A stretch of 64,000 nt of DNA from assembly GCF_000243095.1 (NCBI RefSeq), contig NZ_AHJE01000012.1, positions 62,001-126,000 of the forward strand, read 5' to 3'. The position numbers and the translations under genes are program-made. The DNA is from Cupriavidus basilensis OR16. GTDB taxonomy: Bacteria > Pseudomonadota > Gammaproteobacteria > Burkholderiales > Burkholderiaceae. Below are positions 1-64,000 of this stretch, in pieces (the first letter of the stretch is position 1; the number at the start of each line of letters is the position of its first letter). Under the pieces are notes generated by a model. The model saw nothing but the letters and a program-made list of their open reading frames with translations, searched no databases and was not told the origin of the DNA.

Positions 1-1
1 A

Positions 2-448
2 AAGATCGACAGCTACATCATGCAGATCCGTCGAAAGAACGGACTGCTGGTGTTCGTGACCCCCGACGCTAAGTACCTGTACTGCGAAACCGACTCGATC
101 GCGAAGCAAGCCGTCACCTCCATTGTTCTGCCCAATGACAAGGCGCGCAGCGAGGACTTCGTGGACAGGCTCGGATACACGAAGTCGGAGTTCGAGTTCA
201 TCCGTGACACACCGCCCCAGGCACGCAAGTTCCTGATCCGGCGCGGCAACGAATCCATTCGGGCGATCTTCGATTTGTCCGACCTTCCCGAGTTCATCCC
301 GGTCCTGTCGTCAAATGACAAGGGCGTGGCCCTTATGCACGCCGTGATGGACGAGTTGGGCACGCAAGACCCGCAGCATTGGGTGCCGGTGTTCATGGCG
401 CGTGCCATGGAACAAAACACCCACAACCTCAAGCAGAAGGGAGCATGA
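2..448 (+). CDS. virB4: VirB4-type T4SS ATPase, C-terminal part (gene starts upstream of window)
   Basis: Open from the first bases of the window in frame 2 and closed by TGA at 446-448, so only the last ~148 residues are present. The segment has the look of the C-terminus of VirB4/TraB-type ATPases that energise pilus assembly at the inner membrane: a TxIVLPN strand near residues 39-44 and a GYTKSEFEFI helix. The Walker motifs lie upstream and cannot be seen. Assignment leans strongly on position: virB5, virB6 and virB8-B11 follow directly in the same direction. The stop overlaps a possible ATGA start at 445. Confidence 0.8.
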   Translation, partial: KIDSYIMQIRRKNGLLVFVTPDAKYLYCETDSIAKQAVTSIVLPNDKARSEDFVDRLGYTKSEFEFIRDTPPQARKFLIRRGNESIRAIFDLSDLPEFIPVLSSNDKGVALMHAVMDELGTQDPQHWVPVFMARAMEQNTHNLKQKGA

Positions 449-630
449 CCATGAAGAAGAACATTGCCGAGCACGCCATCGACGCCCTCAGCGCCACGTT
501 CGCCGTCCACGCGCAACCTCTTCATTCCGAAGGCGAGAAGGGGCTCGCGCAGCATACGACGATCCTCGCCAGTAGCGCCGGGGACGGACCAACGGTGCTG
601 GCCGTGCAGATTGCAGAAAGGAGTCAGGTC

Positions 631-1293
631 TTGAAGAAAGCTATCGTAGCACTGGTCGTCTTCGCCTCGCTCAGCGCTGCCGTACCGGCATCTGCTTCCG
701 GCATTCCGACTTTCGATGGGGCAACTGTCGCCGCCCTGGCGGCGCAGTTTCAGCAGCTGCAGCAGCAATACGAAACCCTCAAGAACCAGTACGCGGCGGT
801 CACTGGCAGCTATGGACGTGGAGCAAGTGGCATGGCGGAGTCCGTGGCAGCGGCGTCGGTTGTTCCGGGGTCTTGGCAGGACGTGGTGGCCAAGCAGGCC
901 AGTGGCGCGTATGGCACCAAGCAGGGCGCTTACGAGAAGCTCATCAAGACGATGCCGCAAGAGCTGTTTCAGGATCCAAAGTCACAGTCGGCCACGACGT
1001 ACAAGATGAGTTCGGATGCCGTGCGGGCCGCCATGGCTGGCGGCGACACGCTCTATGCCGAGGTGCAGACACACCTCAAGAACCTCTCCACGCTGGCTCA
1101 ACAAGTCGATACGACGGCAAACATCAAGGATGCGCAGGATTTGCAGAACCGGATTGCGACCGAGAATGGCTTGATGCAGAGCGCGATAGCCAAGCTCAAT
1201 GTCATGAACATGAATCTGCAGGCCAACATGGTCAATCAGATGAATCAGGCCACCTCCGCCAACGAGCAGTTCTTCCGGCGTCAAGGTCGCTGA
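631..1293 (+). CDS. virB5: VirB5-like minor pilin / adhesin of the T4SS
   Basis: About 220 aa. I chose the TTG at 631 because a good ribosome site (GAAAGGAG, 616-623) lies 7 nt upstream and the translation then begins with a textbook signal peptide (KK, hydrophobic AIVALVVFASLSA, cleavage near ASASG). The mature part is Gln/Ala-rich and helical, typical of VirB5/TraC proteins that sit at the pilus tip. The frame is open upstream to ATG 445, which overlaps the virB4 stop. Starting there would add 62 residues ahead of the signal peptide, so 445-630 may be the relic of a small gene fused in frame. Position between virB4 and virB6 supports the call. Confidence 0.8.
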   Translation: MKKAIVALVVFASLSAAVPASASGIPTFDGATVAALAAQFQQLQQQYETLKNQYAAVTGSYGRGASGMAESVAAASVVPGSWQDVVAKQASGAYGTKQGAYEKLIKTMPQELFQDPKSQSATTYKMSSDAVRAAMAGGDTLYAEVQTHLKNLSTLAQQVDTTANIKDAQDLQNRIATENGLMQSAIAKLNVMNMNLQANMVNQMNQATSANEQFFRRQGR

Positions 1294-1330
1294 ACGTCCT
1301 GTCTCACACCTCCTTTCCCTTGAATCGATC

Positions 1331-1628
1331 ATGAAGAACGCTCTCCTTATCCTCCTGAAAATGGACCGCGGGCGCGCAGGGGCACCCGAGCGCTGCGAGC
1401 GGCAATCCGCTGCTGACGGCGAACTACGCCCAGTTCGAGCGGTGGATCCCGTCGTTCTGCGGCACCGACCTGTTCGGTGCCGCAACGCCAGACCCACGCC
1501 GGGCCGACGACTGTGTCCGCGCCATCATCGGGCGAGTGCAAGACGAAACTGCAGTGCAGTTGACGCCGGCGCAGGTGCTGGAGCCAGCCGTGCGGACTCA
1601 TTTTCGTGAACTCATGGGGATGAAATAG
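1331..1628 (+). pseudogene. Small exported protein in the eex position between virB5 and virB6, frameshifted
   Basis: A start at ATG 1331 gives a signal-peptide-like MKNALLILL. That frame then turns into Arg-rich nonsense, while the frame ending at TAG 1626-1628 carries credible protein (NPLLTANYAQFERWIPSFCG, then DDCVRAIIGRV and HFRELMGMK). The credible frame has a stop at 1356-1358, so the two halves meet by a shift near 1350-1360. pKM101-type operons have the entry-exclusion gene eex exactly here (traC-eex-traD). I therefore infer an entry-exclusion or small lipoprotein-like gene, now broken or misread. No lipobox is visible. The stop lies 2 nt before the virB6 start. Confidence 0.5.
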
Positions 1629-1630
1629 CC

Positions 1631-2497
1631 ATGTCAGCCCTGACGATCGCCGGACTGCTCAATGCCTCTGATGGGGTAACCGATTCATTCCTATCGCAAA
1701 CGTATCCGGCGCTGGCCAACGCGGTCTCCACGCCTGTGTACCTTGTGGCGGTGTTGTATTGGGTCGTGTATGGCTACAAGATCTACGCGGGCCACGCGCC
1801 CCTGGCATTGGACGAACTGCTGGCGAAGGCCATCATGACCTCCGCTGTCTTTGCGACGTTGAACTGGGCCGGGATGGGACAGATGGTGTACCAAGCTTTT
1901 TCGTCATTCATGAACGGCGCGGCGTCCACCATCATGGCCGGCAAGCCAACGGACCAGATGCTGGACGCCCTGTTCTCCAACGCCATGGACGTCGCGGCGA
2001 AGGCGCTGAACGTTAGCCTCTACCAGACGGGAGTCCTCATTGTTGGAGGGATCTTGTGGCTAGTGACTTGCGCGTTGTTCGTGGTGGCCGTGGCCTACAC
2101 CATCATCGCCAAGTTCGGCCTGGCGATCACGATGGTATTGCTGCCGCTGTTCGTTGGCTTCTTGTTGTTCGCGCAGACGCGGCAATGGTTCATGAACTGG
2201 GTGAGCAAGATGCTGACGCACGCGTTCCTGTACATCTTGGTCGTGGCCATTGTGCGGTTGGGCTTCGTGGCGTTCGGCGATGCCCTGGATACCGCTGGTA
2301 CGGCGTCCGGGCCGCTTGAGGCAGTAAAAATCAGCTTCGAGCAGGTGGCCTATCTGCTCATCGTGGAAGGCATCCTGATCGTGTTCATTTTTTGCGCGCG
2401 CGGCTGGGCAGCGCAGCTGGCCAGCGGCGCATCGGCGTCATCAGGCGCATTGCTCCTGATTGCACGCAGCTTGAAAACCCCGGGGGGCAGAAAATGA
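1631..2497 (+). CDS. virB6: VirB6/TrbL-type polytopic T4SS channel protein
   Basis: 288 aa with several long hydrophobic segments (about residues 33-50, 70-95, 128-190, 200-220, 245-265) and the central conserved Trp-containing cytoplasmic loop (ARTQRQWF-like QTRQWFMNW) typical of VirB6. VirB6 is the polytopic inner-membrane component that contacts substrate DNA in Agrobacterium. Start ATG 1631 follows directly on the eex-position gene, and the TGA stop overlaps the virB8 ATG (ATGA), indicating translational coupling. Confidence 0.88.
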   Translation: MSALTIAGLLNASDGVTDSFLSQTYPALANAVSTPVYLVAVLYWVVYGYKIYAGHAPLALDELLAKAIMTSAVFATLNWAGMGQMVYQAFSSFMNGAASTIMAGKPTDQMLDALFSNAMDVAAKALNVSLYQTGVLIVGGILWLVTCALFVVAVAYTIIAKFGLAITMVLLPLFVGFLLFAQTRQWFMNWVSKMLTHAFLYILVVAIVRLGFVAFGDALDTAGTASGPLEAVKISFEQVAYLLIVEGILIVFIFCARGWAAQLASGASASSGALLLIARSLKTPGGRK

Positions 2498-3192
2498 AGC
2501 TCCGCCGTGGCACCTTCAAGGGCGATCCCGCGACGCAGGCCCTGCAGCTGGGCGGGGTGAACAAGCTCAAGCTGGAGCGCAATCGCTCCTACCTCTTCAA
2601 CGCGCTGCAGGCGCTGTGCATGATCGGGCTATCGGCAGCAGTCTGGCGCCTGGCGGAGATCCACACGGTGATACCCGTGGTGTCCGTTGTCGATGCCAAT
2701 GGACATGTGACCAAGCAGACCGTGGTCAACAAGGACACGATCACCGCGCAGGACGCCTTCGTGCAAAGCGAAGTGCACGCCTTCGTGACGGCGTGCAACA
2801 CATTCGACCCGGCATGGCGCCAGCATTACGCGGACCTATGCCGGCTGCACGCCACGCTGGCGGTCGCGCGCCAGTACGACACCGAAACAGGGCCGGAGAA
2901 CCCGGACAACCCGTACTACCAGCTCGCCAAGGGCGAGCGACGCTACCCGCGCATCACCGCGGTGACGTCGCTCGCCAAGGAAGCGTACCAGGTGTCGTTC
3001 CAGTCGATCACCGACCGGCCTGGTTCCGAACCGAGGGTTGAATACTTCACGGCGCTCGTTCACTACACCTTCACCTACAAGCCGCTTGCTCTCGGTGATC
3101 GCTGGGAGAACCCGCTGGGCTTTGCGGCGACTGCCTATCGCAAGGACCAGGAACTCAGCCGCCAGCAGGGCGCGCTGCCCGCAAGCCAATGA
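2494..3192 (+). CDS. virB8: VirB8-type T4SS inner-membrane bridge protein
   Basis: 232 aa from ATG 2494, which overlaps the virB6 stop. This start gives a short cytoplasmic tail, one TM helix at about residues 30-50 (YLFNALQALCMIGLSAAVW) and a periplasmic NTF2-like domain, the standard VirB8 layout. The ORF is open further upstream but that would run into virB6. VirB8 nucleates the T4SS core and contacts VirB9/VirB10, which follow immediately. Confidence 0.88.
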   Translation: MKLRRGTFKGDPATQALQLGGVNKLKLERNRSYLFNALQALCMIGLSAAVWRLAEIHTVIPVVSVVDANGHVTKQTVVNKDTITAQDAFVQSEVHAFVTACNTFDPAWRQHYADLCRLHATLAVARQYDTETGPENPDNPYYQLAKGERRYPRITAVTSLAKEAYQVSFQSITDRPGSEPRVEYFTALVHYTFTYKPLALGDRWENPLGFAATAYRKDQELSRQQGALPASQ

Positions 3193-3211
3193 CTATCCAG
3201 GAGAATCCAAC

Positions 3212-3982
3212 GTGAAATCCCGCACCATTTCCCGCGCCGTGTTCCTGGCCGCTGCGGCGGCCCTGCAGCTGGCCGCGATGCCGGCGCAGGCGGCCAAGGC
3301 GCCCAACGCGCTCATCACCGATGCTCGCGTCAAGCAGGTGGCCTACGACGCGAACCAGGTATATGAAATCACGGGCACTTATGGCTACCAGACCGCGATC
3401 GAGTTTGGCCGCGACGAGACGGTCAAGGTGGTGACGCTGGGCGACACCATTGCCTGGCAGACCGTGCCGTATCTGAACCGGCTGTTTCTCAAACCGGTAG
3501 AGCCGAACGCGGCGACGAACCTGACGGTCATCACGGACAAACACACTTACTTCTTCCGCCTCAACAGCGCCGACGCCCGCGCGCCGATGACCTTTGTGGT
3601 GCGGTTTCTCTATCCGTCGGCTAACCCCATCCTGCAGGGAGCCATTGGCGTGCCGGCCGCAGAGGCTGTCCCCTCCCGGCTTAACGAGGGTTTCGATGTG
3701 GCCAAGCTGAACCTGAGCTACAGCAGCGCCGGCGACAAGGCCGCAGTGCAACTGAACCGTGTCTTTGATGATGGCCAGTTCACGTACTTCCTGTTTGAGC
3801 CCAACGCCGAGATTCCGGCCTTCTATGCGGTCGGTGCAGATGGCACCGAATCGGTCTTGAACAGGCGGCGTGAGGGTCCCTACATGGTAGTGGAGCGCAC
3901 CGCTGGCCGCTTCACACTGCGCAATGGCAACGCGTACCTGTGCGTGCAGAACAATGGCGCTACGGCGCGCGTGGGGGGCTGA
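3212..3982 (+). CDS. virB9: VirB9-type T4SS outer-membrane core-complex protein
   Basis: 256 aa from GTG 3212, preceded by CCAGGAGA (3197-3204). The start gives a signal peptide ending near MPAQAAKA. The mature protein has the VirB9 N-terminal domain (TGTYGYQTAIEF, GDTIAWQTVP, LFLKP, ADARAPMTFVVRFLYP) and the C-terminal CagX/VirB9 beta domain (GQFTYFLFE...IPAFYAV, YMVVERTAGRFTLRNG). VirB9, VirB7 and VirB10 form the outer-membrane ring. No VirB7 lipoprotein was found in this window. Confidence 0.92.
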   Translation: MKSRTISRAVFLAAAAALQLAAMPAQAAKAPNALITDARVKQVAYDANQVYEITGTYGYQTAIEFGRDETVKVVTLGDTIAWQTVPYLNRLFLKPVEPNAATNLTVITDKHTYFFRLNSADARAPMTFVVRFLYPSANPILQGAIGVPAAEAVPSRLNEGFDVAKLNLSYSSAGDKAAVQLNRVFDDGQFTYFLFEPNAEIPAFYAVGADGTESVLNRRREGPYMVVERTAGRFTLRNGNAYLCVQNNGATARVGG

Positions 3983-3983
3983 T

Positions 3984-5408
3984 ATGTCCGATCCGATGAA
4001 GACGCCGGGTGCCTCCACGGAGGATCGCGACGCCGCCGTGCGCGAATGGGAACACCAGATCAACAGCCCACTGCTGGCAGACACGAGCAAGAAGCGGGCA
4101 AGCGGTATTGCCATTGCAGTGATCGCGGCCGCGGTCATGGCTGTCATCTGGTACATGAAGCACACCAGCGCTGAAGCGTCGCAGCCAAAGGCCGACGTCG
4201 AGCAGAGCATTGCGGACCGCAAGCCGGTGCCGAAGCTCAAGGAGGTGTCCACCGCCGCTGTGCCTGCCGTAGCAGCGTCCGAGCCGCATGCGGCGCCGGG
4301 ATCGGCCGCACAAGCCGATGACCCGCTCATGGCGCAGCGCGAGGAGGCGCAAAGGCAGCGCCAGGAACAGGAACGCAAGCTCCTGGCCGCGCGGCTCAAG
4401 TCCGCCATCATGGCGCAGAGCGGGCAGGGCCAGACGTCGGCGCTTGGCACGACGCCCGCTGTGGTGTCCGGCGATGGCCAACCCGATGCCAGCGGCCTTG
4501 GCGGTGGCGGCGAACGCGGCGCACAGGACAGCAATTCTCGCTTCGCACGCGCGGTATCGGGCGGTGGCGTGGCCGTCAGCAAAGCAAGCCAGATCGCCGA
4601 CCTCGATTACAAGGTGCTGCAGGGCAAGCTGATCGAAGCCGTGCTGGAACCGCGCGCGATCTCCGATCTGCCCGGCACGATCTGCGCCACGGTGCAGCGT
4701 GACGTATACGGGGCGCAGGGGCGCAAGGCGCTGATTCCCTGGGGATCCAGTGTCTGCGGTGTCTACAGTGCCGAGCTCCGCAAGGGTCAGGACCGCTTGT
4801 TTGCCGTCTGGAACACGGTGCGGCGACCGGATGGCGTGCAGGTGACGCTGGACAGCATCGGCGCCGATCAGTTGGGCACGGCGGGCATGGGCGGTGTCGT
4901 GGACACGCACTTTGCGCAAATCTTCGGCATGGCCGCGCTGCTGTCCATCATCGGCGCCGGATCGAGCACGGTCGGCGTGGGGGGCGGCGACCAGTACAAC
5001 TCTGCGGCCTATTACCGTCAGTCGGTACAGCAGGCGGCGGCGCAGACCTCACAGCAGATCCTGCAGCCTTACGCCAACATGCCACCAACCGTCACCGTTC
5101 CGGCCGGCTCGCGCGTCCGTATCTACGTGAACCGGGACCTGGATTTCACGCCGATCTACCAGGCGGAGATCGAGGCATCTCGTCACGTAAAAAAAGACTC
5201 GTACTACGCAGAGCAGATTGTGGTGCCAAGGCTGTCGTTTTCGCTCCTTTTCGGCGGAGATTCCGGTGAATCTGGAGGACGGCATTCCAGACTTCGAGCG
5301 CGGGACGTACCGGACCGAGATGATCTTGCCGCCCGTGGTCCCGGAAGGAACCATTGCGATGACGATTCGCAAGCAGTCGTTGGTCAAGATGACATTGCCC
5401 GCGTATGA
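3984..5408 (+). CDS. virB10: VirB10-type T4SS scaffold protein, C-terminus altered
   Basis: From ATG 3984, one base after the virB9 stop. The layout is a cytoplasmic tail, a TM helix at about residues 43-60 (IAIAVIAAAVMAVIWYM), a long Pro/Ala/Gln-rich periplasmic linker, then the VirB10/TrbI beta-barrel domain (PGTICATVQRDVYG, IPWGSSVCGVY, VYVNRDLDF). Convincing VirB10 ends near residue 400 (about 5185). The following ~75 codons are virB11 read in the wrong frame. The natural end and the virB11 start therefore appear to have been lost together, see the virB11 entry. Confidence 0.85.
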   Translation: MSDPMKTPGASTEDRDAAVREWEHQINSPLLADTSKKRASGIAIAVIAAAVMAVIWYMKHTSAEASQPKADVEQSIADRKPVPKLKEVSTAAVPAVAASEPHAAPGSAAQADDPLMAQREEAQRQRQEQERKLLAARLKSAIMAQSGQGQTSALGTTPAVVSGDGQPDASGLGGGGERGAQDSNSRFARAVSGGGVAVSKASQIADLDYKVLQGKLIEAVLEPRAISDLPGTICATVQRDVYGAQGRKALIPWGSSVCGVYSAELRKGQDRLFAVWNTVRRPDGVQVTLDSIGADQLGTAGMGGVVDTHFAQIFGMAALLSIIGAGSSTVGVGGGDQYNSAAYYRQSVQQAAAQTSQQILQPYANMPPTVTVPAGSRVRIYVNRDLDFTPIYQAEIEASRHVKKDSYYAEQIVVPRLSFSLLFGGDSGESGGRHSRLRARDVPDRDDLAARGPGRNHCDDDSQAVVGQDDIARV

Positions 5409-6027
5409 CGAACAGGGCGCGTTTCGGTTCGTGAATAGTGGCGCCAATAATGAGTCGGAAGACGCGCGCTTGCTGGCGCTGTATCGGTCGGGGCAATGGG
5501 TTGAGTTCTTGCGCGGCGCGGTGCTTGCACACAAGAACATCGCCATTTCTGCCGGCACGTATTGCGGCAAGACAACCTGCCTCAACGCGTTGGTGCAAGA
5601 GATACCGGCGCACGAGCGCATCGTCACGATTGAGGACTCACGAGAGATCGAACCGGCGCAACGGAACTGCGTGCGACTGTCCTATGCCCGTCATCAGGCA
5701 AGCGGACAGGGAGCGGTTACGCCGACCACACTCCTTCGGTCATGCATGCGACTCACACCCGACCGGGTAATCATGGGTGAGATCCGTGGCCCCGAAGCGG
5801 TTGAGTTTCTGAATATGCTCAACACGGGCCACAAGGGAACGCTGACGACGATTCACACTGACTCACCATCAGAGATGTACGACCGCTTTGGTGAGCTGAT
5901 GGACGGTCATACGTCCATGACACGTCAGCAGGTCATTGAACGCGTCAAACGGCGGATCGATGTTGTTGTGCAGTGGAAATACACCGAGCGCGACGGCCGC
6001 TACATTTCGGAGATTCAGTATGCGTGA
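5218..6027 (+). CDS. virB11: VirB11-type T4SS secretion ATPase lacking its N-terminal domain
   Basis: Only ~260 residues of a normally ~330-340 aa hexameric ATPase. Family sequence begins abruptly at FSAEIPVNLEDG, preceded in frame by a stop at 5188-5190, with only a TTG (5218) as possible start. The ATPase half is complete: Walker A AGTYCGKTT near residue 112, Asp box IVTIEDSREIE, Walker B RVIMGEIRG, His box GHKGTLTTIHTD. About 80-90 N-terminal residues are missing, which suggests a deletion fusing virB10 to virB11. As read here the protein probably cannot form the normal ring, so T4SS function is doubtful unless the sequence is in error. Confidence 0.75.
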   Translation: MWCQGCRFRSFSAEIPVNLEDGIPDFERGTYRTEMILPPVVPEGTIAMTIRKQSLVKMTLPAYDEQGAFRFVNSGANNESEDARLLALYRSGQWVEFLRGAVLAHKNIAISAGTYCGKTTCLNALVQEIPAHERIVTIEDSREIEPAQRNCVRLSYARHQASGQGAVTPTTLLRSCMRLTPDRVIMGEIRGPEAVEFLNMLNTGHKGTLTTIHTDSPSEMYDRFGELMDGHTSMTRQQVIERVKRRIDVVVQWKYTERDGRYISEIQYA

Positions 6028-6511
6028 AAACACGGTACTTTCCCGCGCCCAGTCCGCCACCGTCACCAATCTGGGTGGCAGCCAGGGGGCGAGCGCTGAA
6101 GCAGACCTGAAGGCAGTCTACGACGCGTTCGGCATTAGCGCGCCGGCCAGGACGCTTAGTGTCTTGCTGGCGTGCATTGACAACGTTAGGCGGCATGCCG
6201 AATGCCTGCATGCCATTGAGTGCGAATTCATCATGGTTCCGGGCGAGCCTGACGACGCCTATCCCGACGATGAGCGGAACGATGAGTCCCCGCTCTACTG
6301 GGGTGCCAGCCCCGAGCAGTATGTCGAGCAGTTCCGGAAGGCGTTGCAAACCATCGCCGCCCCGCGACCGAGCGAGGACAAGCGCGATACCACCGCAGCG
6401 GCACGCGCCGCGCTCGCAGAATGCGGCCGCCAAGTCGATGCCGAGGGCCCGCCGCCCGCGCATGACGAGCGCCTTGACCGCGCCGCCATCGTCAAAGGGG
6501 AAGGCAAGTGA
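6020..6511 (+). CDS. Hypothetical protein in T4SS operon
   Basis: 163 aa from ATG 6020, which overlaps the virB11 stop. Acidic, soluble, no signal peptide or TM helix. A helical N-terminal half (AEADLKAVYDAFGISAPARTL, split helices) is followed by an Asp/Glu-rich middle and a low-complexity tail. Not recognised. Its tight coupling to virB11 and to the next gene suggests a conjugation accessory role only by position. Confidence 0.6.
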   Translation: MRENTVLSRAQSATVTNLGGSQGASAEADLKAVYDAFGISAPARTLSVLLACIDNVRRHAECLHAIECEFIMVPGEPDDAYPDDERNDESPLYWGASPEQYVEQFRKALQTIAAPRPSEDKRDTTAAARAALAECGRQVDAEGPPPAHDERLDRAAIVKGEGK

Positions 6512-6807
6512 GCGCGAAGCACTACCCACTCGACATCAAACGCGTCGACGAGGACACCTACATCCTCATGTCGAAGGGGCATCACGATCCGCACGAGTTC
6601 ATGCGCAAGGCCCGCGAGGAAGGCTGGACCTGGCCGCTGAGGACGCCGGTCCACACGTGGATGCGGGCGGTTCCCTCGCGCGCTCCTGAGTACAACTGCA
6701 TCTACGTTGAGGCGGCTGAAGGCGAGCGCGGCGCGTGGCCGGCGACCTACGCCTACGGGGTATACGGCGACGACCATTACCAAGCACCGGTGGGAGCCCA
6801 GCCATGA
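6508..6807 (+). CDS. Hypothetical protein in T4SS operon
   Basis: 99 aa starting at GTG 6508, which overlaps the previous stop (GTGA). Small basic/aromatic protein with EFMRKAREEGWTW and many Tyr/Trp residues. No recognised domain. Ends 4 bases into the next gene, so it is part of the same translationally coupled string. Confidence 0.6.
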   Translation: MSAKHYPLDIKRVDEDTYILMSKGHHDPHEFMRKAREEGWTWPLRTPVHTWMRAVPSRAPEYNCIYVEAAEGERGAWPATYAYGVYGDDHYQAPVGAQP

Positions 6808-7730
6808 TTGAGCGCCGCCACCGGAAGACGCTGTCGCCTGCCATCCTGGCCGGCGTGATAGCGGTCACGCCACGGTTCGCCGCGGGGGCGCAGCCCCCCA
6901 TTCTGTCGCTGCCATTCGAGCAGTTGGCGGCCAACTGCGCGCCGCAAATCCACCCAACGACACTCAAGGGCTTGATCTACACAGAGTCATCCTGGAACCC
7001 CTATGCCATCGGTATCGTCGGCGGCCGCCTGGAACGACAGCCGCGCACTCACGCGCAAGCGGTGGCGGCCGCCAAGGACCTGGATCGGCGTGGCTACAAC
7101 TTCTCCATGGGCCTGGGGCAGGTGAACCGGTACAACCTGGCCAAGTACGGTGAGACCTACGAGACCGTGTTCGAACCGTGTCGCAATCTGAAGGCCGGCG
7201 GCGCCATCCTCAAGGATTGCTATGACCGTGCGAAGCGCAAGATGCCTAGCGAGCAGCGGGCATTACGCGCCGCGATCAGCTGCTACTACTCAGGCAACTT
7301 CACCCGAGGCTTCCGCCCGGACAAGCCTGGTGAGCCTAGTTACGTCCAGAAGGTGGTGGCCAACGCCGCCGGCGTCGCGCGGCCAATTATCGTTGTCCCT
7401 GCCATTCAACCCCCAACGGGCAGCGAGCCAGTTCGCGCCGAGCGGCCGACACCGACATCCTCCGCATCGCCCAATCCGGCCGCACCTGCGCAATGGGTGA
7501 TCTTTGCCAGCGCAGCGCCGGCGGAAGTGGCCGTGCTGGCACCCGCTGACACCGCCGGCGCTCAGGCAGCCGCAATCAAGGTGCAGCTAGCCACACCCGC
7601 GGCGGGCGCTGACATCACTGCTGTTCGTGCGGCGACAGCGCCAGCGGTGGCACAGCCCGCGCTGCCAGCACCGATGTCCGGCACCGTCAGCGGGCCGCCG
7701 GCAACGCCGTTCGTGCAGTTCTTCAACTGA
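6804..7730 (+). CDS. virB1: VirB1-type lytic transglycosylase
   Basis: 308 aa from ATG 6804. A basic N-terminus and hydrophobic stretch (LSPAILAGVIAV) act as export signal. The SLT domain follows, with catalytic Glu at about residue 61 in YTESSWNP, the MGLGQVN motif and an AISCYYSGN tail. It opens the peptidoglycan for T4SS assembly. The last ~120 residues are a Pro/Ala-rich low-complexity tail. In pKM101 virB1 is first in the operon; here it lies after virB11, a rearranged order. Confidence 0.88.
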   Translation: MIERRHRKTLSPAILAGVIAVTPRFAAGAQPPILSLPFEQLAANCAPQIHPTTLKGLIYTESSWNPYAIGIVGGRLERQPRTHAQAVAAAKDLDRRGYNFSMGLGQVNRYNLAKYGETYETVFEPCRNLKAGGAILKDCYDRAKRKMPSEQRALRAAISCYYSGNFTRGFRPDKPGEPSYVQKVVANAAGVARPIIVVPAIQPPTGSEPVRAERPTPTSSASPNPAAPAQWVIFASAAPAEVAVLAPADTAGAQAAAIKVQLATPAAGADITAVRAATAPAVAQPALPAPMSGTVSGPPATPFVQFFN

Positions 7731-7761
7731 GTCACCGAGACAGTTTGGAGTGATAGAGAAC

Positions 7762-8334
7762 ATGGACAAATTTCTTGGAGCACTGCTCCTGGTGGGAGCA
7801 GCTACCACGGCGCATGCGTCGGATTATGGCTGCAAGGTGTTGCTTTGCCTGAGTAACCCGGTGTCCAACGGCGGCCCGAAGGGTGTCGCTGAATGCGCAG
7901 AGCCGATCAACCAGCTCTACCACGATCTGAGAAAGGGCAGGGCGTTCCCCACCTGCGACCAGGCCGACGGCAACGACGGCACGAGTTACGCCCGTCGGGT
8001 GTATGACCCTTACGACCCGTGCCCGACTCCGCTGCAGCCCGCCGCATTGACCGCCGGCACGGTCGTGGTGCAAGGCCAGCTACAGGCCGCCAACAGCAAC
8101 GGGCGCGCCTTCGCCATCACCGGCACGCGACCCGCCACCCTGCAATTTGGAGACGCCAACGCGATCGGCCCCCGCCCTTGCGTGGGAAAGGCGCTTGGCA
8201 GCTATCAGGAGGGCTCCTACGACGATAGCCGCACCGTGGTGGTGTACGACCGGGTGGTATGGCAGCCGCCGCAGAGCCCGGCTGCCATTGACGTTTACAT
8301 CAACAACAAGTGGTTCCAGCGCGTGCGCCAGTAA
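7762..8334 (+). CDS. Exported Cys-containing hypothetical protein, T4SS-linked
   Basis: 190 aa from ATG 7762. Signal peptide (MDKFLGALLLVGAATTAHAS), then a mature protein with several Cys residues (YGCKVLLCLSNP, GVAECAEPI, PTCDQ, DPCPT), probably disulphide-bonded in the periplasm. I recognise the YGCKVLLCL...C pattern as recurring in conjugation operons but know no function for it. It lies between virB1 and the nuclease relic. Confidence 0.65.
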   Translation: MDKFLGALLLVGAATTAHASDYGCKVLLCLSNPVSNGGPKGVAECAEPINQLYHDLRKGRAFPTCDQADGNDGTSYARRVYDPYDPCPTPLQPAALTAGTVVVQGQLQAANSNGRAFAITGTRPATLQFGDANAIGPRPCVGKALGSYQEGSYDDSRTVVVYDRVVWQPPQSPAAIDVYINNKWFQRVRQ

Positions 8335-8348
8335 TGGAGACGACTATC

Positions 8349-8850
8349 GTGCGAAACATCCTTTCCCTGCTCGGCCTGAGCCTTGCGCTGACGGCCGCTA
8401 CGCCCGCGCAATCCAGCGTGCTGCTAGCGCTCACGGACCCGTCAGTCGTCAAGCGCTACGCCGCGGCGCCCCTATTCCTTCACCTTGCCGTCCGTGGTGC
8501 ATGCGCTGTTGAAAGCAAAGCGGCGCGGCGTCGACGTGGCGGTCATCGTGGACGAAAAGAACAACCTCAAGGAAAGCCGCAGCAAAGCGCCACAGCAAGC
8601 ACTCAATTTGCTGGTGAATGCGGGCATCCCGACGCGCACCGTGCAGGTGTATTCGATTCACCACGACAAATACATCGTGGTCGACGGCAAGCATGTCGAG
8701 ACGGGCAGTTTCAACTACAGCAACGCGGCCGCACAGCGCAATAGCGAAAACGTGCTGGCGTTGTGGAATCACCCAGAACTCGCCAGCAAATATCTGGCGC
8801 ACTGGCGGGACCGCTGGGACCGTGGGACACCGTATCAATCTACCTACTAA
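8349..8850 (+). pseudogene. nuc: Nuc-type phospholipase-D-family endonuclease, frameshifted and shortened
   Basis: The GTG at 8349 (RBS GGAGA 8336-8340) gives a signal peptide (LLGLSLALTAATPAQSS). The frame then turns to nonsense after about 8450, while another frame from about 8473 carries YSFTLPSVVHALLKAKRRG and the HKD motif (HHDKYIVVDG followed by GSFNYS). The family normally has ~30 more residues between these parts, so there is a frameshift plus a small deletion. Intact relatives (pKM101 Nuc, EDTA-resistant nucleases) are periplasmic endonucleases. The C-terminal half keeps its catalytic residues but lacks an export signal of its own. Confidence 0.75.
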
Positions 8851-8863
8851 CTAGAGGGGAGCC

Positions 8864-9088
8864 ATGGCGATCAACAACACGGATCAATCCGACTACGAAA
8901 CGAATGTTGAGCGGAAATTTGAAACCGCGTCAGCGGCATCTGGGGCCAACACCACGGCACGCATAACGCGCTCGGGAATGATGAGCCCAGATGCAGTACG
9001 CAAACGGCTGCAACGGCTGCACGTGACACTTTTCGTCCTTGAACACGTGCATGAGATTCGAGCAGCTACCGACGAAGGTGGCATATGA
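8864..9088 (+). CDS. Small hypothetical protein
   Basis: 74 aa from ATG 8864, preceded by GAGGGGAG. Ser/Thr/Asn-rich N-terminus and a C-terminal helix with AVRKRLQRLHVTLFVLEHVHEI. Not recognised. It precedes the stability genes stbB/stbC, and R388 has stbA at this place, but I see no clear StbA similarity. Confidence 0.5.
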   Translation: MAINNTDQSDYETNVERKFETASAASGANTTARITRSGMMSPDAVRKRLQRLHVTLFVLEHVHEIRAATDEGGI

Positions 9089-9099
9089 CAGTCAGGTTG

Positions 9100-9501
9100 C
9101 TACGCAAAGCCCTCGTCAGACCATTTCACGTACTGGGTCAATGCGACATCAAGCATTTGCAGTTCACTCGGCGGCTTGCTTCCCTTGATGCCCAATCTGG
9201 CCGGGAGGTAGCTACGCGTGCTCCGGCTCACAGCCGTGAACTGCGGAACGATCTCGCAGACGGCATCAATCGCCTCGTTGAATGCGGCATCCTCGTGATG
9301 GTGGGTTGTTCTCATGAAAAAACACCCAACGATCCGGCGCCGAGGCAATGCTTTACCCCCCGCCGCCACGCAGATCGCATAGAGATGGGGCATCAATGCA
9401 TAGAGCTCTTCATCGAAGGAATGTGCATGGTGAACGATGCTCCCGTCTGGGTTGAACAGGCAATGAAAGATGCAAAAGCTCACGCCGCCGGGCTTATTCA
9501 T
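9100..9501 (-). CDS. Hypothetical protein, strand uncertain
   Basis: 133 aa on the minus strand from ATG 9501 with GGAG 9 nt upstream (TTG 9516 is an alternative). The composition looks like a folded protein (FDEELYALMPHLYAICVAA, AFNEAIDAVCEIVPQF) and its third codon positions are more GC-rich than those of the competing plus-strand ORF 9085-9534. That ORF has ATGA overlaps with both neighbours, as expected of an operon member. I favour the minus strand on codon bias but only slightly. No family recognised. Confidence 0.4.
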   Translation of the reverse strand: MNKPGGVSFCIFHCLFNPDGSIVHHAHSFDEELYALMPHLYAICVAAGGKALPRRRIVGCFFMRTTHHHEDAAFNEAIDAVCEIVPQFTAVSRSTRSYLPARLGIKGSKPPSELQMLDVALTQYVKWSDEGFA

Positions 9502-9530
9502 ACTCCGTTTCTCCAAAATGGAATTACCTC

Positions 9531-10244
9531 ATGAAAATCGCGATCATCAATTTTAGCGGCAACGTCGGAAAAACGACAGTCGCCCGCCAGTTGCTTGCCC
9601 CGCGCATGCAGGCCCCCGAGTTTGCCATTGAGACGATCAACTCGGGCGCGTCCGACGAAGGAGGCGACACGGAGCGATGGAAGGGAAAGGAGTTTGGCAG
9701 CCTGCAGGAAGAGCTAATGTTGCTGGACTCGGCCATTGTTGACATCGGTGCTTCGAACGTCGAGGAGTTCATCAAGTTGATGGGCCAGTTCGAGGGTTCG
9801 CACGAGGAGTTCGACTACTACGTCGTGCCAGTCGTCGCTGAGAAGAAACAGCAGGCCGACACCATGAACACGATCCTCACGCTGTCGAACCTCGGTGTAC
9901 CGCCGCAGAAGATCCGAGTGATCTTCAACAAGGTCGAGGTCGACGAGGGCCATGCGCTGGACAGCGCTTTCAGCATGCTCTTTGCCTTCCATGACGCAAG
10001 TCGCCGCTTCACGATCCATCGCGACGCGGTGATCTTCCACAACGAAATCTACGATCGGCTACGGGCGCTGAAGAAGACGGTGGCAGACGTAGCCAATGAC
10101 GAGACGGACTACCGTGCGCGGCTACGCACTGCGACCGATGGCGAAGAGAAGGCGAATGCGGTCAGCATGATTTCTGCCCAGCGCTTAGCCAAATCCGCTC
10201 AACGCAACCTGGATGCGGCCTACGCCGGGTTGTTCAGCAGCTAG
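9531..10244 (+). CDS. stbB: StbB-like ParA/MinD-type ATPase for plasmid stability
   Basis: 237 aa. The N-terminus IAIINFSGNVGKTTVARQLL is the deviant Walker A (GNVGKTT) of StbB proteins of R388-type plasmids; IVDIGASN is the Walker B-like strand. StbB works with StbA in plasmid positioning and in balancing segregation with conjugation. It lies beside conjugation genes exactly as in R388. Start ATG 9531. Confidence 0.85.
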   Translation: MKIAIINFSGNVGKTTVARQLLAPRMQAPEFAIETINSGASDEGGDTERWKGKEFGSLQEELMLLDSAIVDIGASNVEEFIKLMGQFEGSHEEFDYYVVPVVAEKKQQADTMNTILTLSNLGVPPQKIRVIFNKVEVDEGHALDSAFSMLFAFHDASRRFTIHRDAVIFHNEIYDRLRALKKTVADVANDETDYRARLRTATDGEEKANAVSMISAQRLAKSAQRNLDAAYAGLFSS

Positions 10245-10300
10245 TTCGCGTCAACGAAAAAGACAAACGTTCCTCATCGTATTCCATTAGTCGATCCTCC

Positions 10301-10690
10301 ATGGACAGATCCAACATCACCACGGCCCGCGAGGCGCTGATGGCCGAACTGCTGCGCGATACCGATGCGCTCGTGGCACGCATTGAAACCCTCGACAAGG
10401 AGCTCGCCGGGCACATCGAGCAAGCCGTACGGGATGCAGCCGGCAAGGCCTACCTTGCCGCGCGGCTGAACCTCGAAACCATGATCGGCGAGCAGGAGCA
10501 GCGCTTGACGAAGGCGGGACGGCACGCGGCCGCGCAGATCGGTAACCAGCTCAATGGCGGCGTTACCCAGATAGTGGCCGCCAACCAGGTCCTGGAACGT
10601 AAGGCGACGCTGGCCTTGTTACTGCTGTTCAGCAGTTCCTTGCTTGCTGGCGCCATTGGTGGCTTCCTTGCCGCCCTGCTGATCCGGTGA
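10301..10690 (+). CDS. StbC-like coiled-coil protein with C-terminal TM helix
   Basis: 129 aa from ATG 10301. Long helical N-terminal region, then a hydrophobic C-terminal segment (LALLLLFSSSLLAGAIGGFL) that would anchor it in the membrane. R388 has stbC directly after stbB; the assignment is by position and general architecture, not by a motif. Confidence 0.55.
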   Translation: MDRSNITTAREALMAELLRDTDALVARIETLDKELAGHIEQAVRDAAGKAYLAARLNLETMIGEQEQRLTKAGRHAAAQIGNQLNGGVTQIVAANQVLERKATLALLLLFSSSLLAGAIGGFLAALLIR

Positions 10691-10751
10691 AGCGAGGTGC
10701 CCTGCTTGACTTCCCACCGGTGCGCCCATTCTGTGAACGCAGGAGCAGACC

Positions 10752-11084
10752 ATGAGCACGCATCTATATACAACGACCTACAGGGGCCGGCAGGCACAGG
10801 TCCTGATGGGCTGGGACCGGCCCCTGCAATGTCACACGCTGGTGGTCCGCTACACAGACCAGGTGGAACGACCAATCTACTGCCATCGGGAGGATCCAAA
10901 GGTATCGCGTTACACCGATTTTCTCTATTACGTGAGGCGCCTGACGACGCTTGGTATCAAATTGCCCCGCACGATGTTGCGAGAACTGGCGCTCGATGCG
11001 CTTCGCAACGCCGGCGACCGGGAGGTCACTTACGACCCGGCCGGGCGAATCGTTTCGGACGTGGAGCATCGACATGCTGCCTGA
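10752..11084 (+). CDS. Hypothetical protein between stbBC and virD4
   Basis: 110 aa from ATG 10752. Soluble, with strand-rich start (THLYTTTYRGRQAQVLMGWD) and helical end. It overlaps the next small gene by 11 bases. Not recognised; carried with the coupling-protein gene, so probably a mobilisation accessory by context only. Confidence 0.6.
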   Translation: MSTHLYTTTYRGRQAQVLMGWDRPLQCHTLVVRYTDQVERPIYCHREDPKVSRYTDFLYYVRRLTTLGIKLPRTMLRELALDALRNAGDREVTYDPAGRIVSDVEHRHAA

Positions 11085-11262
11085 GTTGCTCAATATCGAC
11101 GGGCGAATTCAAGCCGTGCTCACATCTGCCACGACCAGCCATTGGTTGCGGCAGGCCCTGATCAAAGCTCTGCAGCGCGATTGCGTCGATGCCGCGCGCG
11201 ATGCGCACCTGCTGGCCGAGCTACTGAACCAGCGATGCGATAGCCTTCTAGGAAAGCCCTGA
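11074..11262 (+). CDS. Small hypothetical protein upstream of virD4
   Basis: 62 aa from ATG 11074, overlapping the previous gene and ending 1 nt before virD4. Helical throughout (WLRQALIKALQRD, AHLLAELLNQR). Tight spacing on both sides supports a real coupled gene. No domain recognised. Confidence 0.5.
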   Translation: MLPELLNIDGRIQAVLTSATTSHWLRQALIKALQRDCVDAARDAHLLAELLNQRCDSLLGKP

Positions 11263-11263
11263 T

Positions 11264-12832
11264 ATGCAGAAGCACGAAGTCGACAGCGCGACGCTTGCCG
11301 CGGGCATCACGTTGCCCGTCTCGGGGTGGCTGGCCAGCGCCTACATAGGCCGCGTGCGGCTGTTGCCCTTCCCGCAGGCATTGACCGATGCCTTGCACCT
11401 GACTCCGCATAGCCCATATCTTGCCGGTGGCCTGCTGGGCGGGTTGGCGCTGGCCGTCGGCGCGGCCTATCTGCTGCGCGAGTATGGCGACGACGGCTTC
11501 CGCGGTGCGCGGTACCGGCGCTGGATGCGGGGCTCACGTCTGGAAAACTGGCATACCGTGGCCGGTCAGATCCATGCTGTCAACCGGCGCGAGAACGTCC
11601 GCCGGCGCAGGCGCGGCATGCGCAAGCTCGACCCGATCAAGATCGGTCCGATGCCGATCCCGCTGCACCTGGAGAACCGCAATCTGCTGTTGTGCGCCTC
11701 CGTTGGTGCCGGCAAATCGGTGGCCATGGAGAGCATGATCGGGGCGGCCGTGCTCCGCCGCGACAAGATGGCCGTAGTCGATCCCAACGGCACCTTCTAC
11801 TCAAAATTCAGCTTCCCTGGCGACATCATCCTGAATCCATTTGACACGCGCTCGGCGGGGTGGACGCTGTTCAACGAGATCCAGGGCGTGCACGACTTCG
11901 ACCGGATGGCCAAGAGCGTCATCCCGCCGCAGATCGACCCGAGCGATGAGCAGTGGTGCGCCTATGCGCGCGACGTCCTCTCCGACACGATGCGCAAGCT
12001 GGTCGAGACTCACAACCCGGACCAGGCAACGCTGGTGCGGCTGCTGGTGCGCGAGGACGGCGAGGTCATTCGCGCCTTCCTGGCCAACACGGACTCGCAA
12101 GGGTACTTCCGCGACAACGCCGAGAAGGCCATCGCGTCGATCCAGTTCATGATGAACAAGTATGTCCGGCCGCTGCGCTTCATGAGCGAAGGGGAATTCT
12201 CCCTGCACCGCTGGGTCAACGACCCTGAGGCTGGCAATCTCTTTATCACCTGGCGCGAGGATATGCGCGCGGCCCAGAGGCCGCTGGTGGCCACCTGGAT
12301 CGACACGATTTGCGCGACGGTCTTGAGCCAGGCAGAGCCTGACCCGACCAGTGACGTGCGCTTCTGGCTATTTCTGGACGAACTGGATTCCCTTGGGCGC
12401 CTGGAATCCTTCGTGCCAGCTGCAACCAAGGGGCGCAAGCACGGATTGCGTATCGTCGGGAGCATCCAGGACTGGGCGCAGCTCGATGAGACCTATGGCA
12501 AGGACCAGGCCAGGACACTGCTCGCCTGCTTCCGTAATTACCTGATCTTCGGTGCCGCGAACGCCTACAACGCCGACAAGGCCAGCGAGATCCTCGGCAA
12601 TCACGAGGTGGAGCGCGTCAAGGAAACGCTCACGATGGGCGGAGGCCGCGGCGGCCGCAGCCGCGTAGTCGAGGCCACGAAGGAACCGGTGGTGATGGAT
12701 TCGGAGATCTCGAACCTGCGGGACCTGCACGGTTACGTCATGTTCGCCGAACAGTTCCCCATTGCCAAGATCGTCGTGCCGTACGTCAGCTATCCGCAGC
12801 GGGCGCCGGCCATTCAAATCAGGAGTGCGTGA
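11264..12832 (+). CDS. virD4: TrwB/VirD4-type coupling protein (T4CP)
   Basis: 522 aa. Two N-terminal hydrophobic segments (about residues 10-30 and 52-70), then the RecA-like motor: Walker A SVGAGKS near residue 150, MAVVDPNG, and Walker B WLFLDELDSLGRL near residue 370, followed by ATKGRKHGLRIVGSIQD. It brings the relaxase-DNA complex to the VirB channel. TrwB of R388 is 507 aa, so this is full length. The stop overlaps the next ATG (TGATG). Relaxase and coupling protein lie in one operon, separated by three genes. Confidence 0.93.
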   Translation: MQKHEVDSATLAAGITLPVSGWLASAYIGRVRLLPFPQALTDALHLTPHSPYLAGGLLGGLALAVGAAYLLREYGDDGFRGARYRRWMRGSRLENWHTVAGQIHAVNRRENVRRRRRGMRKLDPIKIGPMPIPLHLENRNLLLCASVGAGKSVAMESMIGAAVLRRDKMAVVDPNGTFYSKFSFPGDIILNPFDTRSAGWTLFNEIQGVHDFDRMAKSVIPPQIDPSDEQWCAYARDVLSDTMRKLVETHNPDQATLVRLLVREDGEVIRAFLANTDSQGYFRDNAEKAIASIQFMMNKYVRPLRFMSEGEFSLHRWVNDPEAGNLFITWREDMRAAQRPLVATWIDTICATVLSQAEPDPTSDVRFWLFLDELDSLGRLESFVPAATKGRKHGLRIVGSIQDWAQLDETYGKDQARTLLACFRNYLIFGAANAYNADKASEILGNHEVERVKETLTMGGGRGGRSRVVEATKEPVVMDSEISNLRDLHGYVMFAEQFPIAKIVVPYVSYPQRAPAIQIRSA

Positions 12833-13152
12833 TGCCACCCTTCGAAATCAACGATACGGAACTCGACGCCCTGGCTGGTGCCGGTGCCGACTTGTTCCAC
12901 CTGTACTGCCTTGGCTTTCGTTCGCACATGGAACCGTTGACCGGGGTGGTGCGAACCACCTTCGAGCAGGTGACCGAGCGGGTGGGTCGGCCCGGCATCA
13001 AGTACCTGGCCCATGACAAGAGCACGTTGCACCGCATGCTGGAGGCCCTGGTGGAACTCGGTTTGTTGTGCCGTTTGGAGGGCGATTCGAGCCTGACTTA
13101 TATCTGCGCCCTTGCGGACACCACAGTCACTCCTCGGGAGCAGGAAGCATGA
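12832..13152 (+). CDS. Winged-helix-like hypothetical protein, paralogue A
   Basis: 106 aa from ATG 12832 (RBS AGGAG 12821-12825). It shares INDxELDALxGAGxxLFHLY at its start and the arrangement KSxLxRMLxxLxELGLLxRL with the next gene, indicating a tandem duplication. The helix pattern in the second half looks like a winged helix-turn-helix as in replication or regulatory proteins of plasmids. The stop overlaps the next start. Function unknown. Confidence 0.6.
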   Translation: MPPFEINDTELDALAGAGADLFHLYCLGFRSHMEPLTGVVRTTFEQVTERVGRPGIKYLAHDKSTLHRMLEALVELGLLCRLEGDSSLTYICALADTTVTPREQEA

Positions 13153-14234
13153 CGGCCTATCGTATCAATGACCGGGAACTGGATGCATTGGAGGGCGCGG
13201 GGTCGGAGCTGTTCCATCTGTACTTCGCTGCCTTGCGCTTGCGGATGGACTTCCGTACCGGGATCGTCGGGCGCGCGGTGAGGGTGTCCTATCAAAGCTT
13301 CAGGGAGCGCACAGAGCGGCATAGTCGACACGGCGTCAGAGCGCTTTCCTTCGGCAAGAGCAAGCTACAACGCATGCTTGTACGTCTTGAAGAACTGGGG
13401 TTGCTCAGACGGTTGGGTGGCCCATATGAGCTGATCTTTGAATGTCCGCTGGCGGATCGCGATGACCGCTGCCCAGAAAAACCCGGTACATCTTCGGGAC
13501 ATTGCCAGACCGCCAAAAAAACCAAGCCAGCCAAGGCTTTGCGGCCCTCCAGCAGGGGTGTGGATAACGCTGAACCCGCCACACATCCGGTATCCGGTAA
13601 ACCTTTAAACCCTACTCCCCCTACCCCCTCAGGCCTGCGGCCTGAAGGGGATGGTCTCATCGACCCTACCGCGCCTTCGGCGCAGCAGGCCAACAACCTC
13701 AACGGCGACGAAACACCGCTCCGATCGCAACCACGAGGGCTCTCAGAGCAACGCATTAAGCCCGCCGGCGACGGTGGGGATTTGGCCTTCGGCCCGGCTT
13801 GCAAGGAGGGGGGCGAGGCGGAGGTAACGTGGGTCGCTCATCTCGACTGGCCGACCGAGATCGCAGACCGCCAGCGCGGCTACATCGCACGAAGGACCGC
13901 AGTCCTGGGCAAGACGCTAGCCCAGCGCGTTTTGGACGAATGGCACGGCGCGACAAAGGCCGGGGTGGTGCGCAAACCGTGGCCGTACTTCAACGAACTG
14001 CTTCGCAAGGCGGCCGCCGCCGGCGAAGCATGGGTGACCCACTACGCTCACCACGTGGCCCAGGCGCGCGCAGCGGAGCGCCAGCGGCTGGCTCACCAGG
14101 TCGCCGCCGAGGCCTCGTTTGGCCGACGCATTGGCGGCCGGCTCGGTCCGCTGCCGCCCGGTGCCCTAGCCCAGCTGCAGCGCGAGACCGCGGCCGCCGC
14201 GCTCACCCGCCGTGCGGGAGGCATACCGGCATGA
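13149..14234 (+). CDS. Winged-helix-like plasmid protein, paralogue B with long C-terminal extension
   Basis: 361 aa from ATG 13149. The first ~105 residues are paralogous to the preceding gene. A Pro/Ser-rich variable linker (about residues 115-230) leads to a helical C-terminal domain (WPTEIADRQRGYIARR, LDEWHGATKAGVVRKPWPYF). The linker DNA includes a CCTCAGGCCTGCGGCCTGA palindrome. Such architecture resembles plasmid replication-initiation or primase-helper proteins, but I cannot name a family. Confidence 0.6.
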   Translation: MTAYRINDRELDALEGAGSELFHLYFAALRLRMDFRTGIVGRAVRVSYQSFRERTERHSRHGVRALSFGKSKLQRMLVRLEELGLLRRLGGPYELIFECPLADRDDRCPEKPGTSSGHCQTAKKTKPAKALRPSSRGVDNAEPATHPVSGKPLNPTPPTPSGLRPEGDGLIDPTAPSAQQANNLNGDETPLRSQPRGLSEQRIKPAGDGGDLAFGPACKEGGEAEVTWVAHLDWPTEIADRQRGYIARRTAVLGKTLAQRVLDEWHGATKAGVVRKPWPYFNELLRKAAAAGEAWVTHYAHHVAQARAAERQRLAHQVAAEASFGRRIGGRLGPLPPGALAQLQRETAAAALTRRAGGIPA

Positions 14235-15016
14235 CGCCACCCATCCGCACCCGCTGGATCAGCGCCACTGACGAACTCTATGCCGAGCTGGAACACGCCT
14301 ACCGCTACTTCAACGAACGGCTCTTCAACAATGAGTTGCCGGGCTGCCTGTTCACGCTGCAGCGCAAGCGAAACACCTTTGGCTACTACGGGCCTTCGCG
14401 CTTCCTGCGACGTGACGCACGTGGCAAGAGCGATGAGATTGCCCTGAACCCGGCCTTCTTCGCGTTCCGTACCGTCGAGAAAACGCTCTCCACGCTGGTC
14501 CACGAAATGGTGCACCAGTGGCAGGCGCATGCCGGCAAGCCCTCGCGCAATGGCTATCACAATCGCGAATGGGCCGACAAGATGGAATCCATGGGATTGA
14601 TGCCATCCGACACCGGCGCCCCTGACGGTAACCGTGTGGGGCAGCGCATGACCCACTACATCCTCCCGGGCGGCCCCTTTGATGAGGCGTGCCAGGCATT
14701 GGTGGCCAGCGAGATCCTGATCTCCTGGGTCGACGTGCAAGCGCAGACTGATCCCATGGCCATCCAGTTCGCCGTGGAACCCGCCGGCGCCTCGATCCCA
14801 ACAACCGATGTCGATGTCGATGTCGACGTGGACGTGGAGGCCTTGACCGCCTTGGGGCTGCGTGTCGACGAGGACGATCAGGGCAAGAAGCGGAAGACCA
14901 AGTACACCTGTCCTGGCTGCGGCATCAATGTCTGGGGCAAGGCTGCCCTACGCCTCGGTTGCCTGGCTTGCGATAACACGCTCGACGCCAACACAATCGA
15001 GTCCACGCATGCTTAA
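14231..15016 (+). CDS. SprT-like zinc metalloprotease
   Basis: 261 aa from ATG 14231, overlapping the previous stop. The zinc-binding HEMVHQWQ (His91, Glu92, His95) sits in a SprT-like domain (YRYFNERLFNNELPG, ALNPAFFAF). The C-terminus has a zinc ribbon CPGCG...CLACD. A VDVDVDVDV run encoded by GATGTC repeats (about 14808-14838) links them. SprT/Spartan relatives cleave DNA-protein crosslinks. On plasmids the protein is often beside the relaxase, which makes just such a covalent adduct; whether it acts on it is my inference. Confidence 0.85.
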   Translation: MTPPIRTRWISATDELYAELEHAYRYFNERLFNNELPGCLFTLQRKRNTFGYYGPSRFLRRDARGKSDEIALNPAFFAFRTVEKTLSTLVHEMVHQWQAHAGKPSRNGYHNREWADKMESMGLMPSDTGAPDGNRVGQRMTHYILPGGPFDEACQALVASEILISWVDVQAQTDPMAIQFAVEPAGASIPTTDVDVDVDVDVEALTALGLRVDEDDQGKKRKTKYTCPGCGINVWGKAALRLGCLACDNTLDANTIESTHA

Positions 15017-17966
15017 CGTGACACCGATTCGCGGCAACAACCAGTATGCTGCCGCACACTACTTCTCTGCGGCCGACGACTATTACGGCAAGGAAAACCC
15101 GGGACAGTGGCAGGGAATTGGCGCGGAGGCGCTGGGCTTGACTGGTGCCGTGGACCAGGCCGAGCTGGCGCGACTGCTCGATGGCAAGCTACCCAACGGC
15201 GAGCGCATCCAGGCCACCTTCGACCCGGTGGAAAACAAGAAGCGCATGGGGCTGGACCTGACGTTCTCCGCGCCGAAGTCCGTGTCGATGCAAGCGCTGG
15301 TCGCCGGTGACTTATCTGTGACAGAGGCCCACGATCGGGCGGTAACGATCGCGCTGCAGGAAGTCGAGAAGCTTGCCGAAGCGCGCAGGAAGGTCAAAGG
15401 CAAGAGTCATCGCGAGCGCACCGGCAATATGGTCATCGGCAAGTTCCGTCACGAGATGAGTCGGGCCAAAGATCCACAGCTGCACACGCACGCTGTGTTG
15501 TTGAATATGACGCAGCGCGCAGACGGCGCCTGGCGCGCGCTTTCGAACGAAGACGTATTTCGGGCATATCACGGCATCGATGCCATCTACAAAGCTGAGT
15601 TGGCAAAGGGGCTGCAGGAGTTGGGCTACCAGATCCGGCTGGTGGACGACAAAGGCAACTTCGAGCTTGCACACATCACGCGTGAGCAAATCGAGGTCTT
15701 CTCCTCGCGCAGTCGAGTGATCGAGGAAGCGCTGGCCAACGACGGCAAAACAAGGGCCACCGCGACCACGCTGGAGAAGCAGGTGATCTCACTGGCCACC
15801 CGTCCGCGCAAGGACGAGTCCGACCGGGAAGTCGTTAAGCAATACTGGGTCGAGAAGAGTCGTGAACTCGAGATCGCGTTCGGGCGGAGGTCGCGGCTGG
15901 ATGATCGTAGTTACGGGCCGCCGCCATCCGCCGGTCACGGAGGTGCCGGCGCACCGGACGATGCTGACGCAGCCGCCCCGGCTATCAGCTTGCCTTCGCA
16001 TCTGACGCCGGCGCAAGCGGTGGTGCAGTATGCTATCCGGCACCTGACCGAGCGCGAAGCAGTAGTCCGGGAATCGGTGCTGTCATCGACTGCGCTGCGC
16101 CGCGCGGTAGGCCTGGCCGGATCGAAGGAGGTCCGCGAAGAAATCCGGCGCCTGGTCGGGCAAGGCTCCCTCATCGAGGCTCCACCCGCCTACCGGCTGG
16201 CGTCCCGCGATGACAGCCAGACGCTATCACCTGCCGGTTGGCGGCACTACCTGCAAGCGCAGCACGGCCGGGATAGCGGCTTCGCCCGTGACTATGTGAA
16301 TGCTGCGATCAAGGCAGGCTCACTGATACCAGTCGAAAAGCGATACACAACGCAGAAGGCCCTCAAACGAGAAAAGGCGATTCTCGCCATCGAGCGCGCC
16401 GGCCGCGGCCAGGTCGCGCCCATTGTGGAAGCGTCAGTGTTACAGGCGGCGCTGCAGGGCTCCCCGCTCAATGCCGGGCAGCGTGCCGCAGTGGAAGCCA
16501 TCGTGGCCACCCGGGATCGTTTCGTCGGTATTCAGGGCGATGCGGGCACCGGGAAGACATACACCGTCAACCAGGCCGTGTCCCTCATCGGGGGTGCCGT
16601 TGCCGAGGGAGAAGGCTACCGCACCGTGGCGCTCGCGCCCTACGGCAATCAGGTCAAGGCACTCAAGCAGGAAGGGCTGGAAGCGCATACATTGGCCAGC
16701 TTCCTGCGCACGAAGGACAAACCGATCGATGAAAAGACCGTCATCGTCCTGGATGAAGCCGGCGTGGTCGGCTCACGTCAGATGGAACAGCTCATGCGCG
16801 TGGTGGAGAAGGCTGGCGCCCGCATGGTGCTGCTGGGGGACACCAAGCAGACCGAGGCCATCGAGGCGGGCAAGCCGTTCGCGCAACTTCAGCAGGAAGG
16901 CATGCGCACGGCGCGGATCAGTGAAATCCAGAGGCAGAAGAATCCGGAACTGAAGCTGGCCGTCGGTCATGCCGCCGAACGCCGCATGCGCGCCTCACTC
17001 GATCACATCCGGCACGTGGAAGAGATCAAGGCGCCCGGTGAACGGCACCAAGCCGTCGTCAATGATTACGTGGCCCTGGGCGAGCCAGAGCGCGAGGCCA
17101 CGCTGATTGTCGCTGGCACCAACAAGGATCGCCGCGAGATCAATGGCATGGTTCGAGTTGCGCTTGGGCTCGCCGGTACCGGCCGGGAATTCGAGACGCT
17201 CACGCGCGTCGACATGACGCAGGCCCAGCGCAGGTTTGCGCCCAGCTATCAGCCCGGCATGGTCATCCAGCCCGAGCGCGACTATGCCAAGGCAGGCCTC
17301 GTCCGCGGCGAAACCTATCACGTGCAGGAAGCATTCCCGGGCAACTTGCTGCGCCTGGTGCGCGCCGACGGCACCACCACGACGATCAACCCGCGCACCG
17401 CCACGCAACTGAGCGTCTACCACCTCGAGCACACGGAACTGGCAATCGGGGACATCATTCGCGTCAACCGCAACGATCCTGGCCGGGATCTGACCAACGG
17501 TGACCGTCTGCGTGTAGGCGGCATCCTGGGTGGTGTGTTGAACCTGGAGTCGGTAGAACGGAAGAACGGGCGGCCGCTGCCCGCGCTGGAACTGCCAGCA
17601 CTGCGGCCGATGCATTTGGAGCATGCCTACGTGTCGACGGTACATAGCTCGCAGGGACTGACCAGTGACCGCGTGCTGGTGGCGTTGGACACCAAGAGCC
17701 GCACCACGTCGATGAACCTCTTCTACGTGGCCATCAGCAGGGCACGCCATGAGGCCCGCATCTACACAAACTCCATCAAGAACCTGCCGCTGGCGATCGC
17801 GCGTCGCTATGACAAGACGACGGCGCTGGAAATCCAGCGCGCACGGCTGACAAGCCGCCAGACCAATGAACTCCAGAACACGGGTGGTGCCGCCAACGGC
17901 AAGCCGGTCCCGTCTGGACCGGCCAAAAGAAAGGCGCCAGGAGGTGGACTGAATGCACCTGAGTGA
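15009..17966 (+). CDS. trwC: TrwC/TraI-type MOB-F conjugative relaxase-helicase
   Basis: 985 aa from ATG 15009 (R388 TrwC is 966 aa). The relaxase domain has the two active-site tyrosines at residues 18 and 25/26 (HYF, DDYYG), matching TrwC Tyr18/Tyr26, and the metal-binding His triad FRHE (148) and LHTHA (159, 161). The helicase half has Walker A GDAGTGKT (~residue 512), Walker B VIVLDEAG, motif VSTVHSSQGLTSD and NLFYVAISRARH. It nicks oriT, pilots and unwinds the strand. The matching oriT is probably the candidate at about 20.9 kb. Confidence 0.95.
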   Translation: MLNVTPIRGNNQYAAAHYFSAADDYYGKENPGQWQGIGAEALGLTGAVDQAELARLLDGKLPNGERIQATFDPVENKKRMGLDLTFSAPKSVSMQALVAGDLSVTEAHDRAVTIALQEVEKLAEARRKVKGKSHRERTGNMVIGKFRHEMSRAKDPQLHTHAVLLNMTQRADGAWRALSNEDVFRAYHGIDAIYKAELAKGLQELGYQIRLVDDKGNFELAHITREQIEVFSSRSRVIEEALANDGKTRATATTLEKQVISLATRPRKDESDREVVKQYWVEKSRELEIAFGRRSRLDDRSYGPPPSAGHGGAGAPDDADAAAPAISLPSHLTPAQAVVQYAIRHLTEREAVVRESVLSSTALRRAVGLAGSKEVREEIRRLVGQGSLIEAPPAYRLASRDDSQTLSPAGWRHYLQAQHGRDSGFARDYVNAAIKAGSLIPVEKRYTTQKALKREKAILAIERAGRGQVAPIVEASVLQAALQGSPLNAGQRAAVEAIVATRDRFVGIQGDAGTGKTYTVNQAVSLIGGAVAEGEGYRTVALAPYGNQVKALKQEGLEAHTLASFLRTKDKPIDEKTVIVLDEAGVVGSRQMEQLMRVVEKAGARMVLLGDTKQTEAIEAGKPFAQLQQEGMRTARISEIQRQKNPELKLAVGHAAERRMRASLDHIRHVEEIKAPGERHQAVVNDYVALGEPEREATLIVAGTNKDRREINGMVRVALGLAGTGREFETLTRVDMTQAQRRFAPSYQPGMVIQPERDYAKAGLVRGETYHVQEAFPGNLLRLVRADGTTTTINPRTATQLSVYHLEHTELAIGDIIRVNRNDPGRDLTNGDRLRVGGILGGVLNLESVERKNGRPLPALELPALRPMHLEHAYVSTVHSSQGLTSDRVLVALDTKSRTTSMNLFYVAISRARHEARIYTNSIKNLPLAIARRYDKTTALEIQRARLTSRQTNELQNTGGAANGKPVPSGPAKRKAPGGGLNAPE

Positions 17967-18078
17967 GCGCATTTTGGCGGTGGAACGCGCCGCTTCTATT
18001 TTGGCGGCTGAAGTCTCTCAGGGCACAACAGGAAGCATGCGGGATGCCCTTGCTGACGCGATCACTTTCATCGCCTAG
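17953..18078 (+). CDS. Small ORF overlapping the relaxase end
   Basis: 41 aa (MHLSERILAVERAASILA...), overlapping the relaxase stop by 14 bases. Amphipathic helical and Ala-rich. Its position after trwC and before a promoter-like TGCTATGAT (18082-18090) fits a tail gene of the operon. No recognised relatives; could be chance. Confidence 0.35.
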   Translation: MHLSERILAVERAASILAAEVSQGTTGSMRDALADAITFIA

Positions 18079-18134
18079 TTTTGCTATGATCCTCGCAAAA
18101 ACAAGGGGGTCATGATGAAGGAGCTTGTTTTCTT

Positions 18135-18668
18135 TTGTTCCTGCTGGTTATTGTTGTTGCTGTGATTGCGGCCGCCGTGCGTGCGCGTGGCGGGCCAACC
18201 TACCAGTATTCGCGCCGACCATTGATGACGGAGCGTGAGCTGCAGTTCTTCCGTGTTTTGCGCGAGGCGCTTCCGCAGGCCCAGGTATTCAGCCAGGTCT
18301 CTATGTCGGCTATTGTTGAGACGAGGAGCAAAGGCAAAGAGGGGCAGGCGGCACGAGCTCGGTTTAGCCAGAAGTATGTCGACTACGTGATCTGCTCCCC
18401 GAATTGCAGAGTGCTTTACGTGATCGAGTTGGATGATCGGAGTCACAACAGCGCTAGGGCAAAGAAGGCGGACGCGACGAAGGATGAAATCCTTGCGAAG
18501 GCAGGCATTCCTCTGAGGCGGTATTCGTCGGTCAAAACGGAAGTCGCAACATTGGCCGCTGATTTTCAGCAAGCTGTGCAAGCCCTCTCTGCGTCGTCTA
18601 CGGTGCCGGCGGCAAGCGGTCGAGAATCTGCTGAAGAACGTCGTGGGACTCGCATCGATGCACCTTGA
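18135..18668 (+). CDS. DUF2726-family protein with N-terminal membrane anchor
   Basis: 177 aa from TTG 18135 (AAGGAG at 18118-18123); the two ATGs at 18112/18115 are in another frame. A hydrophobic N-terminus (FLLVIVVAVIAAAV) is followed by the DUF2726 domain: TERELQFFRVL, FSQVSMSAIV, KYVDYVIC and VLYVIELDDRSH. The D...ELDD pattern resembles restriction-endonuclease-like folds, which DUF2726 is thought to have. An extended -10 (TGCTATGAT) precedes it. Often carried on mobile elements; role unknown. Confidence 0.7.
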   Translation: MFLLVIVVAVIAAAVRARGGPTYQYSRRPLMTERELQFFRVLREALPQAQVFSQVSMSAIVETRSKGKEGQAARARFSQKYVDYVICSPNCRVLYVIELDDRSHNSARAKKADATKDEILAKAGIPLRRYSSVKTEVATLAADFQQAVQALSASSTVPAASGRESAEERRGTRIDAP

Positions 18669-18762
18669 GTGTATCGATGACCAAGCTGGGCGGCATGAGC
18701 CGTCGCCCAGCGCGGCTGGCAGGGCTTTCGAGGGTCCTGTGAACGGCTCATGTGAGCTTCGT

Positions 18763-19422
18763 TCAGGCCTTGCCAAAATCCCGTGGCTCAATGCCCTTTG
18801 ATACAAGACTCGCCTTCTCCCTCGCGCCCCATTCCCGGACGATACCGACACGGTGCATCGGATAGCGTATTTCGACATTCGCCCCAGTCTTCAGGAGATC
18901 GGCACGAACGCTGTTCAGCGCAGTGCGGTCATGTTGAATATGCTGCTCGCGTCCCCCGTCTCGTACGGCCTGGATCACGTGCCGGTCATCGGACCTGACG
19001 ATCGGCCCCCGGTAGGTCTTTTCCGCCTCAGCGGGACTTAGCACTGGCGCCGGGAAGGCAAACGCCTGCTCGCTATGGTAGACACGCTGTAGTGCTTCCT
19101 GCTGGAACGGGTTGGGACTGCCAGGGCCATCGTGGCGGGCAAGCATTCGCGCCACGCCCATGGCTGCCTGCTGGTGAAGCTCCGGCAACTGGTTTAGCGC
19201 CTTGGCGACCGGATCATTACCGCCGGCGTGACGCTCGCGGGCCAGCATGGCAGTTTCGACCAGTCGAACAACCTGCTGGTGCTCGTCCAGGGACAGCTGC
19301 GGGCGCCATCCATTTGCAGCGGTGGAGATGATCTTTTCCACACGCTCCAGCTCGGCCGAGAGTTCCTTCGAGGGAAGATTGGCCCCTTCCACCTGCTCAT
19401 AGGAAGCCGGTACATGTTCCAT
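18763..19422 (-). CDS. KfrB-like plasmid protein
   Basis: 219 aa from ATG 19422 with GGAGGG 9 nt upstream. The helical N-terminal two-thirds leads to a C-terminal segment resembling the KfrB domain (YRGPIVRSDDRHVIQAV and NVEIRY). KfrB belongs to the IncP kfrABC set involved in plasmid maintenance. Part of the leftward group with the zeta toxin relic. Family assignment is moderate. Confidence 0.6.
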   Translation of the reverse strand: MEHVPASYEQVEGANLPSKELSAELERVEKIISTAANGWRPQLSLDEHQQVVRLVETAMLARERHAGGNDPVAKALNQLPELHQQAAMGVARMLARHDGPGSPNPFQQEALQRVYHSEQAFAFPAPVLSPAEAEKTYRGPIVRSDDRHVIQAVRDGGREQHIQHDRTALNSVRADLLKTGANVEIRYPMHRVGIVREWGAREKASLVSKGIEPRDFGKA

Positions 19423-19448
19423 GTTTGAAAGCCCTCCATATTGGTGCG

Positions 19449-20073
19449 CTACTTCACGCGCATGCGTAATCTCGATGTCACCGGCCTGCCATCGGTGTGC
19501 AACACATTGGCGTACCGCACGCGCCCGACGCGGTCGTAGACTTCCACACGGTCGGCTAGTCTGTGCTGCTCGACGTATTCCGCCGTGGCCGGCATGCCCC
19601 GGTATGCGGCATCATGGGCGCCTGCCTCGCTCCAGCGGCCAAAGCCCTTCGCCACCTTCTGTTCCTCGTACCGACGGTAAATGCCTGTCAAGCTGTCGCG
19701 GGCATTGGCGGCGATCACACGCACCACCACCTGGTAGCTGGCCGTCTTGATGCGTCGCATGGCCCCTTCGAATACCACGTGCGGCGTGTGTCAATGGTGC
19801 GGTCAAAGGGCTGTTTTGTCCAGGGACGGGCGTACGGATCGGTCAACTCGGCGAAGTGCCGCTCGTCTGACGATTGGATCTGCTGGTACTGCGGGTGGTA
19901 GTACCGCAGCTCGTCGCCGTCGATCATCACCACGTTGCGATCGGCAAAGTCCAGCTTAGTGGCTTCCAGTAGCCAGCTCTTGCCGGCGCCGTGCCCTCGA
20001 AATGATGACGTTCGATGCGCGCATAAATGGCCGCATGCCGATGCGGTGCCAACAGGGATTGATTGTCAGCCAT
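19449..20073 (-). pseudogene. Zeta-type toxin kinase with two frameshifts
   Basis: Read from ATG 20073: MADNQSLLAPHRHAAIYARI...FEGTAP, then a one-base shift inside the P-loop (the AGKSW of GAGKSWLLEATKL continues in another frame, at about 20000). NVVMIDGDELRYYHPQY, HFAELTDPYARPWT and FDRTIDTRR follow, with a second shift near 19780 into the frame with FEGAMRRIKTASYQVVVRVI. These are zeta-toxin (PF06414) hallmarks: P-loop, DGDELR, fill-in VFEGT. The intact enzyme phosphorylates UDP-GlcNAc. As sequenced it is dead. Confidence 0.75.
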
Positions 20074-20079
20074 CGAGCG

Positions 20080-20344
20080 TCACCTGCGCGGCGCCTTGAC
20101 GATCGGCCCATAGACATACAAGGCCCGGTGAATGAGTGCCAGGTCTCCGGAGGGGCAGCGCGCGTCGCTCGTCCTCCAGCCTGTCGAGTTCAGCTTCCAG
20201 GGCTTAGATGCGTGCGGCATCCGGGACAGGCTTCTCTTGCTCGGCATCGACCTCGCTGCTCAGGTAGCCGATGTACTCGGCTAGCGTTTCCGTGGCGGCT
20301 TCTAGCCGGGCAGTTTCACCAATAGCAGGGATGTCGTTCTCCAA
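20080..20344 (-). pseudogene. Antitoxin-position gene upstream of the zeta relic, nonsense plus frameshift
   Basis: Read leftward from TTG 20344: LENDIPAIGETARLEAA, ETLAEYIGYLSSEVD, EKPVPDAARI, then TAA where a CAA (Gln) would continue ALEAELDRLEDERR. A later shift enters the frame DLALIHRALYVYGPIVKAP and TGA at 20080-20082, just ahead of the zeta ATG. Helical, 80-90 residues, directly upstream of the toxin: the expected place for its antitoxin. Both partners being broken is consistent with decay of the module. Confidence 0.55.
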
Positions 20345-20381
20345 TGTTCAACGCATTCTGAGGCGCGTCGCAGTCCACGCT

Positions 20382-20768
20382 TTATCTCGCCGACGAAACC
20401 AAGCTCTCCGCCAGCGCGGCGAGCTCGGGCGCAGCGTTGGCCAACAGACCATTGGCATCGACTGCGGCGCTAGCCGCCACGCGCAGGTCATTGATCTCCC
20501 CTGTGGTCGCCTTGCGGGCGACCAAGGCGGTCAACATGGCCAGCAACACTTCGGATGTCCTTTGCGCGTGCTCGATATCCGCGAGACGATGTCCAAGTGC
20601 CTCGCGTTCTGCCTGCGCATCCAACGTTTCGTTAGCCTCGCGGCGCCCCAGCACCTTGTCTCGGATGTACTTGGACAGGTGCTTGTAGCCCGCCAGGGCG
20701 GCCGCTTCCTTGACCCGCCGATGGTCATCGTCGGTGAACCAGACGGGGATCGCCTTACCGTCGCTCAT
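20382..20768 (-). CDS. MobC-like relaxosome accessory protein
   Basis: 128 aa from ATG 20768 with GGAG ahead. The N-terminus is ribbon-helix-helix-like (IPVWFTDDDHRRVKEAAALAGYKHLSKYIRDKVLG) and the remainder is a long helix, the layout of MobC/TraJ-like DNA-binding partners of relaxases. It is transcribed away from the AT-rich region that holds inverted repeats and the candidate oriT, as expected for such a gene and its operator. Confidence 0.65.
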   Translation of the reverse strand: MSDGKAIPVWFTDDDHRRVKEAAALAGYKHLSKYIRDKVLGRREANETLDAQAEREALGHRLADIEHAQRTSEVLLAMLTALVARKATTGEINDLRVAASAAVDANGLLANAAPELAALAESLVSSAR

Positions 20769-20782
20769 AGGAACTCCAATTT

Positions 20783-20852
20783 TATAGATTTTGTATAGCC
20801 ATAAATATAGCATTTACAATGCATTACAGCACTTTTCTATACAATTTCTATA
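20783..20852. promoter_or_regulatory. Inverted repeat pair, probable operator/promoter region of the MobC-like gene
   Basis: TATAGATTTTGTATAG (20783-20798) and CTATACAATTTCTATA (20837-20852) are reverse complements except at one position, 38 nt apart. The stretch is extremely AT-rich compared with its surroundings. It lies 15 nt upstream of the MobC-like start, so autoregulation by that RHH protein is a reasonable inference. Confidence 0.55.
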
Positions 20853-20899
20853 TTTATAAGTCACACGACAATGAGGCCGATAAGCCTTATAAATCAATG

Positions 20900-20945
20900 G
20901 GTTAGATCCCCCGAAGGGGGTGCGTTTCGTGTATTGAGGTTTTGG
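20900..20945. other. Candidate origin of transfer (oriT)
   Basis: A perfect hairpin CCCCCGAAGGGGG (20908-20920) is followed at once by TGCGTTTCGTGTATTG. R388 oriT, cut by TrwC, has a hairpin ending ...GGTGCG followed by TATTG-type sequence at nic, so geometry and motif agree broadly. Location between divergent mobilisation genes is also right. The exact nic position cannot be set from sequence. Confidence 0.4.
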
Positions 20946-21135
20946 GCCTGTTAAGGACCAGAATCTCACGGCAGTTAAGGGCGTATTCGGCACTTAGGCC
21001 GAAGGCCGTAGGGACCCACGTCAAATTCATGACATGATATGTACATTTTGCAGACGCTTGCATGCCAGATCCAGACATCAGCAGTACAGCCTACAGACAG
21101 CTCACGGTCCCAATAGTTACAATTTGGCGGAGAAA

Positions 21136-21657
21136 ATGCGTGCTAGACCGACCATGACGACGAAACTTGATCCAGTGACTGCAATACGTGCGCTTCAACC
21201 GGAAAGCATCGCGGCGCGACTGCGCCAGCTGATGCCGGAGATTGAGGCAAAGCTGGGTGTCGGGGTCACCCTCAAGGCGGTCCACCAGGCGCTGGCCGGT
21301 AGCGGTATAGACATCCCGCTTGAAACCTTGCGCACCAATGTTTATCGGTACAGAAAGAAGGTGAAGGCGGCCCGACCTGTATCGTACGAAGCAGACACCA
21401 CGCGAGAGCCGGCTCCCGCGCCGCGCCGGACGCCACCGACGCCAGCCGATGTGACTGGGCACCTCAAGACGTCTGTATCGTCTGGAACAGAAGAAAAGAC
21501 CGCGCCGACGTTCGAGCCGCGACATCCCCCGCCGACGCCACAGGAATTGCACGCGCTCATGCACCCCGATCCGGTCAAACAGGCCGAGGAAATTGCCTAC
21601 TATGAGCGCATAGGCAGGGCGCGCGCTCGAAAGCGCCGAAGTGGCCTGCAGGAATAG
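21136..21657 (+). CDS. Putative DNA-binding protein beside oriT
   Basis: 173 aa from ATG 21136 (GGCGGAG upstream; ATG 21154 is an alternative). The N-terminal ~70 residues look like a helix-turn-helix (IEAKLGVGVTLKAVHQALAG, IPLETLRTNVYRYRKK), a module common in plasmid relaxosome or regulatory proteins. The rest is a Pro-rich linker and short basic tail. Divergent from the MobC-like gene across the candidate oriT. Function inferred from position only. Confidence 0.6.
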   Translation: MRARPTMTTKLDPVTAIRALQPESIAARLRQLMPEIEAKLGVGVTLKAVHQALAGSGIDIPLETLRTNVYRYRKKVKAARPVSYEADTTREPAPAPRRTPPTPADVTGHLKTSVSSGTEEKTAPTFEPRHPPPTPQELHALMHPDPVKQAEEIAYYERIGRARARKRRSGLQE

Positions 21658-22449
21658 CGGAAACAATCTCTGAATCGTACGATACAGAGCCAAGGCGGGC
21701 GCTAGCCAGAGTGGTACATCTGAAAGCTATCGGCCGAAGGCCGCACTATTGGGGATGCTGCGAGGCGGGGCAGCGCCCCAAGAGCGCACCGCCGACGCTC
21801 GGCAGGCGCCCAGGGACGCAAAAGAAAGGGGGAGCCAAGGCGGCGGTGGTGACGGTATATTTCATGGCTCGGTCCGACGGCTGAGTTCGGCCACGAGGCG
21901 TCATTCGTCCATTGGCGCGACCGGACATTCATGCGTCCGCTTCGCTTTTCGAAACGGCCGCTCGGCTGGTAACGCTGGACGTCGCGTCATCGGCCATTTC
22001 CGCCATTGGGCCGATTCTTGCGCCAGTTTCATGGCAGCACTCATTGAGATTGCGACGCCCGAGAACGGCTGTTGAGGGACCCCACCTGCCCACGAATCCG
22101 TGCCCCACGAGTGCCTGGCTCAAGTTCGTGAGCAAAGTAGTGGCTCCACAAAGACTGCACGGAGCCACCACCAACTGCGGGAGGAGACATGGCGTGTTTC
22201 TATCGTTGGCTAGAGCTGGCTCTCGTCAAGGACGAAATCATCCGCAAACTGGACACAAGCCCACCCTCACACCATTCTGGATAAGAACGGTCAACTGGAC
22301 GCCATATTGCGCCGTTACGGTACTCCGTGCGTGCTGCCGCCTCCACGGCCAACTCTTCCTTAATAGCCTCGACCTCGGTCGCCTGTGACCAATGGGCGAA
22401 GGACAGCCACTGTGCAGGCAGATGCGGCTTCAAGTCGGCAGCGAATGCA
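21658..22449. other. Gene-poor junction between conjugation module and metabolic cluster
   Basis: No convincing intact gene. A 31-codon ORF at 22189-22284 (MACFYRWLELALVKDEI) has a strong GAGGAGA site but no known relatives. On the minus strand 22300-22440 reads as coherent protein (DLKPHLPAQWLSFAHWSQA, then EVEAIKEELAVEAA) without a start, probably a gene relic. This stretch likely holds the edge of the mobile element; no obvious attachment repeat was seen. Confidence 0.4.
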
Positions 22450-23310
22450 TCAAGCGCTTTCGATCAAGCGCAGTACCGCTTCGGCAAGGGCGCCATTGCC
22501 GTCACCAAGCAGGTCGACAGCGTCGAAATGGTGGCCTCGCCTCTGTTCGACCACCTGCACGTCGAAGCCATTCGCTTCCAGTAGCGTCTGGTATTCGCGC
22601 TGGAGCCGGTGGTATTCCGGCGACTCATCGCCGCCCACAGTGAGAATCATCGGCAGCCTCACCTTCGGCAGATGAGAGACGGGGCTGTAGGCGGCGACGT
22701 CCGTCTCGGTCAGTTGCACCACCTTGTTGAGATAGCAAAGCCGGATCGGTTCGAGGTCGTACAGCCCACTGATCGCGCAACCGCCCTTGAGAAGATCCGC
22801 CGGAACGCCGAATTTCTCCCAGTTGGTGCCCGCCAGGATTGCAGTGAGATGTCCGCCAGCGGAGTGCCCCGAGACATAGATCCTGTTGGCATCGAAGCCG
22901 CCGAGTTCGCCTGCGTTGCGATAGAGCCATGTCACCGCGTCGCGATTGTCGCGGACGATCTCCGACATCCCCACATCCGGCGCCAGCCGGTAGTTGACCA
23001 CCGCAACGTTGATGTCGCGCTTCAGGTAGGGCGAGGCAATGTAGCTGAAGTCGGATTTGTCCAGAGACTGCCAGTATCCCCCGTGAATGAAGACCAGCAG
23101 CGGACGGCCCTTGTTGGCGGCCGGGAAAAAATCGAGCGTCTGCTTGGCGTCGGGCCCGTACGCGCGATTCTCCATGACGGGGTGGGTCCGGCGGAAGTCT
23201 TCGCTGACCTTCGCCCAGGTCTGGAAGATGTCCTGGAAGCCGGGAATCCCGGCCCTGACGTTGTACTGCCTGTCCAGCTCTTGCTGATTGAAGTTTCGAT
23301 ACACTGACAT
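22450..23310 (-). CDS. Alpha/beta hydrolase, arylformamidase-like
   Basis: 286 aa from ATG 23310 (GGAG 9 nt upstream; the frame is open further to 23358 but without a site). Oxyanion-hole HGGYW (about residue 75), nucleophile elbow GHSAGGH and a C-terminal GHHFDAVD with the catalytic His. This set is shared by kynurenine formamidase and related esterases in the BD-FAE/esterase-lipase group. It is divergent from an AraC regulator whose operon carries RidA, a PurA paralogue and a flavoprotein, so a formyl-amide or ester of that pathway may be its substrate (inference). Confidence 0.8.
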   Translation of the reverse strand: MSVYRNFNQQELDRQYNVRAGIPGFQDIFQTWAKVSEDFRRTHPVMENRAYGPDAKQTLDFFPAANKGRPLLVFIHGGYWQSLDKSDFSYIASPYLKRDINVAVVNYRLAPDVGMSEIVRDNRDAVTWLYRNAGELGGFDANRIYVSGHSAGGHLTAILAGTNWEKFGVPADLLKGGCAISGLYDLEPIRLCYLNKVVQLTETDVAAYSPVSHLPKVRLPMILTVGGDESPEYHRLQREYQTLLEANGFDVQVVEQRRGHHFDAVDLLGDGNGALAEAVLRLIESA

Positions 23311-23449
23311 TACATTGGCTCCAGACTGTTGGAATCGATAGGCCGATTCCTTTTGCAAGTTGCGACGCTCGTTGGCGTCCGACCAAAGATACTTGCCTGC
23401 GCCAGATCCTCGCGCGCCAGCAAATGACAGCGACTATCGCGGAGATGCC

Positions 23450-24235
23450 ATGTTTGGAAAGAGCGAGAACCGGGACGACTATCAGGCCATAGGCCAGCCG
23501 ATCGGCGGGATGGCGCGCGCCCTTGCGGACGGCTTCTATATCGACACGCACTCACATCCGCGCGGTCAACTCATCTACGCTTACGTCGGCGCCATCTCGG
23601 TGTCGACCGACTATGGCTCATGGGTCGTGCCTCCCCAGCGCGCCGTCTGGGTGCCGTGCAATGTCCGGCACGCCATGCAGGCTTGCGGCGACGTCGAGAT
23701 GCGCACCGTCTACATTCGCGAGGACGCCATCCCGGCGGAATTGCAGACGTGCTGCGTCGTTGCGGTGCCGCCGCTGCTCCGGGAACTGATTTCCGCCGTC
23801 GTGCGCATGCCGGTCGAGTACGAGCAGGACGGACGCGACGGCCTAGTGGTCCAGCTTCTGCTGCATGAACTGCGCCCCCTCTCCGTGGTCCCCCTTCACT
23901 TGCCCATGCCCAAGGACAACCGGCTGAGCAAGATCTGCGCGAGGGTCCTCGACGATCCTGCCGACGAAACGTCGGTACAGGAGTGGAGCCAGTTCGTTGG
24001 CGCCAGCGAGCGCACCATCATCCGTCTCTTTCCCGAAGAGACTGGACTGACCTATAGCCGCTGGAAACAGCAGGCGCGACTGATGGCTGCCGTTCGCCTC
24101 CTGGCGGAAGGATGCCACGTGACCGATATCGCACTGCAGCTCGGATACGAGAGTCCCAGCGCCTTCAGCGCCATGTTTCGCCGGGCGCTCGGTATGACGC
24201 CCACCGAGTATTTCCGGGATGCCGCAGGTGACTAA
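23450..24235 (+). CDS. AraC-family transcriptional regulator with cupin sensor domain
   Basis: 261 aa from ATG 23450 (CGGAG 23440-23444). The N-terminal cupin-like domain (THSHPRGQLIYAYVGAI, WVVPPQRAVWVPCNVRHAM) precedes two C-terminal HTH motifs (VQEWSQFVGASERTIIRLF, and VTDIALQLGYESPSAFSAMF with RRALGMTPTEYFR). Divergent from the hydrolase and upstream of the RidA-PurA-like operon, it presumably controls both. Confidence 0.9.
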   Translation: MFGKSENRDDYQAIGQPIGGMARALADGFYIDTHSHPRGQLIYAYVGAISVSTDYGSWVVPPQRAVWVPCNVRHAMQACGDVEMRTVYIREDAIPAELQTCCVVAVPPLLRELISAVVRMPVEYEQDGRDGLVVQLLLHELRPLSVVPLHLPMPKDNRLSKICARVLDDPADETSVQEWSQFVGASERTIIRLFPEETGLTYSRWKQQARLMAAVRLLAEGCHVTDIALQLGYESPSAFSAMFRRALGMTPTEYFRDAAGD

Positions 24236-24384
24236 CGCAGCCCCGCAGGCTGGATTGGCGTCTGCGCGACAGTAACTGGCGTCGGGACGCCGGTCACTGT
24301 CTCGGCCGTACGGCACAGTCAACGGGCCGACGGTTGAGGCAGCGTGCTTTCTCCGTCGGTACTTGTTCAAATCGAGGAGTCAGC

Positions 24385-24849
24385 ATGTCAGTCATCGATC
24401 GTATCGAGGTGGCCGGGATCGTCCTGCCAGCCGCCGAATTCCCCAGGGCTCTGTACGTGCCGTACACAGTACACAACGGCCTCCTGACGGTGTCGGGGCA
24501 GTTGCCGCTGAAAGGCGGAAAGCCCGAATTCGTCGGTAAGGTACCTGGAGAAGTCACCGTGGAAGACGCCCGCGCGGCGGCGCGGCTTTGCCTCGTCAAT
24601 CTGCTCGGTTGGGCCGCGGCCGCAACGGACGGCGATCTCGAGCGGATCCGGGGCATCGTTCGTGTGGGTGGCTACGTGGCGGCGCAGCCGGGGTTTCATG
24701 ACGCGCCCGCGGTGATCAACGCCGCTTCGGAGCTTCTCAATGAGATCTTTGGCGAAAAAGGGCGCCATGCCCGCGTGGCCATGGGCGTCGCGAGCCTGCC
24801 CTTCGACGCGCCAGTCGAGATCGAAGCCACGTTTGTCCTGGATGCCTGA
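24385..24849 (+). CDS. RidA/YjgF-family protein (YjgF-like subgroup)
   Basis: 154 aa from ATG 24385 (GAGGAG upstream). Begins with the long N-terminal variant of the YjgF/chorismate-mutase-like fold: VHNGLLTVSGQLPL, TVEDARAAARLCLVNLL and VRVGGYVAAQPGFHDAP. I do not see the canonical imine-deaminase Arg followed by the usual C-terminal PxxxxVE, but RVAMGVASLPFDAPVEIEA is close. Members hydrolyse reactive enamines/imines or act in specific catabolic routes. Ends 3 nt before the PurA-like gene, so same operon. Confidence 0.8.
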   Translation: MSVIDRIEVAGIVLPAAEFPRALYVPYTVHNGLLTVSGQLPLKGGKPEFVGKVPGEVTVEDARAAARLCLVNLLGWAAAATDGDLERIRGIVRVGGYVAAQPGFHDAPAVINAASELLNEIFGEKGRHARVAMGVASLPFDAPVEIEATFVLDA

Positions 24850-24852
24850 GCA

Positions 24853-26223
24853 ATGGAAACACAGACAAAAGCCGGGTACGCCGACGTCCTGGTCGGGTTG
24901 CAATACGGCGATGAAGGAAAGGCGCGGGTGGTAGATCATCTCGCCGGCGCTTATGACGTGATCGCGCGCTTCAACGGCGGTGCCAATGCGGGTCATACGA
25001 TCGTCACTGCCAGCGGGGAATTGCGCTTGCGGCAGATCCCGTCTGGGGTATTGCATAGGCTGGTCGCACTCTATATCGGATCTGGCTGCGTCATCGGCTT
25101 GCAGCAACTGGCGAGCGAGATCGGGATGCTCGCCGCATACGGGATTGATCTCGCCGGTCGACTGACGATCAGCGACCGATGCCCACTTGTCCAGCCGGTC
25201 CACGTGCTGCGCGATCGCAATGAAGGCGGACAAATCGGCACGACGGGAAACGGCATTGGGCCCTGCTACGCGGACCTCGCTGTCCGGATGCACGACGGTG
25301 AACGATCCTCCTTCCAGCTTCGGGACCTGTTGCGGGATGCCGAGGAGGTATTCGAAAAGCTGAATCGGGCTGCTGCGTTGCGCGAGGAAGGCGAGCTCGC
25401 CAATGCCATGAACCGGATGCGCGAAGCGTGGGACGTCGTGCGGCCGTTCGTCACGGACGATCCACTCTGGCTGCCGCGTCGGGTGGAACAGGGGGCGAGG
25501 GTGCTCTTCGAAGGCGCGCAGTCCGTGATGCTCGACGTCGTACATGGCGACCAGCCGTGGGTCACTTCCAGCCATACCTTGCCCTCGTATGCCTACGTGG
25601 GTGGCGATTTGCCGTGCAAGTACCACCGGAAGACGATCGGCGTGGCCAAGGCGATCGTCTCGCGCGTCGGCGGCGGACCGTTACCGACCGAACTCGGAGG
25701 AGAACGATCCGAGCGCTATTGTGCCGATGCCGCACGCTCAGGACGCGGCAAGGCCGACGAAGCCGCTGGGGCCAACGCCCTTGCGCTGCTCGCCGGGGAC
25801 GACGATTTCGGCATCGGCATGGCACTCCGCATGCTGTCGAACGAGTACGGCACCGGAACAGGCAGGCCGCGCCGCGTCGGACTTCTAGATCTCGCGCAAC
25901 TCCGGCTCGCCGTGCAGCAGTTCGGCATCGACGAGGTCTTCCTGAATAAATGCGACAGCCTGGCGGCATTCGCCCGGTGCGCCGACCAAGGCATTCCGGT
26001 CATGGTCGGTCAGGGCTATGCCGGTGGCCGGCACACCATCCGCTTCCCCGCCTTCGGTGAAGCGGCGATTCCGCAGGATCCCGCTGCTCCGCTCCCTCCG
26101 CAGTTGGTGGCTCTGCTCGCGCGCGTGGAAGAGGTCATCGGCCGGCCGCTGCGGGGGATCGGACTGGGCCCCGGGCGGGAGCAGATGCGCATGATTGAAG
26201 AACACCAGGAAGATATGAAATGA
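24853..26223 (+). CDS. Divergent adenylosuccinate synthetase (PurA) paralogue
   Basis: 456 aa. Keeps the PurA fold signatures: QYGDEGKA (catalytic Asp at ~20; canonical has QWGDEGKGK), NAGHT with catalytic His ~48, GTTGNGIGPCY (canonical GTTGRGIGPAY), VLFEGAQSVMLDV, and the Asp-binding GTGTGRPRRVG (canonical VTTGRPRRCG). Several substrate-contacting positions are changed, and the IMP loop reads TSSHTLPSYAYVGG rather than the usual TSSNTTAGG. In an operon with RidA, PNPOx and transport genes it is unlikely to be the housekeeping enzyme. It may ligate Asp to another oxo-purine-like or unrelated substrate. Confidence 0.85.
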   Translation: METQTKAGYADVLVGLQYGDEGKARVVDHLAGAYDVIARFNGGANAGHTIVTASGELRLRQIPSGVLHRLVALYIGSGCVIGLQQLASEIGMLAAYGIDLAGRLTISDRCPLVQPVHVLRDRNEGGQIGTTGNGIGPCYADLAVRMHDGERSSFQLRDLLRDAEEVFEKLNRAAALREEGELANAMNRMREAWDVVRPFVTDDPLWLPRRVEQGARVLFEGAQSVMLDVVHGDQPWVTSSHTLPSYAYVGGDLPCKYHRKTIGVAKAIVSRVGGGPLPTELGGERSERYCADAARSGRGKADEAAGANALALLAGDDDFGIGMALRMLSNEYGTGTGRPRRVGLLDLAQLRLAVQQFGIDEVFLNKCDSLAAFARCADQGIPVMVGQGYAGGRHTIRFPAFGEAAIPQDPAAPLPPQLVALLARVEEVIGRPLRGIGLGPGREQMRMIEEHQEDMK

Positions 26224-26852
26224 CCACTACAACACCATCCTATCTCGACAGCGCCATGCGTCGGACTGACCTCGCATGGACCGACTGGGAAGCAATCGAA
26301 GCGTTTCTGAAGGACGAACTGATCTGCAGGGTCGCCGTCCACGATACGCCGTACCCCTACGTCACGGCGCAGAGCTTCACATTTACCGGCGACGCGTTCC
26401 TGATACACAGTTCGCGCTTCGGCAAGCTCGCCGCTGCAATCCGCGCCAATCCGCTGGTCACGATCGAAATCGACCGCCCCGTCGCGCTGCTTAAGGCACC
26501 CAAAGGCCAGAATACGAGCCTGGAGTACTACAGCGTCATCGCCCGCTGCGTGGTCGTGCTGCGCGATAGTACGGACGAGGTGCGCGCGCACCAGTATCAG
26601 GCACTCGACAAGTTCCGCCCCGAGAAGGATTACTCGCCGATCGAGGATGGCGCTGCCAATCAGATCGTGGCGTATCGATGCGAGATTAGCGAGATGACTG
26701 CAAAGAAACGCATCCTCGCCGACGGACAGTACTCTCCGCCCGGACAGCCGAAGGCGCCGTATCTTCGCTATCCCTTCCAGGCAGGCGCCACGCTATCCGG
26801 ATTGGCACCGGAGGCGTTCGACCCTCACAGGTTCGGCCGGGAAGGACGATAG
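26220..26852 (+). CDS. Pyridoxamine-5'-phosphate-oxidase-like flavin-binding protein
   Basis: 210 aa from ATG 26220, overlapping the PurA-like stop (ATGA). The split-barrel fold shows in LICRVAVHDTPYPYVTAQSF, FLIHSSRFGKLAAAI and PLVTIEIDRP; YYSVIARC then resembles the FMN/NimA-type group. Such proteins are FMN- or F420-dependent reductases or flavin binders. In this operon a redox step on the small molecule handled by the PurA paralogue is plausible. No exact substrate can be read. Confidence 0.75.
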   Translation: MTTTTPSYLDSAMRRTDLAWTDWEAIEAFLKDELICRVAVHDTPYPYVTAQSFTFTGDAFLIHSSRFGKLAAAIRANPLVTIEIDRPVALLKAPKGQNTSLEYYSVIARCVVVLRDSTDEVRAHQYQALDKFRPEKDYSPIEDGAANQIVAYRCEISEMTAKKRILADGQYSPPGQPKAPYLRYPFQAGATLSGLAPEAFDPHRFGREGR

Positions 26853-26890
26853 CTATCGCTCCAAATTTCGCTTTGCAACTCGCATGACAC

Positions 26891-26916
26891 GAGGGGTGCC
26901 CAGGCACCTCTTTTTT
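26891..26916 (+). terminator. Rho-independent terminator after the PNPOx gene
   Basis: GGTGC-CCAG-GCACC stem-loop within GAGGGGTGCCCAGGCACC, followed by TCTTTTTT. It ends the RidA-PurA-PNPOx transcript 40 nt after the stop and separates it from the MFS gene. Confidence 0.8.
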
Positions 26917-27049
26917 ATCTTCAAGCCATCCTGTTTCGGCAATATTCCATGGCATCTGCGAGATAGAGCTTGGCGTTGCGGCACGCGCTTCGGAAACGCA
27001 TCCACGCGACAGTAGCAAGCGATATCGCGGCATCGCGCTATCGCTTTCG

Positions 27050-27070
27050 GCCGGCACTCCCGGTGCCGGC
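27050..27070 (+). promoter_or_regulatory. Strong hairpin in the leader of the MFS gene
   Basis: GCCGGCAC (27050-27057) and GTGCCGGC (27063-27070) form an 8-bp perfect stem with a 5-nt loop, ending 21 nt before the MFS start codon and just upstream of CTGGAGA. Could be a repressor-binding palindrome or a translation-affecting RNA hairpin. Confidence 0.4.
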
Positions 27071-27091
27071 ACAAGAACTACTGGAGACAAT

Positions 27092-28465
27092 ATGAAGCTC
27101 ACCCCTCTCGAGTTGATGCGCGTGCGCACCGGAGACCGGTTGGAACGGTTGCCGGTGTGCGGGTATCACCGATCGCTCTTCGCCATCATTGCGCTGGCTT
27201 TCTTCTTCGATAATCTCGACCTGGCTATGATGACCTATCTGCTGGGGTCGATTCGCACCGAGTTCGGATTGACGTCCGCGCAGGCCGGTATGCTCGGGAG
27301 CGCCAGTTTCGTAGGGATGGGAATCGGTGCGCTAAGTTCCGGCGTGCTGGCGGACAAGTTCGGCCGCAAGCCGGTGTTCCAGGTCAGTATGATCATCTGG
27401 GGCGTAGGCAGTTATCTCTGTTCGACCGCCGACAGCCCGCAAGTGCTCGCCGCTTATCGCTTGCTGCTCGGGCTCGGTATGGGCATGGAGCTGCCGTTGG
27501 CGCAGACCCTGATGTCGGAGTTCATCCCGGCGCGCCAGCGCGGCAAGTATCTGGCATTGATGGACGGCAACTGGCCGATCGCCTTTATCTGTGCCGGCCT
27601 GATGTCCTACTACGTGCTCAGTGCCTACACATGGCGAACGATGTTCCTGCTGGGGGCAACTCCCGCCCTCTTTCTGTTCGTCGTACGGCGCTATGTCCCC
27701 GAATCGCCGCGCTGGCTCGAATCGAAAGGCCGTCACGAGGAGGCCTCCGGCATCGTGGATCGTATCGAGAAAGTGGTCATGCGGAAATTGAAGCTGTCGT
27801 CGCTGCCGGAGATCATGCCTGCGCTGTCGGCTGCCGAGCCGGAGACCTCTGGTCTGCGTGTACTCTGGTCGCGCGAGTACCGGAGCCGGACATTGACGGT
27901 CTGGGGACTGTGGTTCTTTGCATTGCTGGGCTTCTACGGCCTGAACACATGGATTGGCGCACTGCTGCAGCAGTCGGGGCTCGGCGTGAGCCAATCCGTG
28001 CTCTACACGGTCTACATTTCCATCGGCGGCATTCCGGGCTTCCTCTGGGCGGCGTTTGCCGTCGAGCGTTGGGGACGCAAGCCTGCATGCGTGACCACGC
28101 TCGTGGGCGGAGCCTGCATGGTATTCCTCTACGGAAAGGTCGCGGGCTCCAATCCGGACGCAATGACGCTCTTGATTTCGGGCGGCATGATGCAGTTTTT
28201 CATGTTCGGCATGTGGGCGGTGCTCTATACCTATACGCCCGAGCTGTATCCGACGCGGGCGCGGGCGTCCGGCTGCGGCATGGCGTCGACCGTCGGGCGG
28301 ATCGGCTCGTTGCTCGGGCCGACGTTGGTCGGGCTGGTATTGCCGATCGCCGGTCAGGCTGGCGTGTTCTGTCTCGGTGCGCTGTGCTTCCTTGCCGCGG
28401 CAATGATCGTGTACAGGTTCGGCATCGAAACGCGAGGGAAGGCGCTGGAGACCATTGCCGAATGA
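27092..28465 (+). CDS. MFS transporter, aromatic-acid/sugar-porter-like
   Basis: 457 aa with 12 predicted TM segments. Typical MFS signatures: DNLDLAMMTYLL in TM1, GVLADKFGRKPVFQ between TM2 and TM3, RLLLGLGMGMELPL in TM4, PESPRWLESKG, and YTPELYPTRARASGCG with ESPRWL/TPELYPT patterns as in sugar or aromatic-acid:H+ symporters. RBS CTGGAGA lies before ATG 27092. It is likely the uptake or efflux carrier for the compound processed by the preceding operon (context). Confidence 0.85.
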   Translation: MKLTPLELMRVRTGDRLERLPVCGYHRSLFAIIALAFFFDNLDLAMMTYLLGSIRTEFGLTSAQAGMLGSASFVGMGIGALSSGVLADKFGRKPVFQVSMIIWGVGSYLCSTADSPQVLAAYRLLLGLGMGMELPLAQTLMSEFIPARQRGKYLALMDGNWPIAFICAGLMSYYVLSAYTWRTMFLLGATPALFLFVVRRYVPESPRWLESKGRHEEASGIVDRIEKVVMRKLKLSSLPEIMPALSAAEPETSGLRVLWSREYRSRTLTVWGLWFFALLGFYGLNTWIGALLQQSGLGVSQSVLYTVYISIGGIPGFLWAAFAVERWGRKPACVTTLVGGACMVFLYGKVAGSNPDAMTLLISGGMMQFFMFGMWAVLYTYTPELYPTRARASGCGMASTVGRIGSLLGPTLVGLVLPIAGQAGVFCLGALCFLAAAMIVYRFGIETRGKALETIAE

Positions 28466-28650
28466 CGAGGCCGGCGGCGCGCTGTCTGTTGGACACCGCC
28501 TCGGGTGGCGGCTGCTACTGCCCGGGGTCGTGCTATCGACTGTAGTGTCGTTGCAACGAGCATCCAATTCGCCAGGTTCCGACCTCGCTGACCTGCAGGA
28601 GCTACTACGAGGCATGGGCCCGATCCGAGGTTGCATTCGCCTGAATTCAA

Positions 28651-28803
28651 AATGTGGTCAGCAAGGATTTGCACCTGGCGATGAAACTGGCGGAATCGGC
28701 TGACATAACTCTACGGTTGCTGGATCGGGTTGTCCAGTATCTCGCCGCCACCGACAGCCACGCAATGCAACGATGGGGGCGGCACGGCTGCGTGGCGGCT
28801 TGA
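28651..28803 (+). pseudogene. C-terminal remnant of a 3-hydroxyisobutyrate-dehydrogenase-like enzyme
   Basis: Codons from 28651 to TGA 28801-28803 read NVVSKDLHLAMKLAESA, DITLRLLDRVVQYLAA, which matches the KDLxLAxxLAxExxVPLPL motif near the end of beta-hydroxyacid dehydrogenases. A stop lies immediately upstream, so only ~50 residues survive. The rest of 28466-29002 shows nothing I can support. Confidence 0.4.
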
Positions 28804-29002
28804 AGCCGGTCATCCGAGGTGTTGGGACAGAACATGTGGCTTTGCGAGTGCCGGCTTTGGCCGATGAACCGCCGTTGGCCGACAAGGCGGACGACTCTTT
28901 CCGGCCAGGAGCGGCCGGTCGACAGCAAGACGTACATCGTCGACAATTCTGAGAGACATGCCAAGATTGGCGACTTAACGACCAACTTTCGAGTATCCAG
29001 CC

Positions 29003-29578
29003 GTGCCATCAACCGATCTGGAAGGACGCCTTGTGACTATTGCGCGCGAGTCGACATGGTTCCGGCCGGCGCTCGTCGCCGTCCGCAGCTTGAATCTGCC
29101 CTCGTGGTGCATCGGTGCCGGCGCTGTTCGCAACCTTGTGTGGGACTCCCTGCATGATTTCCAGGCGCCGTCGGCTCTGTCCGATATCGACGTCGCCCAC
29201 TTCGACGCTTCCGATCTTTCGGCCGAGCGCGATGCTGAGATTCAGCGTCGTTTGACCAACATCCATCCTTCGCCGTGGGAAGTCACCAATCAGGCCGCCG
29301 TGCATACATGGTTCGAAGCAACGTTTGGTCATTCCGTTGTGCCACTCGATTCTCTCGAAGACGCTGTTGCATCCTGGCCGGAGTTCGCGACATCGGTTGG
29401 ACTGACTCTACGGGACGACGACTCGATTGACGTCATTGCGCCGCATGGGCTTGACGATCTCTTTTCCATGGTGGTTCGGCGGAATCCGACGCGTGTCAGC
29501 GTTGACACATATCGGCGACGTATTGAACAAAAGCAATACCAAAGGCGCTGGCCTCGCGCGACTGTTGTGCCATGCTGA
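29003..29578 (+). CDS. Nucleotidyltransferase-family protein (NTP_transf_6 type)
   Basis: 191 aa from GTG 29003. CIGAGAVRNLVWD followed by SDIDVAHFDASD is the GxG...DxD core of the small nucleotidyltransferase family PF06042; VTNQAAVHTWFEATFG and the helical C-terminus also fit. Substrate unknown. A stand-alone gene with a weak start region; followed by a Nudix gene. Confidence 0.8.
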   Translation: MPSTDLEGRLVTIARESTWFRPALVAVRSLNLPSWCIGAGAVRNLVWDSLHDFQAPSALSDIDVAHFDASDLSAERDAEIQRRLTNIHPSPWEVTNQAAVHTWFEATFGHSVVPLDSLEDAVASWPEFATSVGLTLRDDDSIDVIAPHGLDDLFSMVVRRNPTRVSVDTYRRRIEQKQYQRRWPRATVVPC

Positions 29579-29664
29579 CTAGGGCGAACAGTTGAAGGGC
29601 CCCCTCCGGGTCGCTTCCCAATGCATATTCTACTTCCACTAACGTCCACTTCCGATTGAATTCC

Positions 29665-30270
29665 ATGCGCGAACGTCCTTCTGCCAGGCTACTGATCACC
29701 ACTCCAAAGCGGCGAGTGTTGCTGTTCCGGTTCGTGCACAAGACTGGCGTGCTAGCTGGAAGGGTCTACTGGGCAACACCGGGCGGCGGTGTCGAGCATG
29801 GCGAGACGTTCGCGGAAGCTGCAATACGAGAGCTCCGTGAAGAAACGGGCATTCGCGAGGCACAGGTATCCGAGCCGGTAGGTCGACGCGAAGTGCCCTT
29901 GCAGTTACCACGTGGCGAGCGTGTGCTCGCGGTCGAACAGTATTTCGTCGTCAACACGGACACGGAATCCATTTCACGTGACGGCTGGACTGCGCAAGAG
30001 ATGGAAGTGATGGCGAATCACCAATGGTGGAGCCGGGAGGAACTGTCCAGCACCACCGAGACCATCTATCCGGAAGGACTAGTCGAGATGCTAGACGAGG
30101 CGTTTGAGACGGGAAGCCCCGGGCGAGGATCAAAGCCATGGCGGCATCATCCCTCGTCCCGAAGTACCCCAGGGCTGGTTGCCTTGCTCAGCGCACCATT
30201 GGCCCTTTCCGCCGATCAGCGAGCCTGCGCGCAGCCCATTGATCGCAGGGTAGACGTCGTAACGGCCTGA
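29665..30270 (+). CDS. Nudix hydrolase
   Basis: 201 aa from ATG 29665. The Nudix box is complete (GGGVEHGETFAEAAIREL, then REETGI) with the preceding TPKRRVLLFRFVH strand and a W-rich NHQWWSREEL. Hydrolyses nucleoside-diphosphate-linked substrates; which one cannot be read. The last ~45 residues after about 30130 are low-complexity, overlap a likely minus-strand gene and may be readthrough past a lost stop. Confidence 0.85.
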   Translation: MRERPSARLLITTPKRRVLLFRFVHKTGVLAGRVYWATPGGGVEHGETFAEAAIRELREETGIREAQVSEPVGRREVPLQLPRGERVLAVEQYFVVNTDTESISRDGWTAQEMEVMANHQWWSREELSSTTETIYPEGLVEMLDEAFETGSPGRGSKPWRHHPSSRSTPGLVALLSAPLALSADQRACAQPIDRRVDVVTA

Positions 30271-30345
30271 CGCGAACTCCTCCAGCCGGAAGATCTGCTG
30301 ATGGGCAGCTGCGCTTGTTGCGGGTTGGGTATCGATTGTGTCCAA
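30130..30345 (-). CDS. Small conserved-looking hypothetical protein
   Basis: 71 aa from TTG 30345, with an ideal AGAAGGAG 8 nt upstream. The protein (IDTQPATSAAAHQQIFRLEE, FASGRYDVYPAINGLRAG, ...RGMMPPWL) has balanced composition. Tail-to-tail overlap with the Nudix ORF. Not recognised. Confidence 0.45.
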   Translation of the reverse strand: MDTIDTQPATSAAAHQQIFRLEEFASGRYDVYPAINGLRAGSLIGGKGQWCAEQGNQPWGTSGRGMMPPWL

Positions 30346-30668
30346 CGGATTTCTCCTTCTGCCGAAATGACGGCGGTTAAAAAGGAGATGAGCACGGAGA
30401 GAGGCGCATGCCAATGCCGAATGGAATGGGCAGACGCTCTGGGAGAATGGCTAGTGGGGACAAGCGCCTTGCGCGGCAGAGCCGCCAATGCTGTCCTTGT
30501 ACTGTTGCTTCCTGCCGCTGCTGCGACGCTCCAATGATAGCGGTTTCTGCGGCGTTATGGCAGCCGGAGTCGGGGGAAAGCACGCTGCGCGCGAGAGCGT
30601 GGGTTGGCGCGAATTTGTTCAGCGCCGCCCGGAACCATACAAGGGTATCAGGCGGCGCTGCGCCTTGC

Positions 30669-31082
30669 TTAGATTGCTGCGTCCTTGAGCTTCTTCAGCG
30701 GGCGAACCTTGACCTTGACGGTCGCCGGCTTGGCTGCGAACCATTGATCCACGCCGGTGAACGGGTTCTTACCGAAGCGCTTCTTGGTTGCCGGGACCTG
30801 GGTGGCCACCACCTTGAACAAGCCGGGGAGGGTGAACTCGCCGGCGCCCTTCTTGTGCACGGCGCTCAGGACCGTGTTCTCCAGATGAGCCAACACGGTC
30901 TTCACGGTCTTGGCGTCCAGCTCGGTCTTTGCGACCAGGTGGGCAAGCAGGCTGGACTTGTTGAACTTCTCCGCCAGTGGCTTGGCGACGGGAGCAGCTG
31001 ATGCGGCGGTCTTTTTGGCAGGTGCTACCTTCTTGGCCACAGGCGTGGCGCTCTTCGCGACAGGTTTTGCTTTGGTTGCCAT
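30669..31082 (-). CDS. HU-family DNA-binding protein with Lys/Ala-rich N-terminus
   Basis: 137 aa from ATG 31082. The first ~45 residues are Lys/Ala/Pro repeats (KPVAKSATPVAKKVAPAKK), then an HU/IHF domain: FNKSSLLAHLVAKTELDAK, GEFTLPGLFKVVATQVPA and RFGKNPFTGVDQWFAAKPAT. HU proteins with histone-H1-like tails are common in Burkholderiales and bind and bend DNA. A stand-alone gene convergent with nothing close. Confidence 0.85.
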   Translation of the reverse strand: MATKAKPVAKSATPVAKKVAPAKKTAASAAPVAKPLAEKFNKSSLLAHLVAKTELDAKTVKTVLAHLENTVLSAVHKKGAGEFTLPGLFKVVATQVPATKKRFGKNPFTGVDQWFAAKPATVKVKVRPLKKLKDAAI

Positions 31083-31227
31083 ATGGATGGGTGCTCGTTG
31101 TCTGTTAAGTGAGGCGCCAGCATGCCGACAGCATTGGCGCTGCGTGGAGGATAGCAAAGTCTATGCGAGCTGTGACCCCACGCGTCGTATTTCCAACACT
31201 CCCGCAGGTTCGATCATGCGGCGACGG

Positions 31228-32175
31228 CTATTCGATCGTGGCAGCGATTCGGTCACAGGTCCTTGAGCTGACCAAGCCCAGCTGCTTGCTGACGTCCTCG
31301 CTCGAGCGGCCGGCGAGCAGCTGGCGCCGGCAGAAGGTATTGCGTAAGACGCGGGGGCTCATATCGTCCGCCTCGAAATCAATCATCGCGAGCGCTGCGC
31401 GCACGATCCTTCCCAAGCTCATCTCCGCGATCGGAATGCCGCTAGGCTGGAGCGAGAACAACAGTTCGCCGGAGTAGGGCAGGGAGGCACGGAGTTCGAT
31501 CCATGCCGAAAGGATTGGCACGGCGAACGCGTCCAGATGCACGGTGCGGGTATCACGCGCGCCATGCGCAGGAACGCGGAGATAGGGCGGCGCGGCCGCG
31601 GGGTGCAGGTCGGCCACCTGGGCAGATCGGCCCTCTGCGACCGTGACGCCGGTACCGAAAAAAAAGGCGACGATGGCGCGGCTGCGGAGCGTTGGCAGGT
31701 TGTCGCCGGCGTGCGGCTGCACATGGGCCTGCAGCCGGGAATCTGCGTCTTCCGGGAGGAAGATTGGCAGGGGGTCGTCTTGTGGCCATCGGCCATCGCG
31801 TACCAGTTTCTCGGCAGGGTTGCCTTCTCGCACACCGATGGCCACCAGGTGGCGGCACAGTCGGTCGAGCAGCTTCATGTATCGCATGCGGGTGGCAGCG
31901 CTGTATCCGCCGGCCTCCGGTGTCCGCCAGAAGGCTTCGATGTGGTCGGAGCCAAAGGTGGCCAGGGTCTCGTTGACTGCGAACAGGTGCCGTCGGAAGC
32001 GTTCGAACATCGCCTCGTGCTGGACGATGGAGCGCGCGGAGAACGGGCGCCGGTCCGCGCCGGCGGCTTCGCGGGCCTGCCAGTCGGCATAGGCACGGGG
32101 CGGGTCAGTTTGCCAGAGGCGATCAAATCGGTTCATGTCGGAAGTTATATACTGAAATTCTTTTCTCGCAAGCAT
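31228..32175 (-). CDS. Tyrosine-recombinase-fold protein lacking most catalytic residues
   Basis: 315 aa from ATG 32175, which directly follows the TAG of the preceding small gene (start at 32136, MNRFDRLW, is an alternative). An N-terminal SAM-like core-binding domain and the catalytic-domain skeleton are visible, but active-site positions are replaced: GTGVTVAE for GLRxSE (Arg lost), SPRVLRNTF for HxLRHTF (both His lost, Arg kept), LGL for LGH, and no Tyr in the final SSRTCDRIAATIE. It probably binds DNA without strand exchange. See findings. Confidence 0.75.
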   Translation of the reverse strand: MLARKEFQYITSDMNRFDRLWQTDPPRAYADWQAREAAGADRRPFSARSIVQHEAMFERFRRHLFAVNETLATFGSDHIEAFWRTPEAGGYSAATRMRYMKLLDRLCRHLVAIGVREGNPAEKLVRDGRWPQDDPLPIFLPEDADSRLQAHVQPHAGDNLPTLRSRAIVAFFFGTGVTVAEGRSAQVADLHPAAAPPYLRVPAHGARDTRTVHLDAFAVPILSAWIELRASLPYSGELLFSLQPSGIPIAEMSLGRIVRAALAMIDFEADDMSPRVLRNTFCRRQLLAGRSSEDVSKQLGLVSSRTCDRIAATIE

Positions 32176-32379
32176 CTACCGCCTCTTCGAGGCGGCTGCT
32201 GCTTCCAAACGGAACCGGGTGTGAATGCCCAGAAGGGCGTGTCGTAGTCCTCTGCGTTTGGTAAGCTTTCCGTCTTGTGGCACGTCACGGAACTGGCTGA
32301 CCAGGTCTTCCAATGTGTCCGCATGCGCGAGCTGATATTGCTGCAGCCGGGTCCTGACGAGGGACTCGAGCTTGCGCAT
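32176..32379 (-). CDS. Small protein coupled to the recombinase homologue
   Basis: 67 aa (MRKLESLVRTRLQQYQLAHA, ...RGLRHALLGIHTRFRLE). Its stop abuts the start of the recombinase-like gene, so the two probably form an operon. Basic and helical; could be a DNA-binding or recombination accessory protein. Not recognised. Confidence 0.45.
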   Translation of the reverse strand: MRKLESLVRTRLQQYQLAHADTLEDLVSQFRDVPQDGKLTKRRGLRHALLGIHTRFRLEAAAASKRR

Positions 32380-32626
32380 GACCTTGATGAAGATTTCGCA
32401 TGGGTCGGAATTGCGCCGGCGGGTGGGGTGTCATGGCAGAACTCTTGCCGTATGGACGATGCGGTGAACGGCACCGTCGTCGTCTCACTAATCTTCTATC
32501 GGGCGCTAACCGAAAAGGCGGCCTCGGCACCCGCAGCGAGCTTGCTCGGAGTAAATTCTATTATCTGAAATTGTGCCACTCGCTCACGGCAGAACGGGAA
32601 CAGGACAATAAACATCATGAATCTCC

Positions 32627-32740
32627 TCAGACTGTAAGAACGAGTTTTCGAGCGTGTTGCCCAACTTCGAGAAGCTTGTATGCTTCCACGGCATGATCGA
32701 GCCCCGCAACTAATGGAAAATGTAGGCTTAGCTTCCCAAA
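32627..32740 (-). pseudogene. C-terminal remnant of a medium-chain (zinc-type) dehydrogenase
   Basis: Leftward reading gives FGKLSLHFPLVAGLDHAVEA, YKLLEVGQHARKLVLTV then stop, the standard C-terminus of MDR alcohol dehydrogenases/quinone oxidoreductases (DHAxEAYxxLExGxHxGKLVL). Nothing of the rest of the enzyme is seen. Lies just downstream of iclR on the same strand. Confidence 0.5.
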
Positions 32741-32831
32741 GCTCGTCCGTCCGAATATGTCGTGGGGCGCGCTGCGGCCTCGAACTCCGGCAGGCCATCG
32801 AGGGGGGAGTCGGAGATGAGAGGCGATCCTG

Positions 32832-33581
32832 TCAGAGCAACATTTCGTATCGTGACCCATCCCCGCCAAAAAGCTCGGTTAGATGCTGGGACGCCCGGAA
32901 CAAGTGTGGTTTTATCCGAGCGATCGCTTCCTTGCCCAAGCGCGTAGCCGGACCGGAAATCGAAATAGCACCTTCGAGTTTGTCGGCGGAGCCGAAGACT
33001 GGCGCTGCCAGCGACACGATGCCCTCGTAGAGTTCCCCCCGGCTGATCGAGAACATCTCCTCGCGTATCGTATCGAACTCGGAACCTTGCCGACCAACAA
33101 AGGCGAGCAACACCTTGCCTCCAGCGCCGCGCTCAAGGGGCCGCATTTCTCCAGCTTGCACATTGTCAGTGATCGCGAGCGGCGAGTTCGCGCGATACGC
33201 ACACAAACGCTTGTCCCCCGATATGACGTAGAACGTCGCGCTCTCCTCCGTCAGTTCAACGAGACTTCGCAGCACCGGCATCACCAGTTCCGCAGGATGC
33301 AGATTCCGCTGATACAGCGTCGCGAGCCGAAATGGCGTGGGGCCAAGCGTAAACACGCTGCCTTCTCCCCTTCTCAGATAACCGTACGCTTCAAGCGATT
33401 CTGCCAGCCGCAGGATGGTGCTCTTGTACAGGCCAGTCCGTTCCGCCATCTGCGCCAATGTAAATGACAGGTTCTCCTTCGAGAACGTGTCGAGAAGGGA
33501 CAGTGCTCGATTCACCGCCGCAACGCCCACTTCTTCCTCCCCGGCAGGTTCCTGCTTCGGTTCAAGGTTCTTCTTAGCCAT
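32832..33581 (-). CDS. IclR-family transcriptional regulator
   Basis: 249 aa from ATG 33581. N-terminal winged helix (AVNRALSLLDTFSKE, LAQMAERTGLYKSTILRLAE) and C-terminal effector domain (ESATFYVISGDKRLCAYRA, GGKVLLAF, GIVSLAAPVFG, ISGPATRLG). Divergent from the aldehyde-dehydrogenase operon with a 128-bp shared promoter region; IclR regulators typically control such adjacent catabolic operons in response to the substrate. Confidence 0.92.
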   Translation of the reverse strand: MAKKNLEPKQEPAGEEEVGVAAVNRALSLLDTFSKENLSFTLAQMAERTGLYKSTILRLAESLEAYGYLRRGEGSVFTLGPTPFRLATLYQRNLHPAELVMPVLRSLVELTEESATFYVISGDKRLCAYRANSPLAITDNVQAGEMRPLERGAGGKVLLAFVGRQGSEFDTIREEMFSISRGELYEGIVSLAAPVFGSADKLEGAISISGPATRLGKEAIARIKPHLFRASQHLTELFGGDGSRYEMLL

Positions 33582-33652
33582 TCGATTTTGCTCCAGTGTG
33601 CGCCCTGGGTCGCAAGCATGCCACGACCGATTCGTTCTATCCAGCAGAACGC

Positions 33653-33690
33653 TTGACTATATTTTAGAACGTTACTAAAGTTCCCGCAAC
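33653..33690 (+). promoter_or_regulatory. Promoter and possible IclR operator of the catabolic operon
   Basis: TTGACT (33653-33658), 17-nt spacer, TAAAGT (33676-33681). Overlapping it is GAAC-N9-GTTC (33667-33683), a dyad of the size bound by IclR dimers. The leader to the GTG start of the dehydrogenase is short and contains AAGGAG (33699-33704). Confidence 0.5.
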
Positions 33691-33709
33691 AGCCGAACAA
33701 GGAGACGTG

Positions 33710-35188
33710 GTGAAGCGCTATCAGATGTTTATCAACAATGAGTGGGTCGACTCTGCCTCGGGGCAGTGGTTCGAGTCGATCGAGCCATATTCGGGCGAGG
33801 CCTGGGCGGAGATTCCGAAGGGCGGTGCCGAAGATGTGGAGAAAGCCGTGCAGGCGGCAAAAGCCGCGTTTGATGCGCCGGCTTGGCGGGATCTCACCGC
33901 GACGCAGCGCGGCGCTCTTCTGCGTCGACTTGCGGAATTGGTCAGCACGAATGTTGCCTGCTTGGCTGAGACAGAGCAGCGAGACAACGGCAAACTGATC
34001 GCGGAAGTTTCCGGGCAGGTCCAGAACGTTGCACAGTGGTTCCACTATTACGCGGGGCTGGCCGACAAGGTGCAGGGCGCCGTGGTTCCCATCAACAAGC
34101 CGGGCGTTTTCAACTACATCAAGTACGAGCCGCTGGGCGTGGTCGCGGCGATTACGCCCTGGAACTCGCCGCTTGCGTTGACGGTATGGAAGATGGCCCC
34201 GGCATTGGCAGCTGGCAACACGATGGTCATCAAGCCATCGGAATACACCTCGACCTCGCTGCTGGAGCTCGCCGCGTTGACCAAGGAAGCCGGCTTCCCT
34301 CCTGGCGTCGTCAATGTCATCACTGGCTTCGGCGCAGATGTGGGCGAGCCGCTGGTGCGCCATCAGGACATCGCCAAGATTGCATTCACGGGTGGCGATA
34401 TTGCCGGCCAGCGCATCAATGAGATCGCAGCAAGCGATTTCAAGAAGGTCACGCTCGAACTGGGTGGCAAATCGGCAAACATTGTCTTCGACGACGCCGA
34501 TTTTGACCAGGCAGTGAAAGGCGCCGTGGCGGGCATCTTCGGTGCCGCAGGGCAGACCTGCATGGCTGGTTCCCGGCTGCTGGTCCAGCGCAACGTGCAC
34601 GACCAGTTTGTTGAGATGCTGATCAAGGTCGCTGGCGAGGCGGTCATCGGCGATCCCGCCAAGCACGAAACGCAAGTCGGCCCAATCGCCACCGAGGCTC
34701 AGTTCCGCAAGATCCTCTCCTACATCGAGATAGCGAAGAACGGCGGAGCGCGCTGCGTTCTGGGGGGGCACGCACTGACCGGCGCTGCCTACGGGCAAGG
34801 GCAGTTCATCGCACCGACGATCTTCACCGGCGTGACCAACGACATGCGCATTGCCCAAGAGGAAGTCTTTGGGCCGGTGCTCACTGTCATCCCGTTCGAT
34901 ACCGAGGACGACGCCCTGTGCATTGCCAATGACACCATGTTCGGCCTCGCGGCCGGGGTATGGACTTCCGATCTGCACCGCGCGTTCTATATGTCCGACC
35001 GCCTGAAGGCGGGAACCGTGTGGGTAAACAACTATCGCGCGACCAGCTTCACCACGCCGTTTGGCGGCTACAAGCGTAGCGGGATCGGCCGCGAGGGCGG
35101 CGTGGATGCCATCAAGGAATACCTCCAGACCAAGAGCGTCTGGATCACTACCAAGCCGGCCAAGGCAAACGCCTTCGTTCTGGGCTGA
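33710..35188 (+). CDS. NAD(P)-dependent aldehyde dehydrogenase
   Basis: 492 aa from GTG 33710 (GTG 33707 is an in-frame alternative but too close to the AAGGAG site). Full-length ALDH: TPWNSPLALTVWKMAPALAA, coenzyme site FTGG, catalytic Glu in ELGGKSANIV, catalytic Cys in GAAGQTCMAGSR (around residue 283), EEVFGPVL and TPFGGYKRSGIGREGG. First gene of the operon with a tricarballylate-dehydrogenase-like flavoprotein and Liv transporter. It likely oxidises an aldehyde to the carboxylate handled by the next enzyme. Confidence 0.93.
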   Translation: MKRYQMFINNEWVDSASGQWFESIEPYSGEAWAEIPKGGAEDVEKAVQAAKAAFDAPAWRDLTATQRGALLRRLAELVSTNVACLAETEQRDNGKLIAEVSGQVQNVAQWFHYYAGLADKVQGAVVPINKPGVFNYIKYEPLGVVAAITPWNSPLALTVWKMAPALAAGNTMVIKPSEYTSTSLLELAALTKEAGFPPGVVNVITGFGADVGEPLVRHQDIAKIAFTGGDIAGQRINEIAASDFKKVTLELGGKSANIVFDDADFDQAVKGAVAGIFGAAGQTCMAGSRLLVQRNVHDQFVEMLIKVAGEAVIGDPAKHETQVGPIATEAQFRKILSYIEIAKNGGARCVLGGHALTGAAYGQGQFIAPTIFTGVTNDMRIAQEEVFGPVLTVIPFDTEDDALCIANDTMFGLAAGVWTSDLHRAFYMSDRLKAGTVWVNNYRATSFTTPFGGYKRSGIGREGGVDAIKEYLQTKSVWITTKPAKANAFVLG

Positions 35189-35224
35189 CGGCACCCCAAT
35201 CCATATAAATCAGGAGGAGATACT

Positions 35225-36688
35225 GTGAACGACAAATTTGACGCGGACGTGGTCATCGTGGGATGCGGTGTTGCGGGGCTCTCCGCAGCCGTGACGGCGC
35301 TTGAAGCAGGGCTCAAGACCATCAACCTCGAGCGCTCGGACGAGAACCATTTCGGTGGCAATTCGCGCTGGACTGAAGCGTACATGCGCATGAAGAACGA
35401 CTCGGAGATCTCTGCCGACTTCGAGGAGCACTTCGCGAACAATGCCGGATGGAACATCGACCCCAACGTGCTCGATGCACTCACCGACTCCTACGCGGAT
35501 TGGCCATCGTTCGTGAAGTCACACAGTCTGCCCGATCCCGAGGTCATCTCCGCGTTCGCCAACTCGGTTCCGCCCACGATCTCGTGGCTCAAGGGACTGG
35601 GCTTGAAGTTCGAGCATCAGCCGATCTACTTGCTGACGCAGAACACCACCCGCATAGCGGCCAAGGGCGGCGGCCTAGCCATCATCGAAGCATTGCGCGC
35701 CAAGGCATTGGCGCTTGGGGGTGAAATTCGATATCGGACCACGGCGACCGATCTCGTCCGCGACGACAAGGGTGTGGCGTGCGGAGTCGTCATCACCAAC
35801 CCCGACGGGATCCGATCGCGCCTGCTGGCAAAGCGTGTGATCCTGGCGAGTGGTGGATTCCAGGGCAACCCGGAGATGATGACCAAGTACGTTGGCCTGC
35901 GCGCCAAGTACATCCGGCCGGTTGCCATCGGCGGCTACTACAACCGCGGCGAAGGGATCCAGATGGCGCTCAATGCAGGCGCCGCGCCTGCGGGGGAATT
36001 CGGATCCTATCATGCGGAGCCCGTCGATCCCCGCTCGCGACAGGCAGAGGCCGTCGTGTTCATCTACCCATATGGCATGCTGGTCAACAAGCTCGCCAAG
36101 CGCTTCGTCAACGAGGCGCCGGGCACCGTCGACGCGCACTACGACAACATTACGCGCACCATCGCGGATCAGCCAGACGGCATCTCGTACGTCATCTTCG
36201 ACTCCAGGGTGGAAGAAATTCCACGCTGGAAGACCAGCATCCGCAGCGATCAGCCTCCCGTCTCCGCACCGACCATCGAAGCGCTCGCAGCGAAACTTGG
36301 CCTTCCCGAAGACGGGCTCGCGCAGACTGTCGCCAGCTTTAACGCAGCATGTCCCCAGCGCTCGGATGTGTTCGAGCCATTCATTGTGGATCACCGCGGC
36401 ACCAAGGGCCTGGACATTGACAAGAGCCACTGGAGCCGGCCGATCGACCAGGCGCCGTTCTATGCTTATCCGATCATCTCGACGAACTGCTTCACGTTTG
36501 GCGGCCTGAAGGTCAACGAGAACGCACAGGTCCTGGATCACGACGGCCGCGTCATGGCCGGCCTGTATGCGGCAGGGGAAACCATGGGTATCTATCACCA
36601 GGTTTATACGGGCTCGACTTCCGTGCTTCGGGGTCTGGTGTTCGGTCGACGAGCCGCCCAGCACATTGCGAGCTGCAGTGATCGCTGA
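35225..36688 (+). CDS. tcuA: FAD-dependent dehydrogenase, tricarballylate dehydrogenase (TcuA)-like
   Basis: 487 aa from GTG 35225 with a very strong AGGAGGAG site. FAD-binding GCGVAGLSAAVTALEAG at the N-terminus, FGGNSRWTEAYMR, and C-terminal GGLKVNENAQVLD with AGLYAAGETMG, as in the fumarate-reductase/succinate-dehydrogenase flavoprotein family. The SRWTEAYMRM and RGEGIQMALNAGA patterns suggest the TcuA branch that oxidises tricarballylate to cis-aconitate. An aconitase is encoded downstream, which fits well. Fumarate reductase-like or ketosteroid dehydrogenase-like roles are alternatives. Confidence 0.8.
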   Translation: MNDKFDADVVIVGCGVAGLSAAVTALEAGLKTINLERSDENHFGGNSRWTEAYMRMKNDSEISADFEEHFANNAGWNIDPNVLDALTDSYADWPSFVKSHSLPDPEVISAFANSVPPTISWLKGLGLKFEHQPIYLLTQNTTRIAAKGGGLAIIEALRAKALALGGEIRYRTTATDLVRDDKGVACGVVITNPDGIRSRLLAKRVILASGGFQGNPEMMTKYVGLRAKYIRPVAIGGYYNRGEGIQMALNAGAAPAGEFGSYHAEPVDPRSRQAEAVVFIYPYGMLVNKLAKRFVNEAPGTVDAHYDNITRTIADQPDGISYVIFDSRVEEIPRWKTSIRSDQPPVSAPTIEALAAKLGLPEDGLAQTVASFNAACPQRSDVFEPFIVDHRGTKGLDIDKSHWSRPIDQAPFYAYPIISTNCFTFGGLKVNENAQVLDHDGRVMAGLYAAGETMGIYHQVYTGSTSVLRGLVFGRRAAQHIASCSDR

Positions 36689-36735
36689 GTAGGCGATCTG
36701 CATCACCGACATAAAAAAACACGAGGAGACTGACC

Positions 36736-37932
36736 ATGGACCGACGCACCTTTCTGTCGCTTGCCGGCGCTGCCACGGGATCGATCGCACTACCGCGCTT
36801 CGCCATCGCCCAGCCGAAGCCGCTGGGGTACTACAGCATCAACGCCTTTTCGGGCAACTTCGCAGCAAGCGGAAAATACAGTGACCTTGGCGTACGCGCC
36901 GCAATCACCGGCTACGGGATCCGGCTTGGCCGTGCCATCGATTACAAGCGCATCGACACCGAAGGCAATCCGGCCATTGCCGTACGCAAGGTCCAGCAGG
37001 CGATCAGCCAGGAGGGCGCGCGCCTTTTCGGCGGGGCCGCGCTTTCTTCCGAAGCGCTGGCGGTGATGAAGGAGGTGAACAAGGCAAACGGCGCGTATAT
37101 CACCTACGTTGGAGCCGATGAGGTCACGGGCAAGGATTGTAATCGCTCCACATTCCGGTGGTCGACGCCGACCTTCGGTGCGGTGAACACGGTGCTAAGC
37201 CCTTTATTCCAACAGAATCCGAAATGGAAGAAGGCCTATACCATCACCGGCCAGTATGTGTTCGGCGAAGCGCTGTTGCGCAATTCGAAGGCAGTGATGC
37301 GGGACGCAAAGGTGGAACTGGTCGGGAACAGCTATCACTCTCTTGCCGAGAAGGAATTTTCGGGCTATCTCGGCAATGCGATCGGATCGGGAGCCGATGT
37401 CCTCGTGATCCTGAACTTTGGCGCGAACACACTCGACCTGTTGAGGCAGGCCGCCAGCTTCGGCATCAAGAAGCGCATGGCCGTGGCGGTGGTCTGGTTC
37501 TCCGGTCTGGATACATTCCAGGCGCTCGGTGCCGACGTGACCGAAGATATCTATTTCGGCTTGCAGTATTGGCACGGACTCGATACGCCGGGCAACAAGA
37601 CCTTCCTTGACGTGTATCGCCGCGAGTTCAAGGATAATCCTCGCTTCTATTCGGCGGCCGATTACCAGATTGCCACGCTGATGTTCGACGCTATCAGGAA
37701 GGCCGGCAGCGAGGATCCCGCAGCGATCATCAAGGCGCTGGAGGGGTACACCTACTCTGGCTTGACCGGCGAGGAGCAGGTGCGTCCTTTCGACCATCAG
37801 GTCATCAAGAACTACTTCCTGGCTCGGGGAAAGAAGAGGTCCGCAATGAAGGATGCGGACGACTTCGTGGACATCCTGTCGTCGTCGAAGACCGCCAGCC
37901 CAAAATCCGAGTCGGAATGCAAGATGGCCTGA
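36736..37932 (+). CDS. livK: Branched-chain-type ABC transporter substrate-binding protein
   Basis: 398 aa from ATG 36736 (GAGGAG upstream). MDRRTFLSLAGAATGSIA is a Tat-like signal peptide (DRRTFL). The mature protein is a Peripla_BP_6 type I binding protein (LGYYSINAFSG, KVQQAISQEGARLFGGAALS, ADYQIATLMFDAIRKAG). Captures the substrate for the LivHMGF system that follows without break. Confidence 0.88.
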   Translation: MDRRTFLSLAGAATGSIALPRFAIAQPKPLGYYSINAFSGNFAASGKYSDLGVRAAITGYGIRLGRAIDYKRIDTEGNPAIAVRKVQQAISQEGARLFGGAALSSEALAVMKEVNKANGAYITYVGADEVTGKDCNRSTFRWSTPTFGAVNTVLSPLFQQNPKWKKAYTITGQYVFGEALLRNSKAVMRDAKVELVGNSYHSLAEKEFSGYLGNAIGSGADVLVILNFGANTLDLLRQAASFGIKKRMAVAVVWFSGLDTFQALGADVTEDIYFGLQYWHGLDTPGNKTFLDVYRREFKDNPRFYSAADYQIATLMFDAIRKAGSEDPAAIIKALEGYTYSGLTGEEQVRPFDHQVIKNYFLARGKKRSAMKDADDFVDILSSSKTASPKSESECKMA

Positions 37933-37954
37933 GGCCATAGCCGGAGTCTTCGCT

Positions 37955-38812
37955 ATGAACATCTATGTCTTCCAAGCCTTAAACGGGCTCGGCCTCGGCA
38001 TGATCTATTTCCTGCTGTCGGTCGGGCTGAGCATCATTTTTGGTCTCCTCGGATTCGTCAACTTCGCACACGGTGCCTTGTTTCTCGTCGGTGCCTATGC
38101 GGCCTTTTTCACCAGCCAGGTAACCGGGAGTTTTGCGCTGGGCCTCGTTGCCTCGTTCGTCTGCGTGGCCAGCTTGGGCTTGACCGCTGAACGCTGGTTG
38201 CTCCGGCGAACGTACAAGATGTCGCACGAGGCGCAGATCCTCGTGACCGTCGGCTTGACGTTCGTGCTGACCGAAGCCGTGGTCTATCTCTTTGGCCCCG
38301 AGTCCCAGCGCGTGGCGCCGCCGGAGTCATTAAGCAGCGTGCTGATGATTGGACCCTATCCCATCCCAAGCTATCGGGTCTTCATCGTCATCGTTTGCGG
38401 AGTGATTGGGGCGGCACTCTGGTGGCTGTTCGAGCGAACGATGTTCGGAGCGAGGGTTCGCGCGGGCAACGAGCGGCCGCAGATGCTGAAGCTGCTGGGT
38501 ACCAGGGTGTCGCGGGTCTATGCGATCGCCTTCGGACTAGGAACAGGCCTGGCCGGTCTTGCCGGCGGTCTGGCGGTTCCCCTGCGCGGTGCCGATCCGT
38601 CCATGGGCCTGGAAGCCATTGTCATTGCCTTCGTGGTGGTCGTCATCGGCGGCATGGGCAGCTTTAGCGGGCCGCTGGTCGGCGGGCTGATCATCGGCGT
38701 CACGCAAAGCATGATGAGCGCCATCTGGCCGGAGGGGGCGCGCCTTGCCATCTTCCTTCTGATGGTTGTCGTTCTTCTTCTGATGCCAAAAGGACTCTTC
38801 GGCCGTGCTTAA
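37955..38812 (+). CDS. livH: Branched-chain-type ABC transporter permease (LivH)
   Basis: 285 aa from ATG 37955. About eight TM helices; starts with ALNGLGLGMIYFLLSVGLSI and carries GFVNFAHGALFLVGAY, the LivH signature, plus the EAA-like IVIAFVVVVIGGMGSFSGPL. Pairs with LivM; the two genes overlap by 8 bases. Confidence 0.92.
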   Translation: MNIYVFQALNGLGLGMIYFLLSVGLSIIFGLLGFVNFAHGALFLVGAYAAFFTSQVTGSFALGLVASFVCVASLGLTAERWLLRRTYKMSHEAQILVTVGLTFVLTEAVVYLFGPESQRVAPPESLSSVLMIGPYPIPSYRVFIVIVCGVIGAALWWLFERTMFGARVRAGNERPQMLKLLGTRVSRVYAIAFGLGTGLAGLAGGLAVPLRGADPSMGLEAIVIAFVVVVIGGMGSFSGPLVGGLIIGVTQSMMSAIWPEGARLAIFLLMVVVLLLMPKGLFGRA

Positions 38813-39791
38813 TACCTTCTCAAAGTCGGCCGGGGCGTTTTACCTGACGCTGCTGGCCTTGCCACTCGCCTTGCCTTTGATGTCGGGGTCCGCCACCACT
38901 GCGGTCGTCGTAATGATCTTCGGGATCGCCGCGGGGGCCTGCAACCTGATGCTTGGCTACGCTGGCCTGCTGAGCTTTGCACAGGGAACGTTCTTCGGCG
39001 TGGGTTCGTATGCCGCAGGTGTCCTGCTGCGGAGCCATCCCGGCCTGGGCCTTAGCGTGCTTGTGCTCTGTGCGGCAGCCGGCGCGGTGGCGGCCCTGGT
39101 CATCGGCATGCTGAGCATCCGGCAGAAGGGCATCTACTTCGTCATGATCACACTGGCGATGGCCCAGATGGCTTTCTTCGCGGCACTCTCGTTTCCGGAC
39201 GTGACGGGCGGAGAGAACGGCCTGCTCGACATTCCTCGTCTCGGCGCCGGCCTGGATGGCGTGCTCTCGGAATCGCAGAGTCAGTATCTGGTCGTGTCGG
39301 TGGTGTTCGTCCTTGCCTTCGCCTTCCTGCGCCGGGTCGTGCGCTCGCCGTTCGGCCGGGTACTCGATGCCGTGCGGGAGAACGAAACGCGTGCTCAGAT
39401 GGCGGGTTACGACGTTCTACGACTCAAGCTGCTCGCCTTCGTCATATCCGGCTCGGTTACCGCGCTAGCGGGCGCACTGTATGCGATCCAGCTGCGCTCC
39501 GCACCTCTGTCAAACATCGACCTGATGATGTCGGAGACGATCCTGATCATGGCCATCCTGGGCGGAAAGCGGTCGCTGCTCGGCGCCGCCTTCGGGGCGT
39601 TGCTGATGACCCTGATGGCAGAACAGCTATCGCAATTGTGGCCGCGGTGGCAGATGATCGTCGGCTTCGTGCTGATTGTGACCGTCCTCTTCGCACCGAG
39701 TGGCATTGGTGGGATCTTTTCCCAATGGCGAACGCCCCGCGAGAAACGGAAGGCGGGCGGCGCGCACCTGAGCAGCAAGGAGACTGCGTGA
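38805..39791 (+). CDS. livM: Branched-chain-type ABC transporter permease (LivM)
   Basis: 328 aa from GTG 38805 inside the end of livH. LivM features: NLMLGYAGLLSFAQGTFFGV, GIYFVMITLAMAQM, FGRVLDAVRENETRAQMAGY, then ILGGKRSLLGA. Forms the membrane channel with LivH. Stop overlaps the livG start (TGATG). Confidence 0.92.
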   Translation: MLNTFSKSAGAFYLTLLALPLALPLMSGSATTAVVVMIFGIAAGACNLMLGYAGLLSFAQGTFFGVGSYAAGVLLRSHPGLGLSVLVLCAAAGAVAALVIGMLSIRQKGIYFVMITLAMAQMAFFAALSFPDVTGGENGLLDIPRLGAGLDGVLSESQSQYLVVSVVFVLAFAFLRRVVRSPFGRVLDAVRENETRAQMAGYDVLRLKLLAFVISGSVTALAGALYAIQLRSAPLSNIDLMMSETILIMAILGGKRSLLGAAFGALLMTLMAEQLSQLWPRWQMIVGFVLIVTVLFAPSGIGGIFSQWRTPREKRKAGGAHLSSKETA

Positions 39792-40540
39792 TGACCGCGA
39801 TCCTGACCACCCGGGGCCTGGGCCTCGACTACGGCAACTTCACCGCCGTGGGCAAGGTCGACCTCGACCTGCAGGCAAACTCGCTTCACTCCCTGATCGG
39901 ACCAAATGGTGCGGGTAAGACGTCTTTCTTCAATATCGTGAGCGGGCGCTTGCCCGCCACGCGCGGCTCCATCGAGTTCGACGGCAAGGACATTACGCGC
40001 TCGCCGGCACATGGACGCGTGAAGCTCGGCATGGCGCGCAGCTTCCAGGTGACGAGCCTGTTCCCCGAAAGCTCGGTGCTGGATAATCTGCGTCTTGCCG
40101 CACTGGGATATGAGGCCGGCCGGTCCCTGCATTTCTGGAGCACATGGAGCGCGGAGGCCGGCAAACATGGGATCGCCGACAAGGTACTCGTGGAGCTCGA
40201 TCTGGCTCGCCATGCCGCCACGCCGGTTGGCGCACTTTCACACGGCACGCAGAGGCTGGTGGAGATCGGCATGTGCCTGGTGGCCAAGCCCAAGCTGCTG
40301 CTGCTCGATGAACCGATGGCTGGCCTTGGCCTGGCCGACGTCCCGCGCGTCTCGGAACTGCTGCTACAGCTGAAGGCCAGCTACAGCATTCTGCTAGTCG
40401 AGCACAATATGCACGTCGTCATGGGCATCAGCGACCGCATCACCGTGATGTTCCAGGGGAATGTCATTGCCGAAGGCTCCCCTGAGGAGATTCGACACGA
40501 CGCGAACGTAAAGCGGGTCTATCTCGGGAGTTCGGTATGA
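39791..40540 (+). CDS. livG: ABC transporter ATP-binding protein (LivG)
   Basis: 249 aa. Walker A GPNGAGKTS, signature region altered to LSHGTQRLVEIGM (LivG proteins usually read LSYGxQRxLEIA), Walker B LLLLDEPMAGLG and H-loop LLVEHNMHVVM. LivG-type sequence ARSFQVTSLFPESSVLDNL. Its stop overlaps livF by 4 bases. Confidence 0.92.
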   Translation: MTAILTTRGLGLDYGNFTAVGKVDLDLQANSLHSLIGPNGAGKTSFFNIVSGRLPATRGSIEFDGKDITRSPAHGRVKLGMARSFQVTSLFPESSVLDNLRLAALGYEAGRSLHFWSTWSAEAGKHGIADKVLVELDLARHAATPVGALSHGTQRLVEIGMCLVAKPKLLLLDEPMAGLGLADVPRVSELLLQLKASYSILLVEHNMHVVMGISDRITVMFQGNVIAEGSPEEIRHDANVKRVYLGSSV

Positions 40541-41256
40541 CAGCGCAACTACTCGCGCTCCGCGGTGTGCAAGCCGCATATGGCAAGAGCATCGCCTTGC
40601 AGGACGTCTCGCTGCAAGTCGGTCGGGGAGAGGTCGTCAGTCTCATGGGACGAAACGGCATGGGGAAGACGTCAACGCTGAATACCATCGTCGGCGTGTT
40701 GCAGAAGACCGCGGGCACGGTCCGTCTCGACGGGGTCGACATCAGCGACCTGGAGTCGGACGAGATCTCGCGTCTTGGCATCGCGCTGGTGCCGGCGGAC
40801 AGGGGCATATTCGCGCTGCTGTCGGTCGAGGAGAACCTGAAGATTGCCAGGCGCAAGCACTCGACTTGGACGCTAGAGAGCGCATATGCGAGCTTCCCCC
40901 GGCTCAAGGAACGGCGGAAGAACCTCGGAGGCGCCTTGTCCGGTGGGGAGCAGCAGATGCTGTCCATTGCCCGGGCGCTGATGCAGGGACCGAAGGTGTT
41001 GCTGCTGGACGAGCCGACCGAAGGCCTGGCGCCGGTGATCGTCGATGAGTTGGTCGAGCTGATTGCAGGTGTCGGCCGGTCCGGCGTTTCGATCGTGCTG
41101 GTGGAACAGACCTTTGCCGTCTGCCGAGCGCTGGCTTCGCGACACTACATCCTCGAGGAGGGCCACGTGGTGTTCGAAGGACCGACGGCGGCGCTGGACG
41201 ACGATCCGACCATCCTGGAGCGCCTGCTCGGGCTTGACGTCGGCGCTCACGCGTAA
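40537..41256 (+). CDS. livF: ABC transporter ATP-binding protein (LivF)
   Basis: 239 aa. Walker A GRNGMGKTS, LivF-typical LVPADRGIFALLSVEENL, signature LSGGEQQMLSIARAL, Walker B VLLLDEPTEGLAP, and VEQTFAVCRALASRHYILEEG. Completes the importer. Confidence 0.93.
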   Translation: MTAQLLALRGVQAAYGKSIALQDVSLQVGRGEVVSLMGRNGMGKTSTLNTIVGVLQKTAGTVRLDGVDISDLESDEISRLGIALVPADRGIFALLSVEENLKIARRKHSTWTLESAYASFPRLKERRKNLGGALSGGEQQMLSIARALMQGPKVLLLDEPTEGLAPVIVDELVELIAGVGRSGVSIVLVEQTFAVCRALASRHYILEEGHVVFEGPTAALDDDPTILERLLGLDVGAHA

Positions 41257-41288
41257 CACTCACTTCTCAGACGTAAGTATGCCGGGAT

Positions 41289-41340
41289 GCCGGCGCTTAC
41301 GCCGGCGTTCGAGCCCGCGCTCGCTCGCGAACAACTCTAT
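41289..41340 (+). promoter_or_regulatory. Two hairpins between livF and the aconitase gene
   Basis: GCCGGCG-CTTA-CGCCGGC (41289-41306) is a perfect 7-bp stem; shortly after, GCTCGCG pairs with CGCGAGC. No T-run follows, so partial termination or mRNA processing is more likely than a full stop of transcription. The 204-nt gap 41257-41460 otherwise holds no gene. Confidence 0.4.
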
Positions 41341-41460
41341 GCTAGAGCGCGAGCTTGGCACGACACCGCATAACAAAACACAACGAGACAACCCGTGCGC
41401 TCATCCCGAGACAGCTTCAGATGCAGGACAACGCTTCCCGGCACGCAAGGCTATGTTTGC

Positions 41461-44028
41461 ATGTCCATTGTGGAAGCCGAGAGAAACGGTGCCGGCGCGC
41501 TCACGCGCTTGCCCTACAGCCTGCGCGTGCTGGCCGAGCATCTGCTTCGCCATGAAGATGGCGAGGTCGTACGCCAGGAGGATATCCTGGCGCTCGGTGC
41601 ATGGCCGCTGACTGGGTCGAGTGCCCACAGCGTAGGCTTCATGCCTGCCCGCGTGTTGATGCAGGATGCGGCCGGACTGCCGGTGCTCGCCGACCTGGCC
41701 GCGCTAGATGAAGAAGTCCGGGCGCAGCGGGGCACCGGAATTTCGCTGAAGCTGCCAGCCGCTCTGGTGGTCGACCACGCTGTGGAGGTAGACGCCTCTG
41801 GTACGCACGCGGCTCTTTCCACCAACCTTCAGTTGGAATTCGAACGGCACGGCAAGCGCTATGAATTCCTCAAGTGGGCGGCCCAACGGTTCCCCAACCT
41901 GCGCATCGCGCCGCCGGGCATCGGAATCTGCCATCAGCTCAACCTCGAGGTGCTTTCTGACCTGGTCAGTGCCAACACGGCAGACAACCCCGAACTCCTG
42001 GGATTTGATTCGGTGCTCGGCACGGACAGCCACACCACCATGGTCAACGGCCTTTCGGTCTTCGGCTGGGGAGTGGGCGGTATCGAGGCGACGGCGGCGC
42101 TGCTCGGCGAGCCCACCGTGATGCGCATACCCGACGTCATCGGCGTACGCTTGACCGGTGAGCTGAAACCTGGCGTCCAGGCAGCCGACCTCGCCCTCAC
42201 GCTGACCGCCGCCCTTCGTGAACACGATCTGGTGCAACGCGTGGTGGAGTTCTGCGGGCCGGCACTCGGCATGCTGTCGGTGCCCGATCGTGCGAGCATC
42301 GCCAACATGGCGCCCGAGTATGGCGCCACCATGGCCTATTTCCCGCCGGACGCGCAAACGCTGGCCTATCTTCGGCGAACTGGCAGGCCGCGGGAACATT
42401 TGACGCTGGTGGAGCGGTTCCTTCGCGCGCAGGGCATGTACCGTGAGGCTTCGGATCCCGAACCTCGCTTCACCAAAGTGATCGACTTCGATCTTGGTTC
42501 GGTTGTGGCAGCGGTGGCTGGCCCGTCCCTGCCTCAACAGTGCCGGACCCTGTCGGAGGTGCCGGCGACGATCGTGTCCGCGGAGATGGGACGAGCCTTG
42601 ACGCATGGTGCGGTGGTGCTTGCGGCCATCACATCCTGCACAAATACGTCCAATCCCGAGGCCCTCGTCACGGCCGGGCTCTTGGCAAGGAACGCGGTCT
42701 TGCGAGGCCTGCGTGTGCCAGCTTGGGTCAAAACCTCGTTTGCGCCAGGTTCCCGTGTCGCGTCCGAGCTGCTCAGCGCGGCAGGACTGCAGCGGCATCT
42801 CGATACGCTGGGCTTTCACGTTGTCGGCCACGGCTGCACCACCTGCATGGGAAATTCCGGACCTCTGCTTCCCGGCGTGGAAGCCCGCGTGAAGGACGAG
42901 AGGCTGTCCGTTGCCGCCGTGCTTTCCGGCAACCGCAACTTCGAAGGGCGAATCCATCCGGCCGTGCGGTCCGCCTATCTGGCATCGCCGGCGCTTGTGG
43001 TGGCGTACGCGCTGGCCGGCAATCTCGCGGTGGATCTGTCGTCAGCTCCGCTGGGCAATTCTCCAGAAGGTGCCGCTGTCCGGCTGTCCGATATCTGGCC
43101 AGCCCCGGAAGACGTGCACGCGGTGCTGGAGGGCATTCAGCTCGAGTCGCACTTTGCTGCCAACCGGCGCGTGTGGCAGCTGGGATCGGTTGAATGGGAT
43201 GCGCTCCCCAGCGCGGACAGCGCCCAATACCCGTGGGAAGGGCGTGCCGGCTATATCCGCCGGCCTCCGTTCCTTGAAACAGCGGTCAAAAGGCCCTTGC
43301 TCTCAGCAGACATCGTGGGAGCCCGGCCACTGCTCATCCTTGGCGATGCGATCACCACGGATCATATTTCCCCCGTCTCCCGAATCTCCGCCACTTCCAC
43401 AGCGGGCAGGTGGCTGCAGGAGCAGGGCATTGCAGCGGCCAGCTACGGGACGTTTAGCGCCCGGCGGCTGAACCACGAGGTCATGCTGCGGGGAGGTTTT
43501 GCGAATCCGCGCCTGCGCAACCACCTGCTTTCAGACACCGAAGGGGGATTCACACGCTTGCTTCCCGATGGCGATGTCGTCCCGGTTCACGAGGCGGCGC
43601 AGGTCTATGCCAAGCGCGGGGTCCCGACTATCGTCATCGCGGGAGCGCGCTACGGTGGCGGATCCGCGCGAGACTGGGCCGCGAAGGTGACGCGCCTGCT
43701 CGGCGTTCGCGCGGTGATTGCAAACAGCTTCGAGCGCATTCATCGCGCCAACCTGCTGGCTTTCGGCATACTGCCGTTGGAGACAGAGGAGGATCTTGGC
43801 GGCATGCTCACAGGCGACGAGACGCTCGATCTCGGCGGGCTTCCCAGTGCACTGCGCCCGGGCGGAGAACTGACCCTCACGATACGCAATACAGACGGGG
43901 CGCTCGTGAAGCATATGCGGCTTGCTTGCCGGATCGACACCGTGGTGGAGGCAGAATGGCTGACGTCAGGAGGCATGCTTGGACGCGTTCTCGACAAGCT
44001 TTTGCTTGAACCTCGCACCAACCCTTAA
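41461..44028 (+). CDS. acnA: Aconitate hydratase (AcnA-type)
   Basis: 855 aa from ATG 41461; GTG 41395 in the same frame would add 22 residues of poor composition. Fe-S ligands: Cys in TSCTNTSNP and Cys-x2-Cys in GHGCTTCMGNSGP. Also LGTDSHTTMVNGL, GWGVGGIEA, ILGDAITTDHISP and the swivel domain VIAGARYGGGSARDW. The N-terminus is ~35 residues shorter than E. coli AcnA. Catalyses cis-aconitate/isocitrate conversion. Located at the end of the ALDH-TcuA-Liv operon it would feed the product into the TCA cycle. Confidence 0.92.
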   Translation: MSIVEAERNGAGALTRLPYSLRVLAEHLLRHEDGEVVRQEDILALGAWPLTGSSAHSVGFMPARVLMQDAAGLPVLADLAALDEEVRAQRGTGISLKLPAALVVDHAVEVDASGTHAALSTNLQLEFERHGKRYEFLKWAAQRFPNLRIAPPGIGICHQLNLEVLSDLVSANTADNPELLGFDSVLGTDSHTTMVNGLSVFGWGVGGIEATAALLGEPTVMRIPDVIGVRLTGELKPGVQAADLALTLTAALREHDLVQRVVEFCGPALGMLSVPDRASIANMAPEYGATMAYFPPDAQTLAYLRRTGRPREHLTLVERFLRAQGMYREASDPEPRFTKVIDFDLGSVVAAVAGPSLPQQCRTLSEVPATIVSAEMGRALTHGAVVLAAITSCTNTSNPEALVTAGLLARNAVLRGLRVPAWVKTSFAPGSRVASELLSAAGLQRHLDTLGFHVVGHGCTTCMGNSGPLLPGVEARVKDERLSVAAVLSGNRNFEGRIHPAVRSAYLASPALVVAYALAGNLAVDLSSAPLGNSPEGAAVRLSDIWPAPEDVHAVLEGIQLESHFAANRRVWQLGSVEWDALPSADSAQYPWEGRAGYIRRPPFLETAVKRPLLSADIVGARPLLILGDAITTDHISPVSRISATSTAGRWLQEQGIAAASYGTFSARRLNHEVMLRGGFANPRLRNHLLSDTEGGFTRLLPDGDVVPVHEAAQVYAKRGVPTIVIAGARYGGGSARDWAAKVTRLLGVRAVIANSFERIHRANLLAFGILPLETEEDLGGMLTGDETLDLGGLPSALRPGGELTLTIRNTDGALVKHMRLACRIDTVVEAEWLTSGGMLGRVLDKLLLEPRTNP

Positions 44029-44030
44029 TC

Positions 44031-44426
44031 ATGAGAGGGCGCAGCGGCAAGACCTTGCGACTTGCCAACCGGGCGGGCACACCGCTGTCCCGGCTGAGCG
44101 ACCTGATGTGGGAAGTCCGTGCGCTGGCCCGCGAGGCGGACAAGCGCACGTTCGCGCAATGTGCCGATCGTCGGCAACTATATGCCGAGCAGCTTGAATC
44201 GGTGCTGGACGCCTGGATGAGTGCGTTCACCGGTCGCGAGCTGCTGGTCTGTTTCGGTGCGGCCCTGGAGTTGGGCATTATTCCGGAGCGTCATATCGTC
44301 CGATGCATCGAGGCGGCCGGCGCCGACGATGCGAGAGATGTCCGCGCGTTGTTTTGGGCGGGCATGCGGCGAGTGTCGGCATCCCGGCGAGCCTCCGTAC
44401 GCCACGAGGCATGCGTGCATAGCTAG
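44031..44426 (+). CDS. Hypothetical protein after aconitase
   Basis: 131 aa from ATG 44031, two bases after the aconitase stop, so likely co-transcribed. Arg/Ala-rich, helical, with LYAEQLESVLDAWMSAF and ELLVCFGAALELGIIPERHI. Not recognised. Confidence 0.55.
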   Translation: MRGRSGKTLRLANRAGTPLSRLSDLMWEVRALAREADKRTFAQCADRRQLYAEQLESVLDAWMSAFTGRELLVCFGAALELGIIPERHIVRCIEAAGADDARDVRALFWAGMRRVSASRRASVRHEACVHS

Positions 44427-44539
44427 ACGTAGCAGGAGATCTGTCTGTCTCAAAGACGCCGAATAAAGGTTATGTCAAATCGTGAACATGTGAACGAATT
44501 AGGGTTGAGCGGGGCACCCGAACGCGCTGATGTAGGGAA

Positions 44540-44694
44540 CCGGAATTAGCTGGACTACGTGCGCTTTTGCTGGACTAGAAATCTGGAATTGGCAGGATTG
44601 CCCTGCAGCTCGATGGGGGCGCGGCTGCTCCAGAGGTATGGTCCAGAAGCCCGGGTTCGGCGCCGGGACAGCGCACGACCGCTGTCGGCCAGGA
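44540..44694 (+). repeat. Dispersed repeat, copy 1 (IS-end-like, inverted relative to 59222-59436)
   Basis: Starts CGGAATTAGCTGGACTAC, then TTGCTGGACTAGAAATC, GGATTGCCCTGCAGCTCGAT, GGCTGCTCCAGAGGTA and ends GGACAGCGCACGACCGCTGT. The same order of blocks occurs reverse-complemented at 59222-59436. Multiple short CTGGACT units resemble the multi-repeat termini of IS21-type elements, but no transposase is present. Surrounding 44427-44749 holds no gene I can support. Confidence 0.65.
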
Positions 44695-44749
44695 AGGGAC
44701 ATTCGATCCGGTGACGAGAATCGTTGACAATCGCTAGTGGAGGTTCGGT

Positions 44750-45325
44750 TTAGGCGGCAGCACTCCATTCCCGGAACCGATCGAATAATCGGAACCCAAC
44801 ATAGTCGTGCTCTCGCTTGTATAGCCAACGGTAGTAGCAATCCCAGTAGCTAATCATGCGATCGCGCGTCCTTTGAAGAAAAAGTGAATTCTCTCGGAAG
44901 AACGCTCCGTAGGTGTGTTGATCCATGGACGGCAAGTGCGCCTCGATAGCATCGAGAATCTCAATGACATACTCGCCGCAGAGTTGCATAACGAATGGTG
45001 CCACCCAAGGTTCAGATGACGCGACCAGCCGTTCAATCTGGCGCTGGCGCATATGCCCATCATGGTGTCTCGTTAGCACGCACGCATATACGATCGCTTG
45101 AGTTTCGTTCAGGCATGCGAACAGCATTTCATCGGAATCGTGGTGAATCCGATATGGGATATTGAACGATTCGCCTCGAACAATGACCGGCAATCCAGGA
45201 TGGGTTGCGTCGCTACCTCGGATCAAATCCGCGACGACACTCACGTCGGAGCGGAGCGCCTCCGGAAAAGCCGTCATCAACGAACTGGATCGGGCTGCGT
45301 TGATGGCTAGTTGAGTGGGAGTCAT
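44750..45325 (-). CDS. Hypothetical protein
   Basis: 191 aa from ATG 45325 (ATG 45373 is a longer alternative). Soluble, rich in aromatic residues near the end (MISYWDCYYRWLYKREHDYV, FRLFDRFREW). No domain recognised. Lower GC at third positions than the catabolic operon suggests accessory DNA. Confidence 0.6.
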   Translation of the reverse strand: MTPTQLAINAARSSSLMTAFPEALRSDVSVVADLIRGSDATHPGLPVIVRGESFNIPYRIHHDSDEMLFACLNETQAIVYACVLTRHHDGHMRQRQIERLVASSEPWVAPFVMQLCGEYVIEILDAIEAHLPSMDQHTYGAFFRENSLFLQRTRDRMISYWDCYYRWLYKREHDYVGFRLFDRFREWSAAA

Positions 45326-45592
45326 ACGTCGTCGCGGGCAGTCCGAGGTGTTGCCATTGTGGCATAGCAGCATCAGGCGTCGTCAGCGCTGCTCGCCAGT
45401 GTCCGCTTCCGCAAACCGGGCCCCTCCCTGCGGGTCGGCCACGGTCGTTGCCACAGTCGGTCGCTCGCGGCCATGAACGGCCTTCGGACATCGCTGGCCA
45501 GATCGTCGACAATCAGGTCCGTCGCCAGCAGTAGGACAGGTTGACGGCGACCGCGAGTGGGTCGCCGGGTGCACAAAAACGAAAGGGCGCGG

Positions 45593-45967
45593 CTAAAACC
45601 CCGGTGCTGGCCTCCAATAAACAGATGGCGGAAATGGATCATCGCTCAGGAACGCTAGAAATATTTCCGCTACCTGGTCAGACATGAACCATTCATCCGA
45701 GCGCATGGAAATGCTGCCCGCACCGAACACTAGAATCGTGCCGTCCGGACGCACTGGACTGGGCTTGTCATGGAATGCCCTCCATCGCCTTTCCCCGTCA
45801 ACTTCGAAATGCTCAATCATGCAGGAGACGCCGCCACCTGCAACGTGCACATAATTGCCTGCGTCATCTGTCAAAGACGCATAGGAAGACGGCCCATAGC
45901 TTCGCAACGACTTTATCGCGACCGGCCCGGCACTGGCAGAGGTCGCTTCCCGGCCACAATGCGTCAA
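45593..45967 (-). CDS. Hypothetical protein, immunity-protein-like size
   Basis: 124 aa from TTG 45967. HFEVDGERRWRAFHDKP, DGTILVFGAGSI and SDQVAEIFLAFLSDDP suggest a small alpha/beta protein. It might be an immunity-type protein but there is no toxin beside it. 45326-45592 holds no clear gene. Confidence 0.45.
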   Translation of the reverse strand: MTHCGREATSASAGPVAIKSLRSYGPSSYASLTDDAGNYVHVAGGGVSCMIEHFEVDGERRWRAFHDKPSPVRPDGTILVFGAGSISMRSDEWFMSDQVAEIFLAFLSDDPFPPSVYWRPAPGF

Positions 45968-46040
45968 TTGAATGTGGTCTCAGGCGGACATTGATGCGAC
46001 AGCTTCTCTCTGAAATCGGACATCCAGCCTCAGGGTAGCG

Positions 46041-47618
46041 TCAAGCGTTTGGCTGCTCCCCCATATTCTCAAAGACTTCCAGCATCCTCTCTTCAGCCTC
46101 ATTGCGAGCCTTGGTAACTAGGGTCGGTTGCGTCCACTTGTTCGTGTACTCCTTTAGGAAGTCTGAGAAAAACAGGCGAGCTGTAGCACCATCCTTGTTC
46201 GCCTCAGAAGATTTCTTGAGCAGAACGGAAATATCCACCTCCCCTGCCCTCATACATCCTACAAGGCATTCATAGTCCTCGATGCTGAGGACAAACACGT
46301 TGGTAAGAGGCATACGGGCGGCGGCTTCCGCGTCCGGATAGTCGAACTTATCCGGTTCGTACAGTCGCTGTAGCATCTCTCCGCTACCTAAAATCAACTC
46401 GCGGCTGGTGACAACGAGCAAGAAGTCTTGAGCCTTGTGGAACCGATTGCCGAATTGTGCTGTCTCCCGCAAGAGCCTCCCAACTCGCCATCCCTGGCCT
46501 ATCCCCTCGCGGACCCGTTTGGTCTTTGTGTAGGCGGCATTCTGGTTGTCCTGTAGCAGCACGTCATCGGCAAACAGGCTCATCTTCGCCTCAACAAAGA
46601 CGTTGCAATCATCCCCGTCGAAGATCACTTCAACTGATGGCGCATCACCTCCAATATTCGCCTTGTACTCCGCCTCGGTCAAATGCGGCTTGCCCGTTTC
46701 CGCAGCCAACTCGGTAACGTATTGTTCAAACACGCGGCTGAATGACAATGAGTAGTGTTCACCGAACTCTTCCGATAGCTTGAGATGGACGGCTTCTTCA
46801 ACACCGCGCGCAAACACCAAACGGTGCCAGCAGTGGAGTCGTCCATCACGTTGACGCAGCAACGGAAATCGCTTCAAGTATGGGAATTCCTGCAACTCAT
46901 GTCTACCTCGTATCCGTTGCGCCTGATCCTTCTGAAGTTCGCAGCGAAGGCTGATGAGATCACGTACAAAGATGTCGTAGACACGATCAACGTCTGCACC
47001 ATATGTCCGACGGAACGGCGAAAGCCAATCCCCATTGAAAGGCATCTCCCCAATTAGCACGGCGGCATATAGACCATATACGAGGTCGAGAAACACGTTT
47101 GGCTCTACTCCGAGCGCATCGCGGAATTGCTGCCGACTCTTGTGCCCCTTTGGAAGCCGTGCATATAGGGCGGGCCAACGGAGGAATCCCCAGCCCTCGT
47201 TCCGCTGGAACTCTACCTGTACATGCATGAGCGACCGCATCATCAAAAACACGTTCGTCGGTCGATTTCCGTCACGCACGAGATCGGGGAGGTCCCACAG
47301 GTCCTGTCGCAGACGGTCGAACTCCTGAATTGAAATAGGCGGTCCGACACGCAATTGAACCCCATTGTCCTGGAGGGCCCATTTGACAATGAGAAGCGTA
47401 AGCCAAGGCGCATGACGCACCTCGTCAACCAAATTCTCATGCGGCGCCCAAAGGATCTTTAGCGCGACCTCGACTATTGAAGTTGCGCTGTACTTGCGGA
47501 GGCGGTTTCGAATCCCCTTGTATGCCTCATCGATGCCAAGCTTTGGCTTCGGTGCATTTGCCTGCGCGTACCCGGCAAGTTGAAACGCCACCGGAAGTTT
47601 TGAATTTGAGATTGACAT
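46041..47618 (-). CDS. Large hypothetical protein with PD-(D/E)XK-like motif, candidate defence protein
   Basis: 525 aa, complete, stand-alone. Helical N-terminal two-thirds (WLTLLIVKWALQDNG, FLMMRSLMHVQVEFQRN, YGLYAAVLIGEMPF) and, at residues ~328-345, SVEVIFDGDDCNVFVEAKMS: acidic residue in one strand then ExK in the next, the core of restriction-endonuclease-like folds. Tail residues 346-525 are alpha/beta with RELILGSGEMLQRLY. No transposase, methylase or relaxase features. Stand-alone proteins of this size and fold on islands are often anti-phage effectors; that role is inference. Confidence 0.65.
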   Translation of the reverse strand: MSISNSKLPVAFQLAGYAQANAPKPKLGIDEAYKGIRNRLRKYSATSIVEVALKILWAPHENLVDEVRHAPWLTLLIVKWALQDNGVQLRVGPPISIQEFDRLRQDLWDLPDLVRDGNRPTNVFLMMRSLMHVQVEFQRNEGWGFLRWPALYARLPKGHKSRQQFRDALGVEPNVFLDLVYGLYAAVLIGEMPFNGDWLSPFRRTYGADVDRVYDIFVRDLISLRCELQKDQAQRIRGRHELQEFPYLKRFPLLRQRDGRLHCWHRLVFARGVEEAVHLKLSEEFGEHYSLSFSRVFEQYVTELAAETGKPHLTEAEYKANIGGDAPSVEVIFDGDDCNVFVEAKMSLFADDVLLQDNQNAAYTKTKRVREGIGQGWRVGRLLRETAQFGNRFHKAQDFLLVVTSRELILGSGEMLQRLYEPDKFDYPDAEAAARMPLTNVFVLSIEDYECLVGCMRAGEVDISVLLKKSSEANKDGATARLFFSDFLKEYTNKWTQPTLVTKARNEAEERMLEVFENMGEQPNA

Positions 47619-48041
47619 AATCTTAGCGGATTGGAGTTCATGGTACTGACGTGGCCTTTTGCAAGAGAAAGTGTGCCACAGAACGCCAACGGGGCCCGCG
47701 TGGGCGCTTTAAGCAGCTCCCATCCACGCACCCCATTTCGGTTCGCTTGGACCTATCGAATCAACCATATCGAACCGCCCCCTATGCGGTGGAGGGTGAG
47801 CGATCATTCGCTAAATGCTGAACCGTGGAATATTGAACATCGGCGATGGCGGAGTACTTGTCGGCCGGCATAGCTAGGCGAACGACCGTTCTACCTTGGA
47901 AGGTGTCATTGAAGGCTCGCCGGGTCGATGGGCCGAAGTGGGTCGAACTCGGCCATCTGCCTCATTCTTGCGCCAGGCTGTCAGCTTGACTCTACCCATC
48001 CCGCAATTCGGCGATGGACCTTTCTTTTGCGGATACGCTGA
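47619..48041. other. Gene-free stretch
   Basis: No ORF with credible composition or ribosome site on either strand, and no clear repeat or tRNA. It separates the PD-(D/E)XK-like gene's promoter side from the DUF2807 relic. Nothing further can be supported. Confidence 0.5.
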
Positions 48042-48772
48042 CTACTTGAATTTCACATTGCCGACGCCGCTCACCTCGGTATTGCGGTCGGTGGGGTTCC
48101 CGAAAATCTTGGCGTCCGCCGCGCCAGAAACGCGAACTCTCACCCTCTCGCGCACGTAGGCGCGGACGGCACCGGCGCCAGACACGCGTACATTCGCCAC
48201 GCGCGCAATCAGCTGTTTTGCATTGATCGACCCTGCGCCGGAGATGTCGACGGTCAGGCTATCAACGGTCCCGCTCGCTTGCACGTCGCCAGCGCCGCTG
48301 ATCTCTACTTCCAGCGACGGCTGTGCAAGGTCAATCAACACAGCCTTGGTAGCACCGGAAAGGGAGATGGAAGGCAGCTCCGGCAGCACGATTCCGACCA
48401 CCACGCGCCCGCGGAATCCCCCAGTGGCCCTGCCATTCATTACGACACCGTTGATCACCACAGTATGACTGGCGTCGTTGATGATGTTGCCACTGATCCT
48501 GATGCCCTGGCCTCCCCGTACACCTTCAGGATGTCTCCGGAGAAGCTTGTCTTCACGCGCGGCAAGTCCTCTTCGTACTCGGCCGCCACGGTGAGCGAGG
48601 GCCTCGGCCCGCGTCTTACGTACACCTCGAGCGCCCCGGCCATGTGTACCGCGTTGACAGCGCGCATGGGGCGCTCATCCGTAAAGTACGAACGCGGCGT
48701 CGCGCTCTCGAAATCTGCCGGGCTGGCCTGCGTCAGGGTTGTGGCGGGTGCTTGAAGAAAGGTTCTCGACAT
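48042..48772 (-). pseudogene. DUF2807 (GIN-type beta-helix) protein, frameshifted
   Basis: Leftward from ATG 48772: NAVHMAGALEVYVRRGPRPS, EYEEDLPRVKTSFSGDILKVYGEA. At about 48510 the frame must shift by one to continue GIRISGNIINDASHTVVING and VVMNGRATGGF. The rest is repetitive beta (LEVEISGAGDVQASGTV, VDISGAGSINAKQL, VRVSGAGAVRAYV, VSGVGNVKFK), typical of DUF2807 head domains. The shift lies in a GGCC/GGGC-rich spot, so an error is possible. No signal peptide is present in this version. Confidence 0.8.
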
Positions 48773-48846
48773 GGTTGGCTCGGTAGTCGTTGGGCAATGG
48801 TGTGGTATCTGGTGCCCAGCCTAAGACGCTGGGCGAGTTCCGGTGA

Positions 48847-49683
48847 TCAGTTCTTGAGTTTGCGCATCTCCTCGGCCAGCACCCACAATGCACGGTTCAG
48901 CTTTATGCTCTGATCAATGCCTTGTACGGGGCGCGTGGACACGCGCCGGCCGGTTGCGTTGCGCCCGCGCAGGCCGCCGCGAATCATGTTCTCCTGGGCA
49001 CGGTTGAAGGTCGACCACAGGTCGCTGGCCACGTCTTCCGTGCGGCGCGGCGTCAGCAGCTGCGTGTCAGTAATCGGCGCCGACGCCGTACCGTCTTCCC
49101 TTTCCTCGTAGCGCAGTGCGAGCGCCGCCCGTGCGAAGGCTTGCTGTTCGCCAGCGTCCAGGGTCACACCCTGCAGACCTTCCTTGACCTCGCGCACCAG
49201 GTCGAAACCGTCGAGCACGTCATATGCGCCCTGCACCACCTCGGACACGATGTCGCCCTTATGCGGGATTCGGAGGTCCGCAACCGTGTTGCCACATACC
49301 AGGCCATTCTTGCAAACGAAGCGGTACATTCCCGCCATGAGTTGGTAACTGCTGGTGCCGTCGTGCGAGTTAATAACGATGATCTCGTTGGCCTCGCGCG
49401 CCTCGATCTGGCCAGCATGTCTCAGCCGGATCATATGCTTGGTGAATTCGCGGCGGTCCTCGTTGCGCACGCGGGTCTGACAGACCATGAATGGCTGAAA
49501 ACCTTCCTTGCGCAACTCGTCGAGCACCGAACTCGTCGGGATGTAGCTGTAGCGCTCGGAACGGCTGTCGTGCTTGTTGTCGCCGAAGATCGACGGCGCC
49601 ACCGCGCGAATCTGGTCATCGGTCAGCGGTTCTGCCGACTGCAGCGAGGGGGAAAAGCGAGCAAAACGAGTGCCGAGGTGCAT
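48847..49683 (-). CDS. DUF932-family plasmid/ICE protein
   Basis: 278 aa from ATG 49683 (GGAGAG 8 nt upstream). DUF932 features: PLTDDQIRAVAPSIFGDNKHD, SERYSYIPTSSVLDELRKEG, FMVCQTRVRNEDRREFTKH, MIRLRHAG and RFVCKNGLVCGNTVADLRI. Very common on plasmids and ICEs in the same leftward cluster as ParB- and methylase-like genes; molecular function unknown. First-listed downstream member of the leftward accessory block. Confidence 0.85.
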   Translation of the reverse strand: MHLGTRFARFSPSLQSAEPLTDDQIRAVAPSIFGDNKHDSRSERYSYIPTSSVLDELRKEGFQPFMVCQTRVRNEDRREFTKHMIRLRHAGQIEAREANEIIVINSHDGTSSYQLMAGMYRFVCKNGLVCGNTVADLRIPHKGDIVSEVVQGAYDVLDGFDLVREVKEGLQGVTLDAGEQQAFARAALALRYEEREDGTASAPITDTQLLTPRRTEDVASDLWSTFNRAQENMIRGGLRGRNATGRRVSTRPVQGIDQSIKLNRALWVLAEEMRKLKN

Positions 49684-49776
49684 GTTGATCTCTCCGGTAA
49701 AGACTGCATCAGATGGCGGCAAGGCACTGCCGACATGGATTCCGCACGAATGCCCGCAGGCATTCGTCACACGTGG

Positions 49777-50295
49777 TTAGTAGCCAAGCCACACGCGTAC
49801 TGCGTTCGCATTCGGCTCGACGTTCTCCCACTGCTCCCGTACTTGGCCGTGGCGATCCACCTCCACAGCGAGCGCAGCAATCTTTCCTTCAGGAAGTACC
49901 CGCGCCGGGATGCTGTGCGATTCGATGTACGAAACCAGCCGGGCGGCGAGCGGCCACGCGTCCATTTGCGCGCGGGTGGCCTGATCCTGGCCGTCATGCC
50001 ATGCGCTCACAAGATCGGGCTCGTCTGCGAACATGACCGGAACATCGAATTCCTCATTGTTGTAGTCGCGATAGCCCAGACACCGGGCATCGGACAATGC
50101 GATGCACAAGTCCAGTGCTTCGTTCTCGCTATCGGCGTAGCTCGCGTGCATTACCTTGGCGAGTGCGTAGTCCGCGCGAATTGCCAAACCACGCATCGGG
50201 AGGGGTGTGCCTGCTCTTTGGTGGGCCTCGGGGGGTGCGGGGGGAACGCCCGCGTTGTTGGTGGTGACGGGGTTGTGGATGGTCAGTGTGCTCAT
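49777..50295 (-). CDS. ICE accessory hypothetical protein with repeated leader
   Basis: 172 aa from ATG 50295. The first ~28 residues (TTNNAGVPPAPPEAHQRAG) are nearly the same as in the gene at 54774-55169 (TTDNAGVPPAPSEAHQRAA), while the remainder differs: here EALDLCIALSDARCLGYRDY and YIESHSIPARVLPEGKIAAL. The shared part belongs to a duplicated leader segment. No domain recognised. Confidence 0.65.
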   Translation of the reverse strand: MSTLTIHNPVTTNNAGVPPAPPEAHQRAGTPLPMRGLAIRADYALAKVMHASYADSENEALDLCIALSDARCLGYRDYNNEEFDVPVMFADEPDLVSAWHDGQDQATRAQMDAWPLAARLVSYIESHSIPARVLPEGKIAALAVEVDRHGQVREQWENVEPNANAVRVWLGY

Positions 50296-50500
50296 GGTTC
50301 GTCCTTTTCCTTTCGTTCTGTTGGTACTGCTCTTCGGAGCCGCCTCGGCGCATGGGGAGCACTGGGGCTGGCCAGTGCAAGGGCACGCCCGGAGGCCGCA
50401 TGCGGAGCGCAGCCGAAGGCGAGCACCGAACGGGCGAGGACGTGGCGAAGCGAACCCTTGCGCTGGCCAGCCCCAGTGCTATGCGACGGAAAGAGGCGGA
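50212..50500 (-). repeat. Duplicated leader with long hairpin, copy A
   Basis: Covers the 5' codons of the gene ending upstream at 49777 and ~205 nt of its leader. 50358-50383 (AGCACTGGGGCTGGCCAG then TGCAAGGG) pairs with 50455-50480 over 26 positions, all Watson-Crick except one G.U. The ~70-nt apical part, with CACCGAACGGGCGAGGACGT, is the part best conserved in copy B. This looks like a structured 5' leader RNA of the minus-strand gene. Confidence 0.6.
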
Positions 50501-50660
50501 ACCGAAGGGCAGTACCAACGCGCTTTGAACGAAAGGAAAAGGATGGAGCGCACCGAAACGTCTTCCACTACCCCGGCGCCACAGCGCGGGTCCGACAGGA
50601 CACGCGCCCCCTCGCCGCGCAAGCGGTGCCAACCATCGCCGGCCTTAGGCGGCCGGGCGC

Positions 50661-50700
50661 AGCCTTGGCAAGCGTGAGCGCGCAGTGCTGGCGGCCGCCA
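50661..50700. repeat. Truncated copy of GC-rich structured element
   Basis: GGCAAGCGTGAGCGCGCAG matches the start of the longer elements at 51877 and 55511, then diverges. Located just downstream of the methylase relic on its strand. Confidence 0.4.
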
Positions 50701-50724
50701 GGTCGGCGGCACGGAGTGACAGTG

Positions 50725-51503
50725 CTAAAACAGCGCCAACTGATCGACCTTGCTGAAGATCTTCCCGACGTTTTCAGTGGAAATCGCCGCCGGCGGCGGC
50801 ATCAGCACCACCGGTGCTATGCGCACCGGCTGTTCCTGGTAGTGAGGTGTTCGGCGACGGCGCAGCCGGGCGCCCCACCCACCCAGGACGTGGGCCGGCG
50901 TGAACCAATGGCCCCACACTTCGGCGCTCAACGCGTTCCCGTGCACGACGATGGCTGGGATATGCAACAGCGATTGCGGCCGCTCGCGTGAAGCACATCG
51001 GCGCAGGCGATCACCATACCGCCCGCGCCGCAAGCGGGCTCATGCAGTGTCAGGAACCCGCACTGCTCAATATGGGGGCTGCCATCGCCCACGTTCATCA
51101 TGGCCATCAGCTTCGACACGTGATAGGGCGTGAAATACTGGCCGGCGCGGTCATTACCTAGTTTGAGCCGCATGTACGTCTCGCCCAGCAGGTCGCCAAA
51201 ATCGCCCAGCTGCACGCGCTCCTCATAGGCAAGCGTCAGCGCGCCGAGCATTTGAGGGAAACGCGCGACCTCTTCTGGCCTGTACTTGCCGATCAGGTCC
51301 AGATAGCGCGCCTCCCTGGCCTCCCTCTGGTGCCAGTCCACGGCGTTGCTCATGGCAAGCGCCGCCATCTCCACGAAATCGGCGAACACATCGCCGGTGC
51401 GGTGCGCATAGCCGAACGCGCGAATGCGGGAGAGCAACTGCTGCTGATGCTCGTTGGCGGTCTGGGCTTGCTTTCGTGCTGCGCTGTTGCGGCTCATCAT
51501 CAT
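50725..51503 (-). pseudogene. N6-adenine DNA methylase-like protein with internal deletion and frameshift
   Basis: From ATG 51503: AFGYAHRTGDVFADFVEMAA, GDLLGETYMRLKLGND, GQYFTPYHVSKLMA and HEPACGAGGMVIACADVL (SAM-binding motif I). The frame then ends in nonsense, but QSLLHIPAIVVHGNALSAEV continues in another frame to 50725. Relatives have ~25-30 residues between these parts, including the acidic motif II, so a deletion at about 50975 has removed them. Related enzymes are orphan methylases on ICEs. This copy should be inactive. Confidence 0.75.
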
Positions 51504-52260
51504 CCTTTCGTTGCGGCCAGGCCCAAAGATTCCGAGTCCCGGCGTTTCGGTTTGCTGGAAGCGGCCAGCACTCTCGCGCTATGCCGCCAGTCCCATGAGT
51601 TCCTCGTCCCGCGTGTGAGGCAGGCGGGCGGAGTTGCGCGGTCAAGGGAGGAAGCGCCGGGTGGTGCGGCCCGCAGCAACGCGAGGACACGGCCCGGCGC
51701 GCCCTTGAGCGTGCTGCGCCGCTCGGCTACCGGTCGCGGCAACAGGACGAGGAAGTCAGGGGGCACAGCGGCCAGGAAGGGATGAACGGCTGCAGGCAAG
51801 CGCCGCGCGGCGAGCGCCTATGCGGGCACGGACCGCCTGAAGAGCGCCGGCCGCGCGGCCGGCAGGGCGCAGCCCCGGCAAGCGCAGCGCGCAGCGTCGC
51901 CGTGACGGCGGCGCGGAGGCATCAGCGATGGAAGCCCGTAGGGGCGAGACTGGCGGGAGCCAGGCTCGATGCGTAGCACGAGAGCGCGACCCGTAGCCTA
52001 GCGAAGGGGGATGCCCGTCCTATGCGTACTGCCGCCGCCCACACGGAAACGGATAAGCGCCACTTGACGATGAAGAGAGTCAACGGGCAAGGGGAACGGG
52101 CGATTCATTACGCTAAGGCTGACCGTAAGCGCGACCTGGTGCGCGCAGCGCACCAGCAGGTTGCAGCGGGGGTGCCTTGCGGCAGGGGTGCAGCCCCGAG
52201 AGCCGCCGCCAGCTCAACCTGGCGCGCAGTGCCAGGCACGATGGCGCGCTCCTGGTACTG
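51504..52260. other. GC-rich gene-free region containing structured element copy C
   Basis: About 750 bp with no credible protein on either strand. It serves as leader for the leftward methylase relic. Contains the repeated structured element at 51877-52019 and several GC-rich dyads such as GCGCCGCGCGGCG near 51800. Open frames here are artefacts of high GC. Confidence 0.5.
51877..52019. repeat. GC-rich structured element, copy C
   Basis: Block order: CGGCAAGCGCAGCGCGCAG, GGCGCGGAGGCATCAG, GGAAGCCCGTAGGGGCGAGA, CTGGC-GGGA-GCCAG, GGCTCGATGCGTAGCACGA, CCCGTAGCC, GGGATGCCCG. The same blocks occur at 55511-55650. The CTGGC/GCCAG stem (51950-51963) is kept while its loop differs, as expected for a folded RNA or a protein-bound dyad. 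Confidence 0.55.
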
Positions 52261-52521
52261 TCAGGATGGAACGCAGCCCAGCTCACGCGGCCCGGAAAGC
52301 CGCGCCGCGAACCGACATCCGGCAGGGCTGCGTGACAGATTGCGCTTCGCACAAGCGATGGCGTCCTGCGGGCTTCGGGCACCGACATAGACCGTGGCCC
52401 GGAACGTTGGCCGTCGCTGCGGCCCTGCCGCGACATCCACGGCAAATTTCTTCCACGCCTTGTCGTGCCAATATGACTCGGCGTCGGCCTCATCGCCGAA
52501 CACGATCCTCGTTTGCTGCAT
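52261..52521 (-). CDS. Small ICE hypothetical protein
   Basis: 86 aa from ATG 52521 (GGAGG 5 nt upstream); the longer frame upstream has no site. RIVFGDEADAESYWHDKAWK, then ATVYVGARSPQDAIACAKRN, resembles short plasmid proteins in which an acidic strand leads to an AxxxAxxxN helix. Not named. Lies leftward of parB. Confidence 0.6.
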   Translation of the reverse strand: MQQTRIVFGDEADAESYWHDKAWKKFAVDVAAGPQRRPTFRATVYVGARSPQDAIACAKRNLSRSPAGCRFAARLSGPRELGCVPS

Positions 52522-52585
52522 GCGGCCTCCTTGCCGATGGTTGCGCCAGCAGGGCGGCACCGCCGCCCTGCTCTCGCTTATTTCG

Positions 52586-54505
52586 TCAACCGGCCTTGCG
52601 CGGATGCATCGGCTCGGGCGTCCAGCGCAGACCTTGCATCGCACGCTCAGCCGCTTGCGCCGCCGCATCCTTCTTCATGGCGGCCAGCGGCGCTGCCGCT
52701 TCGGCGCTAACGGCTTCGGTCACAACGGTGATCATCTGTGCCTTCGAGATTCGGCCGAAATAGCTCGCGCTGGTCGGCGTCCAGTAGTCGGCCATGTCGA
52801 CCGTCAGCGCACCGGCCAGCGCATCTATCGGCGCGTGATGCTTCTCGGTATCACGCACGCCGTTGACATGCACGGCCACGCAGAAGGCCGTCAGCGCCGA
52901 GAACGTTTCCCAATCGAGCGTCATCAGCCACGGCAGCAGTTCGGCTTGCGTGGCGGGCACCATTGCCTGCCATTTCTCGCGCTGTGCGGTCAGTTCCTGC
53001 CATGCGCGGCTCGATTCCATGTCGTCAGCGGCGCTGGTCAGCTTGTGGTCGATCTGCGTGCCCCTGATTTCAAGGCCGTTTTCTGCCGCATAGGCGTGGA
53101 ACACCCCCGCGACCAGCGTGGCCGTCACCAAGGCAAACGCCACATCGGGGCGCGCGGCCAGCGCGGCCTGTACGGCAGCAGTGCGGTGAGCGGTCAAGTG
53201 GCGCACCAGCTTGTCGGCATGTGTTGGCCTTGTCTTGGGTTCCTTGACGCTGCCGTACTGATCCTTGACGACCATCGCGGGGTCCCCATTGCTTCGCACC
53301 ATAGCGTTCGGCAGCACCAGACCCTCCTTGAGAGCCAGCGTGCCATCGCGATTCACGTACACCACGACCCCCGATGCGGCACGCTGCTCGGGCGACCATG
53401 CCTTGGTGCTGCGCTCTTCAAGGCTCGTGATCTGCTCCGTGACGGCTTCCAGCTTCTCGTAGACTTCATCGGCGCGCTCGTCGTCGGCGTCACAGAGTGC
53501 GTCGTACTCGGCATCAAGCGCAACAGCTTGTTCGCGCAACATGCGCAGTTCTTCCGCAGCTTCCGGCGACAACGGCATGTCGGTCGGGCGCAGGCGCCCA
53601 TAACGCGAGAATTCGCTGTGGTCGTAGCGGCTGCGCACTTCGGCCCAGGACCAGCCAGCGTTGCGCAGCGCCTGTGCCTCGCCTTCGAGTCTTTCTTCGC
53701 ACAGGCGGTACAGCAGGTCAGCATCGGCAAGGTAGCCGTTGTTGTCGTCCGAGAATAGGTCACGGCGCACCGCCCCGCCCGCTGCTGCGTAGGCGTCGAC
53801 ACCGACAAACCGGGCAAGCGGATTGTCGCCGGCGTCGATCTCGTCGTGCGTCAGTGCCACGCGCAATTGGCTGGGCGATCGCTGATACTGGCCGGCGCCG
53901 AACCATACGCGCTCTTGCTCGGCGTGGCTGTCGGAGATCGCCAACGCCATCAGTTGCTCCAACGTGATTTCGTCGGAGCGCAGCAGGTCCACCAGCTTGG
54001 ACGAAACGCCCACAAGCTTGAGCCGCCGGCGTGCCGTCAGCATGGAAATGCCCAGCGTGTTGGCGATGTTCTCCACCGCACGCCCTTCCTTGTCGAGCTT
54101 GAGGATCGCGGCGAGTTCGTCCGCAATGTGCATGGCCTCACGAGCGACATTCTCGGCGAGGCTAACCGCGATCACGCGGGCCGCGTCCTCGATGACGATG
54201 ACAGACACCGGGTAATCGGACGGAATGCGGCCCTGCTCGGCCAGCATCGTGAGGGCCTGATAGCGACGGCCACCGGCGACGACGGCGTGCGTCTGTGCCT
54301 TCCTATTTCCCTTCTTCGGCGTGACCACGAGATTTTGCAGCAGACCCTGCGTGAAGATGCTTTCTGCCAATTCGTGGATCGGCATCGTGCCGGGCGTGGT
54401 GCGGACGTTCTGCTTCGACGGGTACAACGCAGAGAGCGGCAGCACTGCAAGCAGGCCAGCTGAGTACGTCGCGGCTTCGATTTGAGAGTTGACGGTCATG
54501 TCCAT
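52586..54505 (-). CDS. ParB/Spo0J-family DNA-binding protein, long ICE type
   Basis: 639 aa from ATG 54505 (AAGGAG 7 nt upstream). ParB N-terminal nuclease-like domain: PLSALYPSKQNVRTT, ELAESIFTQGLLQNLVV, VVAGGRRYQAL, SLAENVAREAMH (with the GxRRxxA and ENxxRE boxes), then an HTH (ENIANTLGISMLTARRRLKL). The C-terminal ~350 residues contain a coiled coil (ELRMLREQAVALDAEYDALC) and an ICE-specific region. Too long for a canonical ParB. It may act as a regulator or partition protein for the element. No ParA is adjacent. Confidence 0.88.
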   Translation of the reverse strand: MDMTVNSQIEAATYSAGLLAVLPLSALYPSKQNVRTTPGTMPIHELAESIFTQGLLQNLVVTPKKGNRKAQTHAVVAGGRRYQALTMLAEQGRIPSDYPVSVIVIEDAARVIAVSLAENVAREAMHIADELAAILKLDKEGRAVENIANTLGISMLTARRRLKLVGVSSKLVDLLRSDEITLEQLMALAISDSHAEQERVWFGAGQYQRSPSQLRVALTHDEIDAGDNPLARFVGVDAYAAAGGAVRRDLFSDDNNGYLADADLLYRLCEERLEGEAQALRNAGWSWAEVRSRYDHSEFSRYGRLRPTDMPLSPEAAEELRMLREQAVALDAEYDALCDADDERADEVYEKLEAVTEQITSLEERSTKAWSPEQRAASGVVVYVNRDGTLALKEGLVLPNAMVRSNGDPAMVVKDQYGSVKEPKTRPTHADKLVRHLTAHRTAAVQAALAARPDVAFALVTATLVAGVFHAYAAENGLEIRGTQIDHKLTSAADDMESSRAWQELTAQREKWQAMVPATQAELLPWLMTLDWETFSALTAFCVAVHVNGVRDTEKHHAPIDALAGALTVDMADYWTPTSASYFGRISKAQMITVVTEAVSAEAAAPLAAMKKDAAAQAAERAMQGLRWTPEPMHPRKAG

Positions 54506-54561
54506 GAAGGGCTCCTTCAAAGTGGATCGGGGTGGAGAATATCGGTGAATCGGCATGTGTG

Positions 54562-54741
54562 TCAGTCTCTGCCGAGTGAAATGCATTTCACGGTCGCTGC
54601 GTATTCCGACGCGGCTTCCTTCAGGGCGCGGAACGCGGCAGCGTCGCGCTGCTCCTGCGTGGCATCGCCTGGGACGGTGAAATAGAAGGTGATTTGGTAG
54701 TTCTCTGCCTCGTCTCGCATGTAACCCATGAACGTTTCCAT
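54562..54741 (-). CDS. Small hypothetical protein upstream of parB
   Basis: 59 aa from ATG 54741 with GAGGAG ahead. METFMGYMRDEAENYQITFY, then a helix AFRALKEAASEYAATVKCI. Compact alpha/beta; the pattern is common in this type of element. Function unknown. Confidence 0.55.
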   Translation of the reverse strand: METFMGYMRDEAENYQITFYFTVPGDATQEQRDAAAFRALKEAASEYAATVKCISLGRD

Positions 54742-54773
54742 ATCGCTGCGCTCCTCTGTCGGGCTCTTGGGAT

Positions 54774-55169
54774 TCAGTACTCGCTTGGCAGCAACAAGGT
54801 TGTCACGCTGCGATCCGCTTCGGTGATGACCCACAATTTTTTGCCGTCTTGCAGGCTGTAGACAGAGAAGATTCGGTAGCCCTCGCGCACGCCCACGGCA
54901 TTCGCGTTCCGGTCGTCTTCGCCCACGTCGCCCCAATCGCCTGTGTGGTGGCGTTGCACATAGGCGAAATAGCTTTCGTCGTGGCGAGCCAGCGCATCAG
55001 CCGCACCGCGCGTCGCGGTCAACAGGCCCAGCGGAAAGAGCGGCGAGGTGTTGGTGTGCGCCGTGAACTGGCCCTGCGCATTTGCTGCTCTTTGGTGAGC
55101 CTCGGAGGGTGCGGGAGGAACGCCCGCGTTGTCGGTGGTGTTGGTGGTGGGGATCGTCGTTGCGCTCAT
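54774..55169 (-). CDS. ICE accessory hypothetical protein with repeated leader
   Basis: 131 aa from ATG 55169. N-terminal TTDNAGVPPAPSEAHQRAA is shared with the gene at 49777-50295 through the duplicated leader. The unique part (YFAYVQRHHTGDWGDVGEDD, NAVGVREGYRIFSVYSLQDG) looks like the short DUF-type 'plasmid-related' proteins of these elements (KKLWVITEADRSVTTLLLP). Function unknown. Confidence 0.65.
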   Translation of the reverse strand: MSATTIPTTNTTDNAGVPPAPSEAHQRAANAQGQFTAHTNTSPLFPLGLLTATRGAADALARHDESYFAYVQRHHTGDWGDVGEDDRNANAVGVREGYRIFSVYSLQDGKKLWVITEADRSVTTLLLPSEY

Positions 55170-55374
55170 GGTTTCATCCTTTGCCTTTCGGCCTGTTGTC
55201 TCTGCTCTTCGGAGCCGCCTCGACGCATGGGTAGCACTGCGCAGGGCTGGGGCAAGTGCACGCCGGATGCCGCACGCGGAGCACAGCCGCAGGCGAGCAC
55301 CGAACGGGAGAGGACGTGGCGAAGCGCACCCTTGCGCCGGGCCTGGGCAGTGCTATGCGTCGAAGAGAGGCGGC
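55084..55374 (-). repeat. Duplicated leader with long hairpin, copy B
   Basis: Same order and orientation as 50212-50500, roughly 75-80% identical by eye. TAGCACTGC (55232-55240) pairs with GCAGTGCTA (55347-55355); pairing continues imperfectly inward. The apical CACCGAACGGGAGAGGACGT is almost unchanged from copy A, while the stem sequence differs but still pairs, i.e. compensatory change. Confidence 0.6.
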
Positions 55375-55510
55375 CCGAAGCGCAGAGGCAACGCGCTTAG
55401 GCCGAAGGGCAAAGGATGGGGCGCGGCTACATTGATTTCCCGCCACCAACACCGCGGCGCGGGTCCGAAGGGCCGGCGCCCTCACGTTGAGGCCGCGGCC
55501 GCGACGCTAT

Positions 55511-55650
55511 CGGCAAGCGAGAGCGCGCAGCGCCGGCGTTGCCGGCGCGGAGGCGTCAGGGATAGAAGCCCGCAGGGGGCGAGACTGGCGCAGCCAGGCT
55601 CAATGCGCAGCACGAAAAGCCCGGCCGTAGCGGAGCGTAGGGAGACGCCC
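55511..55650. repeat. GC-rich structured element, copy B
   Basis: GGCAAGCGAGAGCGCGCAG, GCGCGGAGGCGTCAG, GATAGAAGCCCGCAGGGGGC, then CTGGC-GCA-GCCAG (55585-55597), GGCTCAATGCGCAGCACGA, CCCGGCCGTAGCGGAGCGTA. Matches copy C block by block. 55375-55761 otherwise holds no gene. Confidence 0.55.
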
Positions 55651-55761
55651 CCAGGGGGTAATTGCTAAGCCTGACAAGGACGGTCAGGCGCAAGCCGACC
55701 CGCTGCGTCGATTGGAGGCTCTTGGCATAATGGGGAGTCTGGACAAACAACACGGGTCGCC

Positions 55762-56574
55762 ATGCTGGTCGCATTGCTCAACGGTGCGCGCACATTCGCT
55801 GCGCTTGCTCAAAAGGGTCCGACGTACGATTGCCCCGGCTGCGGCCAGGTGGTCACGCTGAAGAAAGGCCTCAAGGTCATCCACCACTTCGCACACAAGC
55901 CGCCGGTCACCTGTACCTGGGCCAAAGGCGAGACCGCCGCGCACATGGCCGCCAAGAAACTATTCTTGGACCACCTGCGCGCGTTGCCGCGGGTCGCGGA
56001 TGTGGAATTCCCGATCGGCACGCAGCGCGCGGACGTGTATGCGCTTGGCAAGAACGGCGCCCCCTATGTCTTCGAGATGCAGCACCAACCGATCACGGAG
56101 CAGGACATCGCGCGTCGCACGCAGGATTACTTCAAGCAGGGCGCGGCGGTCACGTGGCTGCCCCTGATCGACCTGAGCAAGCTCACCACCAAGAAGACCG
56201 CCACGGGCCACATCATCGAGCGCTACAGTCCCAAGCCCTTCGAGAAGTGGCTGCAGGGCTTCAACTTCAAGGAACTGTGGTACGTCGAGCCCTCCACGGG
56301 TCTGCTGTGGCAGGGCAAGTTCGACAAGGCGATGCTGGAGGTCGCCTACAGCGAGTGGCACGTATCCGGCGGCGGTACGGAGTCTGCCGGCGGGTACAGC
56401 CGTCCGTCGAAGCGCTGGCGCAAGCTCACGCTCACGGGGCCGTTCACCTTGGCGCAGCTCAACATCACCACGACGCGGCGACAGTCCAGCTCGGTCGGCA
56501 CGCACTTCTATCCGCAAGGCAATCGGATCGTCTTCGTCCCCAAGTCGCCCGTTCCCTCACCGCCCAAAGAATAG
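55762..56574 (+). CDS. CoiA-like competence/nuclease family protein
   Basis: 270 aa from ATG 55762. N-terminal zinc-ribbon-like YDCPGCGQVVTLKKGLKVIHHFAHKP (split as CPGC and HHFAH), then RADVYALGKNGAPYVFEMQ with EFPIGTQRADV: the D...E-x-Q restriction-endonuclease-like core of CoiA proteins. CoiA aids DNA processing in natural competence, but CoiA-like genes are frequent on ICEs. Opposite strand to the accessory block. 56575-56894 after it shows no gene. Confidence 0.8.
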   Translation: MLVALLNGARTFAALAQKGPTYDCPGCGQVVTLKKGLKVIHHFAHKPPVTCTWAKGETAAHMAAKKLFLDHLRALPRVADVEFPIGTQRADVYALGKNGAPYVFEMQHQPITEQDIARRTQDYFKQGAAVTWLPLIDLSKLTTKKTATGHIIERYSPKPFEKWLQGFNFKELWYVEPSTGLLWQGKFDKAMLEVAYSEWHVSGGGTESAGGYSRPSKRWRKLTLTGPFTLAQLNITTTRRQSSSVGTHFYPQGNRIVFVPKSPVPSPPKE

Positions 56575-56894
56575 GCACCGCCCGCGACGAAGTGCGAGGG
56601 ACCGGAATTCGTGAGACCGCATTTCCCGAAAATCAGAGACTTATCAGTTAATTCGGCCAGCGCTCTCCCATATTAGAACCGGGAATAGCGAGACTGCCCT
56701 GACTTGAAGCGCGAATTCGTTGGACTGCTCCGCGCCGGTTGCTCACTGTCTCTTGCCGACCCGTTGCCGCCGTTCGAGTTTCAATGACCAATGTTTGCTA
56801 TGCAGCGCTTACCGGCAGATGCCCGCATGCGAGCTGACTGGATGGATGGAAAGAAACGTTTGCATAAAACCCGATGAAGGACATCTAGCGCACG

Positions 56895-58121
56895 TCATTC
56901 AATACGGTACAGGCTGCCGAAGCCCCCCCCTTGCGCTGGCGTGCTGTCGGTGCAGCTTGGCATTGGCAGGCCCTGTCCCCATCCGGCGGCCAAGACCTGC
57001 ACGTCACGCACAGGATCGGACGCCTTGGCCCGCTCGTTGCGCATGCGGCAGGTTTCAGGATCGGTGGCGAACAGCCCGCGTGCAAAGACCCGACCTTGCT
57101 CCGCTAGCTTTGCAGTTTTGGGGCTGCGGATCTTCGTGAATGCCCGAAAGGCCTCATCTAGGCAGCCGCTTGCGCCATTCAGGCACCGGGCCAAATGCCA
57201 CGCATCCTCCAACGCCTGGCAGGCCCCCTGCCCCGACGTCGGCAATGGCGCGTGTGCGGCATCCCCAACCAGCAGTACATTTGCCCGACTCCATGTATGC
57301 AGCGGCTCCAGGTCATGCACCGCAATCAGCCGGACGGCATTTGCGGGCGTGGCACGGATGATATGCGAGACCGGTTCGGGCCATCCCGCGAACAGATCTT
57401 CGACCTCCTTGCGTATATCTGCGGTCGGGATGGTTTCAGATAGGGGCCGAGCCTGGGCCGCAGCCCAATACACCAGTTGGGGTCGAATCGCGACGCAACC
57501 AAAGCGCTCGCCCGCCCCCCAGAAATCCTGAATCGAAATATCGTCCACTAGCGCATGCTGCCCCTGAGCTACGCCAATCCAGTTCACGAAGCCCTGATAG
57601 ACAGGTGTGTTGTCACCCGCGACAAACTTGCGCGCCACAGAATCCATGCGGCCGTCGGCGCCAATGAGCAGATCCGGGCGGATGCTCGCACCGTTCTCGA
57701 AATGGGCCACAGCCCTGCCATTGGCATCCAGCTCAATCCGCACCGCCCGGTGTCCGAACTCCACCGGTATCCTGGCCCGGGCTACATGATCTAGTAACAC
57801 CTCCTGCAAGTGCCGGCGTAGCACCGTGTAGGTCGGGTATCCCATCGTCCGGTCCAGCAAGGCAATATCGAGGCCTCCCAATGCATTGCCCACAGCATCC
57901 TGGCGGTGCATTGTTAGCGGTCGACCACCAATGGCGTCGATGTCTTGCAATAGCCCCAGTTCTTCCAGCACAAAGCTGGCATTGGGCCAAAGCGTCACGC
58001 CGGCCCCCATGGTTGCCGGCTCCGCTCGGCGCTCATAGACCCGAGGGTTGTAACCCTGCTTGCGCAAAGCCAATGCCACGCTCAGGCCCGCGATGCCGCC
58101 GCCAAGTATTCCAATTTCCAC
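56895..58121 (-). CDS. FAD-dependent aromatic-ring monooxygenase
   Basis: 408 aa from GTG 58121 with CAGGAGAG 8 nt upstream. GILGGGIAGLSVALALRKQG is the Rossmann FAD site, LIGADGRMDSVAR the DG motif, and VLLVGDAAHAPLPTSGQGAC the GD motif of group A flavin monooxygenases (salicylate/6-hydroxynicotinate hydroxylase type). Divergent from a LysR regulator that most likely controls it. Exact aromatic substrate not determinable. Confidence 0.88.
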   Translation of the reverse strand: MEIGILGGGIAGLSVALALRKQGYNPRVYERRAEPATMGAGVTLWPNASFVLEELGLLQDIDAIGGRPLTMHRQDAVGNALGGLDIALLDRTMGYPTYTVLRRHLQEVLLDHVARARIPVEFGHRAVRIELDANGRAVAHFENGASIRPDLLIGADGRMDSVARKFVAGDNTPVYQGFVNWIGVAQGQHALVDDISIQDFWGAGERFGCVAIRPQLVYWAAAQARPLSETIPTADIRKEVEDLFAGWPEPVSHIIRATPANAVRLIAVHDLEPLHTWSRANVLLVGDAAHAPLPTSGQGACQALEDAWHLARCLNGASGCLDEAFRAFTKIRSPKTAKLAEQGRVFARGLFATDPETCRMRNERAKASDPVRDVQVLAAGWGQGLPMPSCTDSTPAQGGGFGSLYRIE

Positions 58122-58260
58122 GTTGAATCTCTCCTGTCCATACGGTGCCCGATGCACGGCTCACCGTTTCGCATCGTGCAAAATGGCATCTTAGATTTCG
58201 TCATTAAAGAGAACTAGCGTGTAAAAATGGAAGGCTTTCATACCTAAAACGGGATAATCA

Positions 58261-59139
58261 ATGCGCGATGGACTCGATCTGAATACGGTCCGTGTCTACA
58301 CGGCAGTTGTTGATGAGCAGAGCTTTGCTGGCGCATCGCGTCTGTTGGCCATCCCCTCGTCCAACGTCAGCCGCCATGTCGCTGCGCTGGAGCGCAGACT
58401 CGGCGTGCGCCTGCTGGAGCGAAGCACCCGCCACCTGCGTATGACGGAAGCCGGTCGACTGCTCTACGAACGCGCCAAGCCCTTGCTCGATACTCTGCTC
58501 TCTACGCAGGAAGAGCTTGGTGCGGTACAGCGCGAACTGCGTGGTCCTCTGAAAATGTGCATGCCCGGCGAAGCGCCAAGGCTGCTGGCTCCCATCCTCG
58601 CCGAATTCTGTAGCCTCCATCCAGGCATCGAGCTGGAATGCGATACCCGGATGACCGGACTGGAAGTGCTTCGAGAGGACGTTGACCTTTCCATCGTCTT
58701 CCACGGGGGCCATCAGGAGGACAGTGCCTTCATCACCCGCGAACTCGCCACACTGCCCAGTATCGTGGTTGCTGCACCCTCCTTGCTGGCCAGGACCGGC
58801 ATGCCACGCCACGTGTCCGAGCTGAAGTCTCTGCCCTGTATCACCACCCTCAGTGCGCTGAAGGGCCAGCCCTGGCAGTTTCAGGACGCAGCAGGCGAAA
58901 TCGTCAAAGTGCCGGTACGCAGCCGCTACCGCGTCAACAGCGGGGAATTGGCCGTGGCAGGCGCACGCCAAGGCATCGGCTTCGCGATTGTGGCGGCCTA
59001 TCCCTGCCAGGGGTTGGGGGCATACAGCCATCGCCATTCCGTGACTGCGCGTGTTCGGGCGCTGCTGGAATTGATACAGGTACGGTTGGCTGGATCGGCG
59101 AGCCTTCCCATGGACCCCAGACCGCGTGGGACGGTTTAG
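58261..59139 (+). CDS. LysR-family regulator, C-terminus shortened
   Basis: 292 aa from ATG 58261. HTH LNTVRVYTAVVDEQSFAGAS with SSNVSRHVAALERRLG. The effector domain follows, up to GIGFAIVAAYPC, then directly GLGAYSHRHSVTARVRALLE. LysR proteins normally have ~25 residues between these two parts (the GxLVxVLxxW strand), so an in-frame deletion is likely. Divergent from the monooxygenase across 139 bp. Confidence 0.85.
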   Translation: MRDGLDLNTVRVYTAVVDEQSFAGASRLLAIPSSNVSRHVAALERRLGVRLLERSTRHLRMTEAGRLLYERAKPLLDTLLSTQEELGAVQRELRGPLKMCMPGEAPRLLAPILAEFCSLHPGIELECDTRMTGLEVLREDVDLSIVFHGGHQEDSAFITRELATLPSIVVAAPSLLARTGMPRHVSELKSLPCITTLSALKGQPWQFQDAAGEIVKVPVRSRYRVNSGELAVAGARQGIGFAIVAAYPCQGLGAYSHRHSVTARVRALLELIQVRLAGSASLPMDPRPRGTV

Positions 59140-59221
59140 GATCGAAGTGGCGCGCCGGGCTCAAAGTGGAATTTCTCGGAGCGTAAGCAGTTGCTCGGCA
59201 TGACTTTTTCAACGTCCGCTT

Positions 59222-59436
59222 CTGGCCGACAGCGGCCGTGCGCTGTCCCGGCGCCAAACCTGGGCTTCTTGAGCATACAACCGTTTCGGCCGCACCCTCC
59301 AAGCCGCCGAGAAGAGGTCGAAATCGACTATGGCCCTTACCCTGGAGCAGCCTCGCCCGCATCAGCTGCACGGCAATCCAGCTAATTCCGGATTTCCAGT
59401 CCAGCAAACCGGTATGTAGTCCAGCTAATTCTGGTT
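59222..59436 (-). repeat. Dispersed repeat, copy 2 (inverted relative to 44540-44694)
   Basis: Reverse complement of copy 1 in block order: CTGGCCGACAGCGGCCGTGC, TGTCCCGGCGCCAAACCTGG, CTGGAGCAGCCTCGCCCGCA, AATTCCGGATTTCCAGTCCA, TAGTCCAGCTAATTCTGG. Longer than copy 1 by ~60 nt. No transposase adjacent. 59140-59490 holds no gene. Confidence 0.65.
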
Positions 59437-59490
59437 TCCTACAGAAGGGGCCGCCCCACAAGCGCGGTTTTCGAGGAAAGCAGTATGATA

Positions 59491-59506
59491 CTGTATATCC
59501 ATACAG
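59491..59506 (+). promoter_or_regulatory. LexA (SOS) box
   Basis: CTGTATATCCATACAG matches the proteobacterial LexA consensus CTGT-N8-ACAG with the central AT-rich alternation. It lies 16 nt before the start of the zinc-finger gene, so the following four genes should be DNA-damage inducible. Confidence 0.85.
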
Positions 59507-59522
59507 TACTTTTTGCCTCCCT

Positions 59523-59786
59523 ATGAAATCCGAATCTGCAGCTTGCCCCGTCTGCCAGGCCGCGGCCGAACGCACGTGCCAGCGTGGCGGCCAGGGGTTC
59601 CGATACACCTGCCCTATCTGCAGCACCTATGCAGTAACGTCCGCCCTACTGGGCTGCAACACCCGGCTGCCAGGCTCGGCCCGGGGCGACTTGGCCCGCC
59701 TGCGTGCTTACGGGTACCAGCCATTCGTCGAATTCAATGCCTGTGAGGGCATTCGAATCGGCCCGTCCAAGTCGTCCAGAAGCTGA
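59523..59786 (+). CDS. Small zinc-finger protein, first gene of SOS operon
   Basis: 87 aa from ATG 59523. CPVCQ...C near the start, then YTCPICSTYAV and later cysteines form one or two zinc knuckles. SOS-controlled through the box just upstream. Not recognised; may bind DNA or a partner in the operon. Confidence 0.7.
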   Translation: MKSESAACPVCQAAAERTCQRGGQGFRYTCPICSTYAVTSALLGCNTRLPGSARGDLARLRAYGYQPFVEFNACEGIRIGPSKSSRS

Positions 59787-59795
59787 TCCAGCGCC

Positions 59796-60081
59796 ATGCC
59801 CCACCCCGATACTCCCGAAAACTGGATCCGCGCGCTGCGTCACGCCATGCGCGGTGGTACGCCGGATCTCTATGGCGATCCCTTCCGCACACGGTATTTC
59901 ATCCTTGACCCCAACGGCCAGCCCGTGGTGGAACTGGAGCAGCGTGTTCACCTCGACTTTCTCACCGGCTGGTTCAAACGCTTCGTTCTTCTTCACATCG
60001 GCGACCTGGGCGGAAGCACAGGACAAACACCGACGCGTAGCGGAGAAGGCCATGCGCGTGCTGCCGCGCGTGGCTCAGTGA
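59796..60081 (+). pseudogene. Small SOS-operon protein interrupted by a one-base insertion
   Basis: ATG 59796: MPHPDTPENWIRALRHAMRG, GTPDLYGDPFRTRYFILDPN, ...FVLLHIGDL. At the GGG of 60008-60010 the frame shifts; reading one G less gives AEAQDKHRRVAEKAMRVLP and TGA at 60079-60081. As sequenced the frame instead runs on through the next gene as a ~208-aa fusion. Homopolymer insertion, mutation or error; the intact product would be ~94 aa, unknown function. Confidence 0.6.
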
Positions 60082-60086
60082 TCGCC

Positions 60087-60422
60087 ATGGCACCCAAGTT
60101 TCCCGTCGGCCCGGACGGCCGATACGAATACCCGAAGCTATCCGCCGGCCAGCTCCGTGCGATCTACGAGCGAAACCCCTGCCCCGAGGTCCGGGACCTG
60201 CTCTGGGAGATCCACCGCTTGCGGATTCTGCTGCTGTGCGCCAACCAGTTGCAGAAGGCCTACGACTGCGGCTGCCACGTGTCGCACATGCAGATCCTGG
60301 AGAAGTTCCGTGCCGACATCTGCGGCGAGCCCTGCATCGAGGAGCGCGAGGCCTGGGAACGGGAGTTCTTCGGGCCGCTGCGGCAAAGCGTCTACACTCG
60401 CAACAAGAACCGGAGGGACTAG
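60087..60422 (+). CDS. Hypothetical protein of SOS operon
   Basis: 111 aa from ATG 60087 (GTG 60078 overlaps the previous stop). PKFPVGPDGRYEYPKLSAGQ, EVRDLLWEIHRLRILLLCAN and Cys-rich YDCGCHVSH. Helical. Sits directly before the SRAP gene (stop to GTG: 2 nt). Confidence 0.65.
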   Translation: MAPKFPVGPDGRYEYPKLSAGQLRAIYERNPCPEVRDLLWEIHRLRILLLCANQLQKAYDCGCHVSHMQILEKFRADICGEPCIEEREAWEREFFGPLRQSVYTRNKNRRD

Positions 60423-60424
60423 CC

Positions 60425-61081
60425 GTGTGCAATAACTACGCCCCTGTCCAGCGACAGCTGCTGCGCGATGTCTACGGCGTCGAGCCGCCGCCGCTGGACT
60501 ATCCGAAGGAAACTTGGCCGGACTATCCGGCGCCAATCATCGTGAGCAATGGCAGCGCCCGCCAGGCGCTGGTTGGCACCTTCGGCATGGTCCCCAAGGC
60601 ACGTATCCCACCCGGCGTGGCCAAGTTCGACACAACCAACGCACGATCAGAGACGGTCGGCGAGAAGCGGTCTTTCTCGGGGCCGTGGAAGAAGGGCCAG
60701 CTCTGCCTCGTACCGGCCAGCGCGTTCTATGAACCCAACTACGAGAGCGGGCCCAAGTCGGTCCGCTGGCGGATCTGGCTGAAGGATGAGCCCGAATTCG
60801 CGATCGCGGGGCTGTGGCGGGCCTGGCCAGGCGAGGCTGGCGCCGAGGTCTTCAGCTTTACTATGCTGACCATCAACTCGGACAAACACCCACTGATGAA
60901 CCGCTTCCATGCCCCAGGCAAGGAAAAACGGATGATCGTCATCGTACCGCGGGCGGAATGGGACGACTGGCTGGGCTGCCGAGATCCGGAGCGGGCACGC
61001 AGCTTCATGCGGCCCTACCCGCCCGACTTCATGGCTGCAGAGCCTGCGCCGCGCGCACCGCAGGCAAAGGCTGCCGAGTAG
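60425..61081 (+). CDS. SRAP-domain protein (YedK/HMCES-like abasic-site protector)
   Basis: 218 aa from GTG 60425, giving MCNNYAP so that Cys2 is exposed after Met removal: the nucleophile that forms a thiazolidine crosslink with abasic sites. NARSETV, CLVPASAFYEP (catalytic Glu), FSFTMLTINSD and HPLMNRFHAPGKEKRMIVIV are SRAP hallmarks. Last gene of the LexA-controlled operon, consistent with SOS function. Confidence 0.92.
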   Translation: MCNNYAPVQRQLLRDVYGVEPPPLDYPKETWPDYPAPIIVSNGSARQALVGTFGMVPKARIPPGVAKFDTTNARSETVGEKRSFSGPWKKGQLCLVPASAFYEPNYESGPKSVRWRIWLKDEPEFAIAGLWRAWPGEAGAEVFSFTMLTINSDKHPLMNRFHAPGKEKRMIVIVPRAEWDDWLGCRDPERARSFMRPYPPDFMAAEPAPRAPQAKAAE

Positions 61082-61227
61082 CGTCCCATGCGCGCGCGCC
61101 GGCGCCGAAGCTGGCGGACCTCTCCCCCATGCTGCTGTGAGAACGAAAGACCGTTCCGCGCGGGGACGGCTGGCATTTCGAGATCAAGTGCAAATATGTA
61201 CCCCAACCTGTTGCATTTCTTGCATCG

Positions 61228-61255
61228 CCGGCCCCACGTGAGGGGCCGTTGCGTT
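61228..61255 (+). terminator. Possible terminator after the SOS operon
   Basis: CGGCCCC-ACGTGA-GGGGCCG stem (61229-61248) followed by TTGCGTTT. The T-run is poor, so confidence is limited. 61082-61318 otherwise shows nothing. Confidence 0.45.
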
Positions 61256-61318
61256 TGATGAAGGGGGGTGTTGTGATTGAGCCATTGCCCCCATGCGGAC
61301 AGCGAAGAGTCAGCGCTC

Positions 61319-62038
61319 TTACCCCAGCGAAGGGCGCCTGAAGTTCGGATGGCCTTCCGTTCGTTCACCCCTTGCGGCTGCCCAAAAAAAGCTGGCATGG
61401 TGTCGGTAGACGCCAGCAGCGTCGGTAGCAATTTCGAAGGCATGCCCCATCACCAAGGAAAGCAATCGAACAATTTCTAACGTGTCCTGGTAGAACGTTT
61501 CGATTTGCTCCTCAGTTGCTTCCGCTCCTGGCGCGCTAGCTGGCTGCCCAGTCTGCCTATGCGCGAGCCGTTCGTGTCTGATCGCCCTCAGGCTTTCGAG
61601 AATCGACGATCCATCGCCTTTCTCGAGGTATTTGCGGACAAGGCGCAAGATCTCATCGCGCTTTGGCTCCAGAGCGCTTCGCATGTCTCCAATTGGATCA
61701 GGTCCAATGTTGATCCGGGCCGCACGCGCATGAACCAACGCTTCAAAACATTTTTTGCTGCGCAATACTTCGGCGATAGCTGTTAGCCTCACCGCACGCT
61801 TGTCCTTATCCCACACGCGCATCAGCGCCATAAGGACCTCCCGCCGAAGGGCCATCCGAATAATCTGGAAGGAATGCGTGGCGAAAGATGTCCCCATACG
61901 CTCATGCAGCTCTACATCGTAAGCCGCTGGCTTCCAGTTTTCATGAAACATCACCGCCAGCATCACCTCGTCCTGCGCGGCTTGCACCGATAGTCTCAAC
62001 TGCTCCAGCTCCGCCTGCACATCCATTTCATTTTCCAT
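61319..62038 (-). CDS. AbiU2-like HEPN-family protein
   Basis: 239 aa from ATG 62038. All-helical. LRAIRHERLAHRQTG gives the HEPN R-x4-6-H motif, positioned after a long helix as in AbiU2-type proteins, with MALRREVLMALMRVWDKDK the conserved helix of that family. HEPN proteins are usually ribonucleases in toxin-antitoxin or abortive-infection settings. No obvious partner lies beside it. Confidence 0.65.
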   Translation of the reverse strand: MENEMDVQAELEQLRLSVQAAQDEVMLAVMFHENWKPAAYDVELHERMGTSFATHSFQIIRMALRREVLMALMRVWDKDKRAVRLTAIAEVLRSKKCFEALVHARAARINIGPDPIGDMRSALEPKRDEILRLVRKYLEKGDGSSILESLRAIRHERLAHRQTGQPASAPGAEATEEQIETFYQDTLEIVRLLSLVMGHAFEIATDAAGVYRHHASFFWAAARGERTEGHPNFRRPSLG

Positions 62039-62121
62039 TCTTCGCTCGGCATCGACTTTCCCACCGCATATTATGAATCCCGGCAGTCAGTCGAACGCAA
62101 CACCTCCAGAGATACCTATAA

Positions 62122-62610
62122 AAGTACGACGGTTACAGGATGCTGGCCACCACCGGCCAGGTCGAATTGCAGTCGAGCGGCGGGGTCAATGCGACGAAGT
62201 GGTTCCCCGAGCTGGGCGACGCTCTGTCCGCCCTGCCTGCTGGGAACATCGTGGACGGGGAGGTCTGCGTTCTCTCCGATCTCGGAATCAGCGACTTCAA
62301 CCGGGTGCACCGTCGCGCCCTGCGTCGTGGCTGGTACGTGGGAGCGGACCAGGTCGCCTATTGCATCTTCGACCTGATCGTTGGCGGAGGGCGAGATCTG
62401 CGGGCCCAGCCCATCGAGGAGCGCAAGTCCGCGCTCAAAAAGCTTCTGGCCGAACCGCCTCCCAGCCTGCTATATGTCCAGGACGTCGACGATGGGGAAT
62501 GGCTCTATGACAAAGCGGGCTGGCAGCACTCACCAGGTCGGCGTGCGCTCGCGCGACTGGTGAAGATCAAACGCCCCGGCGCCGTGCCGCCGCAGCGCTT
62601 CCAGCGTTCA
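62122..62610 (+). pseudogene. ATP-dependent DNA ligase (LigD-type) fragment
   Basis: Family sequence starts exactly at the active-site KYDGYR (62122-62139), immediately after a TAA, so the upstream part is missing. WFPELGDALSALPAG, IVDGEVCVLSDLGISDFNR and YCIFDLIVGGGRDLRA are intact. After EWLYD the next piece KRAGSTHQVGVRSRDW is in another frame, and VKIKRPGAVPPQRF in the first again. The region with motif IV is deleted. Non-functional relic. Confidence 0.75.
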
Positions 62611-62942
62611 GACAGCTGTCTGCAGGCCGGAAGATGCCCTATTTTCGCGTACGCGAAAACAGCTTGCGTATCTCGGCGCTCCGCCGGCGCGCGCCTGGCG
62701 TGGCATGCCCCAATTTCACTACATTGAAATGGAAAAACGGTACTTCTTTTGACGCGCAGGACGGAGGCAAGCGATGCGCGGACGGTAACTATCGTTAAAA
62801 TTCCAGCAAAGCAGCGAGTCAGGCGATCTGCGTGTATGATATGGACACAATCACATACCCATTTCGTACTGTTATTTAATCAATGCTGTAGTGCTATATC
62901 AGTGCGTCTAGCCTTATCATTTTAGCGAAATTACTATTATAC
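62611..62942. other. Transition to AT-rich foreign DNA, promoter region of the TIR locus
   Basis: GC content falls sharply at about 62800. The last 150 bases before the next start are AT-rich with several TATA-type -10 candidates (TATAAT-like TATTATAC next to the ATG). No gene seen. A junction of a recently acquired segment. Confidence 0.5.
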
Positions 62943-63437
62943 ATGGCACAGGAACGCTTCTGGAAAGAGCTCTATCAACTCAAGGTTCACATCAATTATC
63001 TAGAGGCTTATATTAATGATGCCGAAAGGTGCGACCGCGCTATAAAAATATTCATGGCTATTGCCTCAAGCGCAAGTATCGGGGCATGGGTGATTTGGAA
63101 AGATTTCTCAGTTTTGTGGGCGTCAATTATTGCGGCGTCTCAAGTTGTCTCTGCTGTGGCCCCCCACCTACCTTTCAAGCACCGATTGAATGCATATTCA
63201 TCGGTGCTACACGAATTTGAGGAGCTGTTTATTCAGGCCGAGTCGAAGTGGCCAGAAATAGCAGCGGGAAAGCTTAGCGATGAGGAAATTAACAAGGCAA
63301 GAACAAATATTCGGCTGCAGAAGCATAAGATACTGAAAAAATATCTATCATCCAGCGTGATTCCAGAAAGCAAGGAAAAGTCCGGAAAGGCCGAATCTCT
63401 TGCCCTGGATTATTTCTCAACATTTTACCCAATATAG
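62943..63437 (+). CDS. Two-TM SLATT-like membrane protein, candidate effector
   Basis: 164 aa from ATG 62943. N-terminal helix (RFWKELYQLKVHINYLEAYI), two TM helices at about residues 34-52 and 56-74, then a cytoplasmic helical tail (LHEFEELFIQAESKWPEIAA, NIRLQKHKILKKYL). This is the layout of SLATT/S-2TM proteins, membrane effectors paired with nucleotide-signal sensors in bacterial defence. Next to a TIR gene it would be a pore-forming or signalling partner (inference). AT-rich, unlike the rest of the window. Confidence 0.65.
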   Translation: MAQERFWKELYQLKVHINYLEAYINDAERCDRAIKIFMAIASSASIGAWVIWKDFSVLWASIIAASQVVSAVAPHLPFKHRLNAYSSVLHEFEELFIQAESKWPEIAAGKLSDEEINKARTNIRLQKHKILKKYLSSSVIPESKEKSGKAESLALDYFSTFYPI

Positions 63438-63446
63438 GGAAAAAAG

Positions 63447-63578
63447 ATGTCGAATCATAAGCCGTCACCGCAAAATCCGCCTTCTCGCCCCCGGCCGCTT
63501 GGTGAGGATCGTGGCTTGCCAACGCCACGGCAAACTCCTCCAATGCCCAAAGTCACTCCGCCGAAACAAGGGAAATAA
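63447..63578 (+). CDS. Tiny proline-rich protein in the TIR locus
   Basis: 43 aa from ATG 63447 (GGGAAA ahead), 9 nt after the membrane-protein stop. One residue in four is Pro (HKPSPQNPPSRPRPLG, TPRQTPPMPKVTPPKQ). Disordered; may be a linker or regulator within the locus. Could be chance, but spacing and composition argue for a real gene. Confidence 0.5.
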   Translation: MSNHKPSPQNPPSRPRPLGEDRGLPTPRQTPPMPKVTPPKQGK

Positions 63579-63665
63579 CTAGTCGAATCATCCATCTCAC
63601 CTCCGGCGCCCCCTCATTTCGATACAACTGATCTCAGGCGCCACAAATTAATCGTCAAGGACAAA

Positions 63666-64000
63666 ATGCCAAGCCTAAAAACCTATCGCCTGTTTATCAG
63701 TCACTCCTGGGCCTACGGAGATGCCTATGAGAAACTTGTGCAGTTTTTTAATGAGCACCCAAATTTCTCTTGGGCGAATTACTCGGTGCCGAAAAACGAC
63801 CCGATTCATTCTGCTGGCACGGATGCCAAATTATACGAAGCAATAAAAGCTCAAGTAGCTCCAGTGAATTGTGTTGTTATGCTCGCAGGCGTTTATAGCT
63901 CATACTCGAAATGGATCGACAAGGAAATTCAAATCTCCAAAAATGACTTCAAAAAACCAATTATTGCAGTAGAACCATGGGCGGCGGAAAAAACCTCCAA
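63666..64000 (+). CDS. TIR-like (MTH538/ThsB-type) protein, truncated by window end
   Basis: First ~111 residues from ATG 63666. LKTYRLFISHSWAYGDAYEK, LVQFFNEHPNFSWANYSVPK and VNCVVMLAGVYSSYSKWIDK are the beta1, BB-loop and following strands of DUF1863/MTH538 TIR-like proteins, the fold of Thoeris ThsB. These make NAD-derived signals on phage infection. With the membrane protein upstream this forms a probable two- or three-gene defence system. The catalytic Glu lies in the expected WIDKEIQI region. Confidence 0.8.
   Translation, partial: MPSLKTYRLFISHSWAYGDAYEKLVQFFNEHPNFSWANYSVPKNDPIHSAGTDAKLYEAIKAQVAPVNCVVMLAGVYSSYSKWIDKEIQISKNDFKKPIIAVEPWAAEKTS

Follow-up and report, generated by a model that had tools for sequence, protein, structure and literature searches.

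Why does a bacterium keep a second, divergent adenylosuccinate synthetase (AdSS) in a cluster of enzymes for small-molecule turnover? The question is raised by a locus of Cupriavidus basilensis OR16, found in a window of 64,000 nucleotides that is the whole stretch of DNA analysed here. The original prediction proposed that this synthetase, PurA2, is a paralogue with a new oxo-substrate, and it placed the gene beside those for a RidA protein, a PNPOx-fold protein, a formamidase-like hydrolase and an MFS carrier, all of which domain searches recovered.

The locus contains six genes. An α/β serine hydrolase (22450..23307, minus strand; Pfam BD-FAE, 1.5e-21) is divergent from an AraC-family transcriptional regulator (23360..24235, plus strand; PF12833, 1.5e-22; PF02311, 8.7e-7). 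The other four lie on the plus strand: a RidA/YjgF-family protein (24385..24849; PF14588, 1.2e-17; PF01042, 4.3e-12), PurA2 (24853..26223; PF00709, 4.4e-94), a PNPOx-fold or split-barrel protein (26220..26852; PF12900, 1.6e-25) and an MFS carrier closest to the aromatic acid/H+ symport subfamily (27092..28465; PF07690, 6.8e-48). The RidA start is the ATG at 24385, which is preceded by GAGGAG, while the listed open reading frame opens upstream at 24334. Only 3 bp separate the RidA and PurA2 genes, and the PNPOx start overlaps the purA2 stop by 4 bp. A terminator-like hairpin with a T run (26891..26912, plus strand) lies between the PNPOx and MFS genes; six such hairpins were found in the region against 3.8 expected, each by consensus match only.

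PurA2 is a second copy of an essential enzyme that stands beside the housekeeping copy. A canonical purA elsewhere in the same genome scores 575.7 bits against 310.7 for PurA2, which rules out a housekeeping role for PurA2 and agrees with its prediction as a paralogue. PurA2 is approximately 34-37% identical to the canonical PurA of the genus over residues 8-283. Canonical PurA was found in 14 of 15 carriers in the genus, the exception being G045 (78% complete); that of G042, a genome 86% complete, is fragmented. A PF00709 search of 13 proteobacterial and actinobacterial carriers found in every one a canonical PurA as well, with the better score.

PurA2 shares the PurA fold and scores 316 bits against PF00709, for which the curated cut-off is 27. 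It falls below the NCBIfam purA equivalog cut-offs (TIGR00184, 255.5 of 395.55 bits; NF002223, 291.3 of 402 bits) in a scan run on PurA2 without a canonical PurA as control, a result to be expected of a divergent type and also of a changed function. The residues kept include D20, N45, H48, G129, T131, R145, Q223, T238, V272, R338, and R340, and the guanine motif NKxD (N365-K366-x-D368). D20 and H48 are Asp13 and His41 in E. coli numbering, of which we take His41 to be the catalytic residue, and both are present in all 65 aligned rows. The IMP contacts of Helicobacter pylori PurA are given as D12, N37, G119, T121, T230, V264, R294, and R135* in PMC11571797. By a mapping based on motif offsets, they correspond to PurA2 residues D20, N45, G129, T131, R145, T238, V272, and R338. 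All eight are invariant across the 26 second copies compared, in an alignment in which 115 of 456 columns are invariant (P ~1.4e-5 for all eight); a MAG row outside these copies, L042, has Met at the T238 position. Because the contacts are unchanged, the claim of an altered IMP loop was wrong, and IMP is probably the substrate of PurA2, judging from its residues.

In a fold search of the PDB with the AlphaFold model of PurA2 (pLDDT 82.0), the top 33 matches are all PurA structures. Omega values of 0.15-0.35, from four close pairs, show purifying selection on PurA2. PurA2 is the least conserved protein of the cassette and the PNPOx-fold protein the most, by mean identities across six Cupriavidus and eight other-genus loci out of 17. 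This low conservation is compatible with a relaxed or a special function alike.

PurA2 belongs to a divergent PurA lineage that is typical of CPR/DPANN genomes, where it is usually the only PurA found, and that some ordinary bacteria have as a second copy. Its relatives came from an alignment-based contig search, whereas a single-protein contig search gave none; identity to the CPR/DPANN type is approximately 38-46% among the best 80 of 448 matches. In a tree of 65 rows, PurA2 from the window and the CPR/DPANN type fall within one 50-row clade with support of 100/100. The rows of the tree and residue table were chosen from the matches, with near-duplicates, partial genes, and further outgroup rows excluded (among L068-L147: L072, L073, L088, L090, L092, L093, L094, L099, L106, L111, L113, L116, L118, L119, L127, L131, L132, L143, L144, L145, L147). 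Of the 17 CPR- or DPANN-labelled genomes searched, 15 have no PF00709 match other than the PurA2-type protein. In the DPANN loci L121, L122, and L125, the Pfam assignment of the PurA neighbour is adenylosuccinate lyase, and L121 and L122 are from sole-copy genomes. A gene adjoining several CPR PurAs was considered as PurB, a reading set aside because the one tested encodes a malic enzyme.

The GTTGN motif of PurA2 (residues 129-133) carries Asn133 in place of the canonical Arg, which occupies this position in all three PDB alignments shown; residues ~288-320 are unaligned in these. The predicted exchange is thus present, but GTT(G/K)N occurs in most CPR/DPANN-type PurAs, and Asn133 is also found in genomes with this type as their only PurA, so it is not specific to resistance. 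Since the change is clade-wide, it was dropped as evidence for a new substrate, and Arg-to-Asn in GTTGN alone should not be taken as such. Gln234, His241, Pro244, and Gly335, in contrast to the CPR/DPANN type, belong to the second copies. Specifically, Gly335, which falls in the presumed aspartate loop, is present in 25 of 26 second copies and in none of 17 comparison rows, three of which (L115, L120, L125) belong to genomes that have two or more PurA matches. Seven rows (L098, L104, L107, L108, L112, L126, L134) were left out of both groups, and one of them, L104 (Bdellovibrionales), also has Gly335.

The six genes around PurA2 form a conserved cassette. All six occur in the same order in 13 of the 14 ortholog loci of the genus, the fourteenth being cut by a contig end, and the cassette is found in Cupriavidus, Paraburkholderia, Caballeronia, Pandoraea, Herminiimonas, and one Pseudomonas. 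Eighteen named records carry cassette genes; eight are contigs already among the genus loci, and the other ten, from five other genera, each have all six genes, with the hydrolase gene displaced and turned in Pseudomonas L097. Loci too short to contain the whole cassette (L058-L065) are excluded from these counts. The clustering of the six genes is beyond chance. A regulated, conserved cluster of small-molecule enzymes had been predicted, and this part held across genera, with a set of six genes including the AraC regulator, not four. Beyond the six, Pandoraea L081/L084 and Pseudomonas L097 have in common an RND efflux pair, one gene HlyD-like and the other AcrB-like; one further neighbour family shared between genera is an antisense ORF artefact. 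None of the six cassette proteins matched a PADLOC model at E 1e-5, and an anti-phage defence reading was dropped on this account. The literature search, which covered its sources in part, returned no description of the six-gene cassette.

The cassette hydrolase matches the PDB entries 9n8r (a lipase, 2.6e-44), 2pbl (3e-26), and 4e11 (kynurenine formamidase, 4.3e-16). Its motifs HGGYW, Ser149 (SAGG), GGDE, and GHHFD are invariant in 12 aligned orthologs. The RidA protein passes the cut-offs of PF01042 (46.5 against 27.3 bits) and PF14588 (64.6 against 35 bits), remains below that of the Rid detoxifying hydrolase model TIGR00004 (25.6 against 106.25 bits), and matches 3d01 (5.9e-39) and 9bk9 (3.7e-28). 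In 10 aligned orthologs the HAR-motif Arg and the two Glu of VE(I/V)EA do not vary, and Ala occupies the position of E. coli Cys107.

The PNPOx-fold protein has a low-confidence model (pLDDT 62.9). Among the structures it matches are N-hydroxylamine dehydratase and piperazate synthase, which are tied with flavin-binding, heme-binding, and NimA-type folds. These ties do not separate flavin from heme, and the flavoprotein redox step of the original prediction keeps the status of a candidate. The modelled fold appears similar to NohD and KtzT/PipS (heme split-barrel proteins acting on N-hydroxy amino acids) and to NimA-type nitroimidazole resistance proteins (Z 12.6-14.8), but identity to these is 12-19% and they are tied with plain flavin binders. 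The MFS carrier scores 278.8 bits against TIGR00895, below the cut-off of 418.55, and resembles importers, which would suit the uptake of a compound as food no less than its export. The RidA, PNPOx-fold, and formamidase-related proteins suit the turnover of a nitrogen compound, and the antimetabolite link that had been suggested for the cluster is plausible.

The nearest kin of PurA2 lie in a seven-gene cluster that is colinear between Pandoraea and Kitasatospora at 41-66% identity. It encodes SbnA and SbnB, diaminopropionate proteins that exceed their NCBIfam cut-offs, as well as an N-oxygenase-like AurF-family protein and an OTC-like carbamoyltransferase, which stay below theirs (34.4 of 620 and 282.9 of 288 bits). 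This cluster could plausibly lead to a carbamoylated N-hydroxy diaminopropionate similar to alanosine or hadacidin; the alanosine comparison draws on a review (PMC11705231) and on background. Of the seven genes, PurA2 alone recurs in the 17 cassette loci, and in two actinobacterial loci it occurs with neither this cluster nor any cassette gene, so PurA2 seems to contribute something independent of its neighbours. We know of no compound for the cassette or for the Pandoraea/Kitasatospora cluster.

Target duplication is a form of self-resistance in biosynthetic clusters, as with resistant acetolactate synthase. PurA2 has in common with it a second essential-enzyme copy in or near small-molecule clusters; the Burkholderiales cassette differs in having no recognisable scaffold genes, and the insensitivity of PurA2 is presumed. 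PMC12616698 mentions a fungal cluster that includes a homologue of adenylosuccinate synthetase, and in structure 6ZXQ, as described in PMC11571797, hadacidin fills the active site of PurA together with 6-phosphoryl-IMP and GDP.

Tentatively, PurA2 may be a working, inhibitor-insensitive AdSS and the cassette a resistance and turnover island against an aspartate-mimicking antimetabolite, a reading that is quite possible though short of an even chance. The resistance role taken by itself is slightly more tentative, and a hadacidin- or alanosine-kind N-hydroxy compound as the target is a guess. This reading starts from features that can be read in the DNA: the cassette is conserved, the catalytic and IMP-contacting residues of PurA2 are intact, the gene is under purifying selection, and the genome has a canonical purA at another site. 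The insensitivity of PurA2, the identity of the inducer, and every chemical step assigned to the neighbours are what we infer. The AraC regulator would sense the antimetabolite and make the cassette inducible, and the MFS carrier would move the compound. The hydrolase would take off an N-acyl group (formyl or carbamoyl), the split-barrel protein would act on the freed N-hydroxylamine by dehydration or reduction, and RidA would hydrolyse the imine so formed, giving an oxo acid and ammonia. Meanwhile PurA2, a divergent lineage kept as a second copy, would sustain AMP synthesis by the GTP-dependent conversion of IMP and L-aspartate to adenylosuccinate, and the housekeeping adenylosuccinate lyase would complete the step.

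It is unlikely that PurA2 instead has a new substrate, either by aminating an oxo-compound or by joining a nucleotide to an amine other than aspartate, in an undescribed pathway of RidA, the PNPOx-fold protein, and the hydrolase. Its divergence, the missed equivalog cut-offs, the Arg-to-Asn exchange at the presumed aspartate site, and the tight RidA-PurA2-PNPOx operon would fit such a change, and Q234, H241, P244, and G335 could equally signal a changed amine substrate. However, the eight invariant IMP contacts argue against the predicted oxo-substrate; most of the predicted interpretation lacks support, though the paralogue and the conserved cluster stood. The same type is the only PurA found in other genomes, in some of which it adjoins adenylosuccinate lyase, and its retention in differing contexts, even apart from both gene sets, is unexpected for a cassette-specific reaction. 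The more specific precedent of phage PurZ, under which PurA2 would make a modified purine deoxynucleotide, was ruled out by Asp20 and the scores and has next to no probability. PurZ/PurZ0 share superfamily and fold with PurA2, but its match to the NCBIfam PurZ model is weak (93.9 bits, cut-off 300), and the PurA2 model is nearer PurA structures (TMq 0.61-0.76) than PurZ entries (0.49-0.59). PMC12884076 reports Ser for Asp13 in 100% of 147 phage PurZ sequences; PurA2 keeps Asp there, as well as the Arg303-type residue that contacts ribose O2', so neither PurZ hallmark is present.

Slightly less probable than a new substrate is an ordinary accessory isozyme, induced through AraC in some metabolic state such as purine salvage or RidA-handled imine stress, with no inhibitor involved. 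Intact catalytic residues and purifying selection agree with it, and further accessory PurA copies exist: those of the genus adjoin LysR-like genes, and in Bacteroidota the neighbour is Crp/Fnr-like. It leaves unexplained the biosynthesis-type cluster around the nearest kin and the dedicated PNPOx-fold protein, which at E 1e-30 has a match in one of 398 phylum genomes, the window's own, and none in the other 397. Production by the cassette of a small nitrogen-containing metabolite, with PurA2 as self-protection or a biosynthetic step and MFS export of the product, is more doubtful still. The SbnA, SbnB, and AurF-like genes around the nearest kin and the piperazate synthase among the split-barrel relatives point that way; against it, no scaffold-forming or activating enzyme is recognisable among the six genes, and the RND efflux pair of Pandoraea and Pseudomonas is all that the genera share beyond them.

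If the cassette is a resistance island, it would offer a route, open to testing, by which antimetabolites of AMP synthesis are resisted and degraded; the literature search, in the sources it covered, found no bacterial resistance island for such compounds. It would also point to a cluster in Pandoraea, for which the search returned no paper naming Pandoraea. An improbable extension is a two-sided system, in which Pandoraea and some actinomycetes would make a PurA poison (an alanosine- or hadacidin-like N-hydroxy diaminopropionate) and be self-protected by PurA2, while other Burkholderiales and a Pseudomonas would bypass the block and break the poison down by removing its N-acyl group, the further steps falling to a split-barrel enzyme like N-hydroxylamine dehydratase and to RidA. 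In the family of the Kitasatospora genome, PurA2-type genes occur in one of 345 genomes, that of Kitasatospora itself.

The window lies within contig C405 of an 8.5 Mb genome that contains two PF00709 genes: the canonical adenylosuccinate synthetase on contig C395 (575.7 bits) and PurA2 (24853-26223, + strand; 310.7 bits). The C395 gene is the housekeeping purA whose presence elsewhere in the genome the original prediction proposed to check. PurA2 orthologs are present in 15 of 60 genus genomes searched, including the window's own, and the 14 others are 65-73% identical to it; the nearest orthologs among the named records listed are from Cupriavidus. Canonical PurA accompanies PurA2 in 14 of the 15 carriers. 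None appears in G045, a draft of 78% completeness, and G042 (86% complete) has its canonical copy in fragments. Three PF10397 matches elsewhere in the window's genome are candidate adenylosuccinate lyases.

PurA2 belongs to a six-gene cassette encoding an alpha/beta hydrolase, an AraC regulator, RidA, PurA2, a PNPOx-fold protein, and an MFS carrier. The hydrolase gene and araC are divergently oriented, and RidA, PurA2, and PNPOx are packed together: three bases separate the end of RidA (24849) from the start of PurA2 (24853), and the PurA2 stop codon shares four bases with the PNPOx start codon. A hairpin resembling a terminator, by consensus match only, lies between the PNPOx and MFS genes.

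All six genes are kept in order in 13 of the 14 genus ortholog loci, the 14th ending with its contig after PurA2. Cassette genes occur in 18 named records, eight of them contigs that the genus count already includes; 17 have the complete set, and a contig end truncates the remaining one. The ten additional loci are from Pandoraea (four), Paraburkholderia (three), Herminiimonas, Caballeronia, and Pseudomonas typographi (one each), the last with its hydrolase gene displaced and turned. Excluding the window, the set is complete in 23 of 24 distinct loci. The cluster of the original prediction stands as an observation, enlarged to a six-gene, multi-genus cassette. Beyond the six, the families common to different genera are an RND efflux pair (Pandoraea, Pseudomonas) and one ORF-calling artefact. 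A Caballeronia zhejiangensis plasmid carries a PurA2-like gene (57.8% identity) in a stretch annotated as adenylosuccinate synthetase and RidA family protein. In comparisons with other genera, the best conserved cassette protein is PNPOx (mean identity 74.6%) and PurA2 the least (54.7%), with MFS at 67.0%, hydrolase 64.9%, AraC 64.2%, and RidA 57.6%. No PNPOx relatives were found at E 1e-30 among 397 other genomes of the phylum. Two genus loci (L045:12887-13728; L046:5875-6723, the same Cupriavidus gilardii contig as L101) carry a diverged second hydrolase copy behind the MFS gene. In the draft locus L037, RidA (3178-3643) and MFS (5855-7223) match in separate pieces, with frame breaks that are either real or sequencing errors.

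The IMP contacts of H. pylori adenylosuccinate synthetase, as given in PMC11571797, map by constant offsets inside conserved motifs to PurA2 D20, N45, G129, T131, R145, T238, V272, and R338. All eight are invariant over 26 second copies, in an alignment with 115 of 456 columns invariant (hypergeometric P about 1.4e-5). Outside the 26, the MAG contig L042 has Met at T238 (1 of 15 rows of one alignment). The PurA2 type retains the NKxD motif, with K366R in the Pseudomonas copy, and four close pairs give omega values of 0.15-0.35. The AlphaFold model (pLDDT 82.0) is poorly predicted in two active-site loops, 42-45 and 223-249, and its first 33 structure matches are PurA, with PurZ thereafter. Together, the invariant contacts, NKxD motif, low omega, and PurA-like modelled fold point to a genuine adenylosuccinate synthetase, which probably uses IMP as its substrate. 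In phage PurZ, Ser is reported to replace Asp13 in 100% of 147 sequences (PMC12884076), and the Arg303 contact is described as lost (PMC8342488). PurA2, in contrast, has both Asp20 and R338, and its assignment as a PurZ is rejected.

PurA2 carries Asn at position 133 in place of an Arg that we take, from work on E. coli R131 to which PMC8342488 refers, to be part of the aspartate site. Of the 65 sequences in the tree alignment, 51 have Asn133: 48 of the 50 in the PurA2-holding clade (support 100/100; the other two are Gln) and three Bacteroidota second copies outside it. Among 17 genomes searched that carry a CPR bacteria or DPANN archaea label, 15 have the PurA2 type as their sole PF00709 match; 16 of these 17 are titled as MAGs, so a second gene could have been missed. 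Adenylosuccinate lyase adjoins PurA in three DPANN loci, L121 and L122 from sole-copy genomes and L125 from a genome with more than one PurA match. As a sole PurA with a lyase neighbour, the Asn133 type is compatible with the ordinary reaction. This, with the invariant IMP contacts, weakens the original prediction that PurA2 acts on a new substrate. Second-copy-specific residues, G335 in the presumed aspartate loop and Q234, H241, and P244 near phosphate-binding T238, fit altered specificity and altered inhibitor binding equally; L104, which belongs to neither of the compared groups, has Gly335 too.

All 26 second copies group as one clade (support 100/100), which splits into an arm of 17 cassette copies (93/88, slightly below the tree's own firm-support mark) and an arm of Pandoraea with actinobacteria (100/96). 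PurA2 lies within a conserved cluster in 12 Pandoraea loci (L089:5831-13764; L086-L088, L090-L094, L096, L099, L100), where gene calling made in this analysis recovers the four genes 3' of PurA2 in all 12 and SbnA and SbnB in 10 each. Kitasatospora phosalacinea (L083:5879-13804) shares seven colinear genes at 41-66% identity, in the order SbnA-SbnB-PurA2-AurF-like-OTC-like-threonine-synthase-like-FAD oxidoreductase. SbnA and SbnB exceed their NCBIfam cut-offs in both genera. Pfam and NCBIfam assign the others to the AurF family and a carbamoyltransferase, both under their NCBIfam cut-offs, a threonine-synthase-like PLP enzyme, and an FAD oxidoreductase. SbnA and SbnB produce L-2,3-diaminopropionate, and the cluster product is likely a diaminopropionate-derived metabolite; N-oxygenation and carbamoylation would yield a product near alanosine or hadacidin. 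PurA2 is the only gene of this cluster present in the 17 cassette loci, and actinobacterial L085 and L095 carry it with neither cluster nor cassette.

Adenylosuccinate synthetase is essential and is targeted by aspartate mimics. Because PurA2 recurs in a biosynthesis-type cluster, a turnover-type cassette, or neither, it is best explained as carrying a property of its own, most simply a putative inhibitor insensitivity. In the cassette, the hydrolase, whose relatives include lipases and kynurenine formamidase, would remove an N-acyl group. The PNPOx-fold protein, whose matches to piperazate synthase and N-hydroxylamine dehydratase are on a par with those to flavin and NimA-type folds, would then act on the N-hydroxylamine, and RidA would hydrolyse the resulting imine. 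The best reading, offered tentatively, is that PurA2 may be an inhibitor-bypass adenylosuccinate synthetase within a detoxification island.

Some genus genomes hold a further accessory PurA of a third, canonical kind (L149:7654-8952, L150:7802-9088, L151:8349-9626, L152:8265-9569, L153:8097-9386, L154:8052-9344), with Arg at the 133 position in both rows checked; five of the six loci pair it divergently with a gene judged LysR-like by eye. Bacteroidota genomes represented by L133:7998-9293 (Sphingobacterium), L146:7983-9266 (Empedobacter), L142, and L147 have two PurAs each; the second has Asn at this position in all three rows checked and, in both loci read, a small Crp/Fnr-like gene (by eye) on its 3' side. 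In nine mostly CPR loci (L103, L105, L106, L109-L111, L113, L118, L119), one gene family, malic enzyme by Pfam in L103, follows PurA directly or one to two genes later.
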